Positions 1 to 64,000 of a DNA stretch of 64,000 nucleotides are shown here, one piece after another. How positions within the stretch are numbered: position 1 is the first letter of the stretch; each line of letters starts with the position of its first letter. The position numbers were made by a program, and so were the translations under genes. The DNA comes from Caulobacteraceae bacterium (lineage in GTDB: Bacteria; Pseudomonadota; Alphaproteobacteria; Caulobacterales; Caulobacteraceae), in assembly GCA_947476325.1 (NCBI GenBank), contig CANJPZ010000005.1:62001-126000 (forward strand), in the 5' to 3' direction. The notes beneath the pieces are model-generated. The model worked only from the letters and a program-made list of their open reading frames with translations. It had not been told where the DNA came from and did no database searches.

Positions 1-1
1 C

Positions 2-574
2 GAACCCTTCCTGATGGAACTGCCGGCCTACAAGATTCCCGACCCGATGAACGTGGCGCGCAATGTGCTGCAGCGCGCCCAGATCTTTCTGCAGCGGGCC
101 GGCACCATCATCCTGTCGATGATGATCCTGATCTGGTTTCTCTGCACGTTCCCGGGCGCGCCAGCGGGCGCTGTGGGACCGGCGATCGACTACAGTTTTG
201 CCGGCATGATCGGTCACGCCATTCAGCCTGTCTTGGCGCCAATTGGCTTCAACTGGCAAATGAGCGTCGCCCTGATCCCGGGCATGGCGGCCCGGGAGGT
301 CGCGGTCGGCGCCCTGGGCACCGTCTATGCCGTGGCCGGCGCCGATACGAGCGTGCTGGGCGCGAGCCTGGCCCACCAGTGGTCCCTGGCCTCGGCACTG
401 GCGTTCCTGGCCTGGTACGTCTTCGCACCGCAATGCGCCTCGACCCTGGGCGTCGTGAAGCGCGAGACCAACTCCTGGCGCTGGCCGATCATCATGTTCT
501 GCTACATGACTGGTCTGGCCTATGTGGCGTCTTTAATCGTCTATCAGACGGCGGTCGCGATGGGAGCCGGCTGA
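2..574 (+). CDS. feoB: FeoB ferrous iron transporter, C-terminal part (5' truncated by window edge)
   Basis: This is the C-terminal 190 residues of FeoB, the inner-membrane ferrous iron permease. The reading frame is open from base 2, so the GTPase and first membrane half lie outside the window. Visible are a membrane segment near IILSMMILIWFLCTF, the gate-domain stretch with GMAAREVAVGALGTVYAV, and the hydrophobic tail WPIIMFCYMTGLAYVASLIV, all typical of the FeoB C-terminal domain. A 47-residue Cys-rich membrane protein follows one base after the stop, as is common for feoB loci. The internal ATG at 14 is not the real start because the FeoB reading continues upstream of it. Confidence 0.9.
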   Translation, partial: EPFLMELPAYKIPDPMNVARNVLQRAQIFLQRAGTIILSMMILIWFLCTFPGAPAGAVGPAIDYSFAGMIGHAIQPVLAPIGFNWQMSVALIPGMAAREVAVGALGTVYAVAGADTSVLGASLAHQWSLASALAFLAWYVFAPQCASTLGVVKRETNSWRWPIIMFCYMTGLAYVASLIVYQTAVAMGAG

Positions 575-575
575 G

Positions 576-719
576 ATGCTGCAGAGCGCGATCGTCTTCG
601 CCATCGTCGCCGCAGCGACAGCCTACGCCGTCTGGCGCCTGTTCCTGCGTGGCTGGATGAAGCGACGCGCGGCTGCGAAAGCGGCAGGCTGTGGCCCGGA
701 CTGCGGCTGCAGCGACTGA
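576..719 (+). CDS. Small FeoB-associated Cys-rich membrane protein (47 aa)
   Basis: This short ORF starts one base after the feoB stop and encodes 47 residues. It has one hydrophobic N-terminal helix (about residues 4-24), a basic stretch RGWMKRRAAAK on the likely cytoplasmic side, and a Cys-rich end GCGPDCGCSD with Cys39, Cys43 and Cys45. Small proteins of this build downstream of feoB are known as FeoB-associated Cys-rich membrane proteins (DUF6587-like). A role in handling Fe(II) or assembling the permease is inferred from position and the cysteines. Confidence 0.75.
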   Translation: MLQSAIVFAIVAAATAYAVWRLFLRGWMKRRAAAKAAGCGPDCGCSD

Positions 720-720
720 C

Positions 721-1380
721 CTAGAGCGCGTTGAGCGGCACGACGCGCAGGCCCTGGGCCTCGGCGGCGCGAAGCTGGGCGGCCTGGGCAGCCTGATAGC
801 CGGGGCGATCAGTCAGGCGCGTCCAGTAGGGCCCCGTCCAGTCCGGCAGCGGAATGTCCAGCGAGCCCGCCAGCAGCAGCGCATAGCCCACCGAGATATC
901 GGCCGCAGTGAAGCGGTTTGCCGCCACATAGTCTGACGTCTCCAGAATGGCCTGCAGGGCCCTCAAGCGCGCCAGAAACCACTTGGCGTAGTCGGCGGCC
1001 ACGGTCGGCTGGCGGCGCTCTTCGGGCTCAAGGCGCAGGTAGCGCAGCACCAGGGTCTGAGGGAAGGTGAGGGTGGCCTCACCGTAATCCAGGGCATTGA
1101 GATAGGTGCCAAAGGCCGGCTCATCGGGACGCACGCCCAGCTTGCCGTCGCCGTAACGGGCGGCCAGATATTCAGCAATGGCCGCCGACTCCGTCATCCG
1201 GGTTTCCCCGTCGATGAAGAACGGGATGGTGCCGAGCGGATTGATCTTCAGATAGTCCCGCGCAAAGGCCCGCGGCGGGAAGGGCAGCATGTGCAGCTCG
1301 TAGGTGAGCCCGAGCTCCTCCAGGGCCCACAACGCCCGGAACGAGCGGGCGTTGTGGCAATGGTAAAGCGTCAGGCCCAC
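721..1380 (-). CDS. Glutathione S-transferase family protein
   Basis: This 219-residue protein matches the cytosolic glutathione S-transferase fold. The N-terminal thioredoxin-like domain (about 1-80) begins LTLYHCHNARSFRALWALEE, where the Ser/Asn area is the usual glutathione-activating region. It continues with NPLGTIPFFIDGE and MTESAAIAEYLA, the cis-Pro and glutathione gamma-glutamyl (E-S) motifs. The C-terminal half is the all-helical domain, with NRFTAADISVGYAL carrying the N-capping box. Substrate cannot be read from the sequence. It is convergent with the feoB tail and separated by 11 bases from the PQQ protein upstream on the same strand. Confidence 0.87.
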   Translation of the reverse strand: MGLTLYHCHNARSFRALWALEELGLTYELHMLPFPPRAFARDYLKINPLGTIPFFIDGETRMTESAAIAEYLAARYGDGKLGVRPDEPAFGTYLNALDYGEATLTFPQTLVLRYLRLEPEERRQPTVAADYAKWFLARLRALQAILETSDYVAANRFTAADISVGYALLLAGSLDIPLPDWTGPYWTRLTDRPGYQAAQAAQLRAAEAQGLRVVPLNAL

Positions 1381-1391
1381 CTTGAGATCTG

Positions 1392-3365
1392 CTATTTACC
1401 GTCGACGGTGAAGGCCAGCAGCACGTTGTCCGGCCCACTGGTGCTCGAGGCGCCGTTGAAGCCGGCCATGAGGAAGCCCATGTCGCCGGCGAAGACGATG
1501 CCGGTGGCGTCGAGGTTGCCGCCGCGCTGGTTCTTCACGCCGTTGACGGTGTCATACTTCTGGGCGCCGGTATCGAAGTCCCAGACCATGGTTCCGTTGG
1601 TCGCGTTGAAGGCGCGCACGTGGCCGTCCTGGTTGACGCCGTAGAGGACGCCGTTGGCCAGGGTCGGTGGGCCGGAATAGCCGCCGCCGCGATAGTTGGC
1701 GGTGTTGCAGTTGGGCTGCCAGGTGCAGACGCCCGCGCCGGTGGGCGCGACGTGTTGCCAGATCTTGGTCCCGTCGCTGAGCTTCAGCGCGGTCAGGCTA
1801 CGGCCGGGGCCGCCCGGAGTCTGGCCTTCCCGTTCGGCGCCCTGGTTAACGGCGACGTAGACATTGTTGCGGTCCGCCGCCATGCCCCACTCGACGCCGC
1901 CGAGCGCGCTGCCCATGCCGATCCGGTTCGTCCACAGGATCCGGCCGCCATTGTCGGGATCGAGGCCATAGACCTGACCCGACTTTTGACCGGCGACGAC
2001 GATGTCCTTGCCGTTGGCCATCTTGACCAGGATTGCCGAGGCGCCGAAGTCGTGGTCCGGACCGCCGACGGTCGGGCAGTTGTTCACGCCGCCGCGGCCG
2101 CAGCCCATCAGGAAAGAGTCATCCTTGGTGACCTGGGTGTGCCAGACGATGTGGCCATCGTTCAGGTCCATGGCGACGATGGCGTCGGAGTATTCCTCGC
2201 GCACGTCCGTGTAGGAATCGCCGGTCGTGACATAGAGGCGGTTACGCTTGGGATCGATGGTCGGGGAATTCCAGACCGCCGCGCCGGCCGGGCCGTACAT
2301 CTGCACGCCCGCCGAGTTCTTGCGGAACGGGGCCGGATCGACCGGCAGGGTGTAGGACTTCCACTTCACGCGACCGGTCTTGGCGTCGATGGCGACGACA
2401 GAGCCGCGCGCCTTGCAGCATTCATAGGCGGGGTTGTTGCCGACCGTTTCCTCGAACGAGGAGACCGGCACGTACAGCACGTCGCGATACAGGGTCGGCG
2501 CGCCGGTGAGAACCGCGCGCGGGTGGCTGTCGACATTGACCTCCCACAGTTTGGTGCCGGTGCCGGCGTCGACCGCATAGACGTTACGGTTGAAGTCGCC
2601 GAAATAGACGGCGTACTTCGACGGCGCGCTGGCTAGGGGGCCGACCGAGGCGGTGACCCGCATCGAGGCCTTGGCGTCAAAGCTCCAGGCGATACAGCCT
2701 GTGGCGCGGTCGAGTGCGTAGGCCCGGCCGGAAGACGAGGTGAGGTACACCCGGTTGCCGAACGAGGTGGGCTGGCCATACCGGCCGCCCTGATAGGCGA
2801 ACGACCATTTGACCTTCAGGCGCGACGCATTGGCTGCAGTGATGGTGGTCGACGCTGCGATGCGGTTGTTTGACTTGTCAGGGCTCCAGCCGTTCCAGGC
2901 CGGCCCGGTCGCGCTGAACTTGTTGCTCGTCGGGCAGGGGTTGGTCGCTTCCTTGCTGATATCGAAGGTGCTTTCCGGCGCCCGGCCGGTCACGAAGGTG
3001 GCGATCTGATTGATGTCGGCGTCCGACAGGCCTGTCGCCATAGGCGCCATGACGCCGCTCTTCAGGATTTTGACGACGTCTGCGCCCCAAAGGCCGGCCA
3101 GGGTGGCGCGGTTGGGCGCCCGCTCGATCGCCGGCTCGTGGCAGCTCTTGCAGCGCTCGTTGTAGAGGATCTCACCGCGCGAGGGACCGGTCGCCGCCGC
3201 CGCAGCGCCGCCTCGTCCCGCACCACCGCGACCCGCCGCACCCGCGCCCGGCGCGCCGGCTCCAGGGGCTCCCGCACCTTGCGGCGGCTGGCTGAACGCA
3301 GAGGTCGCCGCAATGGCGCCAACGGCGACGATGGCGGCCGCAGCCGCCCACAACGATTTTCTCAC
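1392..3365 (-). CDS. Secreted cytochrome c / PQQ-binding beta-propeller protein
   Basis: This 657-residue exported protein starts with a signal peptide ending near AATSAFSQ. A low-complexity Gly/Ala/Pro/Arg stretch follows (about 29-60). A single haem c site, C72-K-S-C75-H76, sits in a small cytochrome c domain. The rest is an eight-bladed propeller of the PQQ enzyme type, with repeated W-blade motifs such as GCIAWSFDAK, GTKLWEVNVD, GRVKWKSY and GTMVWDFDTG. The layout resembles polyvinyl-alcohol dehydrogenase-like quinoproteins, in which haem c comes before the propeller. A periplasmic oxidoreductase passing electrons to the respiratory chain is likely. The substrate is unknown, and several PQQ ligands would need a structural alignment to confirm. 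Confidence 0.85.
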   Translation of the reverse strand: MRKSLWAAAAAIVAVGAIAATSAFSQPPQGAGAPGAGAPGAGAAGRGGAGRGGAAAAATGPSRGEILYNERCKSCHEPAIERAPNRATLAGLWGADVVKILKSGVMAPMATGLSDADINQIATFVTGRAPESTFDISKEATNPCPTSNKFSATGPAWNGWSPDKSNNRIAASTTITAANASRLKVKWSFAYQGGRYGQPTSFGNRVYLTSSSGRAYALDRATGCIAWSFDAKASMRVTASVGPLASAPSKYAVYFGDFNRNVYAVDAGTGTKLWEVNVDSHPRAVLTGAPTLYRDVLYVPVSSFEETVGNNPAYECCKARGSVVAIDAKTGRVKWKSYTLPVDPAPFRKNSAGVQMYGPAGAAVWNSPTIDPKRNRLYVTTGDSYTDVREEYSDAIVAMDLNDGHIVWHTQVTKDDSFLMGCGRGGVNNCPTVGGPDHDFGASAILVKMANGKDIVVAGQKSGQVYGLDPDNGGRILWTNRIGMGSALGGVEWGMAADRNNVYVAVNQGAEREGQTPGGPGRSLTALKLSDGTKIWQHVAPTGAGVCTWQPNCNTANYRGGGYSGPPTLANGVLYGVNQDGHVRAFNATNGTMVWDFDTGAQKYDTVNGVKNQRGGNLDATGIVFAGDMGFLMAGFNGASSTSGPDNVLLAFTVDGK

Positions 3366-3449
3366 AGGTTAAGTCCTCCCAGACTCTTATGTCTTTGGAA
3401 TAGGCCATACCGCCCGCCAAATGAAAAGGCTAGCGGGGCCCGGTCATAC

Positions 3450-4610
3450 CTAGTCCAGGAAGCTGCGGTACTTCTGCGAAAAAACGTCGCGACCAATGAT
3501 GTAGCGCATGATCTCGGAGCTGCCGGCGTAGATGCGGCTCATGCGCGCGTCTGTGAACAGGCGGCTGATCTCATATTCCTTCATGTAACCGGCCCCGCCG
3601 TGCAGCTGCAGGCACTGGTCGACCGTCTTCCACTCGATCTCGCTGCCCAGCATCTTGGCCTTCGCCGCGACATTGGCGGTCAGTTGGCCGGCGTTGTGGA
3701 GCCGCACGCAGTGGTCGACATAGACCTCCAGCATATCGATCTCGGCGTCGAGTTCGGCCATGCGGAACTGGGTGTTCTGGATGTCCGACAGGCGCTGGCC
3801 GAACACCTGGCGCTGCATGACAAAGTCGCGAGTGATGTCGAAGGCTCGGCGCGCCGTAGCCATATAGCCGACCGCCCCGATCAGCCGCTCTTCGGCCAAA
3901 CTTTCGGTCAGATGGTGAAAGCCCTTGCCCGGTTCGCCCAGCACATTGGCTTTGGGCACCTTGACGTTATTGAAGAACAGTTCGGCCGTGTCCTGGGCGT
4001 GCAGGCCGATTTTTTCCAGATTGCGGCCGCGCTCAAAGCCTTCCATGCCGCGTTCGATCAGTAACAGCACCATGGCGTGTTTGCCTTGCGCGCCTTCCAA
4101 CCTGGCGGCCGTAACGATCAGATCAGCATTGATGCCGTTCGAGATGTAGATCTTTGAGCCATTGAGCAGGAAATGGTCGCCCATGTCCTTCGCCGTGGTG
4201 CGGATGCCCGACAGGTCGCTGCCGGCCCCCGGCTCGGTCATGGCGACGGCCAGGATGGTCTCGCCCGAGACGCACTTGGGCAGGAACCGCTCGCGTTGCT
4301 CCTCGGTGCCGAAGCGTTGCAGATAGGGGCCGACCAGGCGGCTGTGCAGGGTGTTGTACCACTCGCCGCAACCGGCCCGGACCGTCTCTTCGATGATGAT
4401 CTGCTCATAGCGGAAGTCGTCATCGCCCATGCCGCCGTATTTCTCGTCCGGCCAGATCATCAGCATTCCCTGCTCGCCAGCCTTGGTGAAGGCCGCGCGA
4501 TCGACGATGCCGGCCTCGCGCCAGGCATCCATGTGCGGCGCGATTTCCTCGGACAGGAACCGGCGATAGGCCGAACGAAACAGGGTCTGTTCTTCGGTGA
4601 AATCTCTCAA
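3450..4610 (-). CDS. Acyl-CoA dehydrogenase (long-chain-type active-site layout)
   Basis: This 386-residue flavoprotein has the full acyl-CoA dehydrogenase architecture. The FAD/substrate signature is AVAMTEPGAGSDLSGIRTTA. The C-terminal helical domain carries LHGGAGYMKEYEISRLFTDA and RIYAGSSEIMRYIIGRD. The usual C-terminal catalytic Glu position (as in MCAD) is occupied by Gly in YAGSSE. A Glu occurs instead in AEERLIGA, the helix-G location used by long-chain and isovaleryl-CoA dehydrogenases. It lies 13 bases downstream of the carboxylase alpha gene and is the last member of the leucine operon, so a branched-chain or related acyl-CoA substrate is plausible but not proven. Confidence 0.88.
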   Translation of the reverse strand: MRDFTEEQTLFRSAYRRFLSEEIAPHMDAWREAGIVDRAAFTKAGEQGMLMIWPDEKYGGMGDDDFRYEQIIIEETVRAGCGEWYNTLHSRLVGPYLQRFGTEEQRERFLPKCVSGETILAVAMTEPGAGSDLSGIRTTAKDMGDHFLLNGSKIYISNGINADLIVTAARLEGAQGKHAMVLLLIERGMEGFERGRNLEKIGLHAQDTAELFFNNVKVPKANVLGEPGKGFHHLTESLAEERLIGAVGYMATARRAFDITRDFVMQRQVFGQRLSDIQNTQFRMAELDAEIDMLEVYVDHCVRLHNAGQLTANVAAKAKMLGSEIEWKTVDQCLQLHGGAGYMKEYEISRLFTDARMSRIYAGSSEIMRYIIGRDVFSQKYRSFLD

Positions 4611-4623
4611 CGCGGTAGCTCCA

Positions 4624-6519
4624 TCAAGCAGGTGTTACAGTGGCCAGCAGGCGGCCTTCCTCGATCTGGTCGCCGACCTTGACGGAGAGGCCGCTGACGG
4701 TCCCGTCGAGAGGGGCGGTCAGGGCATGTTCCATCTTCATCGCCTCGACGACAACCAGGCGCTGGCCCTTGGCGACTTTTGCGCCATCGGCGATCTCGAC
4801 GGCGACGATGCGGCCCGGCATGGGGGAGAAAATGTCGCCGGACGACGCGGCGGCTCCGGCTCCGGCTGCGGCCCGGTTGCGAGGCAGGGAGAGGCGGAAG
4901 GGCTGGCCGTTCTTGAAAACCATCAGATCATCGCCGTCGAAAGTTCCGCCGGTGCGGCCAAAGTCGGCTGCGCTCATGACCAGCTCGCGCGGCTCGCCGT
5001 CGATCAAGATTGCCAGGTTCAGGCGCGGTGCGCCGTTGAGGCGAAAGCCGGTGGCCCCGGCACGGGGCGACCAGGGTCCGGCGTTGACCGGCCCCGCGCG
5101 GCCATGGACCAGCTGGGCGGCGCCCGCCCGTAAAATGTCGCCGGCGAGCGGCTTTTGCGCCTTCAGGGCGTCGGCGTGTCGATCGATGAAGCCGGTGTCG
5201 ATCTCTTCCGCGATGAATGCGGGGTGTTCAAGGCAAGCGGCCAGGAAGGCGGCGTTGGTGCGCACCGGGAAGACCTCGATGCCCCTGCAGGCCCGAGCCA
5301 GTTTTTTAGCGGCAGCCTCGCGGGTCGGACCGCTGGCGATGATCTTGGCGATCATGGGGTCGTAGTACGGCGTCACCGCACCGCCTTCCTCGACGCCTGT
5401 ATCGACGCGGACGACGTGACGGGGCAGGCGCAGGCGGGTCAGCGTGCCGGTCGAGGGCAGGAAATTCTTCGCCGGATTTTCGGCATAGAGTCGCGCCTCC
5501 ATGGCCCAGCCGCGCAGGGGGATGTCCGCCTGCTTGAGCGGTAGGGGCTCGCCCGAGGCGACCCGCAATTGCCACTCGACCAGGTCCTGACCTGTGATCA
5601 TTTCCGTGACCGGATGTTCGACCTGCAGCCGGGTGTTCATTTCCATGAACCAGATGCGGTCAGCGCGAAGACCATCCGAACCGTCGGCGATGAACTCGAC
5701 GGTGCCGGCGCCTTCGTAGGCAATGGCTTTCGCCGCCTTGACCGCCGCCCCACAGATCGCTTCGCGCACCTCGACTGTCATGCCGGGGGCGGGGGCTTCC
5801 TCGATGACCTTCTGGTGGCGGCGCTGCAGCGAGCAGTCGCGCTCATAAAGGTGGACAGCATTGCCGTGGCTGTCGGCGAACACCTGCACCTCAATGTGGC
5901 GCGGGCGGGTGACGTAGATCTCCAGTAACACCCGGTCATCGCCGAATGACGCGGATGCTTCCCGGCGGGCCGAGGTCAGGGCGGCGGCGAAGTCGGATGC
6001 CTTTTCGACCTTGCGCATGCCCTTGCCGCCGCCGCCGGCCACGGCCTTGATCAGCAGGGGGTAGCCGATTACATCGGCTTCCTTTTGCAGGCGCTCGTGC
6101 GACTGGTCCTTGCCGAGATAGCCGGGTGTGACCGGTACGCCGGCCTCGATCATTCTCTGCTTGGCCGCGTCCTTCAGCCCCATGGCCAGGATGGCGGCGG
6201 GCGGAGGTCCGACCCAGATCAGGCCTGCGTCGATGACGCGCTGCGCAAATTCTGCGTTCTCGGACAGGAATCCATAGCCCGGATGAATGGCCTGCGCGCC
6301 AGTCTCTTTGGCGGCGGCGATAACGACATCGCCGCGCAGATAACTGTCGCGGGCCGCAGCAGGGCCGATCATGACGGACTCGTCGGCCATCCGGACGTGC
6401 AGGGCGTTTGCGTCGGCCTCGGAATAGACCGCAACGGTGCGCACGCCGAGCTGTTTGGCGGTGCGAATGATCCGGCAGGCGATTTCGCCCCGGTTGGCGA
6501 TGAGCAGGGAGCCAATCAT
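4624..6519 (-). CDS. mccA: Methylcrotonyl-CoA carboxylase biotin-containing alpha subunit
   Basis: This 631-residue protein combines biotin carboxylase and biotin carrier. The N-terminal domain opens with SLLIANRGEIACRIIRTAK. The ATP-grasp Gly loop is AGGGGKGMR, and the catalytic core reads EMNTRLQVEHPVTEMITG. The C-terminal carrier domain has VVEAMKMEHALTAP, with the biotinyl lysine at about residue 595. Acetyl- and propionyl-CoA carboxylases share this layout. The assignment to 3-methylcrotonyl-CoA (leucine breakdown) rests on the adjacent beta subunit and isovaleryl-CoA dehydrogenase. It starts four bases after the beta-subunit gene. Confidence 0.9.
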   Translation of the reverse strand: MIGSLLIANRGEIACRIIRTAKQLGVRTVAVYSEADANALHVRMADESVMIGPAAARDSYLRGDVVIAAAKETGAQAIHPGYGFLSENAEFAQRVIDAGLIWVGPPPAAILAMGLKDAAKQRMIEAGVPVTPGYLGKDQSHERLQKEADVIGYPLLIKAVAGGGGKGMRKVEKASDFAAALTSARREASASFGDDRVLLEIYVTRPRHIEVQVFADSHGNAVHLYERDCSLQRRHQKVIEEAPAPGMTVEVREAICGAAVKAAKAIAYEGAGTVEFIADGSDGLRADRIWFMEMNTRLQVEHPVTEMITGQDLVEWQLRVASGEPLPLKQADIPLRGWAMEARLYAENPAKNFLPSTGTLTRLRLPRHVVRVDTGVEEGGAVTPYYDPMIAKIIASGPTREAAAKKLARACRGIEVFPVRTNAAFLAACLEHPAFIAEEIDTGFIDRHADALKAQKPLAGDILRAGAAQLVHGRAGPVNAGPWSPRAGATGFRLNGAPRLNLAILIDGEPRELVMSAADFGRTGGTFDGDDLMVFKNGQPFRLSLPRNRAAAGAGAAASSGDIFSPMPGRIVAVEIADGAKVAKGQRLVVVEAMKMEHALTAPLDGTVSGLSVKVGDQIEEGRLLATVTPA

Positions 6520-6523
6520 GTCA

Positions 6524-8131
6524 TCACATCCGGAACACGCCGAAGCGCGTGTCTTCGATGGGGGCGTTCAGGCTTGCCGAAATCGCCAGACCCAGCACAT
6601 CGCGCGTCTGGACCGGATCAATGATGCCATCGTCCCACAGCCGCGCGGTGGCGAAATAGGGATCGCCCTCGGTCTCGTAGGAGGCCCGGACCGGCGCTCG
6701 GAACGCTTCTTCGTCCTCCTTGCTCCAGGTCTCACCCTTGGCCTCCATGGCCTCGCGCTTGACCGTGGCCAGGACGGACGCGGCCTGCTCGCCGCCCATG
6801 ACACTGATCCGGGCGTTGGGCCAGGTGAACAGGAAGCGGGGAGAATAGGCCCGCCCGCACATGCCGTAGTTGCCGGCCCCAAATGAGCCGCCGATGATGA
6901 CGGTGAACTTGGGAACATTGGCGCAGGCCACGGCGGTGACCAGCTTTGCCCCGTCCTTGGCAATTCCGCCCGCTTCGTACTTTCCCCCGACCATGAAGCC
7001 CGAGATGTTCTGCAGGAACAGCAGCGGGATCTTCCGCTGGCAGGCCAGCTCAATGAAGTGAGCGCCCTTGAGCGCGCTTTCCGAGAACAGCACCCCGTTA
7101 TTGGCCAGGATGGCTACTGGCTGGCCCCAGATGTGAGCAAAGCCGCAGACCAGGGTCGTGCCGTAGAGCTGCTTGAACTCGTCGAATTCCGAGCCGTCGA
7201 CCAGCCGGCCGACGATTTCGCGCACGTCATAGGGTTGACGCACATCGGTGGGAACGACCCCGTACAGGCCTTCAGGGTCCATCTTCGGCGGCTCGGGCGC
7301 GCGGGTCACCGGCCCCGCCGGCCGCTGGGTGTTCAGCCGTCCGACGATCGAACGAACGATCTGCAGGGCGTGCTCGTCATTGTCAGCGACATGGTCGACG
7401 ACGCCCGACTTGCGCCCGTGCGTGTCGGCCCCGCCCAGTTCCTCGGCGCTTATGATCTCGCCGGTCGCGGCCTTGACCAGGGGTGGGCCGCCCAAAAAGA
7501 TGGTGCCCTGGCCGCGGACAATGACGCTCTCGTCGCTCATGGCCGGCACGTACGCACCGCCGGCGGTACAGCTGCCCATGACGCAGGCGATCTGCGGGAT
7601 GCCTTTCGAACTCATCTGCGCTTGATTGAAAAAGATGCGGCCAAAGTGGTCGCGGTCCGGAAAGACATCGGCCTGGAACGGCAGGTTCGCCCCGCCGGAA
7701 TCGACCAGATAGATGCAGGCTAGCTGGTTCTCCAGCGCGATTTCCTGGGCCCGCAGGTGTTTCTTCACGGTCATCGGCACATAGGCGCCGCCTTTGACGG
7801 TCGAGTCGTTGCATACGATCATCACGTCGCGGCCGGCTACCTTGCCGATGCCGGTGATGATGCCCGCGCCAGGCGTCTCGCCCTTGTAGAGGTCGTGGGC
7901 GGCCAACTGGCCCAGTTCCAGGAAGGGCGTTCCGGGATCGAGCAGCCGCTCGACCCGCTCACGCGGCAACAGCTTGCCGCGTTCGACATGGCGTTTGCGC
8001 GTGGCTGCCGGTCCGCCCTCAGCGGCTTGGGCCACATGCTCGCGAAGTTGACTGACAAGGCCGCGGTTGAAGTCGGCGTTGGCGCGGAAGCCTTCCGAGG
8101 CCGGATCGAGACTGCTGGAAAGCCGGTTCAT
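6524..8131 (-). CDS. mccB: Methylcrotonyl-CoA carboxylase carboxyltransferase beta subunit
   Basis: This is a 535-residue acyl-CoA carboxyltransferase. Characteristic stretches are [40 protein letters not shown], the oxyanion-hole region [16 protein letters not shown], and in the second half [19 protein letters not shown] and [15 protein letters not shown]. The length and the [13 protein letters not shown] and [16 protein letters not shown] wording fit the MccB branch rather than AccD or PccB. The start ATG overlaps the isovaleryl-CoA dehydrogenase stop (ATGA), so the two are translationally coupled. With the alpha subunit it converts 3-methylcrotonyl-CoA to 3-methylglutaconyl-CoA. Confidence 0.92.
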
Positions 8132-9273
8132 GCGCCGATCAGTTCCCGGCCGATCAGGTAGCGTCGGATCTCGTTTGTTCCGGCCCCGATGTCATAGAGC
8201 TTGGCGTCGCGCAGGTAGCGCTCCACCGGCCATTCCTTCGTATAGCCGGCGCCGCCCAGGGCCTGGATCGCTTCAGCGGCCACCTTCACGGCGTTTTCCG
8301 AAGCCATCAGGATCGCGCCGGCCGCATCGACGCGGCTGGAGCGGCCCTCATCGCAGGCTTTGGCAACTGAATAGACGTAAGCCCGGGCCGAATTGAGCGC
8401 TACATACATATCGGCGATCTTGCCCTGCATCAGCTGGAACGAGCCGATGGCTTTGCCGAACTGCTTGCGATCCCGCACATAAGGCAGCACGACATCCAGG
8501 CAGGCCTGCATGATCCCTAGCGGTCCGCCCGACAGGACAGCGCGTTCGTAATCAAGTCCGCTCATCAGCACGCCGACCCCGCCGTGCATCGGCCCCAGCA
8601 CGGCGTCTTCAGGAATTTCGCAGTCTTGGAACACCAGCTCGGCGGTGTCCGAGCCGCGCATGCCCATCTTGTCGAGCTTGGGCGAGACGGAAAAACCCGG
8701 TGTTCCCTTTTCGATGATGAAGGCGGTGATGGCGTTGCCGTCGCTGCTCTTGGCATAGACAACAAGCGTATCAGCATGGGGTGCGTTGGTGATCCAGAAC
8801 TTGGTCCCGTTCAACATCCAGCCCGCATCTGTGCGCCGGGCCCGCAAGGCCATGGAGACGACGTCCGAGCCCGACCCCGCCTCGCTCATGGCCAGGGAGC
8901 CGACATGCTCGCCGCTGATCAACGGCGGCAGGTATTTGTGCTTCTGGTCCTCGCGCGCCCAACGGCGGATCTGGTTGATGCAGAGATTGGAGTGTGCCCC
9001 GTAGGACAGGCCGACGGAGGCCGAGGCCCGGGATATTTCCTCCACGGCGACGACGTGTTCCAGGTAGCCCAGGCCGAGGCCGCCAAACTCTTCCTCTACG
9101 GTTATGCCGTGCAGACCCAGCGCGCCCATCTGGGGCCAGAGGTCCCGGGGGAACGCGTTGTCGGCGTCAATCCTTGCGGCGATCGGCGTGATCTTGTCGG
9201 CCGCGAACCGCGCGGTGGTCTCGCGGATCGCGTCTACGGTCTCGCCCAGAGCAGGAGTCATGGAATCGTACAT
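8128..9273 (-). CDS. ivd: Isovaleryl-CoA dehydrogenase
   Basis: This 381-residue acyl-CoA dehydrogenase is first in the minus-strand leucine operon. It has [19 protein letters not shown] for FAD binding and [17 protein letters not shown]. The C-terminal signature [20 protein letters not shown] followed by [19 protein letters not shown] is highly typical of isovaleryl-CoA dehydrogenase. The catalytic Glu of this family lies in helix G, seen here as [12 protein letters not shown]. It oxidises isovaleryl-CoA to 3-methylcrotonyl-CoA, the substrate of the carboxylase encoded next. The chosen start is MYDSMTP; the ATG four codons later is an alternative. Confidence 0.92.
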
Positions 9274-9371
9274 CGTTCGGGGTCGCCCTTATGCCGAGCC
9301 TTGCGTGGCTCCTAGCCCTGCCTGGCTTTGAGCGCAACTGACCGGCGCGTCGCAGGGCGCGGGGCCGTCCG

Positions 9372-9557
9372 TCAGATGTCCTGCATGCCGGCGGCCCGCA
9401 AATGGGCGTTCATCTGCCGCACGTTCGCCGTCAAACGGCGCGTGAACCTGACGATTTCGGGGCGGGACAAAGTTGCCGGCGGCGCGAAGAAGCCCTCGGA
9501 AAGGCGCACACAATAGCCCTCGTCAACCAGACACTTCACGTGACGGCGGGTGGTTTC
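9372..9557 (-). pseudogene. C-terminal remnant of a helix-turn-helix regulator
   Basis: An open frame of 61 codons ends with TGA at 9372 and has no start. It reads ETTRRHVKCLVDEGYCVRLS, then SRPEIVRFTRRLTANVRQMN. The first part looks like a recognition helix plus wing of a winged-helix regulator, and the rest like its C-terminal helices. The frame breaks exactly where an IS terminal sequence begins (9559, TGTACGTCGTCAG), so an insertion probably removed the N-terminus. The target of the former regulator is unknown. It lies directly upstream of the leucine operon, but a link is only a guess. Confidence 0.5.
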
Positions 9558-9558
9558 G

Positions 9559-9594
9559 TGTACGTCGTCAGAACATTTGGGACAGATGGGGTCC
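9559..9594 (+). repeat. IS terminal sequence, copy 1
   Basis: This 36-base segment beginning TGTACGTCGTCAGAACATTT recurs at 10346-10381 in the same orientation with 33 of 36 bases identical. It lies just beyond the 3' end of the IS3-type transposase remnant and directly at the break of a regulator gene, which is how an IS end should sit. The TG at its tip fits the TG...CA ends of the IS3 family. Confidence 0.6.
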
Positions 9595-9812
9595 GGATTT
9601 AAAGGAGAGTTGGCCTCATCTGGGGTTGATGTTTAGGCGGCGATTTTGCGGTGTTGCAAGCGCCGATGTTCGATGGTCTGCCGTTTGATGCTGGCACGCT
9701 GGCGCAGGATGTCGGCGGCTCGGCCGAAGTAGGCGTCCGCCGGCGTCACGTTGTCCAGGCTCTCGTGGTAGCGGGCATGGTTGTAGTGCTCGATGAAGGC
9801 GCCGATCACCCC
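9559..9812 (-). mobile_element. IS3-family element remnant with transposase C-terminus
   Basis: The minus strand from 9812 to 9633 encodes the last 59 residues of an IS3-family transposase. It contains FIEHYNHARYHESLDNVTPA, the conserved end of the DDE integrase core, followed by YFGRAADILRQR and IKRQTIEHRRLQHRKIAA with a TAA stop. The 74 bases beyond the stop form the IS end. Everything upstream of codon GVIGAF is missing, including the catalytic Asp residues, so this fragment cannot transpose. The break at about 9812 coincides with a short CCGCTAACGGGGTCCC motif related to one at the third IS end near 11170. Confidence 0.75.
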
Positions 9813-9891
9813 GCTAACGGGGTCCCTGCTGCACGCCGGTACACATAAGGTCAATTCGCGCGACCTCCAGTTGTCGTGGGAAACTCTTGTT

Positions 9892-10329
9892 TTATAGCTT
9901 CGGTGGCCGCCGCCAGTCCTGACCGCCACAGAGCAGCAGGACACAGCCGTTAACGCGGAGCGTACCGTCCTTGTTCATTTTCAGGGTCGCGTTGATCGAC
10001 TTGTCTGACCCAGGGAACTGAAACTTTCCGCCATTCCACTTGCCTTCGCCGTTGGGTTTGAAGCCGACCATTATGATCTGGCCGACCATCGACTGAGGGT
10101 CTCTGGTGGGCTTTCCATCCTTGGTCTTCGGCGCGGGCTGGCCTGCGGGCCGGGCCTTGATCGCAATAATGGTCCCGCAGAGTTTGTTCGCCTCACCTGG
10201 ACAGGGCGCAATACGTACACGCCCCGCGTCGTCTCCCAGCAACCATTCACCCTCCGCTGCACTGGCGGCGAAGGCAGGCATAGGCGCGATTGCCAAGGCC
10301 ATTAGAGCTGCCGGGATTGCTATTCGCAT
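9892..10329 (-). CDS. DUF2147 family secreted protein
   Basis: This 145-residue protein starts with a clear signal peptide (MRIAIPAALMALAIAPMPAF, cleaved near FAA). The mature part begins AAEGEWLLGDDAGRVRIAPC and contains KLCGTIIAIKAR, MVGQIIMVGFKP and GKWNGGKFQFPGSDKSINAT, and ends RVNGCVLLLCGGQDWRR. This is the DUF2147 pattern, with its two paired cysteine regions. The function is unknown. The ATG at 10329 was chosen because it opens the signal peptide; an in-frame TTG five codons earlier abuts the repeat. The IS end at 10346-10381 lies only 16 bases upstream, so the native promoter has probably been replaced. Confidence 0.82.
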   Translation of the reverse strand: MRIAIPAALMALAIAPMPAFAASAAEGEWLLGDDAGRVRIAPCPGEANKLCGTIIAIKARPAGQPAPKTKDGKPTRDPQSMVGQIIMVGFKPNGEGKWNGGKFQFPGSDKSINATLKMNKDGTLRVNGCVLLLCGGQDWRRPPKL

Positions 10330-10345
10330 CGGCTGGGTTTCCAAG

Positions 10346-10381
10346 TGTACGTCGTCAGAACATTTGAGACAGTTGGGGCCC
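10346..10381 (+). repeat. IS terminal sequence, copy 2
   Basis: This is a second copy of the 36-base IS end, differing from 9559-9594 at three positions and in the same orientation. It sits between the start of the DUF2147 gene and the stop of the peroxiredoxin gene, five bases from the latter. No transposase code is attached to it. Confidence 0.6.
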
Positions 10382-10386
10382 GTGCT

Positions 10387-10920
10387 CTATCGATGCGACC
10401 TGCGCCAGGCTGTTACAGCGTCGAGAGTCTTGGTCACGTGGGTGGCGGGACTTAGTGCGCTCACGACATAAGCGATCTTGCGGTCTGGGGTGATCACATA
10501 GGACACACGTTGCGAGCTGGCCGTGAACAACAGTGCGGCCTTATATAGTTTGGTGATCCGCGCGCCAGGGTCGGCTGCCACGGGGAATTTACTCCGGCAT
10601 TCGACGACGGAAAATTCCTGCACCCGCGCGATATTTCCGGCCGTTACACCGATCACAGTTGCTCCCTGAGCCTTGAATCTAGCATCAGCTTCGGCAAAGG
10701 CGCGAGCCTCAAGTGTGCAGTCGGACGAGAAGGCCGCCGGAAAAAAATATAGGACAACGGGCCCGTTTCGTAGCGCGGCGTCCAGGTCGAAGTCGTACGC
10801 CTTGCCCGCCAGAGAGGCCTGCGTGCGGAACGATGGAGCAACATTCCCGACAGCCAACGCTGCGAAAGCAGCGGTCGGCAAGGTCAGGACGATCAGGAAC
10901 AGTGCGATCAATCGTTTCAT
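10387..10920 (-). CDS. Exported peroxiredoxin / redoxin family protein
   Basis: This 177-residue protein starts with a signal peptide (MKRLIALFLIVLTLPTAAFA). The mature domain is of the AhpC/TSA-Bcp type: VGNVAPSFRTQASLAGKAYD, then VVLYFFPAAFSSDCTLEARA. The peroxidatic Cys is in P-A-A-F-S-S-D-C, i.e. PxxxSxxC with Ser in place of the usual Thr, as some active peroxiredoxins have. GATVIGVTAGN and RVSYVITPDRKIAYVVSA complete the fold. It probably reduces peroxides in the periplasm. The start at 10920 begins the signal peptide; an upstream in-frame start is less likely. It lies in the accessory islet. Confidence 0.83.
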   Translation of the reverse strand: MKRLIALFLIVLTLPTAAFAALAVGNVAPSFRTQASLAGKAYDFDLDAALRNGPVVLYFFPAAFSSDCTLEARAFAEADARFKAQGATVIGVTAGNIARVQEFSVVECRSKFPVAADPGARITKLYKAALLFTASSQRVSYVITPDRKIAYVVSALSPATHVTKTLDAVTAWRRSHR

Positions 10921-11023
10921 TTCAAATTCCCAGAATTGTTTCGGCCGCAAAAACGTTCGCGGTTAAGCCATTTACGGAGATGGGAAGGGTTTAGATCAGG
11001 TTTTCATCGATCATCGATCAGTG

Positions 11024-11151
11024 GCTTTGGGTGCCCCCGGGCACAGTCACCGACCTGCTCAAGCCGGAAAAACAAGGCCATCCTGGTGGCGGTGCTGACC
11101 TACCATGTCGTGCCCGGCAAGGTGATGAGCAGTAGCTTGTCCGCCGTCAGC
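11024..11151 (+). pseudogene. Fasciclin (FAS1) domain gene fragment with frameshift
   Basis: The plus strand encodes VPPGTVTDLLKPE and, in the next frame, KAILVAVLTYHVVPGKVMSS. These are consecutive conserved pieces of a FAS1 (fasciclin) domain. They are joined by CCGGAAAAACAAGGCC, where one extra A shifts the frame; removing it gives KPENKAILVAVLTYHVVPGK. Both ends of the gene are absent, and a third IS-like end begins at about 11151. This is a decayed fragment of an exported FAS1 protein. Confidence 0.65.
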
Positions 11152-11202
11152 ACCAATGAGACAGATTGAGGGGTCCCGCTAACGGAGGGTTTTGGCCTCA
11201 TC
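11151..11202 (+). repeat. Third, diverged IS end
   Basis: GACAGATTGAGGGGTCCCG and later TTTTGGCCTCATC parallel GACAGATGGGGTCCGG and GTTGGCCTCATC in the IS end at 9577-9620, with similar spacing. It follows the fasciclin fragment directly. No transposase coding follows it on either strand. Confidence 0.45.
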
Positions 11203-11534
11203 GCAGTGACGTAGGAACGAAGATGAGAGCAAAGCCCTTGCCCCATACAACGACGCCCGGTGAACGGGTGTCCGCTACCAGGGCTAAGCTTCCCTAAAAG
11301 CCCGCCATCGGTCGAGCAGATTAGTATGTAAGAGGGAAGCGTGGGTCCCATCTGACAAATTGGGGGTGTACCCCCGGGGTGGGGTCAGGCTTAGCGGAAA
11401 AACGAAGGGGGTACCCCCGGCTGGTAGCTGCGAGTTTCCGCGCGCTGGTATCTATTTGGTATCGGGGTGAAAATCTGAGCCTGGCGTTGGGTCTTCGCCT
11501 ACTCGTCAAGCCCCTGTGGCATAAGGGATTTAGA
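11203..11534. other. Non-coding stretch of probable mobile-element origin beside tRNA-Thr
   Basis: I see no convincing gene here. The first part (about 11203-11345) has several short self-complementary stretches, such as CCCGGTGAACGGG and GGGCTAAGCTTCCC. The second part has two G5/C5 dyads: GGGGGTGTACCCCC at 11362-11375 and GGGGGTACCCCC at 11407-11418. The whole stretch is bounded by an IS-like end on the left and the 3' end of tRNA-Thr on the right, so it is probably left over from one or more mobile elements. Confidence 0.4.
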
Positions 11535-11609
11535 TGGTGCCGCCGGGCAGGATTGAACTGCCGACCTCAGCATTACCAATGATGCGCTCTACCACTGAGC
11601 TACGGCGGC
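11535..11609 (-). tRNA. tRNA-Thr (GGT)
   Basis: This is a full cloverleaf with CCA encoded. The acceptor GCCGCCG/CGGCGGC is perfect, the D arm is GCTC/GAGC, the anticodon loop is TTGGTAA (anticodon GGT, Thr), and the T arm is GGCAG-TTCAATC-CTGCC. The anticodon stem CATCA/TGCTG has one T.C mismatch in the middle (positions 29-41). It marks the edge of the scrambled islet, with its 3' end facing the islet, a classic integration orientation. Confidence 0.93.
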
Positions 11610-11690
11610 CCGCTTGAGGAAGGGGGCCTATAGCGAACCCGGACGCCAACGTGAAGCCCTCATTCGGCCCTTGACGCCGAGGGGGACAGA

Positions 11691-11831
11691 TTGGTTCATG
11701 AAGTGGTGAAAACACCAAAGCCGCCTCTGCTGCCCAAAGACGTCCGCGAGGCAAAGCTCGCCCAGGCTCTGCGGGCCAATCTCAAGCGGCGCAAGGCCGG
11801 GCTCACCCCAAAGGCCGACAAGCCTATATAA
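11691..11831 (+). CDS. Small basic protein of unknown function upstream of murA
   Basis: This short ORF encodes about 46 residues, or 42 if it starts at GTG 11703. It reads VVKTPKPPLLPKDVREAKLA, then QALRANLKRRKAGLTPKA. The LRANLKRRKA stretch recalls small basic proteins often found beside murA in alphaproteobacteria, from memory and not checked. The TTG at 11691 has GAGGGGG about five bases upstream, so it is preferred, but the start is uncertain. It stops about 70 bases before murA on the same strand. Function unknown. Confidence 0.5.
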   Translation: MVHEVVKTPKPPLLPKDVREAKLAQALRANLKRRKAGLTPKADKPI

Positions 11832-11900
11832 ACTCGCATCCCGCCCCTTGCGCGGGCGGCCAACCACCCTATTCAATGACCCTGGCAGGGAAGGGCAGGC

Positions 11901-13199
11901 ATGGACCGAATCGCGATCACCGGCGGGCAGACGCTGGTTGGAGATATTCCGATATCCGGCGCCAAGAACTCGGCCATAAAGCTTATGGCGGCGTCCTTGC
12001 TGACAGACCAGCCCCTGCGTCTGACCAATATGCCGCGCCTGGCCGATACGCGGTTCATGGCCCAGCTACTGCGCCGCCTCGGCGTGACCATCACCGAGTG
12101 GGACGAGGGCGATGATCAGATCACGGTCCTGCATGCCGCCGAGATCACCTCGGCTTTTGCATCCTATGACCTGGTCCGCCAGATGCGCGCGTCGTTCAAT
12201 GTGCTCGGCCCCCTGGTGGCGCGCACCGGTCACGCCAAGGTCTCCCTGCCCGGCGGCTGCTCAATCGGCGCGCGCCCTGTGGATCTGCATCTGAAAGCTC
12301 TCGAGGCGCTGGGCGCCCACATCGACCTGCACGAAGGCTATGTCTACGCTCAGGCCGCACGAGGACTTAAAGGTGCAGAGATCGAGTTTCCGTTCGTTTC
12401 GGTGGGCGCCACCGAGCATGCCATGCTGGCCGCAGTGCTCGCCAAGGGCGTCACCATTCTGAAGAACGCCGCCTGCGAGCCCGAGATCGGCGATCTTGCC
12501 GCCTGCCTTAACGCCATGGGCGCCAGGGTAGAGGGCGCCGACACCTCGACCATCACCATTACCGGTGTCGCCAAACTCAAGGGTGCTACCCATGCGGTCA
12601 TCCCCGACCGGATTGAGACCGGCACCTATGCCGTGGCCGCAGCCATGGCTGGGGGAGAGGTGCGGCTGACCCGGACCCAGGCCGGGTTCAATCAGGCCCT
12701 GATCGACAAGCTGGTGGAGGCGGGCGTTTCGGTCACGCCGACCGCTGATGGCCTGATCATCAGGCGCGACGCCGGTGTCCGGCTAAAGGCTGTGAATATC
12801 GAGACCGCGCCCTATCCGGGCTTCGCCACGGACCTGCAGGCCCAGTTCATGGCCCTGATGACCACGGCGCAGGGCGAAAGCGTCTTCAAGGAAACCATCT
12901 TTGAAAACCGCTTCATGCACGCGCCCGAGCTGGCGCGGCTGGGGGCCGACATTGCCGTTTCCGGCGGTGAGGCGCGGGTGCGGGGCGTTGACAAGTTGCG
13001 CGCCGCGCCAGTGATGGCCACCGATCTGCGGGCCTCTGTTAGTCTGGTGATCGCTGGTTTGGCCGCCGAGGGCCGCACCGTGGTCAACCGTGTCTATCAT
13101 CTTGATCGCGGGTTCGAGCGGCTGGAAGCCAAACTGTCGGCCTGCGGTGCCCAGATCGAGCGCCTCAAGGGCGCCGAGGGCGAGGACGAAGCCGCCTGA
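11901..13199 (+). CDS. murA: UDP-N-acetylglucosamine 1-carboxyvinyltransferase
   Basis: This 432-residue enzyme catalyses the first committed step of peptidoglycan precursor synthesis, adding enolpyruvate from PEP to UDP-GlcNAc in the cytoplasm. It opens with [20 protein letters not shown], giving the PEP-binding Lys22 and Asn23. The catalytic Cys is C120 in [15 protein letters not shown], so the enzyme should be fosfomycin sensitive in principle. [17 protein letters not shown] and [13 protein letters not shown] are further family blocks. Its stop overlaps the start of the DUF2948 gene by one base, so it leads a compact housekeeping operon. Confidence 0.96.
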
Positions 13200-13615
13200 T
13201 GGCCATAGCCCCCTTGAAACTGATGGCCGAGGACGCCGAGGACCTGGCCGTGATCTCCGCCGCCCTTCAAGATGCGGTGGCGAAAATCGGCGACATCCAG
13301 TTCGACGCCCGCGCCCGGGCCCTGACCATCTCCTTCAATCGTTATCGCTGGGAGCATAAGGGCTCCGAGCGTGTGCGCAGCGGCCTTCAGATTGACAGCG
13401 TGCTGTCGGTTCAGGCCAGAAAACTGAGGCCTGGGGCAAAGGACGCGGTGGTCGAACTGCTGACCATAACCTTCGAGGCGGGCGAAGCGCCCGCCGGAGC
13501 CTTGACCCTCACCTTCGCCGGTGGCGGTGATCTGCGCTGTCAGGTCGAATGCATCGATGCAGTGCTGGCTGATGTCTCGGCGCCGTGGCCGACGCGCAAG
13601 AAGCCTGCGCACTAG
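13199..13615 (+). CDS. DUF2948 family protein
   Basis: This 138-residue protein matches the alphaproteobacterial DUF2948 family, seen in LKLMAEDAEDLAVISAALQD, FDARARALTISFNRYRWEHK and the C-terminal DLRCQVECIDAVLADVSAPW. No catalytic motif, signal peptide or membrane segment is visible, and its function is unknown. It sits between murA and hisD, overlapping the murA stop by one base, an arrangement also seen in related genomes. Confidence 0.85.
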   Translation: MAIAPLKLMAEDAEDLAVISAALQDAVAKIGDIQFDARARALTISFNRYRWEHKGSERVRSGLQIDSVLSVQARKLRPGAKDAVVELLTITFEAGEAPAGALTLTFAGGGDLRCQVECIDAVLADVSAPWPTRKKPAH

Positions 13616-13651
13616 GTGACATTGCGGGGTCTGGAGCCTAGATAGCGCGCC

Positions 13652-14932
13652 ATGCGCTGGTTCAATTCTCAGGACAGAGGTTTCGACGCCGCGTTCAGGG
13701 CTTTCCTGAACGAGCGCCGCGGCTCGCCCGCCGATGTGGACGCGGCTGTGGCGGACATCCTTGATGGCGTGCGTACAGGCGGGATCGCTGCGGTGCTGGA
13801 TTATGCCCGGCGGTTCGACAAGGTCGAGCTGTCCGAGGAGACCCTGCGGGTCACGCCGGATGAAATTGAAGCCGGCGCAGCGCTTTGCCCACCCAGGGTT
13901 CGCGAGGCCATCACCTTCGCTGCCGGGCGCATCCGCGCCTATCATGCCCGTCAGCGGCCCGCCGACCATTCATGGGTCGATGAGGCTGGCGTTGAACTGG
14001 GCTGGCGCTGGACGGCGATCGAGGCGGTAGGAGTCTATGTGCCGGGCGGTCGCGCGGCCTACCCCTCGACCGTGTTGATGAACGCCATTCCGGCCCAGGT
14101 GGCGGCCGTCGGGCGGATCGCCATGATCACGCCGCCCGGCCAGATGTCACCGGCGGTGCTGGCGGCGGCAAAAGAAGCCGGTGTCACAGAAATCTGGAGA
14201 CTGGGCGGTGCCCACGGCTGCGCGGCGCTGGCCTATGGGGCGGGACCCATCTCCCCCGTCGACAAGATCGTCGGGCCCGGCAACGCCTGGGTCACGGCCG
14301 CCAAGCGCCGGCTCTATGGCGTGGTCGGCATCGATGCTTTGGCCGGACCTTCCGAGATCGTCGTGGTGGCGGATGCCACGAACAATCCTTACTGGATCGC
14401 CGCAGACCTGCTCAGCCAAGCCGAGCACGACCCTGACGCCCAGTCGATCCTGATCACGCCGGACGCCGCTTTTGGCCGGGCGGTCGAGATGGCGATCAAT
14501 GCCCAGATCGCCACCCTGTCGACGGGTGAGGTCGCGCGGGCGTCATGCGAGACCAACGGCGCAATCATTATTGCCGATCTGGAGGCATCGCCCGCCTTGG
14601 TGGACGCCATCGCCCCCGAGCACGTCGAGTTCGCGGTTGACGATCCCGAGCGGCTATCGAATCGGGTGCGCCACGCGGGAGCAATCTTCCTGGGCCGCTA
14701 TACGCCCGAGGCCATCGGCGACTATGTGGCTGGCTCGAACCATGTGCTGCCGACCAGCCGCGCCGCCCGCTTTTCGTCGGGCCTGTCGATCTATGACTTT
14801 ATTAAGCGCACCTCGATCGTGAAGTGCGGCCCTGCGGCCTTTTCCATTCTGGGGCCTCACACCGCAGCGCTGGCCGAAGCGGAGGGCTTGCCCGCCCACG
14901 CGCGGTCGGCCACCATCCGGACGAATGACTGA
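13652..14932 (+). CDS. hisD: Histidinol dehydrogenase
   Basis: This 426-residue zinc enzyme carries out the last two steps of histidine synthesis, L-histidinol to L-histidine with two NAD+. It shows YVPGGRAAYPSTVLMNAIPA, the signature IVGPGNAWVTAAKRRLYG followed by VGIDALAGPSEIVVVAD, and the catalytic Glu-His pair in IAPEHVEFAV. The C-terminal block GLSIYDFIKRTSIV is also typical. The length is normal. Its last eight bases overlap the UPF0262 gene. Confidence 0.96.
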   Translation: MRWFNSQDRGFDAAFRAFLNERRGSPADVDAAVADILDGVRTGGIAAVLDYARRFDKVELSEETLRVTPDEIEAGAALCPPRVREAITFAAGRIRAYHARQRPADHSWVDEAGVELGWRWTAIEAVGVYVPGGRAAYPSTVLMNAIPAQVAAVGRIAMITPPGQMSPAVLAAAKEAGVTEIWRLGGAHGCAALAYGAGPISPVDKIVGPGNAWVTAAKRRLYGVVGIDALAGPSEIVVVADATNNPYWIAADLLSQAEHDPDAQSILITPDAAFGRAVEMAINAQIATLSTGEVARASCETNGAIIIADLEASPALVDAIAPEHVEFAVDDPERLSNRVRHAGAIFLGRYTPEAIGDYVAGSNHVLPTSRAARFSSGLSIYDFIKRTSIVKCGPAAFSILGPHTAALAEAEGLPAHARSATIRTND

Positions 14933-15389
14933 GCACCGGCTCCAAAGCGTTACAATCGATCCGGCCATGCTGGCCTCGGCGACGCGTGACCAGGAGCAAG
15001 AGCGCGAAATCGCCATCTACGACCTGCTGGAAAAGAACGCATTTCATCCTGAAGGGGCTGCGATCGGGCCCTATGATCTCAATCTCAGTCTGGTGGAAAA
15101 CCGGCTGGCCCTCGACATCGCCGGCCCAGGCTATCTGCGTCGCCACCTTTTATCCCTGACCCCGTTCCGTGGAATCCTGAAGGACTACTTCATGGTCTGC
15201 GAAAGCTATTTTGACGCCATCCGCCATTCGACGCCCAGCCAGATCGAGGCGCTGGACATGGGCCGGCGCGGCCTGCACGACGAAGGCTCAAAGCTGCTGC
15301 GCGAGCGGCTCGCCGGAAAAGTCGAGACCGATCACGATACTGCTCGCAGGCTCTTCACCCTGATCTGCGCCTTGCACTGGAGAGGCTGA
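14925..15389 (+). CDS. UPF0262 family protein
   Basis: This is a 154-residue cytoplasmic protein of the UPF0262 family, recognisable from REIAIYDLLEKNAFHPEG, YDLNLSLVENRLALDIA, FRGILKDYFMVCESYFDAIR and the C-terminal RRLFTLICALHWRG. No function is established for the family. It overlaps hisD by eight bases, and the phosphatase gene starts one base after its stop. The order hisD-UPF0262-phosphatase is conserved in many alphaproteobacteria. Confidence 0.9.
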   Translation: MTEHRLQSVTIDPAMLASATRDQEQEREIAIYDLLEKNAFHPEGAAIGPYDLNLSLVENRLALDIAGPGYLRRHLLSLTPFRGILKDYFMVCESYFDAIRHSTPSQIEALDMGRRGLHDEGSKLLRERLAGKVETDHDTARRLFTLICALHWRG

Positions 15390-15390
15390 G

Positions 15391-15837
15391 TTGAACGGCC
15401 GTCCCGATGCGGTGCTGTTTGCCTGCAATCTGAATTCCGTCCGCTCGCCCATGGCCGAGGCGCTGATGAAGCTGACCTACGGGCGGACGATCTATGTCGA
15501 CAGCTGTGGGGTGGAGCCAAAGCCCGAGCTTGATCCGTTTGTCGTGGAGGTGATCGACGAGCTGGGCGGCGATCTGTCCCACCACAAGCCCAAAAGCTTT
15601 GACCAGCTGAACGACGGTTCGTTCGATGTGATCATCACCCTGACACCGGAAGCGCACCATCACGCCCTCGACCGGGCGCGTGGAAAGGCGGTTGAGGTGG
15701 CGTACTGGCCGACCCACGATCCAACGACCGCGAGTGATTCGCGTGAGCAAATTCTGGAGGTTTACCGGCAAACCCGGGACCATTTGCTGCGTTTGATCCT
15801 GCAGCGGTTCGGTGATCCCTTGTCGCTTGGCGGTTGA
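15391..15837 (+). CDS. Low molecular weight phosphatase family protein
   Basis: This 148-residue protein has the low-molecular-weight tyrosine phosphatase/arsenate reductase fold. The phosphate loop is [16 protein letters not shown], i.e. C12-x5-R18-S. The general-acid Asp is probably in YWPTHDPT near the middle of the second half. Its start is a TTG one base after the UPF0262 stop, suggesting coupled translation. Whether it acts on phosphotyrosine or another phosphoester is not visible; the loop lacks the extra cysteines of thioredoxin-linked arsenate reductases. Confidence 0.85.
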
Positions 15838-15905
15838 CGAAAATCGTATTGAGGGTCATGGCAGGGCGCGGCTCAACGGGGCCGCATCCTTTTGGAAAAG
15901 GCTTT

Positions 15906-16124
15906 ATGGCGAAAGAAGAACTCTTAGAATTTCCGGGCACAGTCAGTGAACTGCTGCCGAACGCCACCTTTCGGGTGACGCTGGAGAACGATCACGAGAT
16001 CATCGCCCACACCGCCGGCAAGATGCGCAAGAACCGTATCCGCGTCCTGGCCGGCGACAAGGTCCTGGTCGAAATGACGCCCTATGATCTCACCAAGGGC
16101 CGCATCACCTACAGATTCAAATAG
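15906..16124 (+). CDS. infA: Translation initiation factor IF-1
   Basis: This is a 72-residue S1/OB-fold protein starting [20 protein letters not shown] and containing [20 protein letters not shown] and [20 protein letters not shown], the standard IF-1 sequence. It binds the A site of the 30S subunit during initiation. The start at 15906 gives the normal length and has a GGAAAAGG ribosome-binding site; an upstream in-frame start would add 24 foreign residues. The Maf gene begins 10 bases after its stop. Confidence 0.96.
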
Positions 16125-16134
16125 CCGGGCCTTG

Positions 16135-16701
16135 GTGCCCGTGCTCGTTCTGGCGAGCGAAAGCCCGCGCCGGCTCGATCTGCTGAGACAGGCAGGTCTC
16201 GAGCCGGACCGTATCGCGCCCTGCAATATCGACGAGACGCCGGGCCGTGATGAGTCCGCCCGCAACCTCGCCCTGCGTCTGGCGCTCGAGAAGGCGCAGG
16301 CCGCGCACCGGCCGGGGCAGTTCACCCTCGGGGCCGATACAGTGGTGTGCGTGGGCCTGCGCATTCTGCCCAAGGCCGAAACCGAGGCTCAGGCGCGAAA
16401 GTGCCTGGCCCTGTTGTCGGGTCGCGCCCACCGCGTGTTGAGCGCCGTCGCGGTGATCGGTCCGGATGGCAAGACCGCCCGGCGTCTTTCCGAGACACGG
16501 CTGCATTTCAAGCGTCTGACCGATCACGAGATCGAAGGCTATATCGCCAGCGATGAATGGCGCGGCAAGGCCGGCGGTTATGGCGTGCAAGGCCGCGCGG
16601 GCGCCTTCGTGACGGCCCTGTCGGGATCCTATACCGGCGTCGTTGGCCTGCCGCTCTACGAGACTCTGTGCCTGCTTGATGGGCTGGGATATCGGCGATG
16701 A
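16135..16701 (+). CDS. maf: Maf family nucleoside-triphosphate pyrophosphatase
   Basis: This protein of about 188 residues belongs to the Maf/YhdE/YceF family of house-cleaning pyrophosphatases for non-canonical or methylated nucleotides. The hallmark N-terminus is VLVLASESPRRLDLLRQAGL, and the catalytic Asp is in LGADTVVCVG. AHRVLSAVAVI, EWRGKAGGYGVQGRAGAFV and SYTGVVGLPLYET complete the family. GTG at 16135 was chosen because it starts just before the conserved strand; TTG 16132 or an ATG inside infA are alternatives. Its stop overlaps the RNase gene start (ATGA). Confidence 0.9.
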   Translation: MPVLVLASESPRRLDLLRQAGLEPDRIAPCNIDETPGRDESARNLALRLALEKAQAAHRPGQFTLGADTVVCVGLRILPKAETEAQARKCLALLSGRAHRVLSAVAVIGPDGKTARRLSETRLHFKRLTDHEIEGYIASDEWRGKAGGYGVQGRAGAFVTALSGSYTGVVGLPLYETLCLLDGLGYRR

Positions 16702-17735
16702 GCGCGCGCGCGGCCTATCTTGACCGGGCGATCGGCGAGACCCGCGGCGTCGTCACCTTGAACCAGAGGCCTGAACGGCTGCTTATCCGCCGGGATGGCG
16801 ATCCGGCCAGCCAGCGGCTGGGCGCGCGCTCGACGGCCCGGGTCATCGCTGCCGAACGCGGACTTTCGACAGCATTCCTGCGCATGCCGGATGGCCCGGA
16901 TGTGGTGACCCCGCTGGGGCCCGGCGACAGTCTGGTCCAGGGGGGCTCGGTGTCGGTCGAGGTCATGGCTGAGCCAAGGTCAGGAAAGGGTGCCGTCGTT
17001 CGCGTGCTCGAAGGCGCCGTGGGCCCGCCGCGCTTGACCCGCGAGGCGCCCGAGCTGGAAGCGTGGTTGCAGCTCTGGGCGCCTGGCGAGATCGTCACCG
17101 GCGACGAGGCCCGTGATGCAGCTGATGAGGCCCAGGACGCCGCACTCATGACCGTTCACCCGCTGCCTGGCGGCGGAAGCGTGTCGATTGAGACCACCCG
17201 CGCCCTTACCGCGATCGATGTGGATGTCGGCGCCAGAGGTGGCGGTGACGGACCCCGGGCGGTGCGGCAGACCAACCTTGCGGCCATTGGGGCCGGCGCC
17301 CGTCTGCTGCGACTCAAGGGACTTGGCGGTCTTGTCGTGTTCGATCTTGCCGGCCAGGGCCATAATGGCCCGGCCTTGTCGGCGGCGGCCAAGGCCGCGT
17401 TCGCGCCGGACAATCCGGGTGTGTCGATCGGGCCGATCAGCCGTTTCGGTCTGTTCGAAATGGCGCTGCCCTGGCGCACAACCCCACTGACGGAGCGCCT
17501 GCTTGACGAGACCGGGCAGGTCTCCACCCTGACCTCGGCCCTGGCCATGATGCGCAGCCTGGAACGTGAAGCCCGCGCCAACCCCGGGGCGAGACTGGTG
17601 GTCCGATGTCCGCCGGACGTAGCTGACGCGGCCAAGCCTTATCTTGCGGACCTGCTGAACCGGATCGGATCGCGCTTCAGTCTGGACGCTGCGGCGGGCG
17701 AATCGCGCACCCATGCCGAGGTGAGTATCCTGTGA
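16698..17735 (+). CDS. Short ribonuclease E/G family protein
   Basis: This 345-residue protein matches the RNase E/G family but is much shorter than RNase G (about 490). The catalytic region is recognisable: LPGGGSVSIETTRALTAIDV, with the first catalytic Asp in AIDVDVGARG, and LRLKGLGGLVVFDLAGQ with the second. The usual IDVN is IDVD here. The family's CPxC zinc-link is absent, since the protein ends after the DNase-like domain. An RNA-processing role is likely, but activity and oligomeric state may differ from the classical enzymes. It overlaps maf and yacG by four bases each. Confidence 0.8.
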   Translation: MSARAAYLDRAIGETRGVVTLNQRPERLLIRRDGDPASQRLGARSTARVIAAERGLSTAFLRMPDGPDVVTPLGPGDSLVQGGSVSVEVMAEPRSGKGAVVRVLEGAVGPPRLTREAPELEAWLQLWAPGEIVTGDEARDAADEAQDAALMTVHPLPGGGSVSIETTRALTAIDVDVGARGGGDGPRAVRQTNLAAIGAGARLLRLKGLGGLVVFDLAGQGHNGPALSAAAKAAFAPDNPGVSIGPISRFGLFEMALPWRTTPLTERLLDETGQVSTLTSALAMMRSLEREARANPGARLVVRCPPDVADAAKPYLADLLNRIGSRFSLDAAAGESRTHAEVSIL

Positions 17736-17902
17736 GTCCCTGTCCGATCTGCTCCAGGCTGGCGGTCGTCGAATACCGGCCGTTCTGCTCAAAACGCTGC
17801 GCCGATGTCGACCTTCAGCGCTGGCTTACCGGCGGATACGCCATTCCCGGATCAGGCGAGGATGACGAGGATGCGACGAATGGTCCCAAGGAAGAGGATT
17901 AG
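17732..17902 (+). CDS. yacG: YacG family zinc-binding DNA gyrase inhibitor
   Basis: This small protein of 56 residues starts with GTG overlapping the RNase stop. It has the treble-clef zinc motif C4-P-I-C7 and F-C19-S-K-R-C23 followed by DVDLQRWLTGGYAIPG and an acidic tail. This is the YacG (DUF329) pattern; the E. coli protein binds GyrB and inhibits gyrase. The same gene order (maf, RNase, yacG, tRNA-Phe) is common in alphaproteobacteria. Confidence 0.9.
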   Translation: MSPCPICSRLAVVEYRPFCSKRCADVDLQRWLTGGYAIPGSGEDDEDATNGPKEED

Positions 17903-17962
17903 GTGCTCTGTGCGTGCTGGACAGGGCATGGCACCTCGCCTATAGAGCCCAGCCCTTGGCGC

Positions 17963-18038
17963 GCCTGGGTAGCTCAGTTGGTAGAGCAGCGGATTGAAAA
18001 TCCGCGTGTCGGTGGTTCGAATCCGCCCCCAGGCACCA
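17963..18038 (+). tRNA. tRNA-Phe (GAA)
   Basis: This is a 76-base tRNA with CCA encoded. The acceptor is GCCTGGG/CCCAGGC, the D arm GCTC/GAGC, the anticodon arm GCGGA-TTGAAAA-TCCGC (anticodon GAA), and the T arm GGTGG-TTCGAAT-CCGCC. All stems pair. It follows yacG by 60 bases. Confidence 0.97.
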
Positions 18039-18376
18039 TCTCTCCCCGTTCCGCGTAACAGCTGATTTTGCACCGCAATGAGAAATTTGCGCGCCAATGC
18101 CGTTTCATATCGAATAACGGCACGGCAATATTGTGCAGTGCACAATCTAGCGATGGTAGGCTGCAGGAAAGCGAAAGATTCACCGCTCGCGCCTCTTGAC
18201 GCTGCAAGTTCGGGTTGCCAAGACACCTTATAACTTCGAATTCTAACGCTTCAGTCAGAGTTCGTTCCGGTCGAACCAAAAGACCGGAACCTGCCTGAGG
18301 CGAGTAGAACATTGGTGGGGACGCTGGCGCCGCCGCATGACGCGGTCGGGGCCGATAATTCAGGAACTGGCGACAC
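18039..18376. promoter_or_regulatory. Upstream region of exbB with a 17-bp palindrome and a hairpin
   Basis: This 338-base gap between tRNA-Phe and exbB has no gene. At 18130-18146 is the perfect odd palindrome ATTGTGCAGTGCACAAT, the form expected for a dimeric repressor. At 18264-18290 GTTCCGGTC and GACCGGAAC form a 9-bp hairpin with a 9-base loop and no T tract, about 90 bases before the exbB start, so it probably lies in the 5' leader. A TTGACG at 18196 could be a -35 element, but I see no well-spaced -10. No Fur-like site is obvious. Confidence 0.45.
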
Positions 18377-19264
18377 ATGCTCGATTCTCGACGACTGAAA
18401 TCCTTCGCTGCCGCGCTCGGCGCTCTGACCCTTCTGGCCGCCGCGCCAGCGGCCATTGCGCAGCCGGCCTCCGCGCCTGCGGCGCCCGCGGCGGCTGCGG
18501 CCCCTGCTGATCCGGCCACGACCACTGTGTCCGACCCGGCCGATCCGAAGACGCTCAAGGACACCTTGAAGACCGAGAACGGCCTGACGCCCTGGACGAT
18601 GTTCATCAACGCCACGCCCGTTCCTAAAGTGGTCATGATCGGCCTGCTTGCGGCTTCGGCGGTGTCCTGGATCGTCCTGATCCTCAAGCTGTTTGAATTC
18701 GCCACCATGGGCCGCATCGCCAACCGCTTCGTCGAAGCCTTCCGCGGTGCCAAGTCCATCAGCGACGCTGGCAAGATCGCCATGTCGGAAGAGTTTGACG
18801 GCAACCCGCTCTCCGACATGACGGCCGCGGCCGCCCAGGAAGTGGAATTGTCCAAGCAAGCCGGTCTCGCCGTCAGCGGCGCGCACCGTGAAACCACGCT
18901 CGACCGGGTCGGCTCGGCGGTTCACGCCGTTCAGTCCTCACTAGGCAAGCGTATGGCCGGCGGGATGCAGTTCCTGGCCTCCGTCGGTTCGACCAGCCCC
19001 TTCGTTGGTCTGTTCGGCACCGTGTTCGGCATCATGAACTCGTTCATCGGCATCGCCACCAGCGGCGTGACCAACCTGGCCTCCGTCGCTCCCGGTATCG
19101 CCGAGGCGCTGCTCGCCACCGCCATTGGTCTGTTTGCCGCCATCCCGGCCGTGGTCATGTACAACTACTTCCAGACCCGGATCTCTGCGTTCGGGGCGCG
19201 TACTGAAGGGTTCATCGCCGAACTGATGAACTTCATGTCACGTAATCTCGACAAGGGGGCCTAG
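18377..19264 (+). CDS. exbB: TonB-system proton channel ExbB (MotA/TolQ/ExbB family)
   Basis: This 295-residue protein drives TonB with the proton motive force in the inner membrane. It begins with a signal-peptide-like N-terminus (LKSFAAALGALTLLAAAPAA) and an Ala/Pro-rich periplasmic stretch, features of the long ExbB type. The first core helix is VVMIGLLAASAVSWIVLILK. The family core is FVGLFGTVFGIMNSFIGIA, followed by APGIAEALLATAIGLFAAIP. It is the first gene of an exbB-exbD-tonB operon with gaps of 6 and 2 bases. Confidence 0.93.
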   Translation: MLDSRRLKSFAAALGALTLLAAAPAAIAQPASAPAAPAAAAAPADPATTTVSDPADPKTLKDTLKTENGLTPWTMFINATPVPKVVMIGLLAASAVSWIVLILKLFEFATMGRIANRFVEAFRGAKSISDAGKIAMSEEFDGNPLSDMTAAAAQEVELSKQAGLAVSGAHRETTLDRVGSAVHAVQSSLGKRMAGGMQFLASVGSTSPFVGLFGTVFGIMNSFIGIATSGVTNLASVAPGIAEALLATAIGLFAAIPAVVMYNYFQTRISAFGARTEGFIAELMNFMSRNLDKGA

Positions 19265-19270
19265 TCCCTC

Positions 19271-19720
19271 ATGGCCGCCAAACTCGCAGGAACGGGGGGA
19301 GGCAAATACGATCTCGGACAGAATAACGAGATCAATGTCACCCCCTTCGTGGACGTGATGCTGGTTTTGTTGATCATCTTCATGGTGGCGGCTCCGCTGG
19401 CCACCGTGTCGGTCGAGGTCAAACTGCCTGACGCCTACGTAAAACCCGGCAAGACCCCGCAGAAGCCCGTCTATATTTCGCTCCAGAAGTCCGACAAGGT
19501 CTTCATCGGCGATACCCGCACTTCCCTGGAGACTATTTGCAAGGACGTTACAGATAACCTCCAAGGCCGGGATCCGCAGAATGAACGGATCTACATCCGT
19601 GCTGACGGCGAGGCTCTCTACATGAATTTCATGCGTGTCATCGCCAAGCTCCAGGATTGCGCTTTCTATAGTGTGGCGCTGGTGGGCAATGACGCGTCCG
19701 ATAAGAGGCGCGGCCGGTAG
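19271..19720 (+). CDS. exbD: ExbD biopolymer transport protein
   Basis: This 149-residue ExbD/TolR family protein has a short cytoplasmic N-terminus, NEINVTPFVDVMLVLLIIFM. That segment is the single transmembrane helix, and VTPFVDVML contains the Asp needed for proton transfer. The periplasmic domain follows, with SVEVKLPDA and the C-terminal YIRADGEALYMNFMRVIAK. It lies between exbB and tonB and should form the ExbB5-ExbD2 motor with its neighbour. Confidence 0.93.
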   Translation: MAAKLAGTGGGKYDLGQNNEINVTPFVDVMLVLLIIFMVAAPLATVSVEVKLPDAYVKPGKTPQKPVYISLQKSDKVFIGDTRTSLETICKDVTDNLQGRDPQNERIYIRADGEALYMNFMRVIAKLQDCAFYSVALVGNDASDKRRGR

Positions 19721-19722
19721 CC

Positions 19723-20454
19723 ATGGCAGAAGAACCCAACACACCGGCGCCCGCTCGAAATCTATTCGACGGACCGCCGAAGCAAAAGGCCAACATCCCG
19801 GGGCTTATTACGGCCTATGCCGTGACCGGACTGATGTTCAGCCTTTTGGCGGCCTACATGATCAACGCCAAGTTCAAGCTCGAGTATAAACTTTACCACG
19901 ACGACAAGCTTGATACCCAGATCATCAAGCCGCCTCCGCCTCCGCCTCCGCCTCCGCCACCTCCGCCGCCGCCTCCGCCGCCGAAGGATTTGCCGCCGCC
20001 GCCGCCGCCGCCGCCTGTTCAACAGCGGGAAGTGGTTGCGCCGCCGATCAGCATTCCGGCCCCGCCACCCCTGCCTTTGCCCCCGGTGAAGGTCGAGGAA
20101 CGGGTTGAGGCTCCGCCGCCGCCGGTTCGCGTACCGCCGGCGCCGCCGGCTAGGCCGTCGGTCATCACGTCGCCCGATTGGGTTACGCGGCCTACGGACG
20201 CCGATCTGTTCAAGGCCTTCCCTGACCGCGCCATGCGGATGGGCAAGGAAGGGCGGGCCACGCTGACCTGCGTCGTCAACGAAGACGGCACTCTGAGCGC
20301 TTGTTCGGTGACGTCAGAATCGCCGGCTGGTTACAACTTTGGCAGCAGCGCCATGTCTCTGGTGCCCAAGTTCAAGATGCGGCCACAAACCAAGGACGGC
20401 GCCCCCGTGGGCGGCGCCAAGGTCGCGGTCCCCGTGATCTTCAACCTTCAATAG
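19723..20454 (+). CDS. tonB: Energy transducer TonB with long polyproline spacer
   Basis: This 243-residue protein couples the ExbBD motor to outer-membrane receptors. After about 25 cytoplasmic residues comes one transmembrane helix (ITAYAVTGLMFSLLAAYMI). A periplasmic spacer follows that contains an uninterrupted run of about 18 prolines and then shorter Pro runs. The C-terminal domain has SPDWVTRPTDADLFKAFPDR, then RATLTCVVNEDGTLSACSV with a C-x10-C pair, and KFKMRPQTKDGAPVGGAKV. A strong terminator follows the stop. Confidence 0.93.
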   Translation: MAEEPNTPAPARNLFDGPPKQKANIPGLITAYAVTGLMFSLLAAYMINAKFKLEYKLYHDDKLDTQIIKPPPPPPPPPPPPPPPPPPKDLPPPPPPPPVQQREVVAPPISIPAPPPLPLPPVKVEERVEAPPPPVRVPPAPPARPSVITSPDWVTRPTDADLFKAFPDRAMRMGKEGRATLTCVVNEDGTLSACSVTSESPAGYNFGSSAMSLVPKFKMRPQTKDGAPVGGAKVAVPVIFNLQ

Positions 20455-20478
20455 ACAGGTTTGGATCTTTAAAATTAG

Positions 20479-20513
20479 CGCTCCGGAGCCATCAGGTTCC
20501 GGAGCGTTTTTTT
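20479..20513 (+). terminator. Rho-independent terminator of exbB-exbD-tonB
   Basis: CGCTCCGGA and TCCGGAGCG form a perfect 9-bp stem with a 10-base loop, followed by seven T. It starts 24 bases after the tonB stop. Confidence 0.93.
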
Positions 20514-20578
20514 GTGGCGTCCGTCCGTGCTTGATCCTGGGGCGGGCGCAGACTAGAACCCAGGCTCCGCGCGGGAAT

Positions 20579-20655
20579 GCCGCCTTAGCTCAGTTGGTTA
20601 GAGCGCTAGATTGTGGATCTAGAGGTCCTCGGTTCGAGCCCGAGAGGTGGTACCA
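20579..20655 (+). tRNA. tRNA-His (GTG)
   Basis: This is a 77-base tRNA with CCA encoded. The anticodon arm is CTAGA-TTGTGGA-TCTAG (GTG, His) and the T arm CTCGG-TTCGAGC-CCGAG. The acceptor GCCGCCT pairs with AGGTGGT, including two G-T pairs. The discriminator is A73 and the base before the 5' end is T, so there is no encoded G-1:C73. That is the known alphaproteobacterial form, recognised by a matching histidyl-tRNA synthetase. Confidence 0.96.
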
Positions 20656-20679
20656 CGCCGGTCTTCCGGGGAAGTCGAG

Positions 20680-21702
20680 ATGAAGACCGGCGCACCTGAC
20701 CTTCGAGGCGCTCATATCCTCATCGTCGGCGCGGGCGTGTTCGGAAGCGCAATTGCGCTGGAACTGCGGCGGGCCGGCGCGTCCATCCAGCTGATCGAGG
20801 CCCGGCTTCCGCCCGACAATGCTTCATCGATCGCCGCCGGCATGCTGGCGCCGGCGTTTGAGGCGGCTCTGGATCCTCAAGGAGCCTCGTTTGCCCTGCT
20901 TCGCGCCGCGCGCGATCTGTGGCCCGACTTTATCGAGGGGCTGGGTCCGACGGGCTTTGAACGTTGCGGTGCTCGAATGGAGGCCCCCGGCGAAACCCTG
21001 GCGCGGCTGGCTTCCGCCTTTTCGCAATTTGGCGCAGCTTTCGAGTCCGCCTCCGGCGGCATATTCACACCCGAGGACTGGCGCCTCGACCCCGCTTTGG
21101 CTCTCAGGGCCATGATGGCAGAGGCCTTGGGCACAGATCGCGTCCCCATTATCTCGCGGGTCATCGGGGCTGACTTGCAAAGCGTGACCCTTGAGAATGG
21201 ACAATTCCTCGAAGCCGACGCGGTCGTGCTGGCCTGCGGTTATGGCGGGCTGGACCTCGCGCCGGAACTTTCAGCGCTGATCCCGATCAAGGGCCAAATT
21301 GTGCGTTTTCCTGGAGCCAGCTTTTTCGGCGGCCCCATCTTGCGAAGTGAATCAGGCTATCTGGTTCCCGGCTGGGGCGGCGCGTTGGCCGGCACCACCA
21401 TGCAGACCGGGAGGAGCGACAGGGTGATCGATCCCGATGTAACTGCGAGGCTGGTTGCTCAGGCTATCGCCCTGGCCCCGGTGCTGGCCGGCGTGGAGAC
21501 GCAAGCCTCAGCAGCGGTGCGCCCTGCCACGTCCGACGGGCTTCCCATGATCGGCCAGTCCCAAAGCGGCGTCTGGCTGGCGACCGGCGCACGGCGAAAT
21601 GGCTGGTTGCTGGCGCCCATGGCCGCCCGCCTGATCGCGGGCGGCCTGACCGGCCAGGCAGGTGATGGACGGTTCGCGCCGTCGCGCTTTCAGCCGCTGT
21701 AG
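20680..21702 (+). CDS. FAD-dependent oxidoreductase, glycine oxidase (ThiO)-like
   Basis: This 340-residue D-amino-acid-oxidase-type flavoprotein begins with the dinucleotide fold HILIVGAGVFGSAIALELRR, with IEARLPP at the end of the second strand. Further blocks are SSIAAGMLAPAFEA, EADAVVLACGYGG, IPIKGQIVRF and the C-terminal TSDGLPMIGQSQSGVWLATG followed by RNGWLLAPMAARLIAGG. This layout is that of glycine oxidase ThiO, which supplies iminoglycine for thiamine. No other thi genes are near, so the exact substrate is unproven. ATG 20680 has GGGGAAG upstream and gives the natural start. It converges with the orphan TonB gene and overlaps it by 13 bases. Confidence 0.82.
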   Translation: MKTGAPDLRGAHILIVGAGVFGSAIALELRRAGASIQLIEARLPPDNASSIAAGMLAPAFEAALDPQGASFALLRAARDLWPDFIEGLGPTGFERCGARMEAPGETLARLASAFSQFGAAFESASGGIFTPEDWRLDPALALRAMMAEALGTDRVPIISRVIGADLQSVTLENGQFLEADAVVLACGYGGLDLAPELSALIPIKGQIVRFPGASFFGGPILRSESGYLVPGWGGALAGTTMQTGRSDRVIDPDVTARLVAQAIALAPVLAGVETQASAAVRPATSDGLPMIGQSQSGVWLATGARRNGWLLAPMAARLIAGGLTGQAGDGRFAPSRFQPL

Positions 21703-22442
21703 TTAAACTCTACCGGTATACGAACCTTTGCCCCTTCAATGGTCTGGCCATCGACGGTGCGTGGGTTCATCCGGAAGTGGGGCGCCAGGCGAAGGGCTGC
21801 GACGCCGAATCCATTGGCCTTGGGAGTTTCACTGGCGATTTCACATCCCGACATTGCGCCGCTGGCCAGAACCGAACAGACCAGATCGGCCTGTCCCGAC
21901 AAGCCCATCCGCGACGCACGCTGCGGATAGATCGCGTTGGTCTGTGCTTGTGTCGGTATGGTCAGCCAGTCCGGGTTTCGGATGGTCCGGTTGACTGGCG
22001 GCGGGGTGGGCTGGGTTGGGACCATGGTGGCGGGTGGAGTTGAGGTGGTCGGCAAGACCGCCGGGCCTGTCGAGGTCTGCGGCGGATCACCCGTCACCGG
22101 CGGCGAGAAAATGGGATCGACCACCGGGTCAGTGAAAACCGGATCGGTGGGCCTGGAGATCACCAGATTCCTGGGTTGCGGCGGAGGGGTTGTCTTGTCG
22201 GGCGTGCGCTGGTGCAAAATCCTCGGCCAGGGGTTCATCGTGATGACTGGGTCGTCGCCGGGTTGCTCGATCGGCTTGAACTGGATTTTCTGCAGGGCGA
22301 AGTAGCCGCCGAGGATTCCATAGGCCGCCCCAACCAGAGCAACGGTTGTCAGGGTCTTTCGATTCCACTTGAGGCGCGGAGCCTCAACGTAAAACAGGTC
22401 TGCGAGGCTGCGTTCGTTTGCGTCCAGTCTGATGGCCATCAT
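21690..22442 (-). CDS. Orphan TonB-family energy transducer
   Basis: This 250-residue protein has about 30 cytoplasmic residues, one membrane helix (LTTVALVGAAYGILGGYFAL), a Pro/Thr-rich periplasmic spacer (about 70-155) and a TonB C-terminal domain. That domain reads NPDWLTIPTQAQTNAIYPQR, QADLVCSVLASGAMSGCEIA and HFRMNPRTVDG, parallel to the TonB encoded at 19723-20454 and with the same C-x10-C pair. There is no ExbB or ExbD next to it. ATG 22442 is preceded by GGAGGA and was preferred over longer forms. It probably serves a subset of receptors using a shared motor, which is an inference. Confidence 0.85.
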   Translation of the reverse strand: MMAIRLDANERSLADLFYVEAPRLKWNRKTLTTVALVGAAYGILGGYFALQKIQFKPIEQPGDDPVITMNPWPRILHQRTPDKTTPPPQPRNLVISRPTDPVFTDPVVDPIFSPPVTGDPPQTSTGPAVLPTTSTPPATMVPTQPTPPPVNRTIRNPDWLTIPTQAQTNAIYPQRASRMGLSGQADLVCSVLASGAMSGCEIASETPKANGFGVAALRLAPHFRMNPRTVDGQTIEGAKVRIPVEFNYSG

Positions 22443-22594
22443 GATCGAGTTCCTCCGTTTTTGGTCGCATTGGCCCGCGACAGGAGAAAGATGCGCTTTC
22501 AAAAGACTACAAACAAGAAACATTGCGCAACATTGCAAAAACTGCGATCCCGCAACATTAGGATTCATTAACCATAAGCGGCGATCAATCGCCC

Positions 22595-23416
22595 ATGCCC
22601 GTTGAGTCCATCAAAGGTGTCGTTGAATCCGCCATCCAGCGCGCGTCCGCCGCGACCGGTGTGGACTTCAGTTTCCTGATGGGGACCGCCAAACGCGAGA
22701 GCGCGCTCAATCCTTCCGCAAAGGCGGGGGGATCAAGTGCCGCCGGACTATTTCAGTTCGTCGAGCAGACTTGGCTGGGTACGCTCAAATCCCACGGTGC
22801 CAAGTACGGTTATGCCCGCTATGCCGACCTGGTCCAGAAAGGCTCGGACGGCCGCTACCAGGTGCCGTCAGGGCCTGAGTCGCGCCAGGCAGTGATGGAC
22901 CTGCGCTTCGATCCCAGGGCCGCTTCGCTGATGGCCGGCGAGCTGACAAGTGAACATGCCGCCTATCTGCGTGGCAGCGTAGGCCGCAACCCGACTTCGG
23001 GCGAGCTCTATGCGGCGCATTTTCTCGGACCCGAGGGCTCGGCGCGCCTGATCCGGGCGGTGCAGAACAATCCCCAGTCCTCCGCTGCGGCGATGTTTCC
23101 CGACGCCGCCCAGGCCAACCACAACATCTTCTATCGCAGCGGCCGTGCGGCGACGGTGGCCGAGGTCTACGCCAACCTGACGACCACACCTGCAGCCAGT
23201 GCTGGCGCAGCCGCTGCGCCTCAGGCTGCGCCGCCTGTGGACCGCGCCTTTATAAACTACGCTTCCGGCCGCCAGATCGATCGCATTCAGCAACAGCGCG
23301 AACTGGTCAATCTGGTTCTGCGGGGGTCTGACAGCAGTGAATCTACGCCGGGGGGCTCGCTGTTCGACGCAGCCCTAATGCGGGCGGTGGCCTACGCCCA
23401 GGCCCGCGACAACTAG
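22595..23416 (+). CDS. Lytic transglycosylase SLT-domain protein
   Basis: This 273-residue protein has an SLT-type lysozyme-like domain in its first 200 residues. The catalytic Glu is E35 in LMGTAKRESALNPSAK, followed by SSAAGLFQFVEQTWLGTLK and GELYAAHFLGPEGSARLI. No signal peptide is visible at the N-terminus, so export may use a non-Sec route, such as the flagellar or another secretion apparatus. The C-terminus is a short Ala/Pro linker and a helical tail. It cleaves peptidoglycan, probably to make room for an envelope machine. Its stop overlaps the convergent receiver-like gene by four bases. Confidence 0.85.
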   Translation: MPVESIKGVVESAIQRASAATGVDFSFLMGTAKRESALNPSAKAGGSSAAGLFQFVEQTWLGTLKSHGAKYGYARYADLVQKGSDGRYQVPSGPESRQAVMDLRFDPRAASLMAGELTSEHAAYLRGSVGRNPTSGELYAAHFLGPEGSARLIRAVQNNPQSSAAAMFPDAAQANHNIFYRSGRAATVAEVYANLTTTPAASAGAAAAPQAAPPVDRAFINYASGRQIDRIQQQRELVNLVLRGSDSSESTPGGSLFDAALMRAVAYAQARDN

Positions 23417-23754
23417 GCCGCGTTCGCCGCGTCTGGATGAACTTTCGCTTCCAGAGCCACCAGCGCCCGCGCCACGGCGGCGGTCCTAAAGGGTGGCCGT
23501 AGAATTCCCGTGCAGCCCGCGGCGAGGCAGGCGGCCGCAGCCTCAGCGTTGCCGTCTGTGACCCCCAGGATCGGCGTGCGCAGCCCAGAGCCCGCCAGAA
23601 TGCAGGCGGCATCGGCCCCGGCGATGACCACATCGGCCTTGCAGGTCTTGAGCAGCTCCGTGGCCCGATCCGGTCCCTGGGTCTGAATGATCTGGTGCCC
23701 GAGGTCCTCAAGCACCGCCCGCAGATGTCCCGGCGACCTGTCCACGCAGGTCAT
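23413..23754 (-). CDS. Degenerate receiver-domain protein
   Basis: This 113-residue frame has the size and secondary-structure pattern of a response-regulator receiver: VDRSPGHLRAVLEDLGHQII, KADVVIAGADAA, TPILGVTDG and AAGCTGILRPPF. The phospho-acceptor Asp position is Gly46 (DVVIAG instead of the usual DLVLMD), one of the two acidic pocket residues is missing, and the KP motif is RP (Arg86). It cannot be a normal phospho-receiver. The ATG at 23754 lies inside the end of the kinase frame in another frame. It may be a separate coupled gene, or the former C-terminal domain of the kinase after a second frameshift. Confidence 0.55.
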   Translation of the reverse strand: MTCVDRSPGHLRAVLEDLGHQIIQTQGPDRATELLKTCKADVVIAGADAACILAGSGLRTPILGVTDGNAEAAAACLAAGCTGILRPPFRTAAVARALVALEAKVHPDAANAA

Positions 23755-25148
23755 AAGGCAGATCAAGCCAGAAACAGCTGCCCGCGCCTTCCGCACTGAC
23801 GGCGCCGACCTCGCCACCCATCAGTTGAGCCAGGGATCTGGTCAGGGAAAGGCCCAGTCCCGCCCCGATGGTTCCGGCGCTCGTGCGTGCGACCCGGGTA
23901 AAGGGCAGGAATGCCTGGGCGATCTCATCTGGCGCAAGGCCAGGGCCGGTGTCAGCAACTTCGAAACGCACCCGCGCATCGCCCTCGCGGCGAAGGCGTA
24001 CCTCGACCCGGCCGCGAGCGGTAAACTTCAGGGCGTTGTCGATCAGGCTCAGCAGGATCTGGCGTGTCCGGACGGGGTCGGCGCGAACCGCTCCGGACTC
24101 CAGTTCAGGTTCAACGAACACTGAAAATTCCAGCCCCCGCGCCGTGGCGTGGGGTTGGCTAGAGATACACCAAGTCGCGAACCAGCCTGGAGCCGTCAAA
24201 CAATTCCGGCCGCACAGCAAGCTGGCCCGCTTCGGCGAACTCGGTGTCCAGTGTCGCCTCAAGCACTTCGGCCAGATCGCTGGAGGCCTCCAGCGCGGCC
24301 TCCAGCGCGGCCTTCATCTGGTCGCGGGAGGGCGCAGAGCGAAGGGTCGGGCCGGCCGCAGCCGCCAGAACGTGGGTCACGCCCGCCAGGCCGTTGCGAA
24401 TTTCGCTGCCCAGGGTGGCGATCAGCGCTGATTTGGAACTCGCCAGCCGTCTGGCGTCGAGCGCGGACTGCTCGCCGGCCCGGGCTAGGCGACTGCACTC
24501 TTCGCTTAGCAGAAACTGCCGCTCGAGAATCCGATTGACCAGCAATGACAGCGTCATGGCAAGAGCCAGCGCGCCGCTGCCGAACAGGGCGGTCGGACGG
24601 GTATCCGGCGACAGAAACAGACAGATCAGTGGCCCTGCACTTGCCGCAGGCCCCACCAGCAGCAAGGCCGGCAGCACAGGCGCGAGAAAGAAGAAACAGG
24701 CCATGGCCCCGGCACAGGCCAGGATCAGCAGCGACTCGCGCGCTGGTCCAGCGCCCAGGGCAAATAAGCCTATCTGGGTTATGGCGACCGCCCACAGCAG
24801 TCCACCCAGGACATGAATTCGCGTGCGTGCGACCGGATCGGCGGCCAGCTCAGGGCGGCGTCTGACTGTGGAGGCCAGCGCGTAAAATACTCCCCAGTTG
24901 ATCGCAAAGATCGCCAGGCTGACGATCATCAGCTGCCCATTCGCGGCTGCCGACGAGGCCCACGCGAACATCGTCAGTCCGACTGCGAAAAAGACCAGAG
25001 CGTAGGGCAACAGAGCCGCCTGGGCCTCGAGGGCCAGAAGACGAAGCGCCGCAGTCGCAGGAGGAGCGTCCGCCGGTTGGTCTTTCCGAGGGGGGGAATA
25101 AAGAGAGATCAGAGCGGACGCCCTCCTGCTGTCAGGACAATCCCACAT
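23708..25148 (-). pseudogene. Frameshifted, phospho-His-less sensor histidine kinase
   Basis: The first frame (25148 down to 24159, 329 residues) has about seven hydrophobic segments and then the dimerisation helix. There SALIATLGSEIRNGLAG aligns with the usual ATMSHEIRTPL, putting Ser248 at the phospho-His position. It ends at TAG in GTGTATCTCTAGCC. Removing one T joins it to a second frame reading QPHATARGLEFSVFVEPELE, which carries an intact ATPase domain: LLSLIDNALKFTARG (N box), VADTGPGLAPDE and GAGLGLSLTRSLAQLMGGEV. So the gene is both catalytically altered and broken, unless the extra T is a sequencing error. The second frame stops at 23708. Confidence 0.7.
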
Positions 25149-25270
25149 CGCGGTTTAGGTCCTGTTAGGAAATGATCTTAACAAAACACTCCGTGCTCAT
25201 AGGTTTTCGTTAAGCATAAACCGGCATGCTTTGAGGGCCGCGGAATCCGTCCACAGGCAAGGGGAAAACG

Positions 25271-26413
25271 ATGGCGACGACACGCACCGCCCTCACCGAT
25301 GAGGACATCCGCGCCCTGATAAAGGGTCCCACCGCCGATGACCGGGCAATCGCCGCGCACAAGATCTGCCGCAGCATCGACCGCGTCGACCTTACGCCCG
25401 AGGAGCGAACCCGCGCTCACGAAATCTTGCGGCTGATGGCGGCGGACGCGGCAGAACTGGTGCGCCGCGCTCTGGCCGTAACGTTGAAGGGGTCGGACAA
25501 CCTGCCGCGTGACGTGGCGCTGCAACTGGCCAGGGACATCGATTCCATCGCCCTGCCGGTCCTGGCCTTTTCGCCGGCCTTCACGGACGAAGACCTGAAA
25601 GAAATTATCCGGTTGGGCGAGCCGGTTCGCCAGATTGCTGTCGCCCGCAGGCCGGATATCTCGGAAGATGTCACAGCCACCATCGTCGAATTCGGCGCCG
25701 AAAAGGCCGTTGAAACCGCCTGCGCCAACGACAATGCGCGCTTCTCGGAGATGAGCCTTCAAAAGGCGCTCGACCGGTTCTCAAAGGCCGAGAGCGTTCT
25801 GCAGGCGGTCGCCTATCGCCAAATCCTGCCGCTGTCGGTAACCGAGCGCCTGATCACCATGGTCAGCGAAAATGTTCGCGAACACCTGGTCAGCCATCAC
25901 GCCATCTCGGCGGAAACCGCGCTGCAGATTTCCTTAAGCGCGCGGGAAAGGGCCAGCGTCGATCTGGTCGATCAGGCGGGCCGCGCCGCCGACGTGCGCA
26001 GTTTTGCAACCCACCTGAACAAGGCCGGCCGGCTGACACCCTCGCTGCTGCTGCGGGCCCTGGCCCATGGGCACATGAGCTTCCTGGAACATGCTATCGC
26101 CGAGTTGTCGGCCGTGCCCCACCACCGCGCCTGGCTGATGGTGCATGACGCCGGGCCCCTGGGTCTGAAAGCCATCTATGAGCGCGCAGGCATGCCGGCC
26201 CGGCTCTATCCGGCCTTCCGCGCGGGGATCGACACCTACCACGCCCTGGAACGCGAAGGAGGCCTGTCCGACCGCGACAAGCTGCAGGAGCGGATGCTGG
26301 AGCGGTTCCTCACCCAGCCCCAGCCTGCCACCCGCGAAGACATGGACTATCTGATCGACAAACTCGACCGGGTCCGTGGCGAAATTCGAGAGCGGACAGC
26401 CGGCGCCGCCTAG
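25271..26413 (+). CDS. DUF2336 domain-containing protein (first copy)
   Basis: This 380-residue helical protein matches the alphaproteobacterial DUF2336 family, shown by LTDEDIRALIKGPTADDRAI, VALQLARDIDSIALPVLAFS and IAVARRPDISEDVTATIVEF. The family forms HEAT-like helical repeats and has no established biochemical role. No membrane segment or signal is visible. It is divergent from the broken kinase gene. A second DUF2336 protein lies 2.6 kb away on the other strand (29031-30140), with an Hpt protein between them, which hints at signalling but does not prove it. Confidence 0.85.
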   Translation: MATTRTALTDEDIRALIKGPTADDRAIAAHKICRSIDRVDLTPEERTRAHEILRLMAADAAELVRRALAVTLKGSDNLPRDVALQLARDIDSIALPVLAFSPAFTDEDLKEIIRLGEPVRQIAVARRPDISEDVTATIVEFGAEKAVETACANDNARFSEMSLQKALDRFSKAESVLQAVAYRQILPLSVTERLITMVSENVREHLVSHHAISAETALQISLSARERASVDLVDQAGRAADVRSFATHLNKAGRLTPSLLLRALAHGHMSFLEHAIAELSAVPHHRAWLMVHDAGPLGLKAIYERAGMPARLYPAFRAGIDTYHALEREGGLSDRDKLQERMLERFLTQPQPATREDMDYLIDKLDRVRGEIRERTAGAA

Positions 26414-27564
26414 CGCGCGGCCGAAGCCCGCGCCGGACTCGCCTTTTCCTCGGCGCGAGCGCCAGCCAGCACGTCTTCGAGGGCATAGTTGCCTTCGTGG
26501 CAGGCGTACTCATAGACGCCGGTGCCGCGGGCAAACTCGTATTCGCCGCCCCAGGGCGCATCCCATACCGTCGGGTCTTCGGCCTGGAACTGGTACAGCA
26601 GCCGGTCGGCCTTCACGCGGGTGAAGCGCTCGGTCATTTTCAGGTTGGCCGACGAGCCGTTCAGGTTGGTGCTGGACGGGAAGTTGGTGGTTTCAACCAC
26701 CAGAGTGTCGCCCTCCCAATGACCGATGGAATCGCCCATGTAGGGGCGGATGCCGTCAGTGCGATGCTTGCCGTTCAGGCGGACGATGCGAACGTCATGG
26801 ACCATCTCGACCCAGATCGCGACCGTGTCCTTGGTCTGCACGAACCGGTAGTTGTTGTTGTAGAGCTGCGACAGCATGATCGGACCGGTCGAGCGGCCGA
26901 ACGACATGATGCAGCGCATGGCCAGACCAGCCTGCTCGGGATTGTCGTACTGGCCGCCACGCGGCGCTGCGCCAGCGGCCGGGGCCGCGCCGCCGCCACG
27001 TCCGGCGCCGCCACGCGCGGCCGGAGGACCACCTTCACCTTCACCTTCACCCGCGCCTGCCGCAGGCCCGCGCGCGACCCGCGCGCCGGCTTTGGCCGCC
27101 GGAATGCGACCGTTGGCGGGATTGGTGACCAGGGATGTCCGGGCCTGGCCGTTGACCCGCATCAACCTGTCGCCCGGATCGGTCCAGCCGGCATTGTAGC
27201 CGCAGGCTGCGCCACGCGATCCGCTCTGGCATTCGTCGGCGTTGTCATTGCTCTTGTTCGCGTTGGTCCAGTTCTGAATCACGGCCTGATCGGTGGGGGC
27301 GTTGAGGCGTGCGGTGCGCGCGTCATTGGCGCCCTCGATCTGGCGGGCCTCCTCGTCGGTATAGACCTTGCGATCGCCCAGCTTGGTGTCGCGCTCAAGC
27401 TTGGTCATGGTGCTGTTGGTCCAGAACCCGCCAATGTCGGGGTGGCCGTCGCTGAGGCGTGGCGCCTTGTAGACCGCCGCGGTGCGGGTCTGCGAAAGCG
27501 CCACAGGGGGCAGAATGGCCACGGCCAACGCGGCCGCGATCAGAATTTGTGTGGTCCTGGACAT
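26410..27564 (-). CDS. Secreted protein of unknown function with RGG-type linker
   Basis: This protein of about 384 residues has a signal peptide (ILIAAALAVAILPPVALSQ). It belongs to a widespread secreted family marked by RLSDGHPDIGGFWTNST, RCIMSFGRSTGPIMLSQLYN, VEMVHDVRIVRLNGKHR, SIGHWEGDTLVVETTNFP and YEYACHEGNYALEDVLAGAR. No function is established. A central low-complexity stretch of Gly, Ala, Arg and Glu (about residues 167-205) interrupts the conserved parts. ATG 27564 was preferred because GGGGA lies nine bases upstream; an ATG three codons earlier is possible. It overlaps the convergent DUF2336 stop by four bases. Confidence 0.8.
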   Translation of the reverse strand: MSRTTQILIAAALAVAILPPVALSQTRTAAVYKAPRLSDGHPDIGGFWTNSTMTKLERDTKLGDRKVYTDEEARQIEGANDARTARLNAPTDQAVIQNWTNANKSNDNADECQSGSRGAACGYNAGWTDPGDRLMRVNGQARTSLVTNPANGRIPAAKAGARVARGPAAGAGEGEGEGGPPAARGGAGRGGGAAPAAGAAPRGGQYDNPEQAGLAMRCIMSFGRSTGPIMLSQLYNNNYRFVQTKDTVAIWVEMVHDVRIVRLNGKHRTDGIRPYMGDSIGHWEGDTLVVETTNFPSSTNLNGSSANLKMTERFTRVKADRLLYQFQAEDPTVWDAPWGGEYEFARGTGVYEYACHEGNYALEDVLAGARAEEKASPARASAAR

Positions 27565-27655
27565 GTTCTGCATTCCCCGCCCGACTATTGATTGCGGCGG
27601 AGATTACACCCGGCTGTCAGCCGATCAAGCGTGGGTTCGAAACGGCCCGTCCGGC

Positions 27656-28135
27656 CTAACCCAGGAACGCCTTTACCTGACGCTCCAGCTCTTCGGCCAG
27701 GGCCCGGCCCATGGGGTTAGTGTCGTCCTTGATGCTGTCGCGAACACAAGCGCGGATGGCGTCGATGTGGGCGTCGATAATCGCCATCGGCGCTTCCAGG
27801 CGGGTTTCGGGCTGGTCGATCATCTTGCAAAGCGATGCTGCGATGCGGGTGATCAGCGGGAATTCATAGGTCGAGCCAAGGCCCTTCAGGTCATGGACTC
27901 GCAGGTAGAGATTTTCGGCCGTTTCCATTGTCCAGCCGTCAGACCTGATGCGAGCGCGGGCGGCGTCGAGTTTGGTGATTTCGTCCTGCAGCCATTCGGC
28001 GAAGTTCGATGACAGGCTCTTCAACGCCGCTTCGGCCTTGGCGATCGCCGCTGGATCTATACCCGCAATTCGCCCACCGACCTTGAATTTCAGGGTGTTG
28101 GGGACATGGATGGTCTGTCCGGGTTGCTGGCTCAT
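27656..28135 (-). CDS. Hpt domain protein (phosphotransfer)
   Basis: This 159-residue protein has a C-terminal histidine-phosphotransfer domain. The phospho-acceptor is in LYLRVHDLKGLGSTYEFPLI, matching the HxxKG motif of Hpt domains, and helices follow to the end. The N-terminal 40 residues (PGQTIHVPNTLKFKVGG) are not part of the domain. It should accept and pass a phosphoryl group between receivers, but its partner kinase is unknown; the nearby hybrid kinase is broken. ATG 28135 opens the conserved sequence. Confidence 0.82.
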   Translation of the reverse strand: MSQQPGQTIHVPNTLKFKVGGRIAGIDPAAIAKAEAALKSLSSNFAEWLQDEITKLDAARARIRSDGWTMETAENLYLRVHDLKGLGSTYEFPLITRIAASLCKMIDQPETRLEAPMAIIDAHIDAIRACVRDSIKDDTNPMGRALAEELERQVKAFLG

Positions 28136-28211
28136 CGTCGTATCCTCGGCGCTGCGTTGCGCGAATGGCCGGAGCATCAACAAACCACGTTAAAAATGGG
28201 TGTGTCGCGGA

Positions 28212-28988
28212 TCAGGCCGAGAACTGCTCGGTGAGCACCCGTTCCTCAAAACTGCGTCCGGCGTCGAACAACATGCAAAGGCTCGTCTCGCGATCCTGGG
28301 AAACATGCACCTGAATCACGTCACGGACTTCGAAGGCGTCGGCAACGGCGGCGACGGGACGTTTTTCAGCTTCGATCACTTCGAAGGTCACTCGCGCGTC
28401 GTGCGGCAACAAAGCGCCGCGCCAGCGGCGGGGGCGAAAGGCGCTGATCGGGGTCAGGGCCATGACTTCGGCCCCGATCGGGATGATCGGTCCGTGAGCC
28501 GACAGGTTATAGGCCGTCGAGCCGGCAGGCGTGGCGACCAGCGCCCCATCGCAAACCAGCTCATTCATCCGCACCTTGCCATCGATCGAGATGCGCAGTT
28601 TTGCAGTCTGTCCGGTCTGGCGAAGCAGGGACACTTCGTTGATCGCCAAAGCCTTGTGCTGCCTGCGATTGCGGTCGATGGCGACCATGACAAGGGGGTG
28701 GATGATGGTGCGTTGCGCCGCATTGATCCGCTCAACGAGGTCATCCTCGTTGAAGTCATTCATCAGAAAGCCGATGGATCCTCGGTTCATGCCGTAGACT
28801 GCGGGCTGGCCCTTGATCTGGGCGTGGAGGGTTTCGAGCATGAACCCATCGCCGCCCAGAGCGACGATGACCTCGGCGTCAGATGCCGGCGCATCACCAT
28901 AGCGGGCGGCGAGCCGGGCTCGTGCGTCCTGGGCTTCGGGCCGTTCGCTGGCGACAAAGGCTAGACGGGAAATGCGCCGCGGGGTCAT
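28212..28988 (-). CDS. nadK: NAD kinase
   Basis: This 258-residue enzyme makes NADP+ from NAD+ and ATP. It shows [16 protein letters not shown] with the GGDG motif, [31 protein letters not shown] with the NE motif, and [19 protein letters not shown]. The length is short but normal for alphaproteobacterial NAD kinases. It lies 76 bases upstream of the Hpt gene on the same strand, and the DUF2336 gene upstream is 42 bases away, so all three may be co-transcribed. Confidence 0.93.
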
Positions 28989-29030
28989 GGGGCGAAGAAG
29001 CGCTGGACGCTTGAGGTTGTCAAATCCGCA

Positions 29031-30140
29031 CTAGCCGACAGCTGCGCGTTGCAGTACGGCCCGCGCCCGCTCGGGGTCGCCGACACCAAACGCCGCCATG
29101 GCGCGGCGGCCCTCTTCAGACCCACCGCCCGGCCGGTTGCGGTTCAGGTCGCGGACAAGGCGAAGGACGGTGTCATAGGCTGAACGATCAATGCCGGCCG
29201 AAACGCAGGCCAGGGCGAGAAGCTGGGGCTGATCGCTGTTGATTGCCTGTTCCACTGTCGCCGCAGGCACGTCGATCCGCTTGGCCAGCGCGGCGACAAA
29301 CAGGCTTAGCCGCTGCTCGTGCAGGGCTTTGACCAGAAAGCCGGGCCGCAGCTGACCAGAGCTGTGCAGCTTGTCGACCAGCCGGCGCTCCATTTCGGCG
29401 CGGTCGTCCTTGACGGTCATGCTCGCTTGAGCGCGCGCCGGGGTGACTGCTTCGCCGGCCTGCGAGGCGCGAACGGCCTCGGCGATCTCGCGATCCAGGG
29501 CTTCAGCGTCGACCCGGAAGCGACTGACGATGGCCGATCGCAAGGACTGTCCGACCCAGACATAGAGCTGTTCTGCCATGTCAGGGGTCAGGCGAGGGTG
29601 GCGGACCAGGGGAGAGCGAATGGAAGCGACCTTGCGCGAGGCGTCCAGCAGCTGGGCCATGCCAGTCTGGGAGATGTCGGCGGTGTCGTTGCCGGCCAGG
29701 GCCGCCAGGACGGCCGGCTCGCCGATCTTGAGTACGGTCTCGACCACCTGAGCCCCGATCGCCGGCCGAGCGGCGATGGCGATCTGGTGCTCGAGGGTCG
29801 CGAGCGCAAGGATCCGGATCAGGTCTCCGTCCTCGAGAACCGGACTTTGAGCGATGACAGGCCGGGCGATTTCAATTTCGTCCAGCGCCAGCACATTGAT
29901 CAACGCGTGAGGCGCCCAATCGGCGGTGGCCAGGCGCTGGGACAGGGCTTGGCGGATCTGGCGCTCGGCGTCGGCGACCAAGGTCATGAACACCGAGTTC
30001 ATAAGGGACTGGACGGCTGGATCGATCCGCTCGCTCTTGCGGTCATTCGTCGCGCACAGGTCTACAAGCGCCAGCAACAGCTGTTCGCGGTCGGCGGGAA
30101 CGCCGCTCTTGGCCAGCTTCAGGATTTCATTCGGCTGCAT
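29031..30140 (-). CDS. DUF2336 domain-containing protein (second copy)
   Basis: This 369-residue helical protein is a diverged relative of the one at 25271-26413. It shows ALDEIEIARPVIAQSPVLED, QIAIAARPAIGAQVVETVLK and RKVASIRSPLVRHPRLTPDM, the DUF2336 repeats. Function unknown; no signal, membrane helix or catalytic motif is visible. It is probably the first gene of a minus-strand unit with nadK and the Hpt gene. Confidence 0.83.
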   Translation of the reverse strand: MQPNEILKLAKSGVPADREQLLLALVDLCATNDRKSERIDPAVQSLMNSVFMTLVADAERQIRQALSQRLATADWAPHALINVLALDEIEIARPVIAQSPVLEDGDLIRILALATLEHQIAIAARPAIGAQVVETVLKIGEPAVLAALAGNDTADISQTGMAQLLDASRKVASIRSPLVRHPRLTPDMAEQLYVWVGQSLRSAIVSRFRVDAEALDREIAEAVRASQAGEAVTPARAQASMTVKDDRAEMERRLVDKLHSSGQLRPGFLVKALHEQRLSLFVAALAKRIDVPAATVEQAINSDQPQLLALACVSAGIDRSAYDTVLRLVRDLNRNRPGGGSEEGRRAMAAFGVGDPERARAVLQRAAVG

Positions 30141-30265
30141 AATGAGCGGATCATCGTCGCCCTGAATGAAAAGAGGCTTAAGTCGAAAAACGCAATTGTC
30201 TTGACGCCAACCCGGCAGGGGTCGATTTTCCGATCAACAGTTTCTTTTGACAGGACAAGATCGCC

Positions 30266-31042
30266 ATGGCCGACGGCTCAATGGTCAACGTGGCCTCCCT
30301 CAAGGGCAAGGTCTCTGACGCCGAATGGCAGGTCCGGGTGAACCTTGCCGCCCTTTACCGCCTGGTGGCGCACATGGGGTGGGACGACATGATCTACACC
30401 CATATCTCGGCGCGGATACCGGGGCCTGAGCACCATTTTCTGATCAATCCCTACGGCCTGTTCTTTGAAGAAATCACCGCGTCTTCGCTGGTCAAGATCG
30501 ACCTGGACGGTGACATCATTCAGGACACCGAATACGCCATCAACCCGGCGGGCTTCACCATCCACTCGGCCGTACATGCAGCGCGCGAAGATGCCCAGTT
30601 CGTTATGCACCTGCATTCGGATCAAGGCGTGGCGGTGTCCGCCCAGACCGAAGGCCTGCTGCCGATCAGCCAGCATGCCCTGGTCTGCATCCCCCAGCTT
30701 AGCTACCACGACTATGAGGGCATCGCCCTGAACCTGGACGAGCGCGAGCGACTGGTTGCTGATCTCGGTGACAAGAACATGATGTTGCTGCGCAATCACG
30801 GCACGCTGGCGGTGGGCGAGACCGCGGCCCGGTGCTGGAATTCGATGTTCTTCCTCGAGCGGGCCTGCAAGCAACAGGTCATGGCCCTGTCCGGTGGTCG
30901 CAAACACATCCTGATCGCGCCGCAAGCGGCCCAGGAAGAAGTCGCCAGGCAGATGGTCAACAGCGCGCCTGTTTCAGCGGCTTTGTCCTGGCCGGGGTGC
31001 CTGAGGCTGCTAGATCGTCACCTTCCGGGCTACGACGCGTAA
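30266..31042 (+). CDS. Class II aldolase/adducin family protein
   Basis: This 258-residue protein has the class II aldolase/adducin fold. The metal-binding histidines appear in FVMHLHSDQGVAVSAQ (HxH) and MLLRNHGTLAVGETAARCW, and the N-terminal MIYTHISARIPGPEHHFLIN is typical. Whether it is an aldolase, an epimerase or a non-enzymatic relative cannot be told. It is a monocistronic gene divergent from the second DUF2336 gene. Confidence 0.85.
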   Translation: MADGSMVNVASLKGKVSDAEWQVRVNLAALYRLVAHMGWDDMIYTHISARIPGPEHHFLINPYGLFFEEITASSLVKIDLDGDIIQDTEYAINPAGFTIHSAVHAAREDAQFVMHLHSDQGVAVSAQTEGLLPISQHALVCIPQLSYHDYEGIALNLDERERLVADLGDKNMMLLRNHGTLAVGETAARCWNSMFFLERACKQQVMALSGGRKHILIAPQAAQEEVARQMVNSAPVSAALSWPGCLRLLDRHLPGYDA

Positions 31043-31190
31043 AAAACGCGAATTTTTGGCGACGACCGTGCTCCTCCGTCCAAATATTTCCGGCAGGCAA
31101 TTCCGGCCGTCATAAAGTTGATATAGCTCGCCTGTGTAACGCTCGCTCGGTACATCACCGCGTGAGACCTCGCGTCTGGAGCCTTTCGAG

Positions 31191-32861
31191 TTGATCAAAC
31201 GGCATTTCTTCCTGATCGCCGCGCTAGTGGTCATCGTATTCATGGCAAGCGCCGTGGGCTTCAAACTCGTGATCGCGCCCAAGGGTGCAGCGGGCGGGGC
31301 GCCCGGCGCTGGCGCGCCGGCTGGCGGTCGTGGCGGTGCGGCGCCAGGCGGCGCTCCGGGCGGCACCCCAGGCGGCGCCGGTGCGACCGGTGGTCGCGGC
31401 GGAGCCGGTGCCCCGGGCGGTCGCGGCGGCGCGGGCCGTGGCGGTGTGGCGATTACGCCAGCCACGATTTATCCTCACACCTTTGCCGACCGGCTTCAGG
31501 TTCTTGGCGTCGCCAAGGGTCGGCAGTCGATCACCGTGACATCCAGCGCCGCCGAATTGGTGGAAGCCGTGCGGTTCCGCCCAGGCGACCGCGTCGCCGC
31601 CAACCAGGTTTTGCTGGAACTCAAGCGCACCGAGGAAGACGCGGGCGTTATTCAAGCCCAGACCGATCTCAACCTGGCCAAGCTCAATTCTGACCGTTGG
31701 ACGGATCTGGCCAACCGGGGTGTTGCATCCCGGAGTCAGGCCGAAACCTTCCAGGCGACCTATGAAAAGGCCAAGGCCTCCCTCGACGCGGCCCGGTCCC
31801 GCGCCGGAGACCGCGTCATCCGTGCGCCGTTCGCCGGAATAATCGGCCTTAGCGATATAGCGCCGGGCGCCCTGATCTCGCCGGGCACCGCCATCGCCAC
31901 CCTTGATGACACCACGATCATGCGCGTCGATTTCGACGTTCCCGACCGCTTCCTTGCCTTGGTGAAGGAAGGTGGCGGTATTACCGCCACGACCGACGCT
32001 TATCCTGGCGAACGTTACTCCGGCCGCGTCGCCAAGCTTGACGCCCGCATCGACGAGCGTACGCGCACTATCAAGGTGCGAGCCGAGATTCCCAATCCGA
32101 ATGGCCGTCTGAAACCCGGCATGCTGATGCGGGTCGGCGTTGATCGCGGCACACGGGATTCACCTGCGGCTCCTGAAGCTTCGGTGCAGTTCTCGGGCAC
32201 CCAAGCCTATGTCTATTACATCGCTCGCCGGAACGGCGGCATGTTCGCTGAGCAACGCAATGTTACCGTTGGCGAAGTGCAGGACGGGCTGATCGAGATT
32301 CGTGACGGTCTGCTGGTTTGCGACCAGGTGGTCGCCGACGGTCTTAACCGGGTTCAGCCCAACCAGGCGCTGACGATCGCCACAGGCGCTCGCGGTGGGC
32401 GCGGCGGTCCGGGCGCGCCCGGCGGCCGAGGCGGCCGAGGCGGTCCTGGCGGTGGTCAGGCAGCGCCCGGCGCGGGTCGCGGCGATGCTTCAGGCGCGCC
32501 TGCGGGCCCCGGCGCCCCAGGTGGCCGCGGCGGCCGCAGCGGTGGTTTTGGCGGCGCACGCTCCGGCGGTGAGACCGGGGCGCCCACGGGCGCTTCAGGT
32601 CGCGGCGGACGCGGCGGCGGCGAAGCCGGTGGTCGTGGCGGCCGCGGTGGTGGCGCGCCCGGCGCGCGCAGCGGCGCTCCGACGGTCAACTGTCCGACCG
32701 GCGGCCCTGGCGGCGGCCAGTCAGGCGCTCAGGCGGGCGGCGGCCGCGGTGGCGATACGGGCGCGGCCATGGCTGGCGGTGCAGTCGCAGGCGCACCTGC
32801 TGGCGCTCGCGGCAGCAGAGGCGGCCGTGGTGGGGCCCCGGGCGGAGCAGCGCCGCAATGA
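31191..32861 (+). CDS. RND efflux periplasmic adaptor with RGG-rich flanks
   Basis: This 556-residue membrane-fusion protein starts at TTG with GGAG upstream. An N-terminal helix (FFLIAALVVIVFMASAVGFK) anchors it. Residues 33-85 are Gly/Ala/Pro/Arg-rich. The adaptor core follows: lipoyl-like SSAAELVEAVRFRPGDRVAA, a hairpin of about 60 residues, VIRAPFAGIIGLSDIAPGAL, and a beta-barrel with RVAKLDARIDERTRTIKVRA. From about residue 398 to the end is an unusual 160-residue tail of GGRGG-type repeats with one Cys in TVNCPTGG. The pump gene overlaps its stop by four bases. Confidence 0.9.
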   Translation: MIKRHFFLIAALVVIVFMASAVGFKLVIAPKGAAGGAPGAGAPAGGRGGAAPGGAPGGTPGGAGATGGRGGAGAPGGRGGAGRGGVAITPATIYPHTFADRLQVLGVAKGRQSITVTSSAAELVEAVRFRPGDRVAANQVLLELKRTEEDAGVIQAQTDLNLAKLNSDRWTDLANRGVASRSQAETFQATYEKAKASLDAARSRAGDRVIRAPFAGIIGLSDIAPGALISPGTAIATLDDTTIMRVDFDVPDRFLALVKEGGGITATTDAYPGERYSGRVAKLDARIDERTRTIKVRAEIPNPNGRLKPGMLMRVGVDRGTRDSPAAPEASVQFSGTQAYVYYIARRNGGMFAEQRNVTVGEVQDGLIEIRDGLLVCDQVVADGLNRVQPNQALTIATGARGGRGGPGAPGGRGGRGGPGGGQAAPGAGRGDASGAPAGPGAPGGRGGRSGGFGGARSGGETGAPTGASGRGGRGGGEAGGRGGRGGGAPGARSGAPTVNCPTGGPGGGQSGAQAGGGRGGDTGAAMAGGAVAGAPAGARGSRGGRGGAPGGAAPQ

Positions 32862-35800
32862 CACTTTCCGACGTCGCCGTCCGGCGGCCAGTTTTTGCGG
32901 CGGTTCTGGCGATCGTTCTGGTCGTCGTCGGTCTTGCGGCCTTTACACGGCTATCGGTGCGCGAACTGCCCAGCGTCGAGCCGCCCCAGGTCTCGATCAG
33001 CACCACCTATATCGGCGCTTCGGCGGAAGTTGTTGAAGAACGCATCACCCAGTTGATCGAGCGCCAGGTGTCCGGCATCCAGGGCATCGACCGGGTGACC
33101 TCCAACTCACGCGACGGCCGCAGCCAGGTCAGCGTGCTGTTCAAGCCGGATCGCCCGCTTGAAGTATCAGCCAATGACGTGCGCGACGCGGTCGGCCGCG
33201 TTCAACGCCAGTTGCCGCTCGGCGTCGATCCGCCGCAGGTCAACAAGTCCAACGCCGATTCCCAGCCCATCGTCATTCTCAGCCTGACGTCCAACAAGAT
33301 GAACCGGCTGCAGCTGACGGACTATGCCAACCGTTATCTGGTCGAGCAGCTGTCGACGATCGACGGCGTCTCCCAGGTGCAGGTGGGCGGCGCCCAGAAT
33401 TATTCAATGCGTATCTGGCTTGACCCTGACGCCATGGCCGCGCGCGGCGTGACTGTCGAGGACGTCAGCGGCGCCCTGTCGGGCCAGAACATCGAACTTC
33501 CGGCTGGCACGCTGGAATCGACTGCCAAAGACTTCACGGTCCGTGTCACTCGGCAATACACACGCCCAGAAGATTTTGCCGAGCTGCCGATCACTACGCC
33601 ATCCACCGTCTCTGGCGCCGGAGCTCTGGCCAGTACAGGCGGCGCAGGCGCGCCGACCGGCGCAGCGGTGCGCACCGGCGCGGCCTATATCACCCGCCTC
33701 GGCGACGTGGCCCGGATCGAAGAAGGCGCCGACGAGCGCCGGCGTCTGTTCCGCGGCAATGGCGTGGATCTGGTTGGCTTCCAGATCACCCGTCAGTCCG
33801 ACGCCAACGACCTGGCCATCTCGACTGCAGTCCACAAGGCGGTGAATCAGATCAATCCGACCCTGCCGGACGGCATGCGTCTGGAAGTCTCGGTGGACAA
33901 TTCAGTGTTCACCTCCGAGGCCATCAAGGATGTGTGGATCACCATGGCGATCTCGCTGGGGCTGGTGGCCTTGGTAAATATCGTCTTCCTGGGCAGTTGG
34001 CGCACAGCGCTGATCCCGACGATCATTGCGCCGATCTGCATTCTTTCAACGTTTATCGTCTTGGCCGCCTTCGGCTTTTCGATCAATCTGCTCACTCTGC
34101 TGGCCCTGGTGCTGTCCATCGGGCTGGTGGTAGATGACGCGATCGTCGTGGTCGAAAATATTCAAAGGCGGATCGATGAGGGCGAGCCGCCGCTCGTCGC
34201 CGCCCAGCGCGGCGCCAAACAGGTGTTCTTCGCGATCATCGCCATCACCATGGTGCTGATGGCGGTGTTCGCGCCGATGATGGTGCTGCCTGGCTATACG
34301 GGAAAGCTGTTCGTCGAACTGGCCGTCGCCGTGGCCGCCGCCATCGCGTTCTCGGCGCTCCTGGCGCTGTCGCTTTCACCCATGCTTGCATCCAAACTGT
34401 TGCGCCCGGCCCGCACCCAGGGTGGTTTTGCGCGTTTTGTGGATGATGCAATCGGGGCCCTGCGGCGCTCGTATATCAATTCCCTCAGGTCCATGATCGG
34501 ACGCAAGGCCGTCGCCGCTGTTGTCGTGCTGGTGGTTCTGTGCCTGGCCGGCGCGGCTGGCGGGTTGTTCACCATCCTGCCCAAGGAACTGGTGCCCAAC
34601 GAGGACCGGGGCCTGTTGCAGGTCAATGCGACCGGTCCGGAAGGCGCGGGCTTTGATTATACCGTGCGCGTCGCTGATCAGCTCGAAGCGATCATGATGC
34701 CGCTGGTCAAGGAAAAGATCGCCTCCCGCGTCGTCGTCAACGCGCCGGGTTTTGGCGGAAACACCTCGTACAACAGCGCCTCCGGTCAGATGGTCCTGGT
34801 TCCCTGGGGGCAGCGCAAGGTGACATCCGACGAGGTCGCCCAACGGATTACCCGCGAAGCGTCCCAGATCACCGGCGCCCGCGTCAATGCTTCAGTTCAG
34901 TCGCCCCTGGGCCGTGGCGGCGGCGCTGCGAACGCCTTTCAGATGGTCGCCAAGGGCAATGACTTTGAAAACATAAACACCTGGATCCAGCCGATCCTGC
35001 AGTCCGTGCGGGAGAACCCCAACTTCGCACGGGTCCGGGTTGATTATGAGCCGACATCGCCCCGTCTGCTGATCACCCTGGATCGCGACAAGGCCGCCTC
35101 CCTGGGCATTGCGCCGAGGGCGATCGGCTCGGTGTTGTCGACAATGCTCGGCTCCACCCGTTCGACAACCTACATCAAGGACGGCAAGGAATATGACGTC
35201 ATTCTGCAAACCGACTTGGCCAACCGGCGCACTCAGGAGTCCCTAGACAGCCTCTATGTCCGCTCCAGCCAGGGCGCGCTTGTGCCGCTGTCCAGTGTCG
35301 TTTCGACCCAGCTGAGGGGAGATACCCCGTCCCGCAGCCGTATAGATCGCGTACGCGCCATCACCATGAGCGCCGAGCTGGCGCCCAACTACACCCAGGC
35401 CCAGGCCATCGCCTACATCCGCGACCTGGCCTCCAAGCAACCACCCGGCGTGGTCATCGACTGGGGCGGATCGACCCGCGACTATTTGCAGGGTCAGGGC
35501 GGCGTGGGCATGGCCTTCGGCGGCGCCCTGCTGCTTGTGTTCCTTGTTCTGGCGGCCCAGTTTGAAAGCTGGATCCACCCGACGGTGATCATTTCCACCG
35601 TGCCAATCGCGGCGCTGGGCGGCCTGTTCGCCCTGTTTATGGTGGGATCCACTCTCAATCTCTACAGCGAGATCGGCCTGATCATCCTGATCGGCATCGC
35701 CGCCAAGAACGGCATCCTGATTGTCGAGTTCGCCAACCAGAGGCGCGACGAGGGGCTGACGATCGAACAGGCGATTCTGGATTCCTGCGGCGTGCGTCTG

Positions 35801-36073
35801 AGGCCCATCGTCATGACCTCGGTGGCGGCGGCCTGCGGCTCCATTCCGCTGGTTCTGGCCCACGGGCCCGGCGCGGCCAGCCGTTTCACCATTGGCGTGG
35901 TCATCTTCGGCGGCTGTCTGTTCGCTACCCTTCTGACCCTGTTCGTGGTGCCGGTGTTCTATTCGATGGTCGCCCGCTACACCAAGTCACCTGAGTGGAC
36001 CGGCCGCCAGATCGACGCCTATGGCGAGCAAGAGCTGCCGCATCACATCCCGGCGCCGATCCCCGCAGAGTAG
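32858..36073 (+). CDS. RND-family efflux pump inner-membrane permease
   Basis: This 1071-residue AcrB/HAE-1-type transporter has 12 membrane helices. It shows VAVRRPVFAAVLAIVLVVVG, two large periplasmic loops, and the proton-relay pair in TM4 (LALVLSIGLVVDDAIVVVEN, Asp-Asp). The second half has FESWIHPTVIISTVPIAALG and IGLIILIGIAAKNGILIVEF. It works with the adaptor encoded just upstream (4-base overlap). No outer-membrane TolC-like gene is adjacent. The substrates are unknown. Confidence 0.94.
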   Translation: MTLSDVAVRRPVFAAVLAIVLVVVGLAAFTRLSVRELPSVEPPQVSISTTYIGASAEVVEERITQLIERQVSGIQGIDRVTSNSRDGRSQVSVLFKPDRPLEVSANDVRDAVGRVQRQLPLGVDPPQVNKSNADSQPIVILSLTSNKMNRLQLTDYANRYLVEQLSTIDGVSQVQVGGAQNYSMRIWLDPDAMAARGVTVEDVSGALSGQNIELPAGTLESTAKDFTVRVTRQYTRPEDFAELPITTPSTVSGAGALASTGGAGAPTGAAVRTGAAYITRLGDVARIEEGADERRRLFRGNGVDLVGFQITRQSDANDLAISTAVHKAVNQINPTLPDGMRLEVSVDNSVFTSEAIKDVWITMAISLGLVALVNIVFLGSWRTALIPTIIAPICILSTFIVLAAFGFSINLLTLLALVLSIGLVVDDAIVVVENIQRRIDEGEPPLVAAQRGAKQVFFAIIAITMVLMAVFAPMMVLPGYTGKLFVELAVAVAAAIAFSALLALSLSPMLASKLLRPARTQGGFARFVDDAIGALRRSYINSLRSMIGRKAVAAVVVLVVLCLAGAAGGLFTILPKELVPNEDRGLLQVNATGPEGAGFDYTVRVADQLEAIMMPLVKEKIASRVVVNAPGFGGNTSYNSASGQMVLVPWGQRKVTSDEVAQRITREASQITGARVNASVQSPLGRGGGAANAFQMVAKGNDFENINTWIQPILQSVRENPNFARVRVDYEPTSPRLLITLDRDKAASLGIAPRAIGSVLSTMLGSTRSTTYIKDGKEYDVILQTDLANRRTQESLDSLYVRSSQGALVPLSSVVSTQLRGDTPSRSRIDRVRAITMSAELAPNYTQAQAIAYIRDLASKQPPGVVIDWGGSTRDYLQGQGGVGMAFGGALLLVFLVLAAQFESWIHPTVIISTVPIAALGGLFALFMVGSTLNLYSEIGLIILIGIAAKNGILIVEFANQRRDEGLTIEQAILDSCGVRLRPIVMTSVAAACGSIPLVLAHGPGAASRFTIGVVIFGGCLFATLLTLFVVPVFYSMVARYTKSPEWTGRQIDAYGEQELPHHIPAPIPAE

Positions 36074-36075
36074 AA

Positions 36076-37788
36076 TTAGATCTGCGCGCCTCGGACCAGT
36101 TTGCCAGGCAGGGCGCCCGTCGCTTCGCCGTTGCGGAAGATCACCTGGCCGGAGACGACCGTCGCCTCATAGCCTTCGGCCCGCTGCAACAGGCGTGAAC
36201 CGCCGGCCGGCAGGTCATTGGCCATGACCGGGGCGTGCAGCGACAGCCGCTCAAAGTCGATGACATTGAGATCGCCCTTCAGGCCGGGCGAGAGGATGCC
36301 ACGATCCATCAGACCGACAGCGGCCGCCGTATCGGCGGTCTGGCGCTTGACCAGCCACGACACATCGAAGCGGCCCTGCGGCCGGTCGCGGCCCCAGTGG
36401 GTCAGCATGTAGGTGGGGAAACTGCCATCGGCGATGGCCCGCACATGGGCGCCGCCGTCGCCCAGCCCCGGCAGGGTGTTGGGCCCGGCCAGCATCTCGC
36501 GGCAGACGTCCAGGTTGGTGTCCGCATAGTTGGCGAAGGGCGCATAGACAAAGCCGCGGCCGCCGTTTTCCAGGATCAGATCGAGGGCGACTTCGGCGGG
36601 CGATCGGCCTTCGCGCTCGGCGATGGCCGACAGACGCATCGTCGCCGGCGGCTCATAGTCGGGCGGATCGCCGAATGGGAACATCAAGGGCCAGTCGGTG
36701 ACACGCTTGGCATAACCCTTGGCCGGTCGCTCGATCTCTTCCAGCAGGCGTGCGCGCATGGCCGGCTCACTCATCCTGGTGGCGCGCTCGCACAGCGGCA
36801 GGTGTTCGATCTCACGGTAGGCGGGGGTGAAGCTGAACGGATTTCGGCTGCCCTGCAGGCCCAGCAGAACCCCGACAGGCCGGGGCGCGACCTGGGCGGC
36901 CATCGGCAGGCCGTCGGCCACCGCCTGGCCGATCAGGTCCATGATCTCGCGCCACATCTGCGGCTGACTGTGGCGCTGGGCGACCGAGATGGACAGGGGC
37001 CGTCCCGATATCTCGACGAGCGAGCGCAGCAGGGCGAACTCTTCGGCCAGCGACGGGGTGTCGAAGTCCGAGATGAACTGCAGCACCCCGGCGTTGGCGT
37101 CTTTCAGCCCCAGAGCGATACCGCGCAGCTCGTCGGCGCTGGCTCGCAAGGTGGGGGTGTAGTCGCCCTTGACTGTGCGGTGGTTCAGCGAGCGTGTGGT
37201 AGAAAAGCCCAATGCGCCGGCGCGGATCGCCTCGGCGGTCAGGCTGCGCATCATGGCTACGTCCTGGGCGTTTGCCGGCTCCAGCCGCGCGGCTCGCTCG
37301 CCCATGGCGTAGACCCGCAAGGGCCCGTGCGGCAGCTGGGCGCAGATGTCGATGTCGCGGGCCCGCCGCTCGACCACGCCCAGATAGTCGTCAAAGGTCT
37401 CCCAGCGAAAATCGAGCCCTTCGTGCAAGGCGGCGCCGGGGATGTCCTCTACCCCTTCCATCAGCTCGATCAGCACCTGCTGGTCAGCGGCGCGCACCGG
37501 CGCAAAGCCGACGCCGCAATTGCCCATCACCGCTGTGGTGACGCCGTGCCAGCTGGAGGGCGCCAGATGGTCGTCCCACACCGCCTGGGCGTCATAGTGG
37601 GTGTGGATGTCGACAAAGCCGGGCGTGACCAGCTTGCCGCGAGCGTCGATCTCCGTACGGCCGGCGGCGGTGACGGCTCCAACCGCGGTGACGCGGCCAC
37701 CCGTGATCGCCACGTCGCCCTCATAGAGCGCCGCGCCCGTCCCGTCGGCGATCCGCCCGCCGCGCACAACAAGATCAGGTTGGCCCAT
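36076..37788 (-). CDS. N-acyl-D-amino-acid deacylase family amidohydrolase
   Basis: This protein of about 570 residues belongs to the D-aminoacylase branch of the amidohydrolase superfamily. The metal HxH is in [20 protein letters not shown], and [17 protein letters not shown] carries the Cys used in this branch. [15 protein letters not shown] and [20 protein letters not shown] are further family blocks. It probably removes acyl groups from D-amino acids or related amides. ATG 37788 with GAGG upstream was chosen over an in-frame GTG three codons before. It is last in a minus-strand run that starts near 41771. Confidence 0.85.
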
Positions 37789-37841
37789 GGTCCTCACCCG
37801 GTTTTTCCGTGCAGCATGATCTGGAAAGGCCGCGATGGCTA

Positions 37842-38756
37842 CTAGGCGCTGAAATTCAGCTTCAGCCCGGGCCTCGGCCAGCGGGTCTTGAACAACTTGC
37901 CTGTGGACGAGCCTGTGACCCAGGCATCGCGCATGTCCGGCCCGCCAAAGCAGATGTTAGTGCTCATGGCGTCGGGGAAGGCGATGTGTTCGACGTCGGC
38001 TGAGTTCGGATTGAACACCGTGATCCCGCCATTCATCAGGGTGGCGACACAGATCTTGCCGCCGGCCTCGACGGCGAGGGAGTCGACCAGCTGATAGCCC
38101 TGCAGATTGCTGACCACCCGCCCGTGCTGGCGAAAGGGCTGGGCTCCCAGCTCGCCAGGCGCCTTCAGGGCGAACGACCACAGCCGCCCCAAGGCAGTGT
38201 CGGCGACATAGACCTGATCCTCTTCTGGCGACAGGCCGACGCCATTGGGCGAGATCATGCCGCGCCGGACAGGCCGGATCTCCGAGCCGTCGATCTTTGC
38301 ATAGTACAGGCCGCCCAGCTCGATGGTGCGGCCATTGTTGCGGCCGTTGTCGGTGAACCAGAAACCGCCCGTCCGGTCGAAGACGATGTCGTTGGGTGCC
38401 CACAAAGGCCGGCCATCGCACTCGGTAAAGAGCGTCGTCACCTGGCCGGTGGCGATATCCACCCGCTGGATCGAGCCGCCCTTGTGCCAGTCGGGCGCGG
38501 GTCCCGGGAAGGTCAGGCCGTCGATCTCCATGAAATCGAAGCGGCCGCCATTGTTGCAGACATAGACCGCGCCATCGGGGCCAAGCGCCGCCCCATTTGG
38601 CCCGCCCTGGACCTCAGCGATGGTCTTCAGCGTCCCGTCCGGCAGCACACGGGTCAGCCTCTGGCCTTCGATCTCGACCAGAATGACCGACCCGTCGGCC
38701 ATGGCGATGGGGCCTTCGGGAAAGACGATGCCCTCGGCGACGACTTCGATGTCCAT
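37842..38756 (-). CDS. SMP-30/gluconolactonase family protein (cytoplasmic form)
   Basis: This 304-residue six-bladed propeller has the SMP-30/gluconolactonase pattern: AEGIVFPEGPIAMADGSVI, GGPNGAALGPDGAVYVCNNG, RPLWAPNDIVFDRTGGFWFT and the calcium-site region ISPNGVGLSPEEDQVYVADT. It has no signal peptide, unlike the related protein encoded 12 bases upstream. It probably hydrolyses a sugar lactone or related ester. The substrate is not readable. Confidence 0.85.
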   Translation of the reverse strand: MDIEVVAEGIVFPEGPIAMADGSVILVEIEGQRLTRVLPDGTLKTIAEVQGGPNGAALGPDGAVYVCNNGGRFDFMEIDGLTFPGPAPDWHKGGSIQRVDIATGQVTTLFTECDGRPLWAPNDIVFDRTGGFWFTDNGRNNGRTIELGGLYYAKIDGSEIRPVRRGMISPNGVGLSPEEDQVYVADTALGRLWSFALKAPGELGAQPFRQHGRVVSNLQGYQLVDSLAVEAGGKICVATLMNGGITVFNPNSADVEHIAFPDAMSTNICFGGPDMRDAWVTGSSTGKLFKTRWPRPGLKLNFSA

Positions 38757-38768
38757 ATCGATACCCGA

Positions 38769-39830
38769 CTAGCGCGGATAAATCGGCTTCAGGCCCGCCG
38801 CCGGCCAGCGCACCTTGGCGATGCGGCCGGTGTCAGAGAACGTCAGCCATGCGTCGCGGTAGTCCGCCCCGCCAAAGGCGATATTGGTGGTGAACCGGTC
38901 CGGGAAGGCCAGAAACTGTGGGGCGAAGGCGCCGGTGTGGATGCCGATGCCGCCCGGGCGCAGCAGGGTGCAAACCGCCACCCGCCCGTCCGCCATGACC
39001 TTCAGGCTGTCGGCGGTGCCGTTTTCGTTCAGCGGGCTCTGCACACCGTCAGGGTAGGTGTTGGTCGCCAGCTTGCCGGGCCCCACGATATCGAAGCCAT
39101 ACAAACGGTTGCCCATGGAGACGTGCAGCATCTTGCCGTCCGGAGACACGCCAATCCCGTTTGGCGAATTCATTCCGGCGCGCGCCACCTTGATGATCTT
39201 GCCGTCAGGGGTGGCGTAATAGATCGCGCCCTGGCCGGCAGTGCGGCCATACTCGCTGATCCACAAGCCGCCGGAAGGGTCGAACACCAGGTCGTCGGGC
39301 GCGATCATCTCCTTGCCCTCGACATGGGTGTAGAGCGTGGTCACGCGCCGGGTGCGCGGATCAACTTTCTGGATCTTGCCAGGGATCGCGGGGGTGGGCG
39401 AGGGCCCGCCTAGGGTAGCCGAACCGTCGGGCCGCCGCGTAAAGCCGAACCGGTTGCCGTCGTTGGCGACATAGAGCCCCCCGTCCGGGCCGAAAGCCAG
39501 GCCGTTGGGGCTGTCGCCGGTCTTGCACCACATCTCGACCTTGCCGTCGGGCGTCAGGCGGCTGATCTCGCCATTTGGAATCTGCACGAACAGCAGCGAG
39601 CCGTCCTTCATCCACACCGGCGCTTCGGGGAAGGCCAGGCCGCTCGCCACGATGGTCATCGGCAGGGCGGGCTGGACCGGGGCGGCCGGCGCCGCGGGCG
39701 CGCCGCCGCGCCCGCCGCCCCGTCCCGCGCCTGCGCCGGGGGCGGCAGGCGGCGTTGCGGGTTGCTGGGCAAAGGCGGGGCCGGCCAGAGCGGCGAGCGG
39801 CAGTGCGGCGAGCAGGTCGCGGCGGTTCAT
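38769..39830 (-). CDS. Exported SMP-30/gluconolactonase family protein
   Basis: This 353-residue relative of the downstream gene has a twin-arginine-like signal (MNRRDLLAALPLAALAGPAF) and an Ala/Gly/Arg/Pro linker (about 23-55). The propeller follows: ASGLAFPEAPVWMKDGSLLF, DSPNGLAFGPDGGLYVANDG, MIAPDDLVFDPSGGLWISEY and MNSPNGIGVSPDGKMLHVSM. It is a paralogue of the 37842-38756 protein placed in the periplasm. Its ATG directly follows the folA stop. Confidence 0.85.
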   Translation of the reverse strand: MNRRDLLAALPLAALAGPAFAQQPATPPAAPGAGAGRGGGRGGAPAAPAAPVQPALPMTIVASGLAFPEAPVWMKDGSLLFVQIPNGEISRLTPDGKVEMWCKTGDSPNGLAFGPDGGLYVANDGNRFGFTRRPDGSATLGGPSPTPAIPGKIQKVDPRTRRVTTLYTHVEGKEMIAPDDLVFDPSGGLWISEYGRTAGQGAIYYATPDGKIIKVARAGMNSPNGIGVSPDGKMLHVSMGNRLYGFDIVGPGKLATNTYPDGVQSPLNENGTADSLKVMADGRVAVCTLLRPGGIGIHTGAFAPQFLAFPDRFTTNIAFGGADYRDAWLTFSDTGRIAKVRWPAAGLKPIYPR

Positions 39831-40349
39831 CTAGTGTCTCCTCTCCAGCACGCGAAAGGTCGACGCGTACTGGTTCCTGTCATCGGCCGGGTATCGTTCG
39901 CATTGCACCTCGGTCCACTGGGTTTCGTCGAAAGCCGGGAAGAAGACATCGCCCCCCGGGCTTGCATCCACTTCAGTTAGATAGATGCGTCCGGCCCGGG
40001 GCAAGGCCAGATCGAACAGCGCCGCGCCGCCGATCACGCAGATTTCTCCCATGCCGTCCTCGCTCGCCTGTTCGCGGGCAATTTGCACGGCGTCGGTAAA
40101 GGTCTCGCAGGCCAGTGCGCCCTTGCCCTGAAACGATCCGTCGCGGGTCAGCACGATATTTAGCCGGCCGGGCAGGGGCTTTATCGGCAGCGAGTCCCAC
40201 GTCTTGCGGCCCATGATCACCGGCTTGCCCAAGGTCAGGGCCTTGAAGCGTTTCAGGTCGTCGGACAGGCGCCAAGGCAGATCGCCGTTTGCGCCAATGA
40301 CATTGTCGCGCGCCCGGGCGACGACGAGGGTGATCAGGGGTGCGGCCAC
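39831..40349 (-). CDS. folA: Dihydrofolate reductase
   Basis: This 172-residue enzyme regenerates tetrahydrofolate using NADPH. It shows ITLVVARARDNVIGANGDLP followed by WRLSDDLKRFKALT (catalytic Asp region), GKPVIMGRKTWDSLPIKPLP, and ICVIGGAALFDLALPRAGRI. Translation begins with GTG immediately after the thyA stop, with GAGG ten bases upstream, so it is coupled to thyA. The two gene products are linked in thymidylate synthesis, since ThyA produces the dihydrofolate FolA reduces. Confidence 0.94.
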   Translation of the reverse strand: MAAPLITLVVARARDNVIGANGDLPWRLSDDLKRFKALTLGKPVIMGRKTWDSLPIKPLPGRLNIVLTRDGSFQGKGALACETFTDAVQIAREQASEDGMGEICVIGGAALFDLALPRAGRIYLTEVDASPGGDVFFPAFDETQWTEVQCERYPADDRNQYASTFRVLERRH

Positions 40350-41186
40350 CTAGACCGCGACCTCGGCCTTGATGTGCGGATGGGCCTCATAGCCCTCCAG
40401 TCGGAAGTCTTCGTAGTCGAAGGCGAAGAGGTCAGTCTTGTCGGAGATGTGCATGAGCGGGAACGGATAGGGCGTACGGCTCAACTGCTCCTTCGCCTGC
40501 TCTACATGGTTCAGATAAAGGTGCGCATCGCCAAAGGTGTGGATGAATTCGCCGGGCTCGTAGCTCGTCACGCGCGCCATCATCAGGGTCAACAGGGCGT
40601 AAGAAGCGATATTGAAGGGCACGCCCAGGAAGATGTCGGCGCTCCGCTGATAAAGCTGGCAGGACAGTTTGCCGTCAGCGACGAAAAACTGGAACAGGCA
40701 GTGGCAGGGAGGCAGGGCCATGTCATCGACGTCGGCCGGGTTCCAGGCCGAGACGATGTGACGTCGGCTGGACGGGTTCTTGCGAATGGCGGCCACGACA
40801 TTGCTGATCTGATCGATCACTCGCCCGTCGGGCGCGGCCCACGAGCGCCATTGCTTGCCATAGACGGGACCGAGTTCGCCGCTCGCGTCCGCCCACTCGT
40901 CCCAGATCTTGACGCCCCGCTCTTGCAGCCAGCGCACATTAGTGTCGCCCCGCAGGAACCAGAGCAGCTCCAGCACGATGGATTTCAGGTGCAGCTTCTT
41001 GGTGGTCAGCGTCGGAAAGCCAGCGGCCAGGTCAAAGCGGATCTGACGGCCGAATACGCCCAGGGTGCCGACGCCTGTGCGGTCTTCACGCCTCACGCCG
41101 TTTTTCAAAATGTCGGCCAGCAGACCGAGATACTGCTCTTCAGGATGCGGGCCCGTCAGGGGCTTGATGGATACGGCGACGACCAT
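40350..41186 (-). CDS. thyA: Thymidylate synthase
   Basis: This 278-residue enzyme converts dUMP to dTMP with methylene-tetrahydrofolate. The catalytic Cys is in [40 protein letters not shown] binds the phosphate, and [20 protein letters not shown] and [17 protein letters not shown] are standard. ATG 41186 is preferred; an in-frame GTG eight codons earlier is possible. folA follows directly. Confidence 0.95.
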
Positions 41187-41228
41187 GGGCGGAATGTCGG
41201 CGTGAATCACCCAAAGGGCAAGCCGTTG

Positions 41229-41771
41229 CTAGCCTGCAAAACCGCCTTCATCGAGAAAGGCCTGTTCCTGCGGTGTGGTATCGCGGCCGAGGGCCGAATT
41301 GCGGTGCGGAAAACGCCCAAAGCGGGCGATGATGTCCTCGTGCAGCACAGCCCATTTCAGGCCGTCGGGGTCAGCAGCCTCACTGAACAGGGCGACCGCC
41401 ATCTCCTGGTCTTCCGGCGCTTCGGAATGTTCGAACGGCAGATAGAAGAAGCTGCGCAGCAAGGGATAGACCTGGCGATCAAAGCCGCGCTCGATGGCCT
41501 TGGCGGCGATGCGCCTGGCCAGGGGATCAGTGGCGAAGGCGTGGGCCGCGCCGCGGTAAAGATTGCGCGGAAACTGGTCCAGCAGGATGATCAGGGCCGC
41601 GCAACCCTCGGCCGTCGCTTCCCAGACCGCATACTCACCGCGCGCCGCCGCATGGTGGGTCGGCTCGAATTTCAGCCGGATGGCGTCATCGAACCGGGCG
41701 TTGTGCGAGAACCACTTTGCCGGACCGGCGTTAAGCCAGAAGGTGAGCACATCAGCGGGGTGGGCGGGCAT
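41229..41771 (-). CDS. DUF924 family protein
   Basis: This 180-residue protein matches DUF924: VLTFWLNAGPAKWFSHNARF, LIILLDQFPRNLYRGAAHAF, RQVYPLLRSFFYLPFEHSE and IARFGRFPHRNSALGRDTTP followed by QEQAFLDEGGFAG. The family is all-helical and tetratricopeptide-like with no firm function. ATG 41771 begins the conserved sequence. It is 42 bases upstream of thyA on the same strand. Confidence 0.87.
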   Translation of the reverse strand: MPAHPADVLTFWLNAGPAKWFSHNARFDDAIRLKFEPTHHAAARGEYAVWEATAEGCAALIILLDQFPRNLYRGAAHAFATDPLARRIAAKAIERGFDRQVYPLLRSFFYLPFEHSEAPEDQEMAVALFSEAADPDGLKWAVLHEDIIARFGRFPHRNSALGRDTTPQEQAFLDEGGFAG

Positions 41772-41871
41772 GTCGGCGAATAGTCCCCATATAACAGACA
41801 CGTTCAAGCTGCGTTCAGGCGCGAGGCATCACGGTGTGCGGGAACTGAACTCTGATTTGGAGTGATGGAAT

Positions 41872-42819
41872 ATGAAAAAGACATTCGCAGCTGCTCTGGC
41901 GACTGCCCTGATGGCCAGCACAACCCTGACCACGGCCCAGCCCGTGGCCGCCCGGGGTTTTCTGCAGGGTTTCCGCGACCAGCAAAATGAGCGAGACCGG
42001 CAAGCCCAGGCGGACGCCAAGGCCCAGGCCCAGGCCAGATCCGACGCCCAGGCACGCGCCGACGCTCAATCTCAAAGTCAGGCTCAGACCCAGTCCCAGC
42101 CCCAGGACCCTTCGCGCGGTCCAGGCGGTCAGTCTTCACAGCCCGGTCGTGGCGGTCCGCCGCCCCAGGGTGCCGCGCCGGCCCAAACCCAACCTCAGGG
42201 TCGCGGATCGTCGCCGCCCCAGGGTCGCGGTCCCTCGCAAACGCAAGGCCGGGGCGACGGAGGTTATCAGTCCCAACCGCCGCCCCAGTCTCAGGGCCGC
42301 GGCGCCTCGCAACCCCAGGGCCGTGGCGGCTCAGGCTATCAGCCGCAACAGCAGCCCCAGACTCAAGGTCAACAGGGCCGAAGCGGTAACGGCCGTGATG
42401 ATCGCGACTATCGGGATGGCCGCGATGGCCGTGATGGGCGTGACAATCGGGACGGGCGCGGCGACTACGGCCGCGGACCGGACTGGCGGGGCAACCCGCC
42501 GAACCGCGCCGACCGCGATCGTGGCCGCCCGCGTTACGATCAGCGGCGTTATCCGCGCGAATACCGGCCGCAACAGCGCTATCAGTGGCGCGGATCGGTA
42601 TACCGCACGCCGCCGGGCTTCTACATTCGCTACTGGTCCTACGGCGATATCCTGCCCTGGAGCTGGTACGAGCACAGCTATTACATCGACAACTGGTGGT
42701 ACTATAGCCTGCAGCCCCCGCCGGTTGGTTTCGAATGGGTCCGTACCGGACGTGATGCGTTTCTCGTCGATGTCTGGACCGGCAGGATTTATGAGGTGGT
42801 CTACGGCCTCTTCTGGTAG
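41872..42819 (+). CDS. RcnB-like envelope protein with Gln/Gly/Arg-rich domain
   Basis: This 315-residue exported protein has a signal peptide (AAALATALMASTTLTTAQPV). A long low-complexity region (about 30-225) is rich in Gln, Gly, Arg, Pro and Ser, with recurring QGRG units and an Arg/Asp/Gly stretch. The C-terminal 80 residues resemble the RcnB domain: YWSYGDILPWSWYEHSYYID, then PPPVGFEWVRTGRDAFLVDV and TGRIYEVVYGLFW. RcnB in E. coli is a periplasmic protein of nickel/cobalt homeostasis, but most relatives are uncharacterised and metal binding is not shown here. A strong terminator follows. Confidence 0.75.
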   Translation: MKKTFAAALATALMASTTLTTAQPVAARGFLQGFRDQQNERDRQAQADAKAQAQARSDAQARADAQSQSQAQTQSQPQDPSRGPGGQSSQPGRGGPPPQGAAPAQTQPQGRGSSPPQGRGPSQTQGRGDGGYQSQPPPQSQGRGASQPQGRGGSGYQPQQQPQTQGQQGRSGNGRDDRDYRDGRDGRDGRDNRDGRGDYGRGPDWRGNPPNRADRDRGRPRYDQRRYPREYRPQQRYQWRGSVYRTPPGFYIRYWSYGDILPWSWYEHSYYIDNWWYYSLQPPPVGFEWVRTGRDAFLVDVWTGRIYEVVYGLFW

Positions 42820-42844
42820 GCCTGCGGCCTGATTGTTAGTTGAG

Positions 42845-42873
42845 CCCCCGGCGCTTCTGGCGCCGGGGGTTTT
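42845..42873 (+). terminator. Rho-independent terminator after the RcnB-like gene
   Basis: CCCCCGGCGC and GCGCCGGGGG form a perfect 10-bp stem with loop TTCTG, followed by TTTT. It lies 25 bases after the stop codon. Confidence 0.92.
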
Positions 42874-42945
42874 GCTTTAGGGTCGGCAACCTTGACGCGC
42901 TGCCAAAAAACCTGTCGAAAGCGCCCTTCGAATTTCCGGAGATAA

Positions 42946-43971
<1,026 letters not shown>

Positions 43972-43972
43972 C

Positions 43973-44437
43973 GTGGCCCTCGGGCTCTCTTCCTTGGTTG
44001 GGAGCCCGACGGGGCGTCTGGTTCTCATCCTGGCGCTGGGCGCGCCCCTGGCGGCCTGTGGCGGCAAGGGGTTCATCACCGCCCGCGACTATGGCCGGGT
44101 GGCGGAATGCTACGCGGCCTTCATGTCGGTAAGCATGGACGCCAGCGACCCTGCCCTTGGCTTTAGCGACGGACAGATAGGCCTGCAGGAACAGGTCAGC
44201 ATCCAGGGCGTCAACCGGCTGTCACCCTATACCGTCAAGGCGATCCGCAAGGCCGGCGGCGACCACAAGTTCCTGCTTCTGGTCGCCTCGTGGCGGCTCA
44301 AGCCGGAAAATGACATCGCAAAGGCTGCGACGCTTGAAGCCAAAAAGGCCGTCTATCAGCACGTCCTGGTCCAGGCCTCGCGCTGCCACACGACCTTGAC
44401 GGGCTGGGGCGCCAAACTGGACGGCCGGCTAAACTAG
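43973..44437 (+). CDS. Putative lipoprotein of unknown function
   Basis: This protein of about 154 residues has an N-terminal hydrophobic segment and a lipobox LAAC, with Cys29 if translation starts at GTG 43973. The mature part (GGKGFITARDYGRVAECYAA, KAGGDHKFLLLVASWRL, QASRCHTTLTGWGAKL) is helical with conserved-looking cysteines, but I do not recognise a family. The start is uncertain: TTG 43994 is an alternative, and the longer forms overlap ilvC. The end overlaps the convergent purN-like gene by nine bases. Confidence 0.6.
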   Translation: MALGLSSLVGSPTGRLVLILALGAPLAACGGKGFITARDYGRVAECYAAFMSVSMDASDPALGFSDGQIGLQEQVSIQGVNRLSPYTVKAIRKAGGDHKFLLLVASWRLKPENDIAKAATLEAKKAVYQHVLVQASRCHTTLTGWGAKLDGRLN

Positions 44438-44995
44438 ACCCTTCAGGGTCCGCACAAACAAGGCCGGTTCAATGGCCATGACGCGGGCCTCGATCACCTC
44501 GACGGTGTCGCCGGGCAGAACCGGGACCCGCTGCTGGGCGACCACTGCCCCATGATCATACTCTCCATCGACGTAGTGGACGCTGGCGCCCGTCTCGGTC
44601 ACGCCGGCGGCAAGCACGGCCTCATGCACCTTGCGCCCGTACATCCCCGCCCCCCCCCAAGCAGGCAACAGGGCAGGATGGATATTGAGAATGCGACCAG
44701 CATAGGCGCCCAGCACCAGCGGGCCCAACTTGCGCAAGTATCCGGACAGGATCACCCAGTCGGCGCCCGCCGCCTTCAGCGCTGCCAGCTGGCGCGTGTC
44801 GGCGGCCTCGCCCTGAGCCCCCACGGTCGGGATGACCTGGTGCGGCAAGTCGTGTGACTTCGCGAAGTCGATCGCCTTGCAGTCCCGGTTGGCGATCAGC
44901 AGCACCGGCGTTGCGGCAAGCTCGCCCGCCGCACAGGCGGCGACGATGGCGCGCAGGCTGGATCCGGAACCAGAGGCGAAGAACGCGATTCGCAT
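44429..44995 (-). CDS. purN: Phosphoribosylglycinamide formyltransferase (PurN-like)
   Basis: This 188-residue formyltransferase fits PurN of purine synthesis. It has IAFFASGSGSSLRAIVAACA for the phosphate loop, WVILSGYLRKLGP, and the catalytic triad in RILNIHPALLP (Asn and His) and SVHYVDGEYDHGAVVAQQ (Asp). The stretch after the catalytic His, AWGGAGMYGRKVHEAV, differs from the common PGLHTHxxAL form, so it is a diverged subtype. purM is not adjacent. Use of another substrate cannot be excluded. Confidence 0.8.
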   Translation of the reverse strand: MRIAFFASGSGSSLRAIVAACAAGELAATPVLLIANRDCKAIDFAKSHDLPHQVIPTVGAQGEAADTRQLAALKAAGADWVILSGYLRKLGPLVLGAYAGRILNIHPALLPAWGGAGMYGRKVHEAVLAAGVTETGASVHYVDGEYDHGAVVAQQRVPVLPGDTVEVIEARVMAIEPALFVRTLKGLV

Positions 44996-45233
44996 GGCCC
45001 GATCTTAGCACGGCGACATTCCGCGGCTATCTCCAAAGGACGGAGTCCGTCGCCGCTTGTTTAATTTGGCATCGTCCTGGACCCATTGCCGCTCCCTTTT
45101 AGGGCGAACGAAAACATTGTCTTGTCGAGCAGGAACCCCTTGAGCAGTAAAGGCATTTTTCGTGCAATTTGGGATTATGGCCAAATCGTGTCATATAAGT
45201 TTTCATCGATCACAAAACTTTTGAGGGAGTTGA

Positions 45234-48215
45234 ATGCTTAAGTCCCGACTGTTCTGCACCACCTTGTTCGTGTCGGCCGCCCTAGCGGCGCCGGTCTTGG
45301 CCCAGGAGGCGGCGGAGCCGCTCACCACGGTCGCCCCTCTGATCATCACCGGCACGCGGTTGCAGGTTCAGGATTACATCTCGCCAAACCCGACGGTTTC
45401 GGCCAGTGCGCAACAGATCGAGACCTCAGGCGAGACCAACCTCGGCGATTTTCTTACCGACTATCCGGCCCTGGTCAGTTCCATCAACGACCAGAATGGC
45501 GCCGACACCTCGACACCTTATTATGTGGGCCTGAACCTTCTGGACCTTCGGGGTCTTGGCGCTGACCGTACTTTGGTTCTGGTCAATGGCCGCCGGCATG
45601 TGGCGGCCTTTCCAGGCACCTCGGCCGTCGACGTGAATTCCATCCCGACCGATCTGGTACAGCGGGTGGAGATTCTTACCGGCGGCGCTTCAGCGGTCTA
45701 TGGGGCGGACGGCGTCTCGGGTGTGGTAAATTTCATCCTCAAGGACAATTTCCAGGGCGTTTCGGCCCACGATCAATACGGTGTCAGCCAGGGTGGCGGT
45801 GGTCGCACCGAGTTCCTGAGCTTTCTGGCCGGTCACAACTATCGCAACGATCAGATCAATCTGACTTTCTCGGCTGAGTACGACTCCCGCCAGGACCTCA
45901 AGTTCAACCAGCGCGTCTACACCCGGGTGGGCGTGCGCAAGACCCTCTTCGACAACACCGACCCTAACGGTCCGGCGCAGGTGCCTACCGCCGATCTGCG
46001 CTATTATGATAGCTCGCCCGGTGGCTCCATCTACACGGGCTCTGATGACTTGGATGGTGATGGGCCGCGCTACCTCGGCAATGGCGCCCCCTTCGTCCAC
46101 GGTATCAATTTCGGCGGCTTCATCTCAATCGGCGGCTCCGGATCGCTGCTGGACGAGTACAACGACGACCTGCTGCCCGGCGTTGATCGCTGGGCGCTGA
46201 ACCTGATCGGTCACTACGATATCAATCCGCGTGTTCGCGTGTTCACCGAGCTGAAGTACACCCAGTCCAACTCCGATTTCACGGCCCAGCCATCCTACGA
46301 TTACGGCCTGCTGATCCCCAACGACAACCCGTTCCTGCCTGCTGACGCCGTTTTCGATTCGCAAAACGGGCCGGACGGTTTTGGAGATTTTGTCTTGATC
46401 GCACGGGACAACTTTGACCTTGGCCGGTTGACCTACACCAATGACCGCAACACCCGGCGGGCGGTATTCGGCGTCGATGCGCGCCTGACCGACAACATCG
46501 ATTTCGAAGCCGCCTACGTTTTTGGCCGCTCAACGTCGAAGGTGCACGCGGCAAATGTGCGGATCAATGAGCGCTTCTTCGCCGCGACCGATGTTGTCCT
46601 CGACAGTTCCAAAAATCCGGTGTGCCGCTCGACCCTCAATCCCAACGCCATCCCTGATGGCGATGTCCTGGCCCAGTTTTCCTTCGACCCGGCCACATGG
46701 GGAACGACCTTTACGCCTGGTCCGAACAGTGGCTGCGCGCCCGCCAATATCTTCGGCGAAGGCCATCTCAGCCAGGCGGCCAAGGACTGGATCAACACCG
46801 ACATCACCGACAAGGCCACAATCGATCAGAATGTCCTGACGGCCTACATCACCGGCAATACCCGCTCGTGGTTCACGGTCCCCCATTCGGATCCGGTGTC
46901 CTTCGTGCTCGGCGGCGAATACCGTGACGAAAGCAGCAACTTCCAGCCCGACGCCATCGAGATCCTGGCCGACCAGCTGGACTATCCTTTGACGACTGCC
47001 GGCCGGGCCTCAGTCACCAAGGGCAGCTTCCATGTCGCAGAGCTGTTCGGCGAGGTCTCCGTTCCAGTGCTGAAGGACCGGATGTATGCCAAGCTGCTCA
47101 GCTTGCAGGGCGCATTCCGCTATTCTGAATATTCGACGGCCGGCGCCACGCGGACCTGGAACATCGGCAGCCAGTGGCAGGTCAATGACAACATCATGTT
47201 CCGGGGAACACGGGCCCGGGCCGTGCGCGCGCCCAACGTCAATGATCTGTTCCTTGGCCGGTCGCAGACCTTCGAAACCCTGGTTGACCCGTGCAGCCAC
47301 GAAAACCTCAGCAACACCGACAATGCGTCAACGCGTCTGGCCAACTGCCGGACCGATCTGGTTCCTCTGGGTTACACGGTCGGGCCAAACGTATCGGACT
47401 ATACAGATAACAGTTCCGAGGCGATCGGCGGCTTCATCTCGGGCAATCCGTTGCTCAAGGCAGAAAGGTCGGACACCCAGACGCTTGGCATGGTGTTTAC
47501 CCCGCGCAGGATTCCTGGCCTGTCGATCTCCATCGACTGGTACAAGGTCCAGATCGACAAGGCGATCACCTCATTCTCGGCCCAGACCATCGTCGACAAC
47601 TGCTATGACCTGCCACGGCCCAACCAGTTCTGCGATCTGATCGCTCGTCAGGGATCCGGCGATCCGTCGCCGGGTCGACTGTCCGATTTCACCCAGATTC
47701 CGGGTAATATCGCCACCTTCCAGACTAGCGGGACCGATTTTACTGTTCGATATGATCTGGACCCCCACCGCTTCGGCGTGGATCGGGACATCGGGACTTT
47801 CCGGTTTGATCTTGTGGGAAATGTGCTCGACCGGCTGGCCTTCCTGGAAAGCCCCAACGCCCCTGCGACACTGGATGACGGCGACCAGAGCGCGCCAAAC
47901 TTCCAGGCGACCCTCGATGTAGACTGGATCTTCCACAACTGGGACGTCGATTACGGCTATGCCTATTTCAGCCCCACCCGCCGCATTGGCCGCGTGACCC
48001 GGGTCTCCAACCCCAACATCGTCGATCCCAGTCTGTACAATTACGCCGCGCGGCGAGAGCACGACATCCGCGTCGGCTACACGATCAAGGGCAAGACCGA
48101 GATCTATGGCGGCATAAACAACTTCACGAACCAGAAGCCCGAGCTGCAGGACTTCATCTATCCGGTAAGCCCACTTGGACGGTTCTACTACATGGGCATC
48201 CGCGTGAAACGCTAG
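45234..48215 (+). CDS. TonB-dependent outer-membrane receptor
   Basis: This 993-residue receptor has a signal peptide (MLKSRLFCTTLFVSAALAAP, cleaved near LAQ). The plug domain follows (ITGTRLQVQDY, GETNLGDFLTDYPALVSSIN, LNLLDLRGLGADRTLVLVNG and RRHVAAFPGTSAVDVNSIPT), with QRVEILTGGASAVYGADGVS. The C-terminal half is a large beta-barrel with Cys pairs in extracellular loops. It ends GRFYYMGIRVKR, with Arg rather than Phe as last residue. The start has GAGGGAG upstream. The ligand is unknown, and no enzyme gene beside it suggests one. Confidence 0.92.
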   Translation: MLKSRLFCTTLFVSAALAAPVLAQEAAEPLTTVAPLIITGTRLQVQDYISPNPTVSASAQQIETSGETNLGDFLTDYPALVSSINDQNGADTSTPYYVGLNLLDLRGLGADRTLVLVNGRRHVAAFPGTSAVDVNSIPTDLVQRVEILTGGASAVYGADGVSGVVNFILKDNFQGVSAHDQYGVSQGGGGRTEFLSFLAGHNYRNDQINLTFSAEYDSRQDLKFNQRVYTRVGVRKTLFDNTDPNGPAQVPTADLRYYDSSPGGSIYTGSDDLDGDGPRYLGNGAPFVHGINFGGFISIGGSGSLLDEYNDDLLPGVDRWALNLIGHYDINPRVRVFTELKYTQSNSDFTAQPSYDYGLLIPNDNPFLPADAVFDSQNGPDGFGDFVLIARDNFDLGRLTYTNDRNTRRAVFGVDARLTDNIDFEAAYVFGRSTSKVHAANVRINERFFAATDVVLDSSKNPVCRSTLNPNAIPDGDVLAQFSFDPATWGTTFTPGPNSGCAPANIFGEGHLSQAAKDWINTDITDKATIDQNVLTAYITGNTRSWFTVPHSDPVSFVLGGEYRDESSNFQPDAIEILADQLDYPLTTAGRASVTKGSFHVAELFGEVSVPVLKDRMYAKLLSLQGAFRYSEYSTAGATRTWNIGSQWQVNDNIMFRGTRARAVRAPNVNDLFLGRSQTFETLVDPCSHENLSNTDNASTRLANCRTDLVPLGYTVGPNVSDYTDNSSEAIGGFISGNPLLKAERSDTQTLGMVFTPRRIPGLSISIDWYKVQIDKAITSFSAQTIVDNCYDLPRPNQFCDLIARQGSGDPSPGRLSDFTQIPGNIATFQTSGTDFTVRYDLDPHRFGVDRDIGTFRFDLVGNVLDRLAFLESPNAPATLDDGDQSAPNFQATLDVDWIFHNWDVDYGYAYFSPTRRIGRVTRVSNPNIVDPSLYNYAARREHDIRVGYTIKGKTEIYGGINNFTNQKPELQDFIYPVSPLGRFYYMGIRVKR

Positions 48216-48411
48216 CGCGAGGCAGCCTCCGGCAGCACCATCAGTCGCCAGCTGCGATCCTTGACCAGCCAGCGCTGGGCCGCCGCGCGGAGGGCGACCG
48301 CGAGCCGGATGACAGGAGACACACGCATGGCTATCGCATCCCTTCGATAAATCCACACAGTGACGCTACGCCTGTCGCCGGCGCTGTCAATCGGTCAGGT
48401 CGTCGAAGGGC

Positions 48412-49581
48412 TCAGGCCTTGGCCTTGTCCATCAACCCTGCGAACCGCTCGAACAGATAGAGGCTGTCGGTGGGGCCGGGCGAGGCTTCGGGGTGGTGCT
48501 GGACGGAAAACACCGGGCGATCCGTCAGGGCGATGCCGGCGTTGGTGCCGTCAAACAGCGAGACGTGAGTCTCGGTGACCGGCGCGGGCAGGCTATCGCG
48601 GTCGACGGTGAATCCGTGGTTCATCGAGACGATCTCGACCTTGCCGGTGGTCAGGTCCTGGACCGGATGGTTGGCGCCATGGTGGCCCTGTTCCATCTTT
48701 CGGGTCTTTGCGCCCAGAGCCAGGGCCAGCATCTGGTGGCCCAGGCAGATGCCGAACAGCGGCTTGCCGCTGTCGACCAGCTTGCGGATTTCGGGGACGG
48801 AATATTCGCCCGTCGCGGCCGGATCGCCCGGACCGTTGGACAGCAAAACCCCGTCCGGATTGCGGGCCAGGATATCCTCGGCGCTGGTCGTGGCGGGAAC
48901 CACCATGACCCGCGCGCCGATGGAATTGAGCGAGCGCAGGATGTTGCGCTTGATGCCGTAGTCGACGACCACGACGTCGTATTTGGGCGCTGTGTTGCCG
49001 CCATAGCCTTGCGGCCAGTCCCAGAGGGTCTCTTCAAAGGTGAAGCTCTGGGCGCAAGTGGCGTCCTTGGCCAGGTCGAGGTTTTCAAGGCCGGCCCAGG
49101 CGGCGGCTTTGGCGCGCAGGGCGTCCAGATCGAACACGCCGTCCGGCGCATGGGCGATGACGCCGTGGGGCATGCCCTGTTCGCGAATGAAACGGGTCAG
49201 GGCGCGGGTGTCGACGCCCGACAGGCCGATGACGCCGCGCCGGGCCATCCAGTCGCTGAAGTCGCTGTTCGAGCGATAGTTGGCGGGCCGGGTCGGCGCA
49301 TCGCGGAAGATCGCGCCGCGCGCCGCTGTGCCGGCTCCGACGCCGAATTCCTCGATGTCTTCGGAATTGGTCCCGACATTGCCGATGTGGGGAAAGGTGA
49401 AGGCGACGATCTGGGCCATGTAGGAGGGATCGGTGAGAATCTCCTGATAGCCGGTCATGGCGGTGTTGAAGCAGACCTCGCCCACCGCGTCGCCCACTGC
49501 GCCGCAGCCGATCCCTTGCAGGACCGTGCCGTTGGCCAGCACCAGAACGCCTGTGCAGCCGGGCATCAGCGCATCGGTCAT
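48412..49581 (-). CDS. carA: Carbamoyl-phosphate synthase small subunit
   Basis: This 389-residue glutaminase subunit feeds ammonia to CarB for arginine and pyrimidine synthesis. The N-terminal domain has [20 protein letters not shown]. The class I amidotransferase domain has the nucleophile in [17 protein letters not shown] and the His-Glu pair in [20 protein letters not shown] 49581 has GAAGGAGG upstream and starts the conserved sequence. carB is not adjacent. Upstream lie a short in-frame-coupled peptide ORF and an internal terminator. Confidence 0.95.
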
Positions 49582-49661
49582 GGACGGGCCTCCTTCAGGG
49601 GAAAAATCGGGTGGATCATAGTCGCAAAAAAGCGGGCGAGGGATAACCCCGCCCGCTTCAT
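49578..49661 (-). CDS. Putative carA leader peptide (27 aa)
   Basis: This 27-codon ORF starts at ATG 49661, with AAGG seven bases upstream, and its TGA overlaps the carA start codon in the form ATGA. It begins [13 protein letters not shown] and ends PLKEARP. Codons 2-12 lie inside the terminator hairpin and its U tract; codons 11 and 12 are TTT TTT. A ribosome on this ORF would open the terminator, and termination of the peptide would place a ribosome at the carA start. Its translation is not proven. Confidence 0.5.
49626..49658 (-). terminator. Intrinsic terminator inside the carA leader (attenuator candidate)
   Basis: On the minus strand AAGCGGGC...GCCCGCTT forms a stem that extends inwards through GGGG/CCC(T) with one bulge, loop TTAT, followed by six T. 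It lies 45-77 bases before the carA start and downstream of the likely carA promoter. No minus-strand gene lies upstream for it to terminate, so it points to attenuation of carA. Confidence 0.7.
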
Positions 49662-49672
49662 TGAAGCGCCTT

Positions 49673-49701
49673 CGTCTAGGGGCGTGGCGGCCTTGCGTCA
49701 A
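49673..49701 (-). promoter_or_regulatory. Candidate carA promoter
   Basis: TTGACG (49701-49696) and TAGACG (49678-49673) are 17 bases apart on the minus strand, close to the alphaproteobacterial sigma-70 consensus. Transcription would start at about 49666, only a few bases before the leader-peptide ATG, giving a nearly leaderless message. A more upstream promoter is also possible. Confidence 0.4.
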
Positions 49702-49780
49702 GCGTAGCGGGGCGCGCCTCATCCACAGCTAATCGGACGCCCGTCTGGCAATTCCTGGTCCGAAGGCGCTAATTGGACGG

Positions 49781-51679
49781 GTGAGGTTCGACGACCGCTT
49801 TCTCGACGAGATCAAGAGCCGCCTGCGTCTTTCGGACGTTATCGGGCGAACGGTGAAGTTGCGCCGTCAGGGCCGCGAGTATGCGGGGCTGTCGCCGTTC
49901 ACCAAGGAAAAGAGCCCGTCGTTCTTCGTCAATGACGACAAGGGGTTTTACCACTGCTTCTCGTCCGGCAAGCACGGCGACCTGATCTCGTTCCTGATGG
50001 AGACCGAGCGGCTGAGCTTTCCAGAAGCGGTGGAAAAGCTGGCCAATGAGGCCGGCATGCCCATGCCCGCGGTCGACCCGCAAGCCGTCGAGCAGGAAAA
50101 GAAACGCCAGGGCCTGACTGACTGGCTGGATCTGGCCGCCAAATGGTTCGAGGCGGAACTGCGCCGCCCGGCCGGCGCGGCGGCCCGCGCCTATCTGGAG
50201 CGCCGGGGCCTGCCCGAGTCCGAATGGGCACGGTTCGGCATTGGCCTGGCGCCTGAGGGGCGTACGGCGCTGAAAGACTATCTGATCGCCAAGGGCGCCA
50301 GGCCGGGCGAACTGGTCGAATCAGGTCTGCTGATCGGGCCCGAGGACGGCGGCGCGCCCTACGACCGGTTCCGGGGGCGGATCATGTTCCCTATCGCCGA
50401 CGGGCGGGGCCGCATCCTGTCGTTCGGCGGCCGGGCGCTCGACCCCCAGGCCCGCGCCAAGTACCTGAACGGGCCCGACACTCCGCTGTTCGACAAGGGC
50501 CGGGTGCTCTACGGCCTGGCCGAGGCGCGCAAAATCACCTCGGCCGCCGCCGCCGACGCCCATCCGTCGCTGGTGGTGGTGGAAGGCTATATGGACGTCG
50601 TCGCCTGCCAGAGGGCGGGCATCGCCGCTGTCGCGCCCATGGGTACGGCCCTGACGGAAGGGCAGATGGAGCTGCTGTGGCGCTATCATCCCGAGCCCAC
50701 CCTGTGCTTCGACGGCGATGCTGCCGGTCAGCGCGCCGCCGGCCGGGTGATCGAGCGCGCCCTGCCGCTGTTGAAGCCGGGGCGCACCTTTCGCTTTGCC
50801 ATGGTCGAGGGCGGCAAGGACCCGGACGATGTGTTGCGCGACCAGGGCGCCGCCGCCCTGAAAGCCCAGCTGGCCAAGTCCGAGCCATTCGTCGAGCGCT
50901 TGTTCAAGGCGGTGCTGGAAGAGACCCCCACCCTGGAGACGCCGGAGGAAAAAACCGCCTTCAAGGTGCGCCTGCGCAAACTGGCCTCGACCATTGCCGA
51001 TGGGGAACTGGCCGGCGCCTACCGTGAAGACCTGATGGGCCGCTATGAGGCCCTGTGGCCCACCGCCCAGCCCGTCTACACCGTGGGCGCCGCGGCCCGC
51101 GAGCTGTCGCGCCGCCGCTGGGATGGCAAGAAGAAGGGCCCGCCGATCACCGGCGCCACAGCCCACGGCAAGGCCGCCGCCCAGGTTCTGCACGCCTCGC
51201 CCCGGCCGCTGTCGGCCGCCCTGGCCCTGGCCGCCATCGAGCATCCGTCCCTGCTGCACGACAGTCTGGAACGGGTGGCCCTGTCCGGGTTCGGTGATGA
51301 GCAGCTGTCGCTGATCGCCTCGGAGATGGTTACGCTGAGCATGGAATCCGAGGTCCTCGACGAAGTCTCGGTGCGCCGCAGGCTGGCTGCGCGCGGCGTC
51401 GACGACAGTGTCTTTGATCACCTGCAGCGCGCCGCCGGCCGGGCCAGAGCCGCCTTCATGGAGCCGGGCATAGCCCCGGCCGAGGCCCGCGCCCTGTGGA
51501 CCCGCGCGTTCGACGCCCTGATGGAGCTGGAATCCCTCGAGCGCGCCGTCGACCTGGCCAAACAGGACGTCGACCGCGACGGCGATTTCGCCACGCTCAA
51601 GCGGTTGAAGGCCGATCGCGACCTGTTGTCCCGCGCTATCGGGTCAGGAGAGCTGTGGGGTGCCGAAACCGCGCATTGA
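49781..51679 (+). CDS. dnaG: DNA primase
   Basis: This 632-residue primase makes RNA primers at the replication fork. The N-terminal zinc-ribbon region reads GLSPFTKEKSPSF and KGFYHCFSSGKHGD. Compared with the usual C-P-F-H and C-F-G-C it has Ser38, Thr41, Cys59 and Ser62, so three of four ligands are replaced. The TOPRIM core is intact: LVVVEGYMDVVACQRAGIAA and LCFDGDAAGQRAAGR. The C-terminal DnaB-binding part is recognisable but diverged. Translation starts at GTG. rpoD follows, as in many bacteria. Confidence 0.93.
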   Translation: MRFDDRFLDEIKSRLRLSDVIGRTVKLRRQGREYAGLSPFTKEKSPSFFVNDDKGFYHCFSSGKHGDLISFLMETERLSFPEAVEKLANEAGMPMPAVDPQAVEQEKKRQGLTDWLDLAAKWFEAELRRPAGAAARAYLERRGLPESEWARFGIGLAPEGRTALKDYLIAKGARPGELVESGLLIGPEDGGAPYDRFRGRIMFPIADGRGRILSFGGRALDPQARAKYLNGPDTPLFDKGRVLYGLAEARKITSAAAADAHPSLVVVEGYMDVVACQRAGIAAVAPMGTALTEGQMELLWRYHPEPTLCFDGDAAGQRAAGRVIERALPLLKPGRTFRFAMVEGGKDPDDVLRDQGAAALKAQLAKSEPFVERLFKAVLEETPTLETPEEKTAFKVRLRKLASTIADGELAGAYREDLMGRYEALWPTAQPVYTVGAAARELSRRRWDGKKKGPPITGATAHGKAAAQVLHASPRPLSAALALAAIEHPSLLHDSLERVALSGFGDEQLSLIASEMVTLSMESEVLDEVSVRRRLAARGVDDSVFDHLQRAAGRARAAFMEPGIAPAEARALWTRAFDALMELESLERAVDLAKQDVDRDGDFATLKRLKADRDLLSRAIGSGELWGAETAH

Positions 51680-51852
51680 TAGCCCCGCCCTCTTGACTCT
51701 TCCCCCTGCCGCCGCCATCTGAGGCCTTGCTAACCCTATGCCGTAGCGCACGAAAACGACACGGCGCGCACCGCATCAGCCGGGCGCTCCACTCAGGTCC
51801 AAGTTTTTCGTCGGCGAGCCTAGAGGACTAAACCGAACGCGGCGGCGGAGAG

Positions 51853-51939
51853 ATGATCTTCGCGGCCCGTCTTTTGCATGAGATTTGGCGATACTCGAAG
51901 GCGTTGTTGCGCCTCGTGCCGCCCGGACCGGAGACCTGA
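51853..51939 (+). CDS. Possible 28-codon upstream ORF abutting rpoD
   Basis: ATG 51853 is preceded by GGCGGAG, and the ORF (MIFAARLLHEIWRYSKALLR..., ending GPET) stops with TGA immediately before the rpoD ATG. The rpoD ribosome-binding site GGAGA lies inside it. It may be a coupling or regulatory peptide, or chance. Confidence 0.25.
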   Translation: MIFAARLLHEIWRYSKALLRLVPPGPET

Positions 51940-53967
<2,028 letters not shown>

Positions 53968-54033
53968 TCCGGGGTCTCCCCCTGCGGCGCTTGTCGTGCA
54001 AGTCTTCCCAAAAATACCGGGAGGACGAACACC

Positions 54034-54927
54034 ATGAGGCCGCTACCGCGCACCGAAACTGAAGCCGGCCCGCCGCTGACCTGGCAGATCGGGGATGTGA
54101 AGATCACGCGCATCGTCGAGTTCGAGACCACTGGCGGCACGCGCTTTTTGCTGCCCGAGGCGACCTATGACGCCATCCGCGAGATCGAGTGGCTGACCCC
54201 CCATTTCGCTGATGCAGGCGGCAAGCTGAAGATGAGCATCCACGCCCTGGTGGTTGAAGCGCCCGGCCGGCGGATCATCGTCGATACCTGTATCGGCAAC
54301 GACAAGACGCGCGAGATGGAGCCGTGGAGCCATCTTCAGACATCCTTTCTGACCGATCTGGTGGCCGCAGGCTTTGGGCGCGGCTCCATCGACACCGTGG
54401 TCTGCACCCATCTGCACGTCGACCATGTGGGCTGGAACACCATGCTGGTGGACGGCGCCTGGATCCCGACGTTCCCCAACGCCCGCTATCTGATCGGCCG
54501 GACGGAATATGAGTACTGGCGAGGTGAAGCGGTGGGCGAGGATCCGGCCACATCGCCGTTCCACGACAGCGTCAAGCCGGTGTGGGACGCAGGCCTGGTC
54601 GATCTGGTCGAGACCGATCACCGGATCTGCGACGAGGTCAGCCTGGAGCCGACGCTGGGTCACACGCCTGGCCACGTCTCGATCCGCATCCGCTCGAAGG
54701 GGCAGGAGGCGCTGATCACCGGCGATTTCACCCACCACCCATGCCAGCTGGCCCATCCGGAATGGGCGCCGCCGGTCGATTACGACCAGGCCGCCTCCAT
54801 CGCCACGCGACGGCGGGTTTACGGGCAGCTGGCCGGCTCTGATGTTCTGGTCATCGGCACCCATTTCGCCGCGCCCTGCGCCGGACACGTGGTTGCGGAC
54901 GGCGAAGTGTGGCGGTTGAAGGTCTGA
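54034..54927 (+). CDS. MBL-fold metallo-hydrolase
   Basis: This 297-residue protein has the metallo-beta-lactamase fold with the metal motif in VVCTHLHVDHVGWNTMLVDG (HxHxDH). Further ligands are in LGHTPGHVSIRI, ALITGDFTHHP and IGTHFAAPCAGHV. It resembles the AHL-lactonase/phosphoribonuclease-like branch of single-domain hydrolases, but the substrate is unknown. It starts 66 bases after rpoD and is probably transcribed on its own. Confidence 0.88.
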   Translation: MRPLPRTETEAGPPLTWQIGDVKITRIVEFETTGGTRFLLPEATYDAIREIEWLTPHFADAGGKLKMSIHALVVEAPGRRIIVDTCIGNDKTREMEPWSHLQTSFLTDLVAAGFGRGSIDTVVCTHLHVDHVGWNTMLVDGAWIPTFPNARYLIGRTEYEYWRGEAVGEDPATSPFHDSVKPVWDAGLVDLVETDHRICDEVSLEPTLGHTPGHVSIRIRSKGQEALITGDFTHHPCQLAHPEWAPPVDYDQAASIATRRRVYGQLAGSDVLVIGTHFAAPCAGHVVADGEVWRLKV

Positions 54928-55046
54928 ACCGAGGTTTTGGAGGTGAAATTGCTCCTTGCCTGCGGCAATCGGTCCATCAATTTCGACCTGAGCCTGAGCC
55001 GCCTTGGCAAGTTAGGGGATAGCGCGTATGCACCCGCCGATGTTAA

Positions 55047-55068
55047 GCCCGGACTAGCGAATCCGGGC
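55047..55068 (+). promoter_or_regulatory. Hairpin in the ctaC leader
   Basis: GCCCGGA and TCCGGGC form a 7-bp stem with an 8-base loop, 25 bases before the chosen ctaC start. There is no T tract, so it is a leader structure rather than a terminator. Its role is unknown. Confidence 0.35.
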
Positions 55069-55092
55069 GTAGATTCTATGAGGGCGTCGAAT

Positions 55093-56118
55093 ATGGGGAT
55101 GCGAAGGCTGGCGGGCGCAACAGCCCAATGGGCCTTTACGGGAGCCTTGGGAGCGGTAATCGCTTCGGGTCTCGCGGTTCAGGGGTTCGCCGATGAATTG
55201 TTGGGTCAGCCCACGGCGAACGCCGTTGGTCTGCAACGCAGTGGCTCGGTGTTGCGCGACAAGGTCGAGCACTTCCACAACTGGCTGCTGCTGCCGATCA
55301 TTACGGTCATCTGCCTGTTCGTTCTGGCGCTGCTGCTGATCTGCATGGTCCGCTTCAACAAGCGATCCAATCCGACGCCGGCCAAGTGGAGCCACAACAC
55401 CGCGATCGAGGTGATCTGGACCATCGTACCGGTTGGCATCCTGATGGTTATCTCGGTCTTCTCGTTCGGCCTTCTGGCCGAGTTTCACCACATGCCCAAG
55501 CCTGACGTGACCGTTAAGGCCACCGGCAACCAGTGGTTCTGGGTCTACTCTTACCCGGATCAGCAAATCCCCGAATATACCTCGGCCATCCTGCCGGAAG
55601 ACAAGGCCAAGGCTGCGGGCAAGCCGTTCCGTATGGCGGCCACCGAGCCCCTCGTGGTTCCGCTCGGCGCTGTCGTCCGTGTTCAGACCACTGGCCAGGA
55701 TGTCATCCACGCCTTCGGCGTTCCGGCGTTCGGTATCACCATCGACGCCATTCCGGGCCGTCTGAACGAGACCTGGTTCAAGCCGCGCACCATCGGCACC
55801 TACTATGGCCAGTGCCGCGAGCTGTGCGGTATCGATCACGCCTTCATGCCGATCGAGATTCACGTGGTCAGCCAGGCAGACTTCGACGCCTGGACCGTGT
55901 CCAAGGGCGGCAAGACCGCGGCCATGAGGGCGGCTGACGAAGCCGCCGCGAAGGCTGCAGCCGATGCGGAAACCGCCGCCAAGGCCGCCGCCGACGCCGC
56001 TGCCAAGGCCGCCGCTCCGGCGCCGGCCCCTGCAGCGCCCGCTGCCGGCGCCGCAACCCCCGCCGCCCCCGCTTCTCCAGCAGCCCCCGCCGCGCCGGCG
56101 GCGGCCGCCAAGAAATAG
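55093..56118 (+). CDS. ctaC: Cytochrome c oxidase subunit II
   Basis: This 341-residue subunit carries the CuA site that takes electrons from cytochrome c. After a signal region come two helices (LLLPIITVICLFVLALLLIC and VIWTIVPVGILMVISVFSFG). GNQWFWVYSYPDQ is the aromatic electron-entry region, and the CuA ligands lie in DVIHAFGVPAFG and YYGQCRELCGIDHAFMPIEI (C-x3-C and His). A 60-residue Ala/Pro/Lys-rich C-terminal tail follows. ATG 55093 has AGGG eight bases upstream; ATG 55078 is an alternative. It leads the oxidase cluster. Confidence 0.95.
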   Translation: MGMRRLAGATAQWAFTGALGAVIASGLAVQGFADELLGQPTANAVGLQRSGSVLRDKVEHFHNWLLLPIITVICLFVLALLLICMVRFNKRSNPTPAKWSHNTAIEVIWTIVPVGILMVISVFSFGLLAEFHHMPKPDVTVKATGNQWFWVYSYPDQQIPEYTSAILPEDKAKAAGKPFRMAATEPLVVPLGAVVRVQTTGQDVIHAFGVPAFGITIDAIPGRLNETWFKPRTIGTYYGQCRELCGIDHAFMPIEIHVVSQADFDAWTVSKGGKTAAMRAADEAAAKAAADAETAAKAAADAAAKAAAPAPAPAAPAAGAATPAAPASPAAPAAPAAAAKK

Positions 56119-56142
56119 ACGTCAGGACGAGAGTTAACGACC

Positions 56143-57822
56143 ATGGCAACCGCCGCTCACGCACACGATGATCATAACGGCCACGACGATCACGACCACA
56201 AGCCGGGGTTCTTCGTCCGCTGGTTCCTCTCGACGAACCACAAGGACATCGGCACGCTCTACATTCTGTTCGCCATCATGGCGGGCCTGGTGGGCGGGGC
56301 CCTGTCAGGTCTGATCCGCTGGGAGCTGTTCCAGCCCGGCATTCAGGTATTCACGCCGGACTCGTGGATCGCCCACACCTTCCTCGGGAACATCGTCGAG
56401 TTCTCCAAGCACGGCTATAACGTTGTGGTTACCGGCCACGCGCTGATCATGATCTTCTTCATGGTCATGCCGGCCATGATCGGCGGCTTTGGCAACTGGT
56501 TCGTGCCGCTGATGATCGGCGCGCCGGACATGGCCTTCCCGCGCATGAACAATATCTCGTTCTGGCTGCTGGTCGCCGCCTGGATCCTGCTGATCGCCTC
56601 GCTGTTCACCGACGGTGGCCCGGGCAAGGGCTTTGGCGGCGGCTGGACGCTCTATCCGCCCCTGTCGACCACCGGCCACACCGGTCCGGCCCTGAACCTG
56701 GCGATTTTCTCGGTCCACCTGGCCGGCGCGAGCTCGATCCTGGGCGCTATCAACTTCATCACCACGATCTTCAACATGCGCGCGCCGGGCATGACCATGC
56801 ACCGCATGCCGCTGTTCGTGTGGTCGATCCTGGTCACCGTGTGGCTGCTGCTGCTCTCGCTGCCGGTTCTGGCCGCGGCGATCACCATGCTGCTCACTGA
56901 CCGCAACTTCCACACCCACTTCTTCGATCCCGCCGGCGGCGGTGATCCGGTCATGTTCCAGCACCTGTTCTGGTTCTTCGGCCACCCGGAAGTTTACATC
57001 CTGATCCTGCCGGGGTTCGGCATGATCAGCCAGATCGTCTCGACCTTCAGCCGCAAGCCGGTGTTCGGCTATCTGGCCATGGCCTACGCCATGGTGGCCA
57101 TTGGCTTCGTCGGCTTCGTCGTCTGGGCCCACCACATGTATTCGGTCGGCATGCCGCTGAACCTTCAGGGCTACTTCGTGGCCGCCACCATGGTCATTGC
57201 TGTGCCCACGGGGGTGAAGGTGTTCAGCTGGATCGCCACCATGTGGGGCGGCTCCATCGACTTCAAGACGCCCATGCTGTGGGCCGTCGGCTTCATCTTC
57301 CTGTTCACCGTCGGCGGGGTCACCGGTGTGGTTCTGGCCAACGCGGCCTTCGACTATTCGGTGCACGATACCTATTATGTCGTCGCCCACTTCCACTATG
57401 TCCTGTCGCTCGGCGCCGTGTTCGCGATCTTCGCGGGCTTCTACTACTGGTTCGAGAAAATGTGGGGCGTGAAGTACAACGAGTTCCTCGGCGCCGCCCA
57501 CTTCTGGGTGATGTTTATCGGGGTGAACCTGGTGTTCTTCCCGCAGCACTTCCTGGGCCTTCAGGGCATGCCGCGCCGCTATGTGGACTATCCTGATGCG
57601 TTCGCGCTGTGGAACAAGGTCTCGTCGATCGGCTATTTGATCACCGCTGCCGGCGTGGGCATCTTCCTGATCGTCCTGCTGGAAGCCGCCATCCGTCGCC
57701 GCAAGGCCGAGGCCAATCCCTGGGGCGAAGGCGCCACCACCCTGGAATGGACGCTGCCCTCGCCGCCGCCGTTCCACCAGTTCAACACCCCGCCGGTCAT
57801 CAAGGCCGACGACGGTCACTAG
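56143..57822 (+). CDS. ctaD: Cytochrome c oxidase subunit I (aa3 type)
   Basis: This 559-residue haem-copper oxidase subunit has 12 membrane helices. The CuB site and cross-linked Tyr are in [18 protein letters not shown], with [10 protein letters not shown] giving the other two CuB histidines. The K-channel Lys is in [18 protein letters not shown]. The haem ligands are in [20 protein letters not shown]. The N-terminus is His/Asp-rich ([20 protein letters not shown]). It reduces oxygen to water and pumps protons. A terminator follows at 57847. Confidence 0.97.
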
Positions 57823-57846
57823 ACCCGGATTGGGTTCGAAATTGAG

Positions 57847-57875
57847 AATGCTCCTCCGAAAGGGGGAGCATTTTT
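57847..57875 (+). terminator. Rho-independent terminator between ctaD and ctaB
   Basis: AATGCTCCTCC and GGGGGAGCATT form an 11-bp stem (one T-G pair) with loop GAAA, followed by TTTTT. It separates ctaCD from the assembly genes, which may therefore have their own promoter or rely on read-through. Confidence 0.9.
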
Positions 57876-57944
57876 CTTTGAGGCATTGCCCCCGCGTCCG
57901 TTTGCCCCTTCGACTCGCGGTCCCTTTCAGCTAGAACCCCCGCC

Positions 57945-58907
57945 ATGACCGAAGCCGCAGCCCCAAGCCCCGCCGCCGCCGCGCGCTGGCAGGACTATGT
58001 CCAGCTGCTGAAACCGCGCGTCATGTCGCTGGTGGTGTTCACCGGCCTGACGGGCCTGGTCTGCGCGCGCACGCCCATGAACCCGTTCCTGGCTGCGGTA
58101 GCTGTGCTCTGCATCGCCGTCGGGGCCGGGGCCTCGGCCTCGTTCAACATGTGGTACGACGCCGACATTGACGCACGGATGAGCCGCACTCGCGCCCGCC
58201 CTGTGCCCTCCGGCAAGGTTCAGGGCGCCGATGCGCTGGGCCTGGGCATTACGCTTACGCTTCTGTCGTGCCTGCTGATGCTGCTGGCCGTCGGCTGGCT
58301 GGCGGCGTCCCTGCTGGCTTTCACCATCTTTTTCTACGCGGTGGTCTATACGATGTGGCTCAAACGCCGCACGCCGCAGAACATCGTCATCGGCGGTCTG
58401 GCCGGCGCCCTGCCGCCGGTGATCGGCTGGGCGGCGGCGGCCCATGCCGCGCCGCTGAACGCCTGGCTGCTCTGCCTTATCATCTTCATGTGGACGCCGC
58501 CCCACTTCTGGGCCCTGTCGCTCTACACCTCGGCCGACTACGGCAAGGCCGGCGTGCCCATGGGCCCGGTGGTCTGGGGGGCGGCCAAGACCCGCGCGCA
58601 CATCATGGTCTACAGCCTGCTGCTGATCCCCGTTTGCCAGATCCCGCTGTTCACCGGTCTGGGCGGCTGGGCCTATGCGGCGGTCGCCGCGCCCGGCGGC
58701 CTGATGTTCCTAGTGCTGGCGTTCCGGCTGTGGCGCTCGCGGGCCGGCGAGGGCGGCGCCGTCGGCGAGAATGGCCTTTACGAGGTCAAGGCCGGCTCGA
58801 AAAACGCGCGCAACCTGTTCGCCTTTTCCATCCTCTATCTGTTCGCCCTGTTCGCGGCCCTCCTGGCCGAGCGGACCCTGGGCTTGGCGCCCGGAGTAGG
58901 CCTTTGA
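57945..58907 (+). CDS. ctaB: Protohaem IX farnesyltransferase (haem O synthase)
   Basis: This 320-residue membrane prenyltransferase makes haem O, the precursor of haem A. The Asp-rich catalytic motif is NMWYDADIDARMSRTRARPV, and the second conserved region is DYGKAGVPMGPVVWGAAKTR. There are about nine hydrophobic helices. It follows the terminator after ctaD, and its stop overlaps the next small gene by four bases. Confidence 0.95.
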   Translation: MTEAAAPSPAAAARWQDYVQLLKPRVMSLVVFTGLTGLVCARTPMNPFLAAVAVLCIAVGAGASASFNMWYDADIDARMSRTRARPVPSGKVQGADALGLGITLTLLSCLLMLLAVGWLAASLLAFTIFFYAVVYTMWLKRRTPQNIVIGGLAGALPPVIGWAAAAHAAPLNAWLLCLIIFMWTPPHFWALSLYTSADYGKAGVPMGPVVWGAAKTRAHIMVYSLLLIPVCQIPLFTGLGGWAYAAVAAPGGLMFLVLAFRLWRSRAGEGGAVGENGLYEVKAGSKNARNLFAFSILYLFALFAALLAERTLGLAPGVGL

Positions 58908-59041
58908 CCCCTGAAGACGAAAAACGTGCGCGCAACCGGCGCAGCCTAGTCATCGCGCTGGGCCTGGCGGCCTTCGTGATCCTGGTGTTCACCGTAACAA
59001 TTCTAAGATTGGGCGGCAGTGTCACAGACCGTCCCCTCTAG
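58904..59041 (+). CDS. Small membrane protein of the cytochrome oxidase cluster (CoxF-like)
   Basis: This 45-residue protein starts with TTG overlapping the ctaB stop. A charged N-terminus (TPEDEKRARNRRS) is followed by one membrane helix (LVIALGLAAFVILVFTVTIL). Short proteins of this build sit between ctaB and ctaG in many alphaproteobacteria and are thought to help oxidase assembly. It overlaps ctaG by 23 bases. The role is inferred from position. Confidence 0.75.
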   Translation: MTPEDEKRARNRRSLVIALGLAAFVILVFTVTILRLGGSVTDRPL

Positions 59042-59633
59042 GCGCAAAGTCAGCAACGGCCGGGTCGCGGCGATCTGCGCCCTGGTGACTGCGGGCATGG
59101 TGGGCGCAGGCTTTGCCGCCGTACCGCTTTATCGTGCGTTCTGTCAGGCCACCGGCTTTGAAGGCACCATCGGCCGCGCCAACGCCGCTCCTACCCGCAT
59201 CCTCGATAAAACGATCAGCGTGCGGTTCGACACCAATACCCGCGACGTGCCCTGGACGTTCAAGCCCGAGCAGGTCAGCCAGACGGTGCGCGTCGGCGCG
59301 ACCGCCCTGACCCATTTTACGGTCACCAACAACAGCGACGAGCCGATCACCGGCCAGGCCAGCTTCAATCTGCTGCCCGAGACCGCCGGCGCCTATTTCA
59401 AGAAGATCGAGTGCTTCTGCTTCAAGGAGCAGACCCTGCACCCGCATCAGACCGTGGAATACGCCGTTGTCTACTTCGTCGATCCGAAAATCGAGACCGA
59501 TCCGGAGACCCGCGGCGTGCCAGAACTGACCCTGTCCTACACCTTCTATCCGTCGCAAAACGGGGCGATCCAGCAGGCAAAGAATGATGCGGCGACACGG
59601 CCTCTTGGCGAACAGCCGAAAGCAGGGTTATAG
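59019..59633 (+). CDS. ctaG: Cytochrome c oxidase assembly protein CtaG (Cox11)
   Basis: This 204-residue protein delivers copper to the CuB site of subunit I. It has one N-terminal helix (RVAAICALVTAGMVGAGFAA) and the periplasmic Cox11 domain with VPLYRAFCQATGF and the copper-binding IECFCFKEQTLHPHQT. Translation starts at GTG inside the small upstream gene, suggesting coupling. Confidence 0.94.
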   Translation: MSQTVPSRRKVSNGRVAAICALVTAGMVGAGFAAVPLYRAFCQATGFEGTIGRANAAPTRILDKTISVRFDTNTRDVPWTFKPEQVSQTVRVGATALTHFTVTNNSDEPITGQASFNLLPETAGAYFKKIECFCFKEQTLHPHQTVEYAVVYFVDPKIETDPETRGVPELTLSYTFYPSQNGAIQQAKNDAATRPLGEQPKAGL

Positions 59634-59702
59634 GCTGCGGGAATGAGTCTGATACCGCGGCTACAGCGTTGTAGATCGCATATTCGGGGGTAACCGGCGA
59701 CC

Positions 59703-60584
59703 ATGGCCCAAGACGGCGTCCATCACGACTATCACCTTGTAAACCCGAGCCCGTGGCCTCTGATCGGCTCGATCGCCGGCGTTGTCGTCACCATCGGCGG
59801 TGTTATCGCCATGAGCGGCCTTTGGGGCATCCCGAAGGGCAATCTGGTGGTCTTCGCGGCCGGCATGGCTCTGGTGCTTCTGACCATGGCCGGCTGGTGG
59901 CGCGAAACCACCAAGGAAGCCAATCAGGGCGACCATACCGCTGTCGTCTCCCTTGGCCTGCGCTACGGCATGATCCTGTTCATCGCTTCGGAAGTGATGT
60001 TCTTCGTCGGCTGGTTCTGGATGTTCTTCGAAATGGCCATCTTCCACGGCCATCGCACCCTGACCCCGGACAACCTCGAAGGCGTCGCCGCCGCCTGGCA
60101 GACCTGGCCGCCCAAGGGCGTTGAGTCCGTCCCGGCCTTTGAACTGCCGCTGGTCAACACCCTGACACTGCTACTGTCCGGCACCACCGTGACCTGGGCC
60201 CACCATGCCCTGCAGGTTGGTGATCGCAAGTCGACCAAGTTTGGCCTGATCCTGACCATCATTCTGGGCGTGATGTTCACCTCGATCCAGGCCTATGAGT
60301 ACAACCACATTCTCAGCCACAAGCTGTTCTTCTCGGAAGAAGCGGCCAACGCGGGCCTCTATGGCTCGGCCTTCTTCATGGCCACCGGCTTCCACGGCTT
60401 CCACGTGCTGATCGGCACCATCTTCCTGACCATCTGCCTGGCTCGCCTGATCGGCGGCGGCTTCTCGCCCAAGCAGCACTTCGGCTTTGAAGCGGCGGCC
60501 TGGTACTGGCACTTCGTCGACGTGGTGTGGCTGTTCCTGTTTGCCTTCATCTACGTGATCTTCGGGGCCGGCTGGGGCAAGTGA
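59703..60584 (+). CDS. ctaE: Cytochrome c oxidase subunit III
   Basis: This 293-residue, seven-helix subunit contains HDYHLVNPSPWPLIGSIAGV, LRYGMILFIASEVMFFVGWF (with the conserved Glu), HHALQVGDRK and the C-terminal AAWYWHFVDVVWLFLFAFIY. It stabilises subunit I and proton uptake. It completes the structural subunits of the aa3 oxidase and lies 69 bases after ctaG. Confidence 0.96.
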   Translation: MAQDGVHHDYHLVNPSPWPLIGSIAGVVVTIGGVIAMSGLWGIPKGNLVVFAAGMALVLLTMAGWWRETTKEANQGDHTAVVSLGLRYGMILFIASEVMFFVGWFWMFFEMAIFHGHRTLTPDNLEGVAAAWQTWPPKGVESVPAFELPLVNTLTLLLSGTTVTWAHHALQVGDRKSTKFGLILTIILGVMFTSIQAYEYNHILSHKLFFSEEAANAGLYGSAFFMATGFHGFHVLIGTIFLTICLARLIGGGFSPKQHFGFEAAAWYWHFVDVVWLFLFAFIYVIFGAGWGK

Positions 60585-60591
60585 CACGGCC

Positions 60592-60963
60592 ATGAAGGCG
60601 GGCCCGATCCTTGCGGGACTGGCCTGCCGCTGCCCGGCCTGTGGCAAGGGTGCGCTGTTCAAGGGCTATCTGAAGGTTCGCCCCATCTGCGAAGTCTGCG
60701 GCTTTGACCTGCGAGCCGCTGATTCCGGCGATGGCCCGGCGGTGTTCATCATCCTGATCGTCGGCGGATTTGTCGCCTTTCTGGCCCTGTATTTCCAGCT
60801 GAACTACACCCTGCCGATCTGGGTGCATCTGGTGCTTTGGCTGCCCCTGACTGCCGTGCTCAGCCTGATCCTGATGCCGGTCTTCAAGAGCCTGCTGATC
60901 ACCGCCCAGTACCACTTCAAGGCCAGCGAGGCCCGCAACAGCGACACCGGCCATGAAGACTAG
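60592..60963 (+). CDS. DUF983 family membrane protein
   Basis: This 123-residue protein starts seven bases after ctaE. Its N-terminus has a zinc-ribbon-like part, CRCPACGKGALFKGYLKVRP and ICEVCGFDLRAADSGDGPAV, followed by two membrane helices (FIILIVGGFVAFLALYFQ and VLWLPLTAVLSLILMPVFK). DUF983 genes are regularly beside ctaE in alphaproteobacteria, so a role in oxidase assembly is plausible but unproven. It overlaps the SURF1 gene by 11 bases. Confidence 0.88.
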   Translation: MKAGPILAGLACRCPACGKGALFKGYLKVRPICEVCGFDLRAADSGDGPAVFIILIVGGFVAFLALYFQLNYTLPIWVHLVLWLPLTAVLSLILMPVFKSLLITAQYHFKASEARNSDTGHED

Positions 60964-61699
60964 CCGCTTTCCCTGGGGCCTGACGATCACCACGATCGTC
61001 GCCTTCGCCATCCTGATTTCGCTCGGCGTCTGGCAGCTTTACCGGCTGGAATGGAAGCAGGGGGTGCTGGCCCGTCGCGCCGCCCTCGAGAACGCCGCAC
61101 CACAGCCCCTGGACAAGGTGCTGGCCGCCACCGCCGCTCCGGCGATGCTGGACATGGTGCGGATCACCGTCACCTGTCCGGGGCTGGCCAAGGCCCCAAC
61201 CCAGCGCGTATTCAGCCTGAGCGACGGCGACATCGTCAACCGTCTGGTCTCGGCCTGTCCGATGGCAGGATCCGCCTACAGCGCCATCCTCGTTGATCGG
61301 GGCCACACACCTGACGGCGTCGAGGGGCTGCCCCTTGTCGATGCGACCGACATTCAGCCTGTGGCCATAACCGGTGTGCTGCGAAGGCCGCTCAAGCCCA
61401 ACCTCATCACACGGCTGATCACCCCGGCGCCCAAGGCCCCGCCGGCCGGGGCCAGCCGGCTTTGGATGGACTATGACCTGCCGGGCATCGCCGCGGCGCT
61501 GGGCGTGGCCAGGCCTGCGCCGGTGCTCATCGCCGCCGAGACCTCGTCCAATCCGGACTGGCCCGAACTGAAGCCCGGCCTGTCGACCGAGGCCATTCCC
61601 AACAACCACCTGCAGTACGCGTTCACCTGGTTCGGTCTTGCGGTTGTGCTGCTGTCAATCTATGCCGCCATGCTCCGTCGGCGGTTAAAAGGCTTATGA
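60953..61699 (+). CDS. SURF1 family cytochrome oxidase assembly protein
   Basis: This 248-residue SURF1 protein has two membrane helices at its ends (TIVAFAILISLGVWQLYRLE with the conserved LGxWQLxR, and WFGLAVVLLSIYAAMLRRR) and a periplasmic domain between them, with AILVDRGHTPD and NNHLQYAFTWFGLA. SURF1 helps insert haem a into subunit I. Its stop overlaps the thrC start (ATGA). Confidence 0.92.
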   Translation: MKTSRFPWGLTITTIVAFAILISLGVWQLYRLEWKQGVLARRAALENAAPQPLDKVLAATAAPAMLDMVRITVTCPGLAKAPTQRVFSLSDGDIVNRLVSACPMAGSAYSAILVDRGHTPDGVEGLPLVDATDIQPVAITGVLRRPLKPNLITRLITPAPKAPPAGASRLWMDYDLPGIAAALGVARPAPVLIAAETSSNPDWPELKPGLSTEAIPNNHLQYAFTWFGLAVVLLSIYAAMLRRRLKGL

Positions 61700-63090
61700 A
61701 ATACATCTCCACGCGCGGTGAGGCGCAAGCGGTCGGTTTTCTGGACGCGGTGCTCGTGGGCCTTGCCCCCGACGGCGGCCTGTTCGTGCCGCGTGAATGG
61801 CCGAGCTTTACTCCGGCCGAGATCGCCGCCTTCGCCAACCGACCTTATGCCGAGGTTGCCGCCGCGGTGATCAGCAAGTTCGCCGGCGACGCCATCGCCC
61901 CTGATGTCATCGCCGAGATGTGCGCCGACGCCTACGCCACCTTCAGCCATGCGGCGGTCACCCCGCTCAAGCAGCTCTATCCCGACCTTTGGCTACTGGA
62001 ACTGTTCCATGGACCGACCCTGGCCTTCAAGGACGTGGCCATGCAGCTGCTGGCGCAGATCTATGACCATGTGCTGGCAAAGCAGGGCCGCACCATCACC
62101 ATCGTCTGCGCGACGTCGGGCGATACCGGCGGCGCGGCGGTCGGCGCCTTCCGCGGCTCGCAGCATGTGCGCCTTGTGGTGCTGTTCCCCGAGGGGCGGA
62201 TCAGCGAGGTGCAGCGCCGCTTCATGACTACCGCCGAAGAGGCCAATGTCCGCACCGTTGCGGTGGAAGGCACCTTTGACGATTGCCAGACCATTCTGAA
62301 GGGCCTCTTCCAGGATCAGGCGTTCAGCAGCCAGGTCGATCTGTCCGGCGTCAATTCGATCAACTGGGCGCGGATCGCCGCCCAGAGCGTCTACTATTTC
62401 ACCTCGGCCGCCGCGCTGGGCGCGCCAGACCGGCCCGTTTCGTACTGTGTGCCGACCGGCAATTTCGGCGACGCCTACGCAGCCTATGCAGCCAGCCGCC
62501 TGGGCCTGCCGATCGAGAAAATCACTGTGGCGACCAATGCCAATGACATCATGGCCCGCGCCCTGTCCGGTGGCCGCTACGCCCGCGGTCAGGTGGCCGA
62601 AAGCATGAGCCCGGCCATGGATATCCAGATCGCTTCGAATTTCGAGCGTCTGTATTTCGAAGCCGTCGAGCGCGAAGCCGTCGAGACGGCCCGCGCTTTC
62701 AAGGCCTTCACCGAGGCCGGATCGATCGACATTCCGCCGCCGGCGCAAGGCATGATGCGGGGCCTGTTCCAGGGCGTCGCGGTCAGCGAGGCCGAGACCG
62801 CCAAGACCATCATGGCGACCCTCAACGACACCGGCGAGTTGATCGATCCCCACACGGCCGTGGCCGTGGCCGCCGCCCGCCGAACGGGCGCCGCCGGGCG
62901 TACGCCGCTGATCGCGCTGTCCACCGCCCATCCGGCCAAGTTCCCCAAGGCGGTGTTCGCCTGCGCCAAGGTCGAGCCACCGGCCCCGTCCATTGTCCGC
63001 GCCCAGGCCGCCAAGCCTGAGCGCATAGACCGCCTGCCGGCTGACGCGGAAGCCGTAAAGGCCTATGTCCGCGCGTTCGCAGGCGTCTGA
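61696..63090 (+). CDS. thrC: Threonine synthase
   Basis: This 464-residue PLP enzyme converts O-phosphohomoserine to threonine. It opens with KYISTRGEAQAVGFLDAVLV, characteristic of this class. The PLP Lys is in FHGPTLAFKDVAMQLLAQIY, and IVCATSGDTGGAAVGAFRGS and SYCVPTGNFGDAYAAYAASR contact the cofactor. It is coupled to SURF1 by a 4-base overlap and is immediately followed by the M16 peptidase gene, an order common in alphaproteobacteria. Confidence 0.95.
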   Translation: MKYISTRGEAQAVGFLDAVLVGLAPDGGLFVPREWPSFTPAEIAAFANRPYAEVAAAVISKFAGDAIAPDVIAEMCADAYATFSHAAVTPLKQLYPDLWLLELFHGPTLAFKDVAMQLLAQIYDHVLAKQGRTITIVCATSGDTGGAAVGAFRGSQHVRLVVLFPEGRISEVQRRFMTTAEEANVRTVAVEGTFDDCQTILKGLFQDQAFSSQVDLSGVNSINWARIAAQSVYYFTSAAALGAPDRPVSYCVPTGNFGDAYAAYAASRLGLPIEKITVATNANDIMARALSGGRYARGQVAESMSPAMDIQIASNFERLYFEAVEREAVETARAFKAFTEAGSIDIPPPAQGMMRGLFQGVAVSEAETAKTIMATLNDTGELIDPHTAVAVAAARRTGAAGRTPLIALSTAHPAKFPKAVFACAKVEPPAPSIVRAQAAKPERIDRLPADAEAVKAYVRAFAGV

Positions 63091-64000
63091 TTGGCCCGGT
63101 TGCACAAACTCTCCAACGGTGTCCGGGTCATCTGCGATCCGATCGACGGCTTTGAGACTCTGGCCCTGTCGGTGGTCATCGGCCGGGGGTCGCGCTGGGA
63201 GACGAAAGCCCGCGCCGGCTGGGCGCATCTTCTGGAGCACATGGTCTTCAAAGGTGCGGGCGGGCGCTCGGCGCGGGACATCGTTGATGTGATTGAATCG
63301 GCGGGTGGCCATATCAACGCCGCCACCGGCTATGAGCGGACCAGCTTTCAGGTTCGCGCCCTCAAGGGCGGCCTGGCCCTGGGCATGGATGTGATCGCTG
63401 ATCTGATCCGTAGGCCGACTCTGAACGCGGGCGATCTGGACCGCGAAAAGGCCGTCATCGGCCAGGAGATCGCCGAGGCGCAGGATACGCCGGATGACTT
63501 TGTCTTCGACCTAGCCCAGATCGCCGCTTTTGGCGATACGGCCATGGGCCGCCCGATCTTGGGGACCACCAGTTCCATCGGCGTCGCCGACCCTGTCACG
63601 CTGGAGGCGTTTCGCGCCCAGGTCTATGGCCTGGACCGGCTGGTCATCAGCGCCGCCGGAGCTGTGGATGAGGACGAGCTGCTGGCTCTGGCCGAGCGGG
63701 CGTTTGGCGGCGCAGTGGCCGCATCGGCGGTCAGTCCGCCCGAGGCCGGCGCCTTTGTCGGTGGGGCGCGAACCAAGTCGGCCCGGCTCGAACAGGCCAA
63801 TCTGGTGTTCATGTTGCCGACCTGCGGCGCCAGCGACCTGGACTATTACGCCTTTCGCCTGTTCGCCGAGGTGCTGGGCGGCGGCATGTCGTCACGGCTG
63901 TTCCAGGAGGTGCGTGAAAAGCAGGGCCTGGCCTACGCCATCGACGCCTTTGTGGAATCCTACACCGACGTGGGCGTGCTGGGCATCTTTGCCGGCTGCG
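63091..64000 (+). CDS. M16 family zinc metallopeptidase (3' truncated by window edge)
   Basis: The frame is open from TTG 63091, directly after the thrC stop, to the window end (303 codons). It starts LHKLSNGVRVICDPIDGFET. The inverted zinc motif is in RAGWAHLLEHMVFKGAGGRS (HxxEH), with the distal Glu probably in DREKAVIGQEIAEAQDTPD. SAGGHINAATGYERTSF and GGGMSSRLFQEVREKQGLAY are standard for the family. It resembles processing-peptidase-type M16B proteins. The C-terminal part is outside the window. Confidence 0.9.
   Translation, partial: MARLHKLSNGVRVICDPIDGFETLALSVVIGRGSRWETKARAGWAHLLEHMVFKGAGGRSARDIVDVIESAGGHINAATGYERTSFQVRALKGGLALGMDVIADLIRRPTLNAGDLDREKAVIGQEIAEAQDTPDDFVFDLAQIAAFGDTAMGRPILGTTSSIGVADPVTLEAFRAQVYGLDRLVISAAGAVDEDELLALAERAFGGAVAASAVSPPEAGAFVGGARTKSARLEQANLVFMLPTCGASDLDYYAFRLFAEVLGGGMSSRLFQEVREKQGLAYAIDAFVESYTDVGVLGIFAGC

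Follow-up and report, generated by a model that had tools for sequence, protein, structure and literature searches.

Pseudo-histidine kinases and pseudo-receivers are already known kinds of protein, the former mostly as isolated cases. One of these, DivL, has a tyrosine at the histidine site, carries PAS domains upstream of its DHp domain and lacks a receiver. Here we compare such systems with a split kinase gene in the window (the whole stretch of DNA analysed, 64,000 nucleotides in length and part of a 128-kb contig in a 2.65-Mb Caulobacteraceae genome of 39 contigs, rated 99.91% complete) and with the family of hybrid kinases to which it belongs. In the accessible text of two papers, DivL is described as a pseudo-histidine kinase of Caulobacter (PMC4211667, PMC9430884), and, like the family studied here, it is an alphaproteobacterial kinase-like protein with DHp and ATPase modules; it acts as a regulator rather than a conventional kinase, as members of the family may do. 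The family's profile matches DivL chain 4q20; the family differs from DivL in its six-helix membrane part and its receiver (the latter in 33/36 members), while no PAS domain was detected in any of the same 36.

The order HisKA–HATPase–receiver is common to the family and to canonical hybrid kinases (ShkA, and those of the TorS/ArcB type). The hybrid kinase 6qrj, which bears the name ShkA in the available portion of PMC11481889, is among the best PDB sequence matches, and TorS is the best NCBIfam match, far below its cut-off. In contrast to the canonical kinases, the phospho-His is missing from the window copy and from 47 of the 151 distinct orthologues. ShkA also has a pseudo-receiver (PMC12632262, from its accessible text), yet retains a working kinase. 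Pseudo-receivers as presented in that text have the receiver fold without the phospho-Asp, as does the alternating alpha/beta domain predicted for the relative L077, but the family loses the Asp together with the phospho-His in the same proteins (44/151). By comparison, survey figures given there put the share without the phospho-site at 0.9% for HisKA domains and 2.0% for receivers (PMC12632262). In C. crescentus, the hybrid kinase CCNA_03265 (CC_3162) is reported, in the part of the paper available, to be without the conserved His, like the His-less members here; it differs in retaining the receiver Asp, and its authors' candidate His is residue 151 (PMC11481889).

The window gene (23413–25148, minus strand) lies between 25148 and 23413 as three pieces in three frames. 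We consider it probable that a hybrid histidine kinase of the Caulobacteraceae had here already turned into a pseudokinase when, very recently, its gene became a pseudogene. Its features, with the divergent neighbouring gene, are as follows.

24159..25148, minus strand: N-terminal fragment of 329 aa, with six-helix membrane part and HisKA-like DHp domain (open reading frame and orthologue comparison)
24405..24407, minus strand: Ser codon AGC (Ser248) at the phospho-His position (orthologue alignment)
24285..24311, minus strand: 12-bp tandem duplication in the DHp domain, giving four extra residues in columns filled in 0/151 orthologues
24157..24170, minus strand: one extra base, producing a TAG and a frame change, in GTGTATCTCTAG (DNA alignment with L010 and L011)
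23708..24163, minus strand: HATPase_c domain in the shifted frame, motifs intact, then a stop (PF02518, 92.8 bits; 0/35 near-invariant columns changed)
24020-24046, minus strand: N box, intact (sequence)
23936-23953, minus strand: DTGPGL, intact (sequence)
23843-23866, minus strand: GAGLGLSL, intact (sequence)
23727..23746, minus strand: 20-bp linker remnant, flanked by a net 74-bp deletion (15 + 59) relative to both genus relatives
23413..23735, minus strand: receiver remnant in the third frame, without the acidic pair, with Gly at the Asp site and RP for KP (alignment)
23488-23502, minus strand: RP in place of KP in the receiver remnant (sequence)
25271..26413, plus strand: DUF2336 protein, divergent neighbour and synteny partner (PF10098, 243.6 bits)

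Compared with a canonical HisKA hybrid kinase, the window copy thus lacks the phospho-His as well as the phospho-Asp, acidic pair and Lys of the receiver, whereas the HATPase_c motifs are present. The membrane helices of the N-terminal fragment are taken from the predicted model of L077. Beyond the stop in GTGTATCTCTAG the ATPase domain resumes in another frame, and its score lies far above the Pfam cut-off of 26.4 bits; HisKA and Response_reg gave no Pfam match in the window fragments. The net 74-bp deletion, at the junction of the ATPase and receiver domains, takes out the linker along with the receiver's first strand and its acidic pair, and places the receiver in the third frame. Most of this had been read correctly in a first-pass annotation of the DNA: the H-box ATLGSEIRNGL with Ser248, the intact N box, DTGPGL and GLGLS motifs, RP for KP in the receiver-like frame, the single extra base that splits the kinase (now seen in DNA alignment with two relatives), and Gly46 at the receiver Asp site, whose codon is at 23617-23619 (residue 67 of the open reading frame, and 46 when counted from its only internal methionine, Met22). 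The annotation advised a search for a fused or separate receiver; the receiver-like frame is a decayed remnant of the same gene, following the ATPase part. The net 74-bp deletion and the 12-bp duplication had been overlooked.

A protein search of 60 related genomes recovered 18 relatives of full length (601–672 aa), each with a single open frame. Two of these belong to the same genus and match the N-terminal fragment at 72% and 66% identity, the orthologue in G001 at 72% over residues 13–329. A profile built from 16 of the 18 added 49 named full-length loci (L039–L087) and matches in 390 family genomes; in all, 192 orthologue loci were examined (the 18, the 49, 100 among the family-genome matches listed, and 25 from the genus of G016). 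Removal of duplicates, i.e. the same protein beyond residue 80, left 151 distinct intact orthologues, a set that leans to high scorers, with the 100 loci being part of the higher-scoring family-genome matches listed. The family architecture is a six-helix membrane part, HisKA, HATPase and receiver. The window gene is similar to this group over its membrane, DHp and ATPase parts, and its placement in the tree agrees. The divergent DUF2336 gene adjoins the kinase in all 49 named loci, in the same arrangement as in the window; within flanks of up to 4 kb, other neighbours are a transglycosylase-like gene (42/49), an HPt gene (29/49) and an NAD kinase (27/49). Because the neighbourhood is conserved, the window gene is firmly identified as an orthologue of this hybrid kinase.

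The two phosphorylation sites vary widely across these proteins. In the H-box column His occurs 104 times, Asp 24, Arg 19 and Gln four times; Ser is found in the window alone. The receiver column holds Asp in 100 proteins, Ala in 19, Ser in 14, a gap in 13, Gly in three and Glu in two. Thus 47/151 are without the His and 51/151 without the receiver Asp; 97 have both sites, 44 neither, seven the His only and three the Asp only. All 151 keep the ATP-site residues, N-box Asn and G1 Asp. The first-pass annotation had held that orthologues with His at the Ser column would betray a misalignment on its part; such orthologues did appear, in exactly that column, and they show a true loss. A tree was computed with the His column and the receiver both excluded (quick search, LG+G4; unrooted, several long branches flagged). 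With the window left out, the His/non-His state changed on it at least eight times and the receiver Asp state at least six times. Since His is the general HisKA state, we take the changes at the His column as losses rather than gains. Paired loss of His and Asp was not significant on independent pairs (typically two in the same direction, one opposite and four without change). One member of the Asticcacaulis-like clade, L240, has the His, lacks the receiver Asp and sits on a long branch inside an otherwise His-less clade; its His may have been either retained or regained.

Selection was estimated as dN/dS by NG86 from pairs with dS < 1.2. Medians for the DHp, ATPase and receiver domains were 0.26, 0.32 and 0.42 in the Phenylobacterium-like clade with His changed to Asp, and 0.36, 0.21 and 0.33 among the Asticcacaulis-like Arg proteins, as against 0.12, 0.16 and 0.23–0.25 in two His-bearing sets; five close Asp proteins, a small set, gave 0.04–0.07. 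These ratios, well below 1, indicate that the His-less clades remain under purifying selection, with the DHp domain the most relaxed but no free drift. The predicted structure of L077, which has neither His nor Asp, reached a mean pLDDT of 83 and a pTM of 0.45, and contains membrane helices, a long DHp helix, an ATPase domain and a receiver of alternating strands and helices, with local confidence mostly near 90.

The nearest relative of the window gene is L010, followed by L011 (support 99 and 100). Both are intact and lack the receiver Asp, which is thus missing in all three species of the genus; L010 has the His, and L011 has Asp in its place. Because the window copy and L010 have in common RP for KP and two receiver gaps, decay of the receiver predates their split. 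Four changes fall on the window's own branch: Ser replaced His, 12 bp were duplicated, a net 74 bp were deleted and one base was added. Near-invariant columns are changed in 1/15 cases in the DHp domain and 2/12 in the membrane part, compared with none in the ATPase domain, and nonsynonymous/synonymous changes in the latter, counted against L011, number 10/20 for the window alone and 8/15 for L010. The ATPase part of the window copy was as constrained as that of its intact sister; either the break in the frame must be very young or the extra base is spurious. Both the extra base and the 74-bp deletion are absent from the two genus relatives, as expected of a pseudogene in the window. A functional pseudo-histidine kinase needs an open frame, which is split here and kept in the 47 His-less orthologues.

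The false-base reading, already entertained by the first-pass annotation, is unlikely but is the strongest competitor: the extra base would be an error of sequencing or assembly, and the species would make a receiver-less pseudokinase ending just past the ATPase domain. An assembly error at that base would look like this, leaving an ATPase part without sign of decay; moreover, a stop directly follows the complete HATPase domain, so that loss of the 74 bp by itself would shorten nothing but a receiver that was dead beforehand, and third-position GC of the kinase fragments is close to that of neighbouring genes. The annotation's suspicion is weakened, however, by several features of the locus. 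The extra base lies outside any homopolymer. When window genes were compared with open frames from G001 (a 158-kb contig) and G002 (a 14-kb contig), the kinase alone was truly split. What looked like a second frameshift, at 15998-16731, proved to be two adjacent intact genes in different frames, where the G001 frame merely runs upstream. The 74-bp deletion cannot be a read error, the 12-bp duplication occurs in no orthologue, and among 32 HATPase matches in the genome that of the window is one with a cut frame. The genome also holds a second hybrid histidine kinase broken by several lesions, L005 (G000:C1:285609-288950, about 1140–2700), in which the H-box region is missing, the ATPase lies in a different frame with a TAG, and the receiver frame comes next; its relative in G002 is open (592 aa). 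This second broken gene suggests that gene loss in the window's lineage is real.

Simple decay, in which neutral drift erased the His, like all else, after the frame had broken, we regard as improbable. It would place the His-to-Ser change, duplication, deletion and frameshift together on the window's branch, where they are indeed found; the nearest sister retains the His, and DHp changes, again counted against L011, are somewhat more often nonsynonymous in the window (8/17, against 4/16 in L010). But the His-site codon is two bases off the sister's CAC and the flanking Ser codon one base off, while none of the 35 ATPase columns has changed, and L011, in the same genus, lost the His in an intact gene. 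The base differences at these two codons fit an older change in that spot. The order proposed by the first-pass annotation, pseudokinase first and breakage later, is partly supported: decay of the receiver extends to intact L010, and the ATPase part is undecayed, but His loss and frameshift lie on one branch and their order is unreadable from the tree. Scarcely credible is a programmed +1 frameshift making the full pseudokinase on purpose: a Leu codon is followed by the stop, the +1 frame is open across the whole ATPase domain and the site presumably resembles that of prfB, but the shift is seen in one species only and every examined orthologue is a single open frame.

We thus favour a recently broken pseudokinase gene, with a history of three steps: the receiver Asp would have been lost before the window species and its sister split, the His later, on the window's own branch, and deletion, duplication and an additional base would then have cost the gene its receiver and its continuous frame. 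Judging from the intact orthologues that lack the His, the protein may, before breakage, have been a membrane sensor that bound ATP and switched conformation to control a partner while itself carrying no phosphate. The window copy most likely no longer does anything. Intact His-less members would act as ATP-gated switches on a partner, their fold being taken from one predicted model; the strictly kept ATP site suggests a need for nucleotide. Candidate modes of action are regulation of another kinase, service as the ATP-binding half of a heterodimer, or response-regulator phosphatase activity where the Asn/Thr at H+4 is kept, as in the window and 38/47 His-less orthologues (the H+1 Glu is present in 47/47). 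In HisKA proteins, as described in the available portions of two papers, the H+4 Asn/Thr is needed for phosphatase activity and the H+1 Glu for kinase activity, the Glu being dispensable for the former (PMC3510030); the His is given as dispensable for HisKA phosphatase activity (PMC12632262), and changing it to Ala in PleC abolished both activities (PMC3510030). Phosphatase action is thus possible in most His-less lineages, not all. Phosphatase activity cannot be the sole shared function, because three separate lineages without the His (L020/L021, L011 and L065) have Gly, Ser or Ala at H+4. An alternative acceptor His at +11 was likewise rejected, His being found there in 22/47 His-less orthologues and Gln or Ala otherwise.

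Retention of the ATP pocket after loss of both phosphosites suggests a job that would need ATP but no phosphate relay. We tentatively propose, at slightly less than even odds, that one Caulobacteraceae hybrid kinase has repeatedly been turned into an ATP-dependent, phosphate-free regulator in which phosphotransfer is optional, with the window as an end point where function was dropped; if so, the core function would be nucleotide-gated control of a partner. The literature searched, mostly outside subscription journals, yielded no description of this orthologous group or of its repeated double-site loss with an intact ATP site; the gene may be listed under a C. crescentus number. A single syntenic gene in relatives of Caulobacter provides many natural replicates that have or lack the His and Asp, which makes testable what a kinase-like protein does after phosphotransfer is lost and why ATP binding is kept.

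Several further genes lie near the kinase. An HPt-like protein with an HDLKG motif (27656-28183, minus strand) is found beside an NAD kinase, and an HPt gene is within 4 kb of the kinase in the 29 loci noted above; it is a candidate phosphorelay partner and might correspond to HmrX of C. crescentus (PMC11481889), for whose locus tags no neighbour genes turned up in the literature. Two proline-rich proteins with TonB C-terminal domains are encoded nearby (19723-20454, plus strand; 21690-22568, minus strand). In the genus coded g3, five of about 131 genomes (G104, G135, G171, G191 and G215) have a full-length kinase match among the matches listed, as counted by eye, and whole-gene loss therefore appears to be common there.
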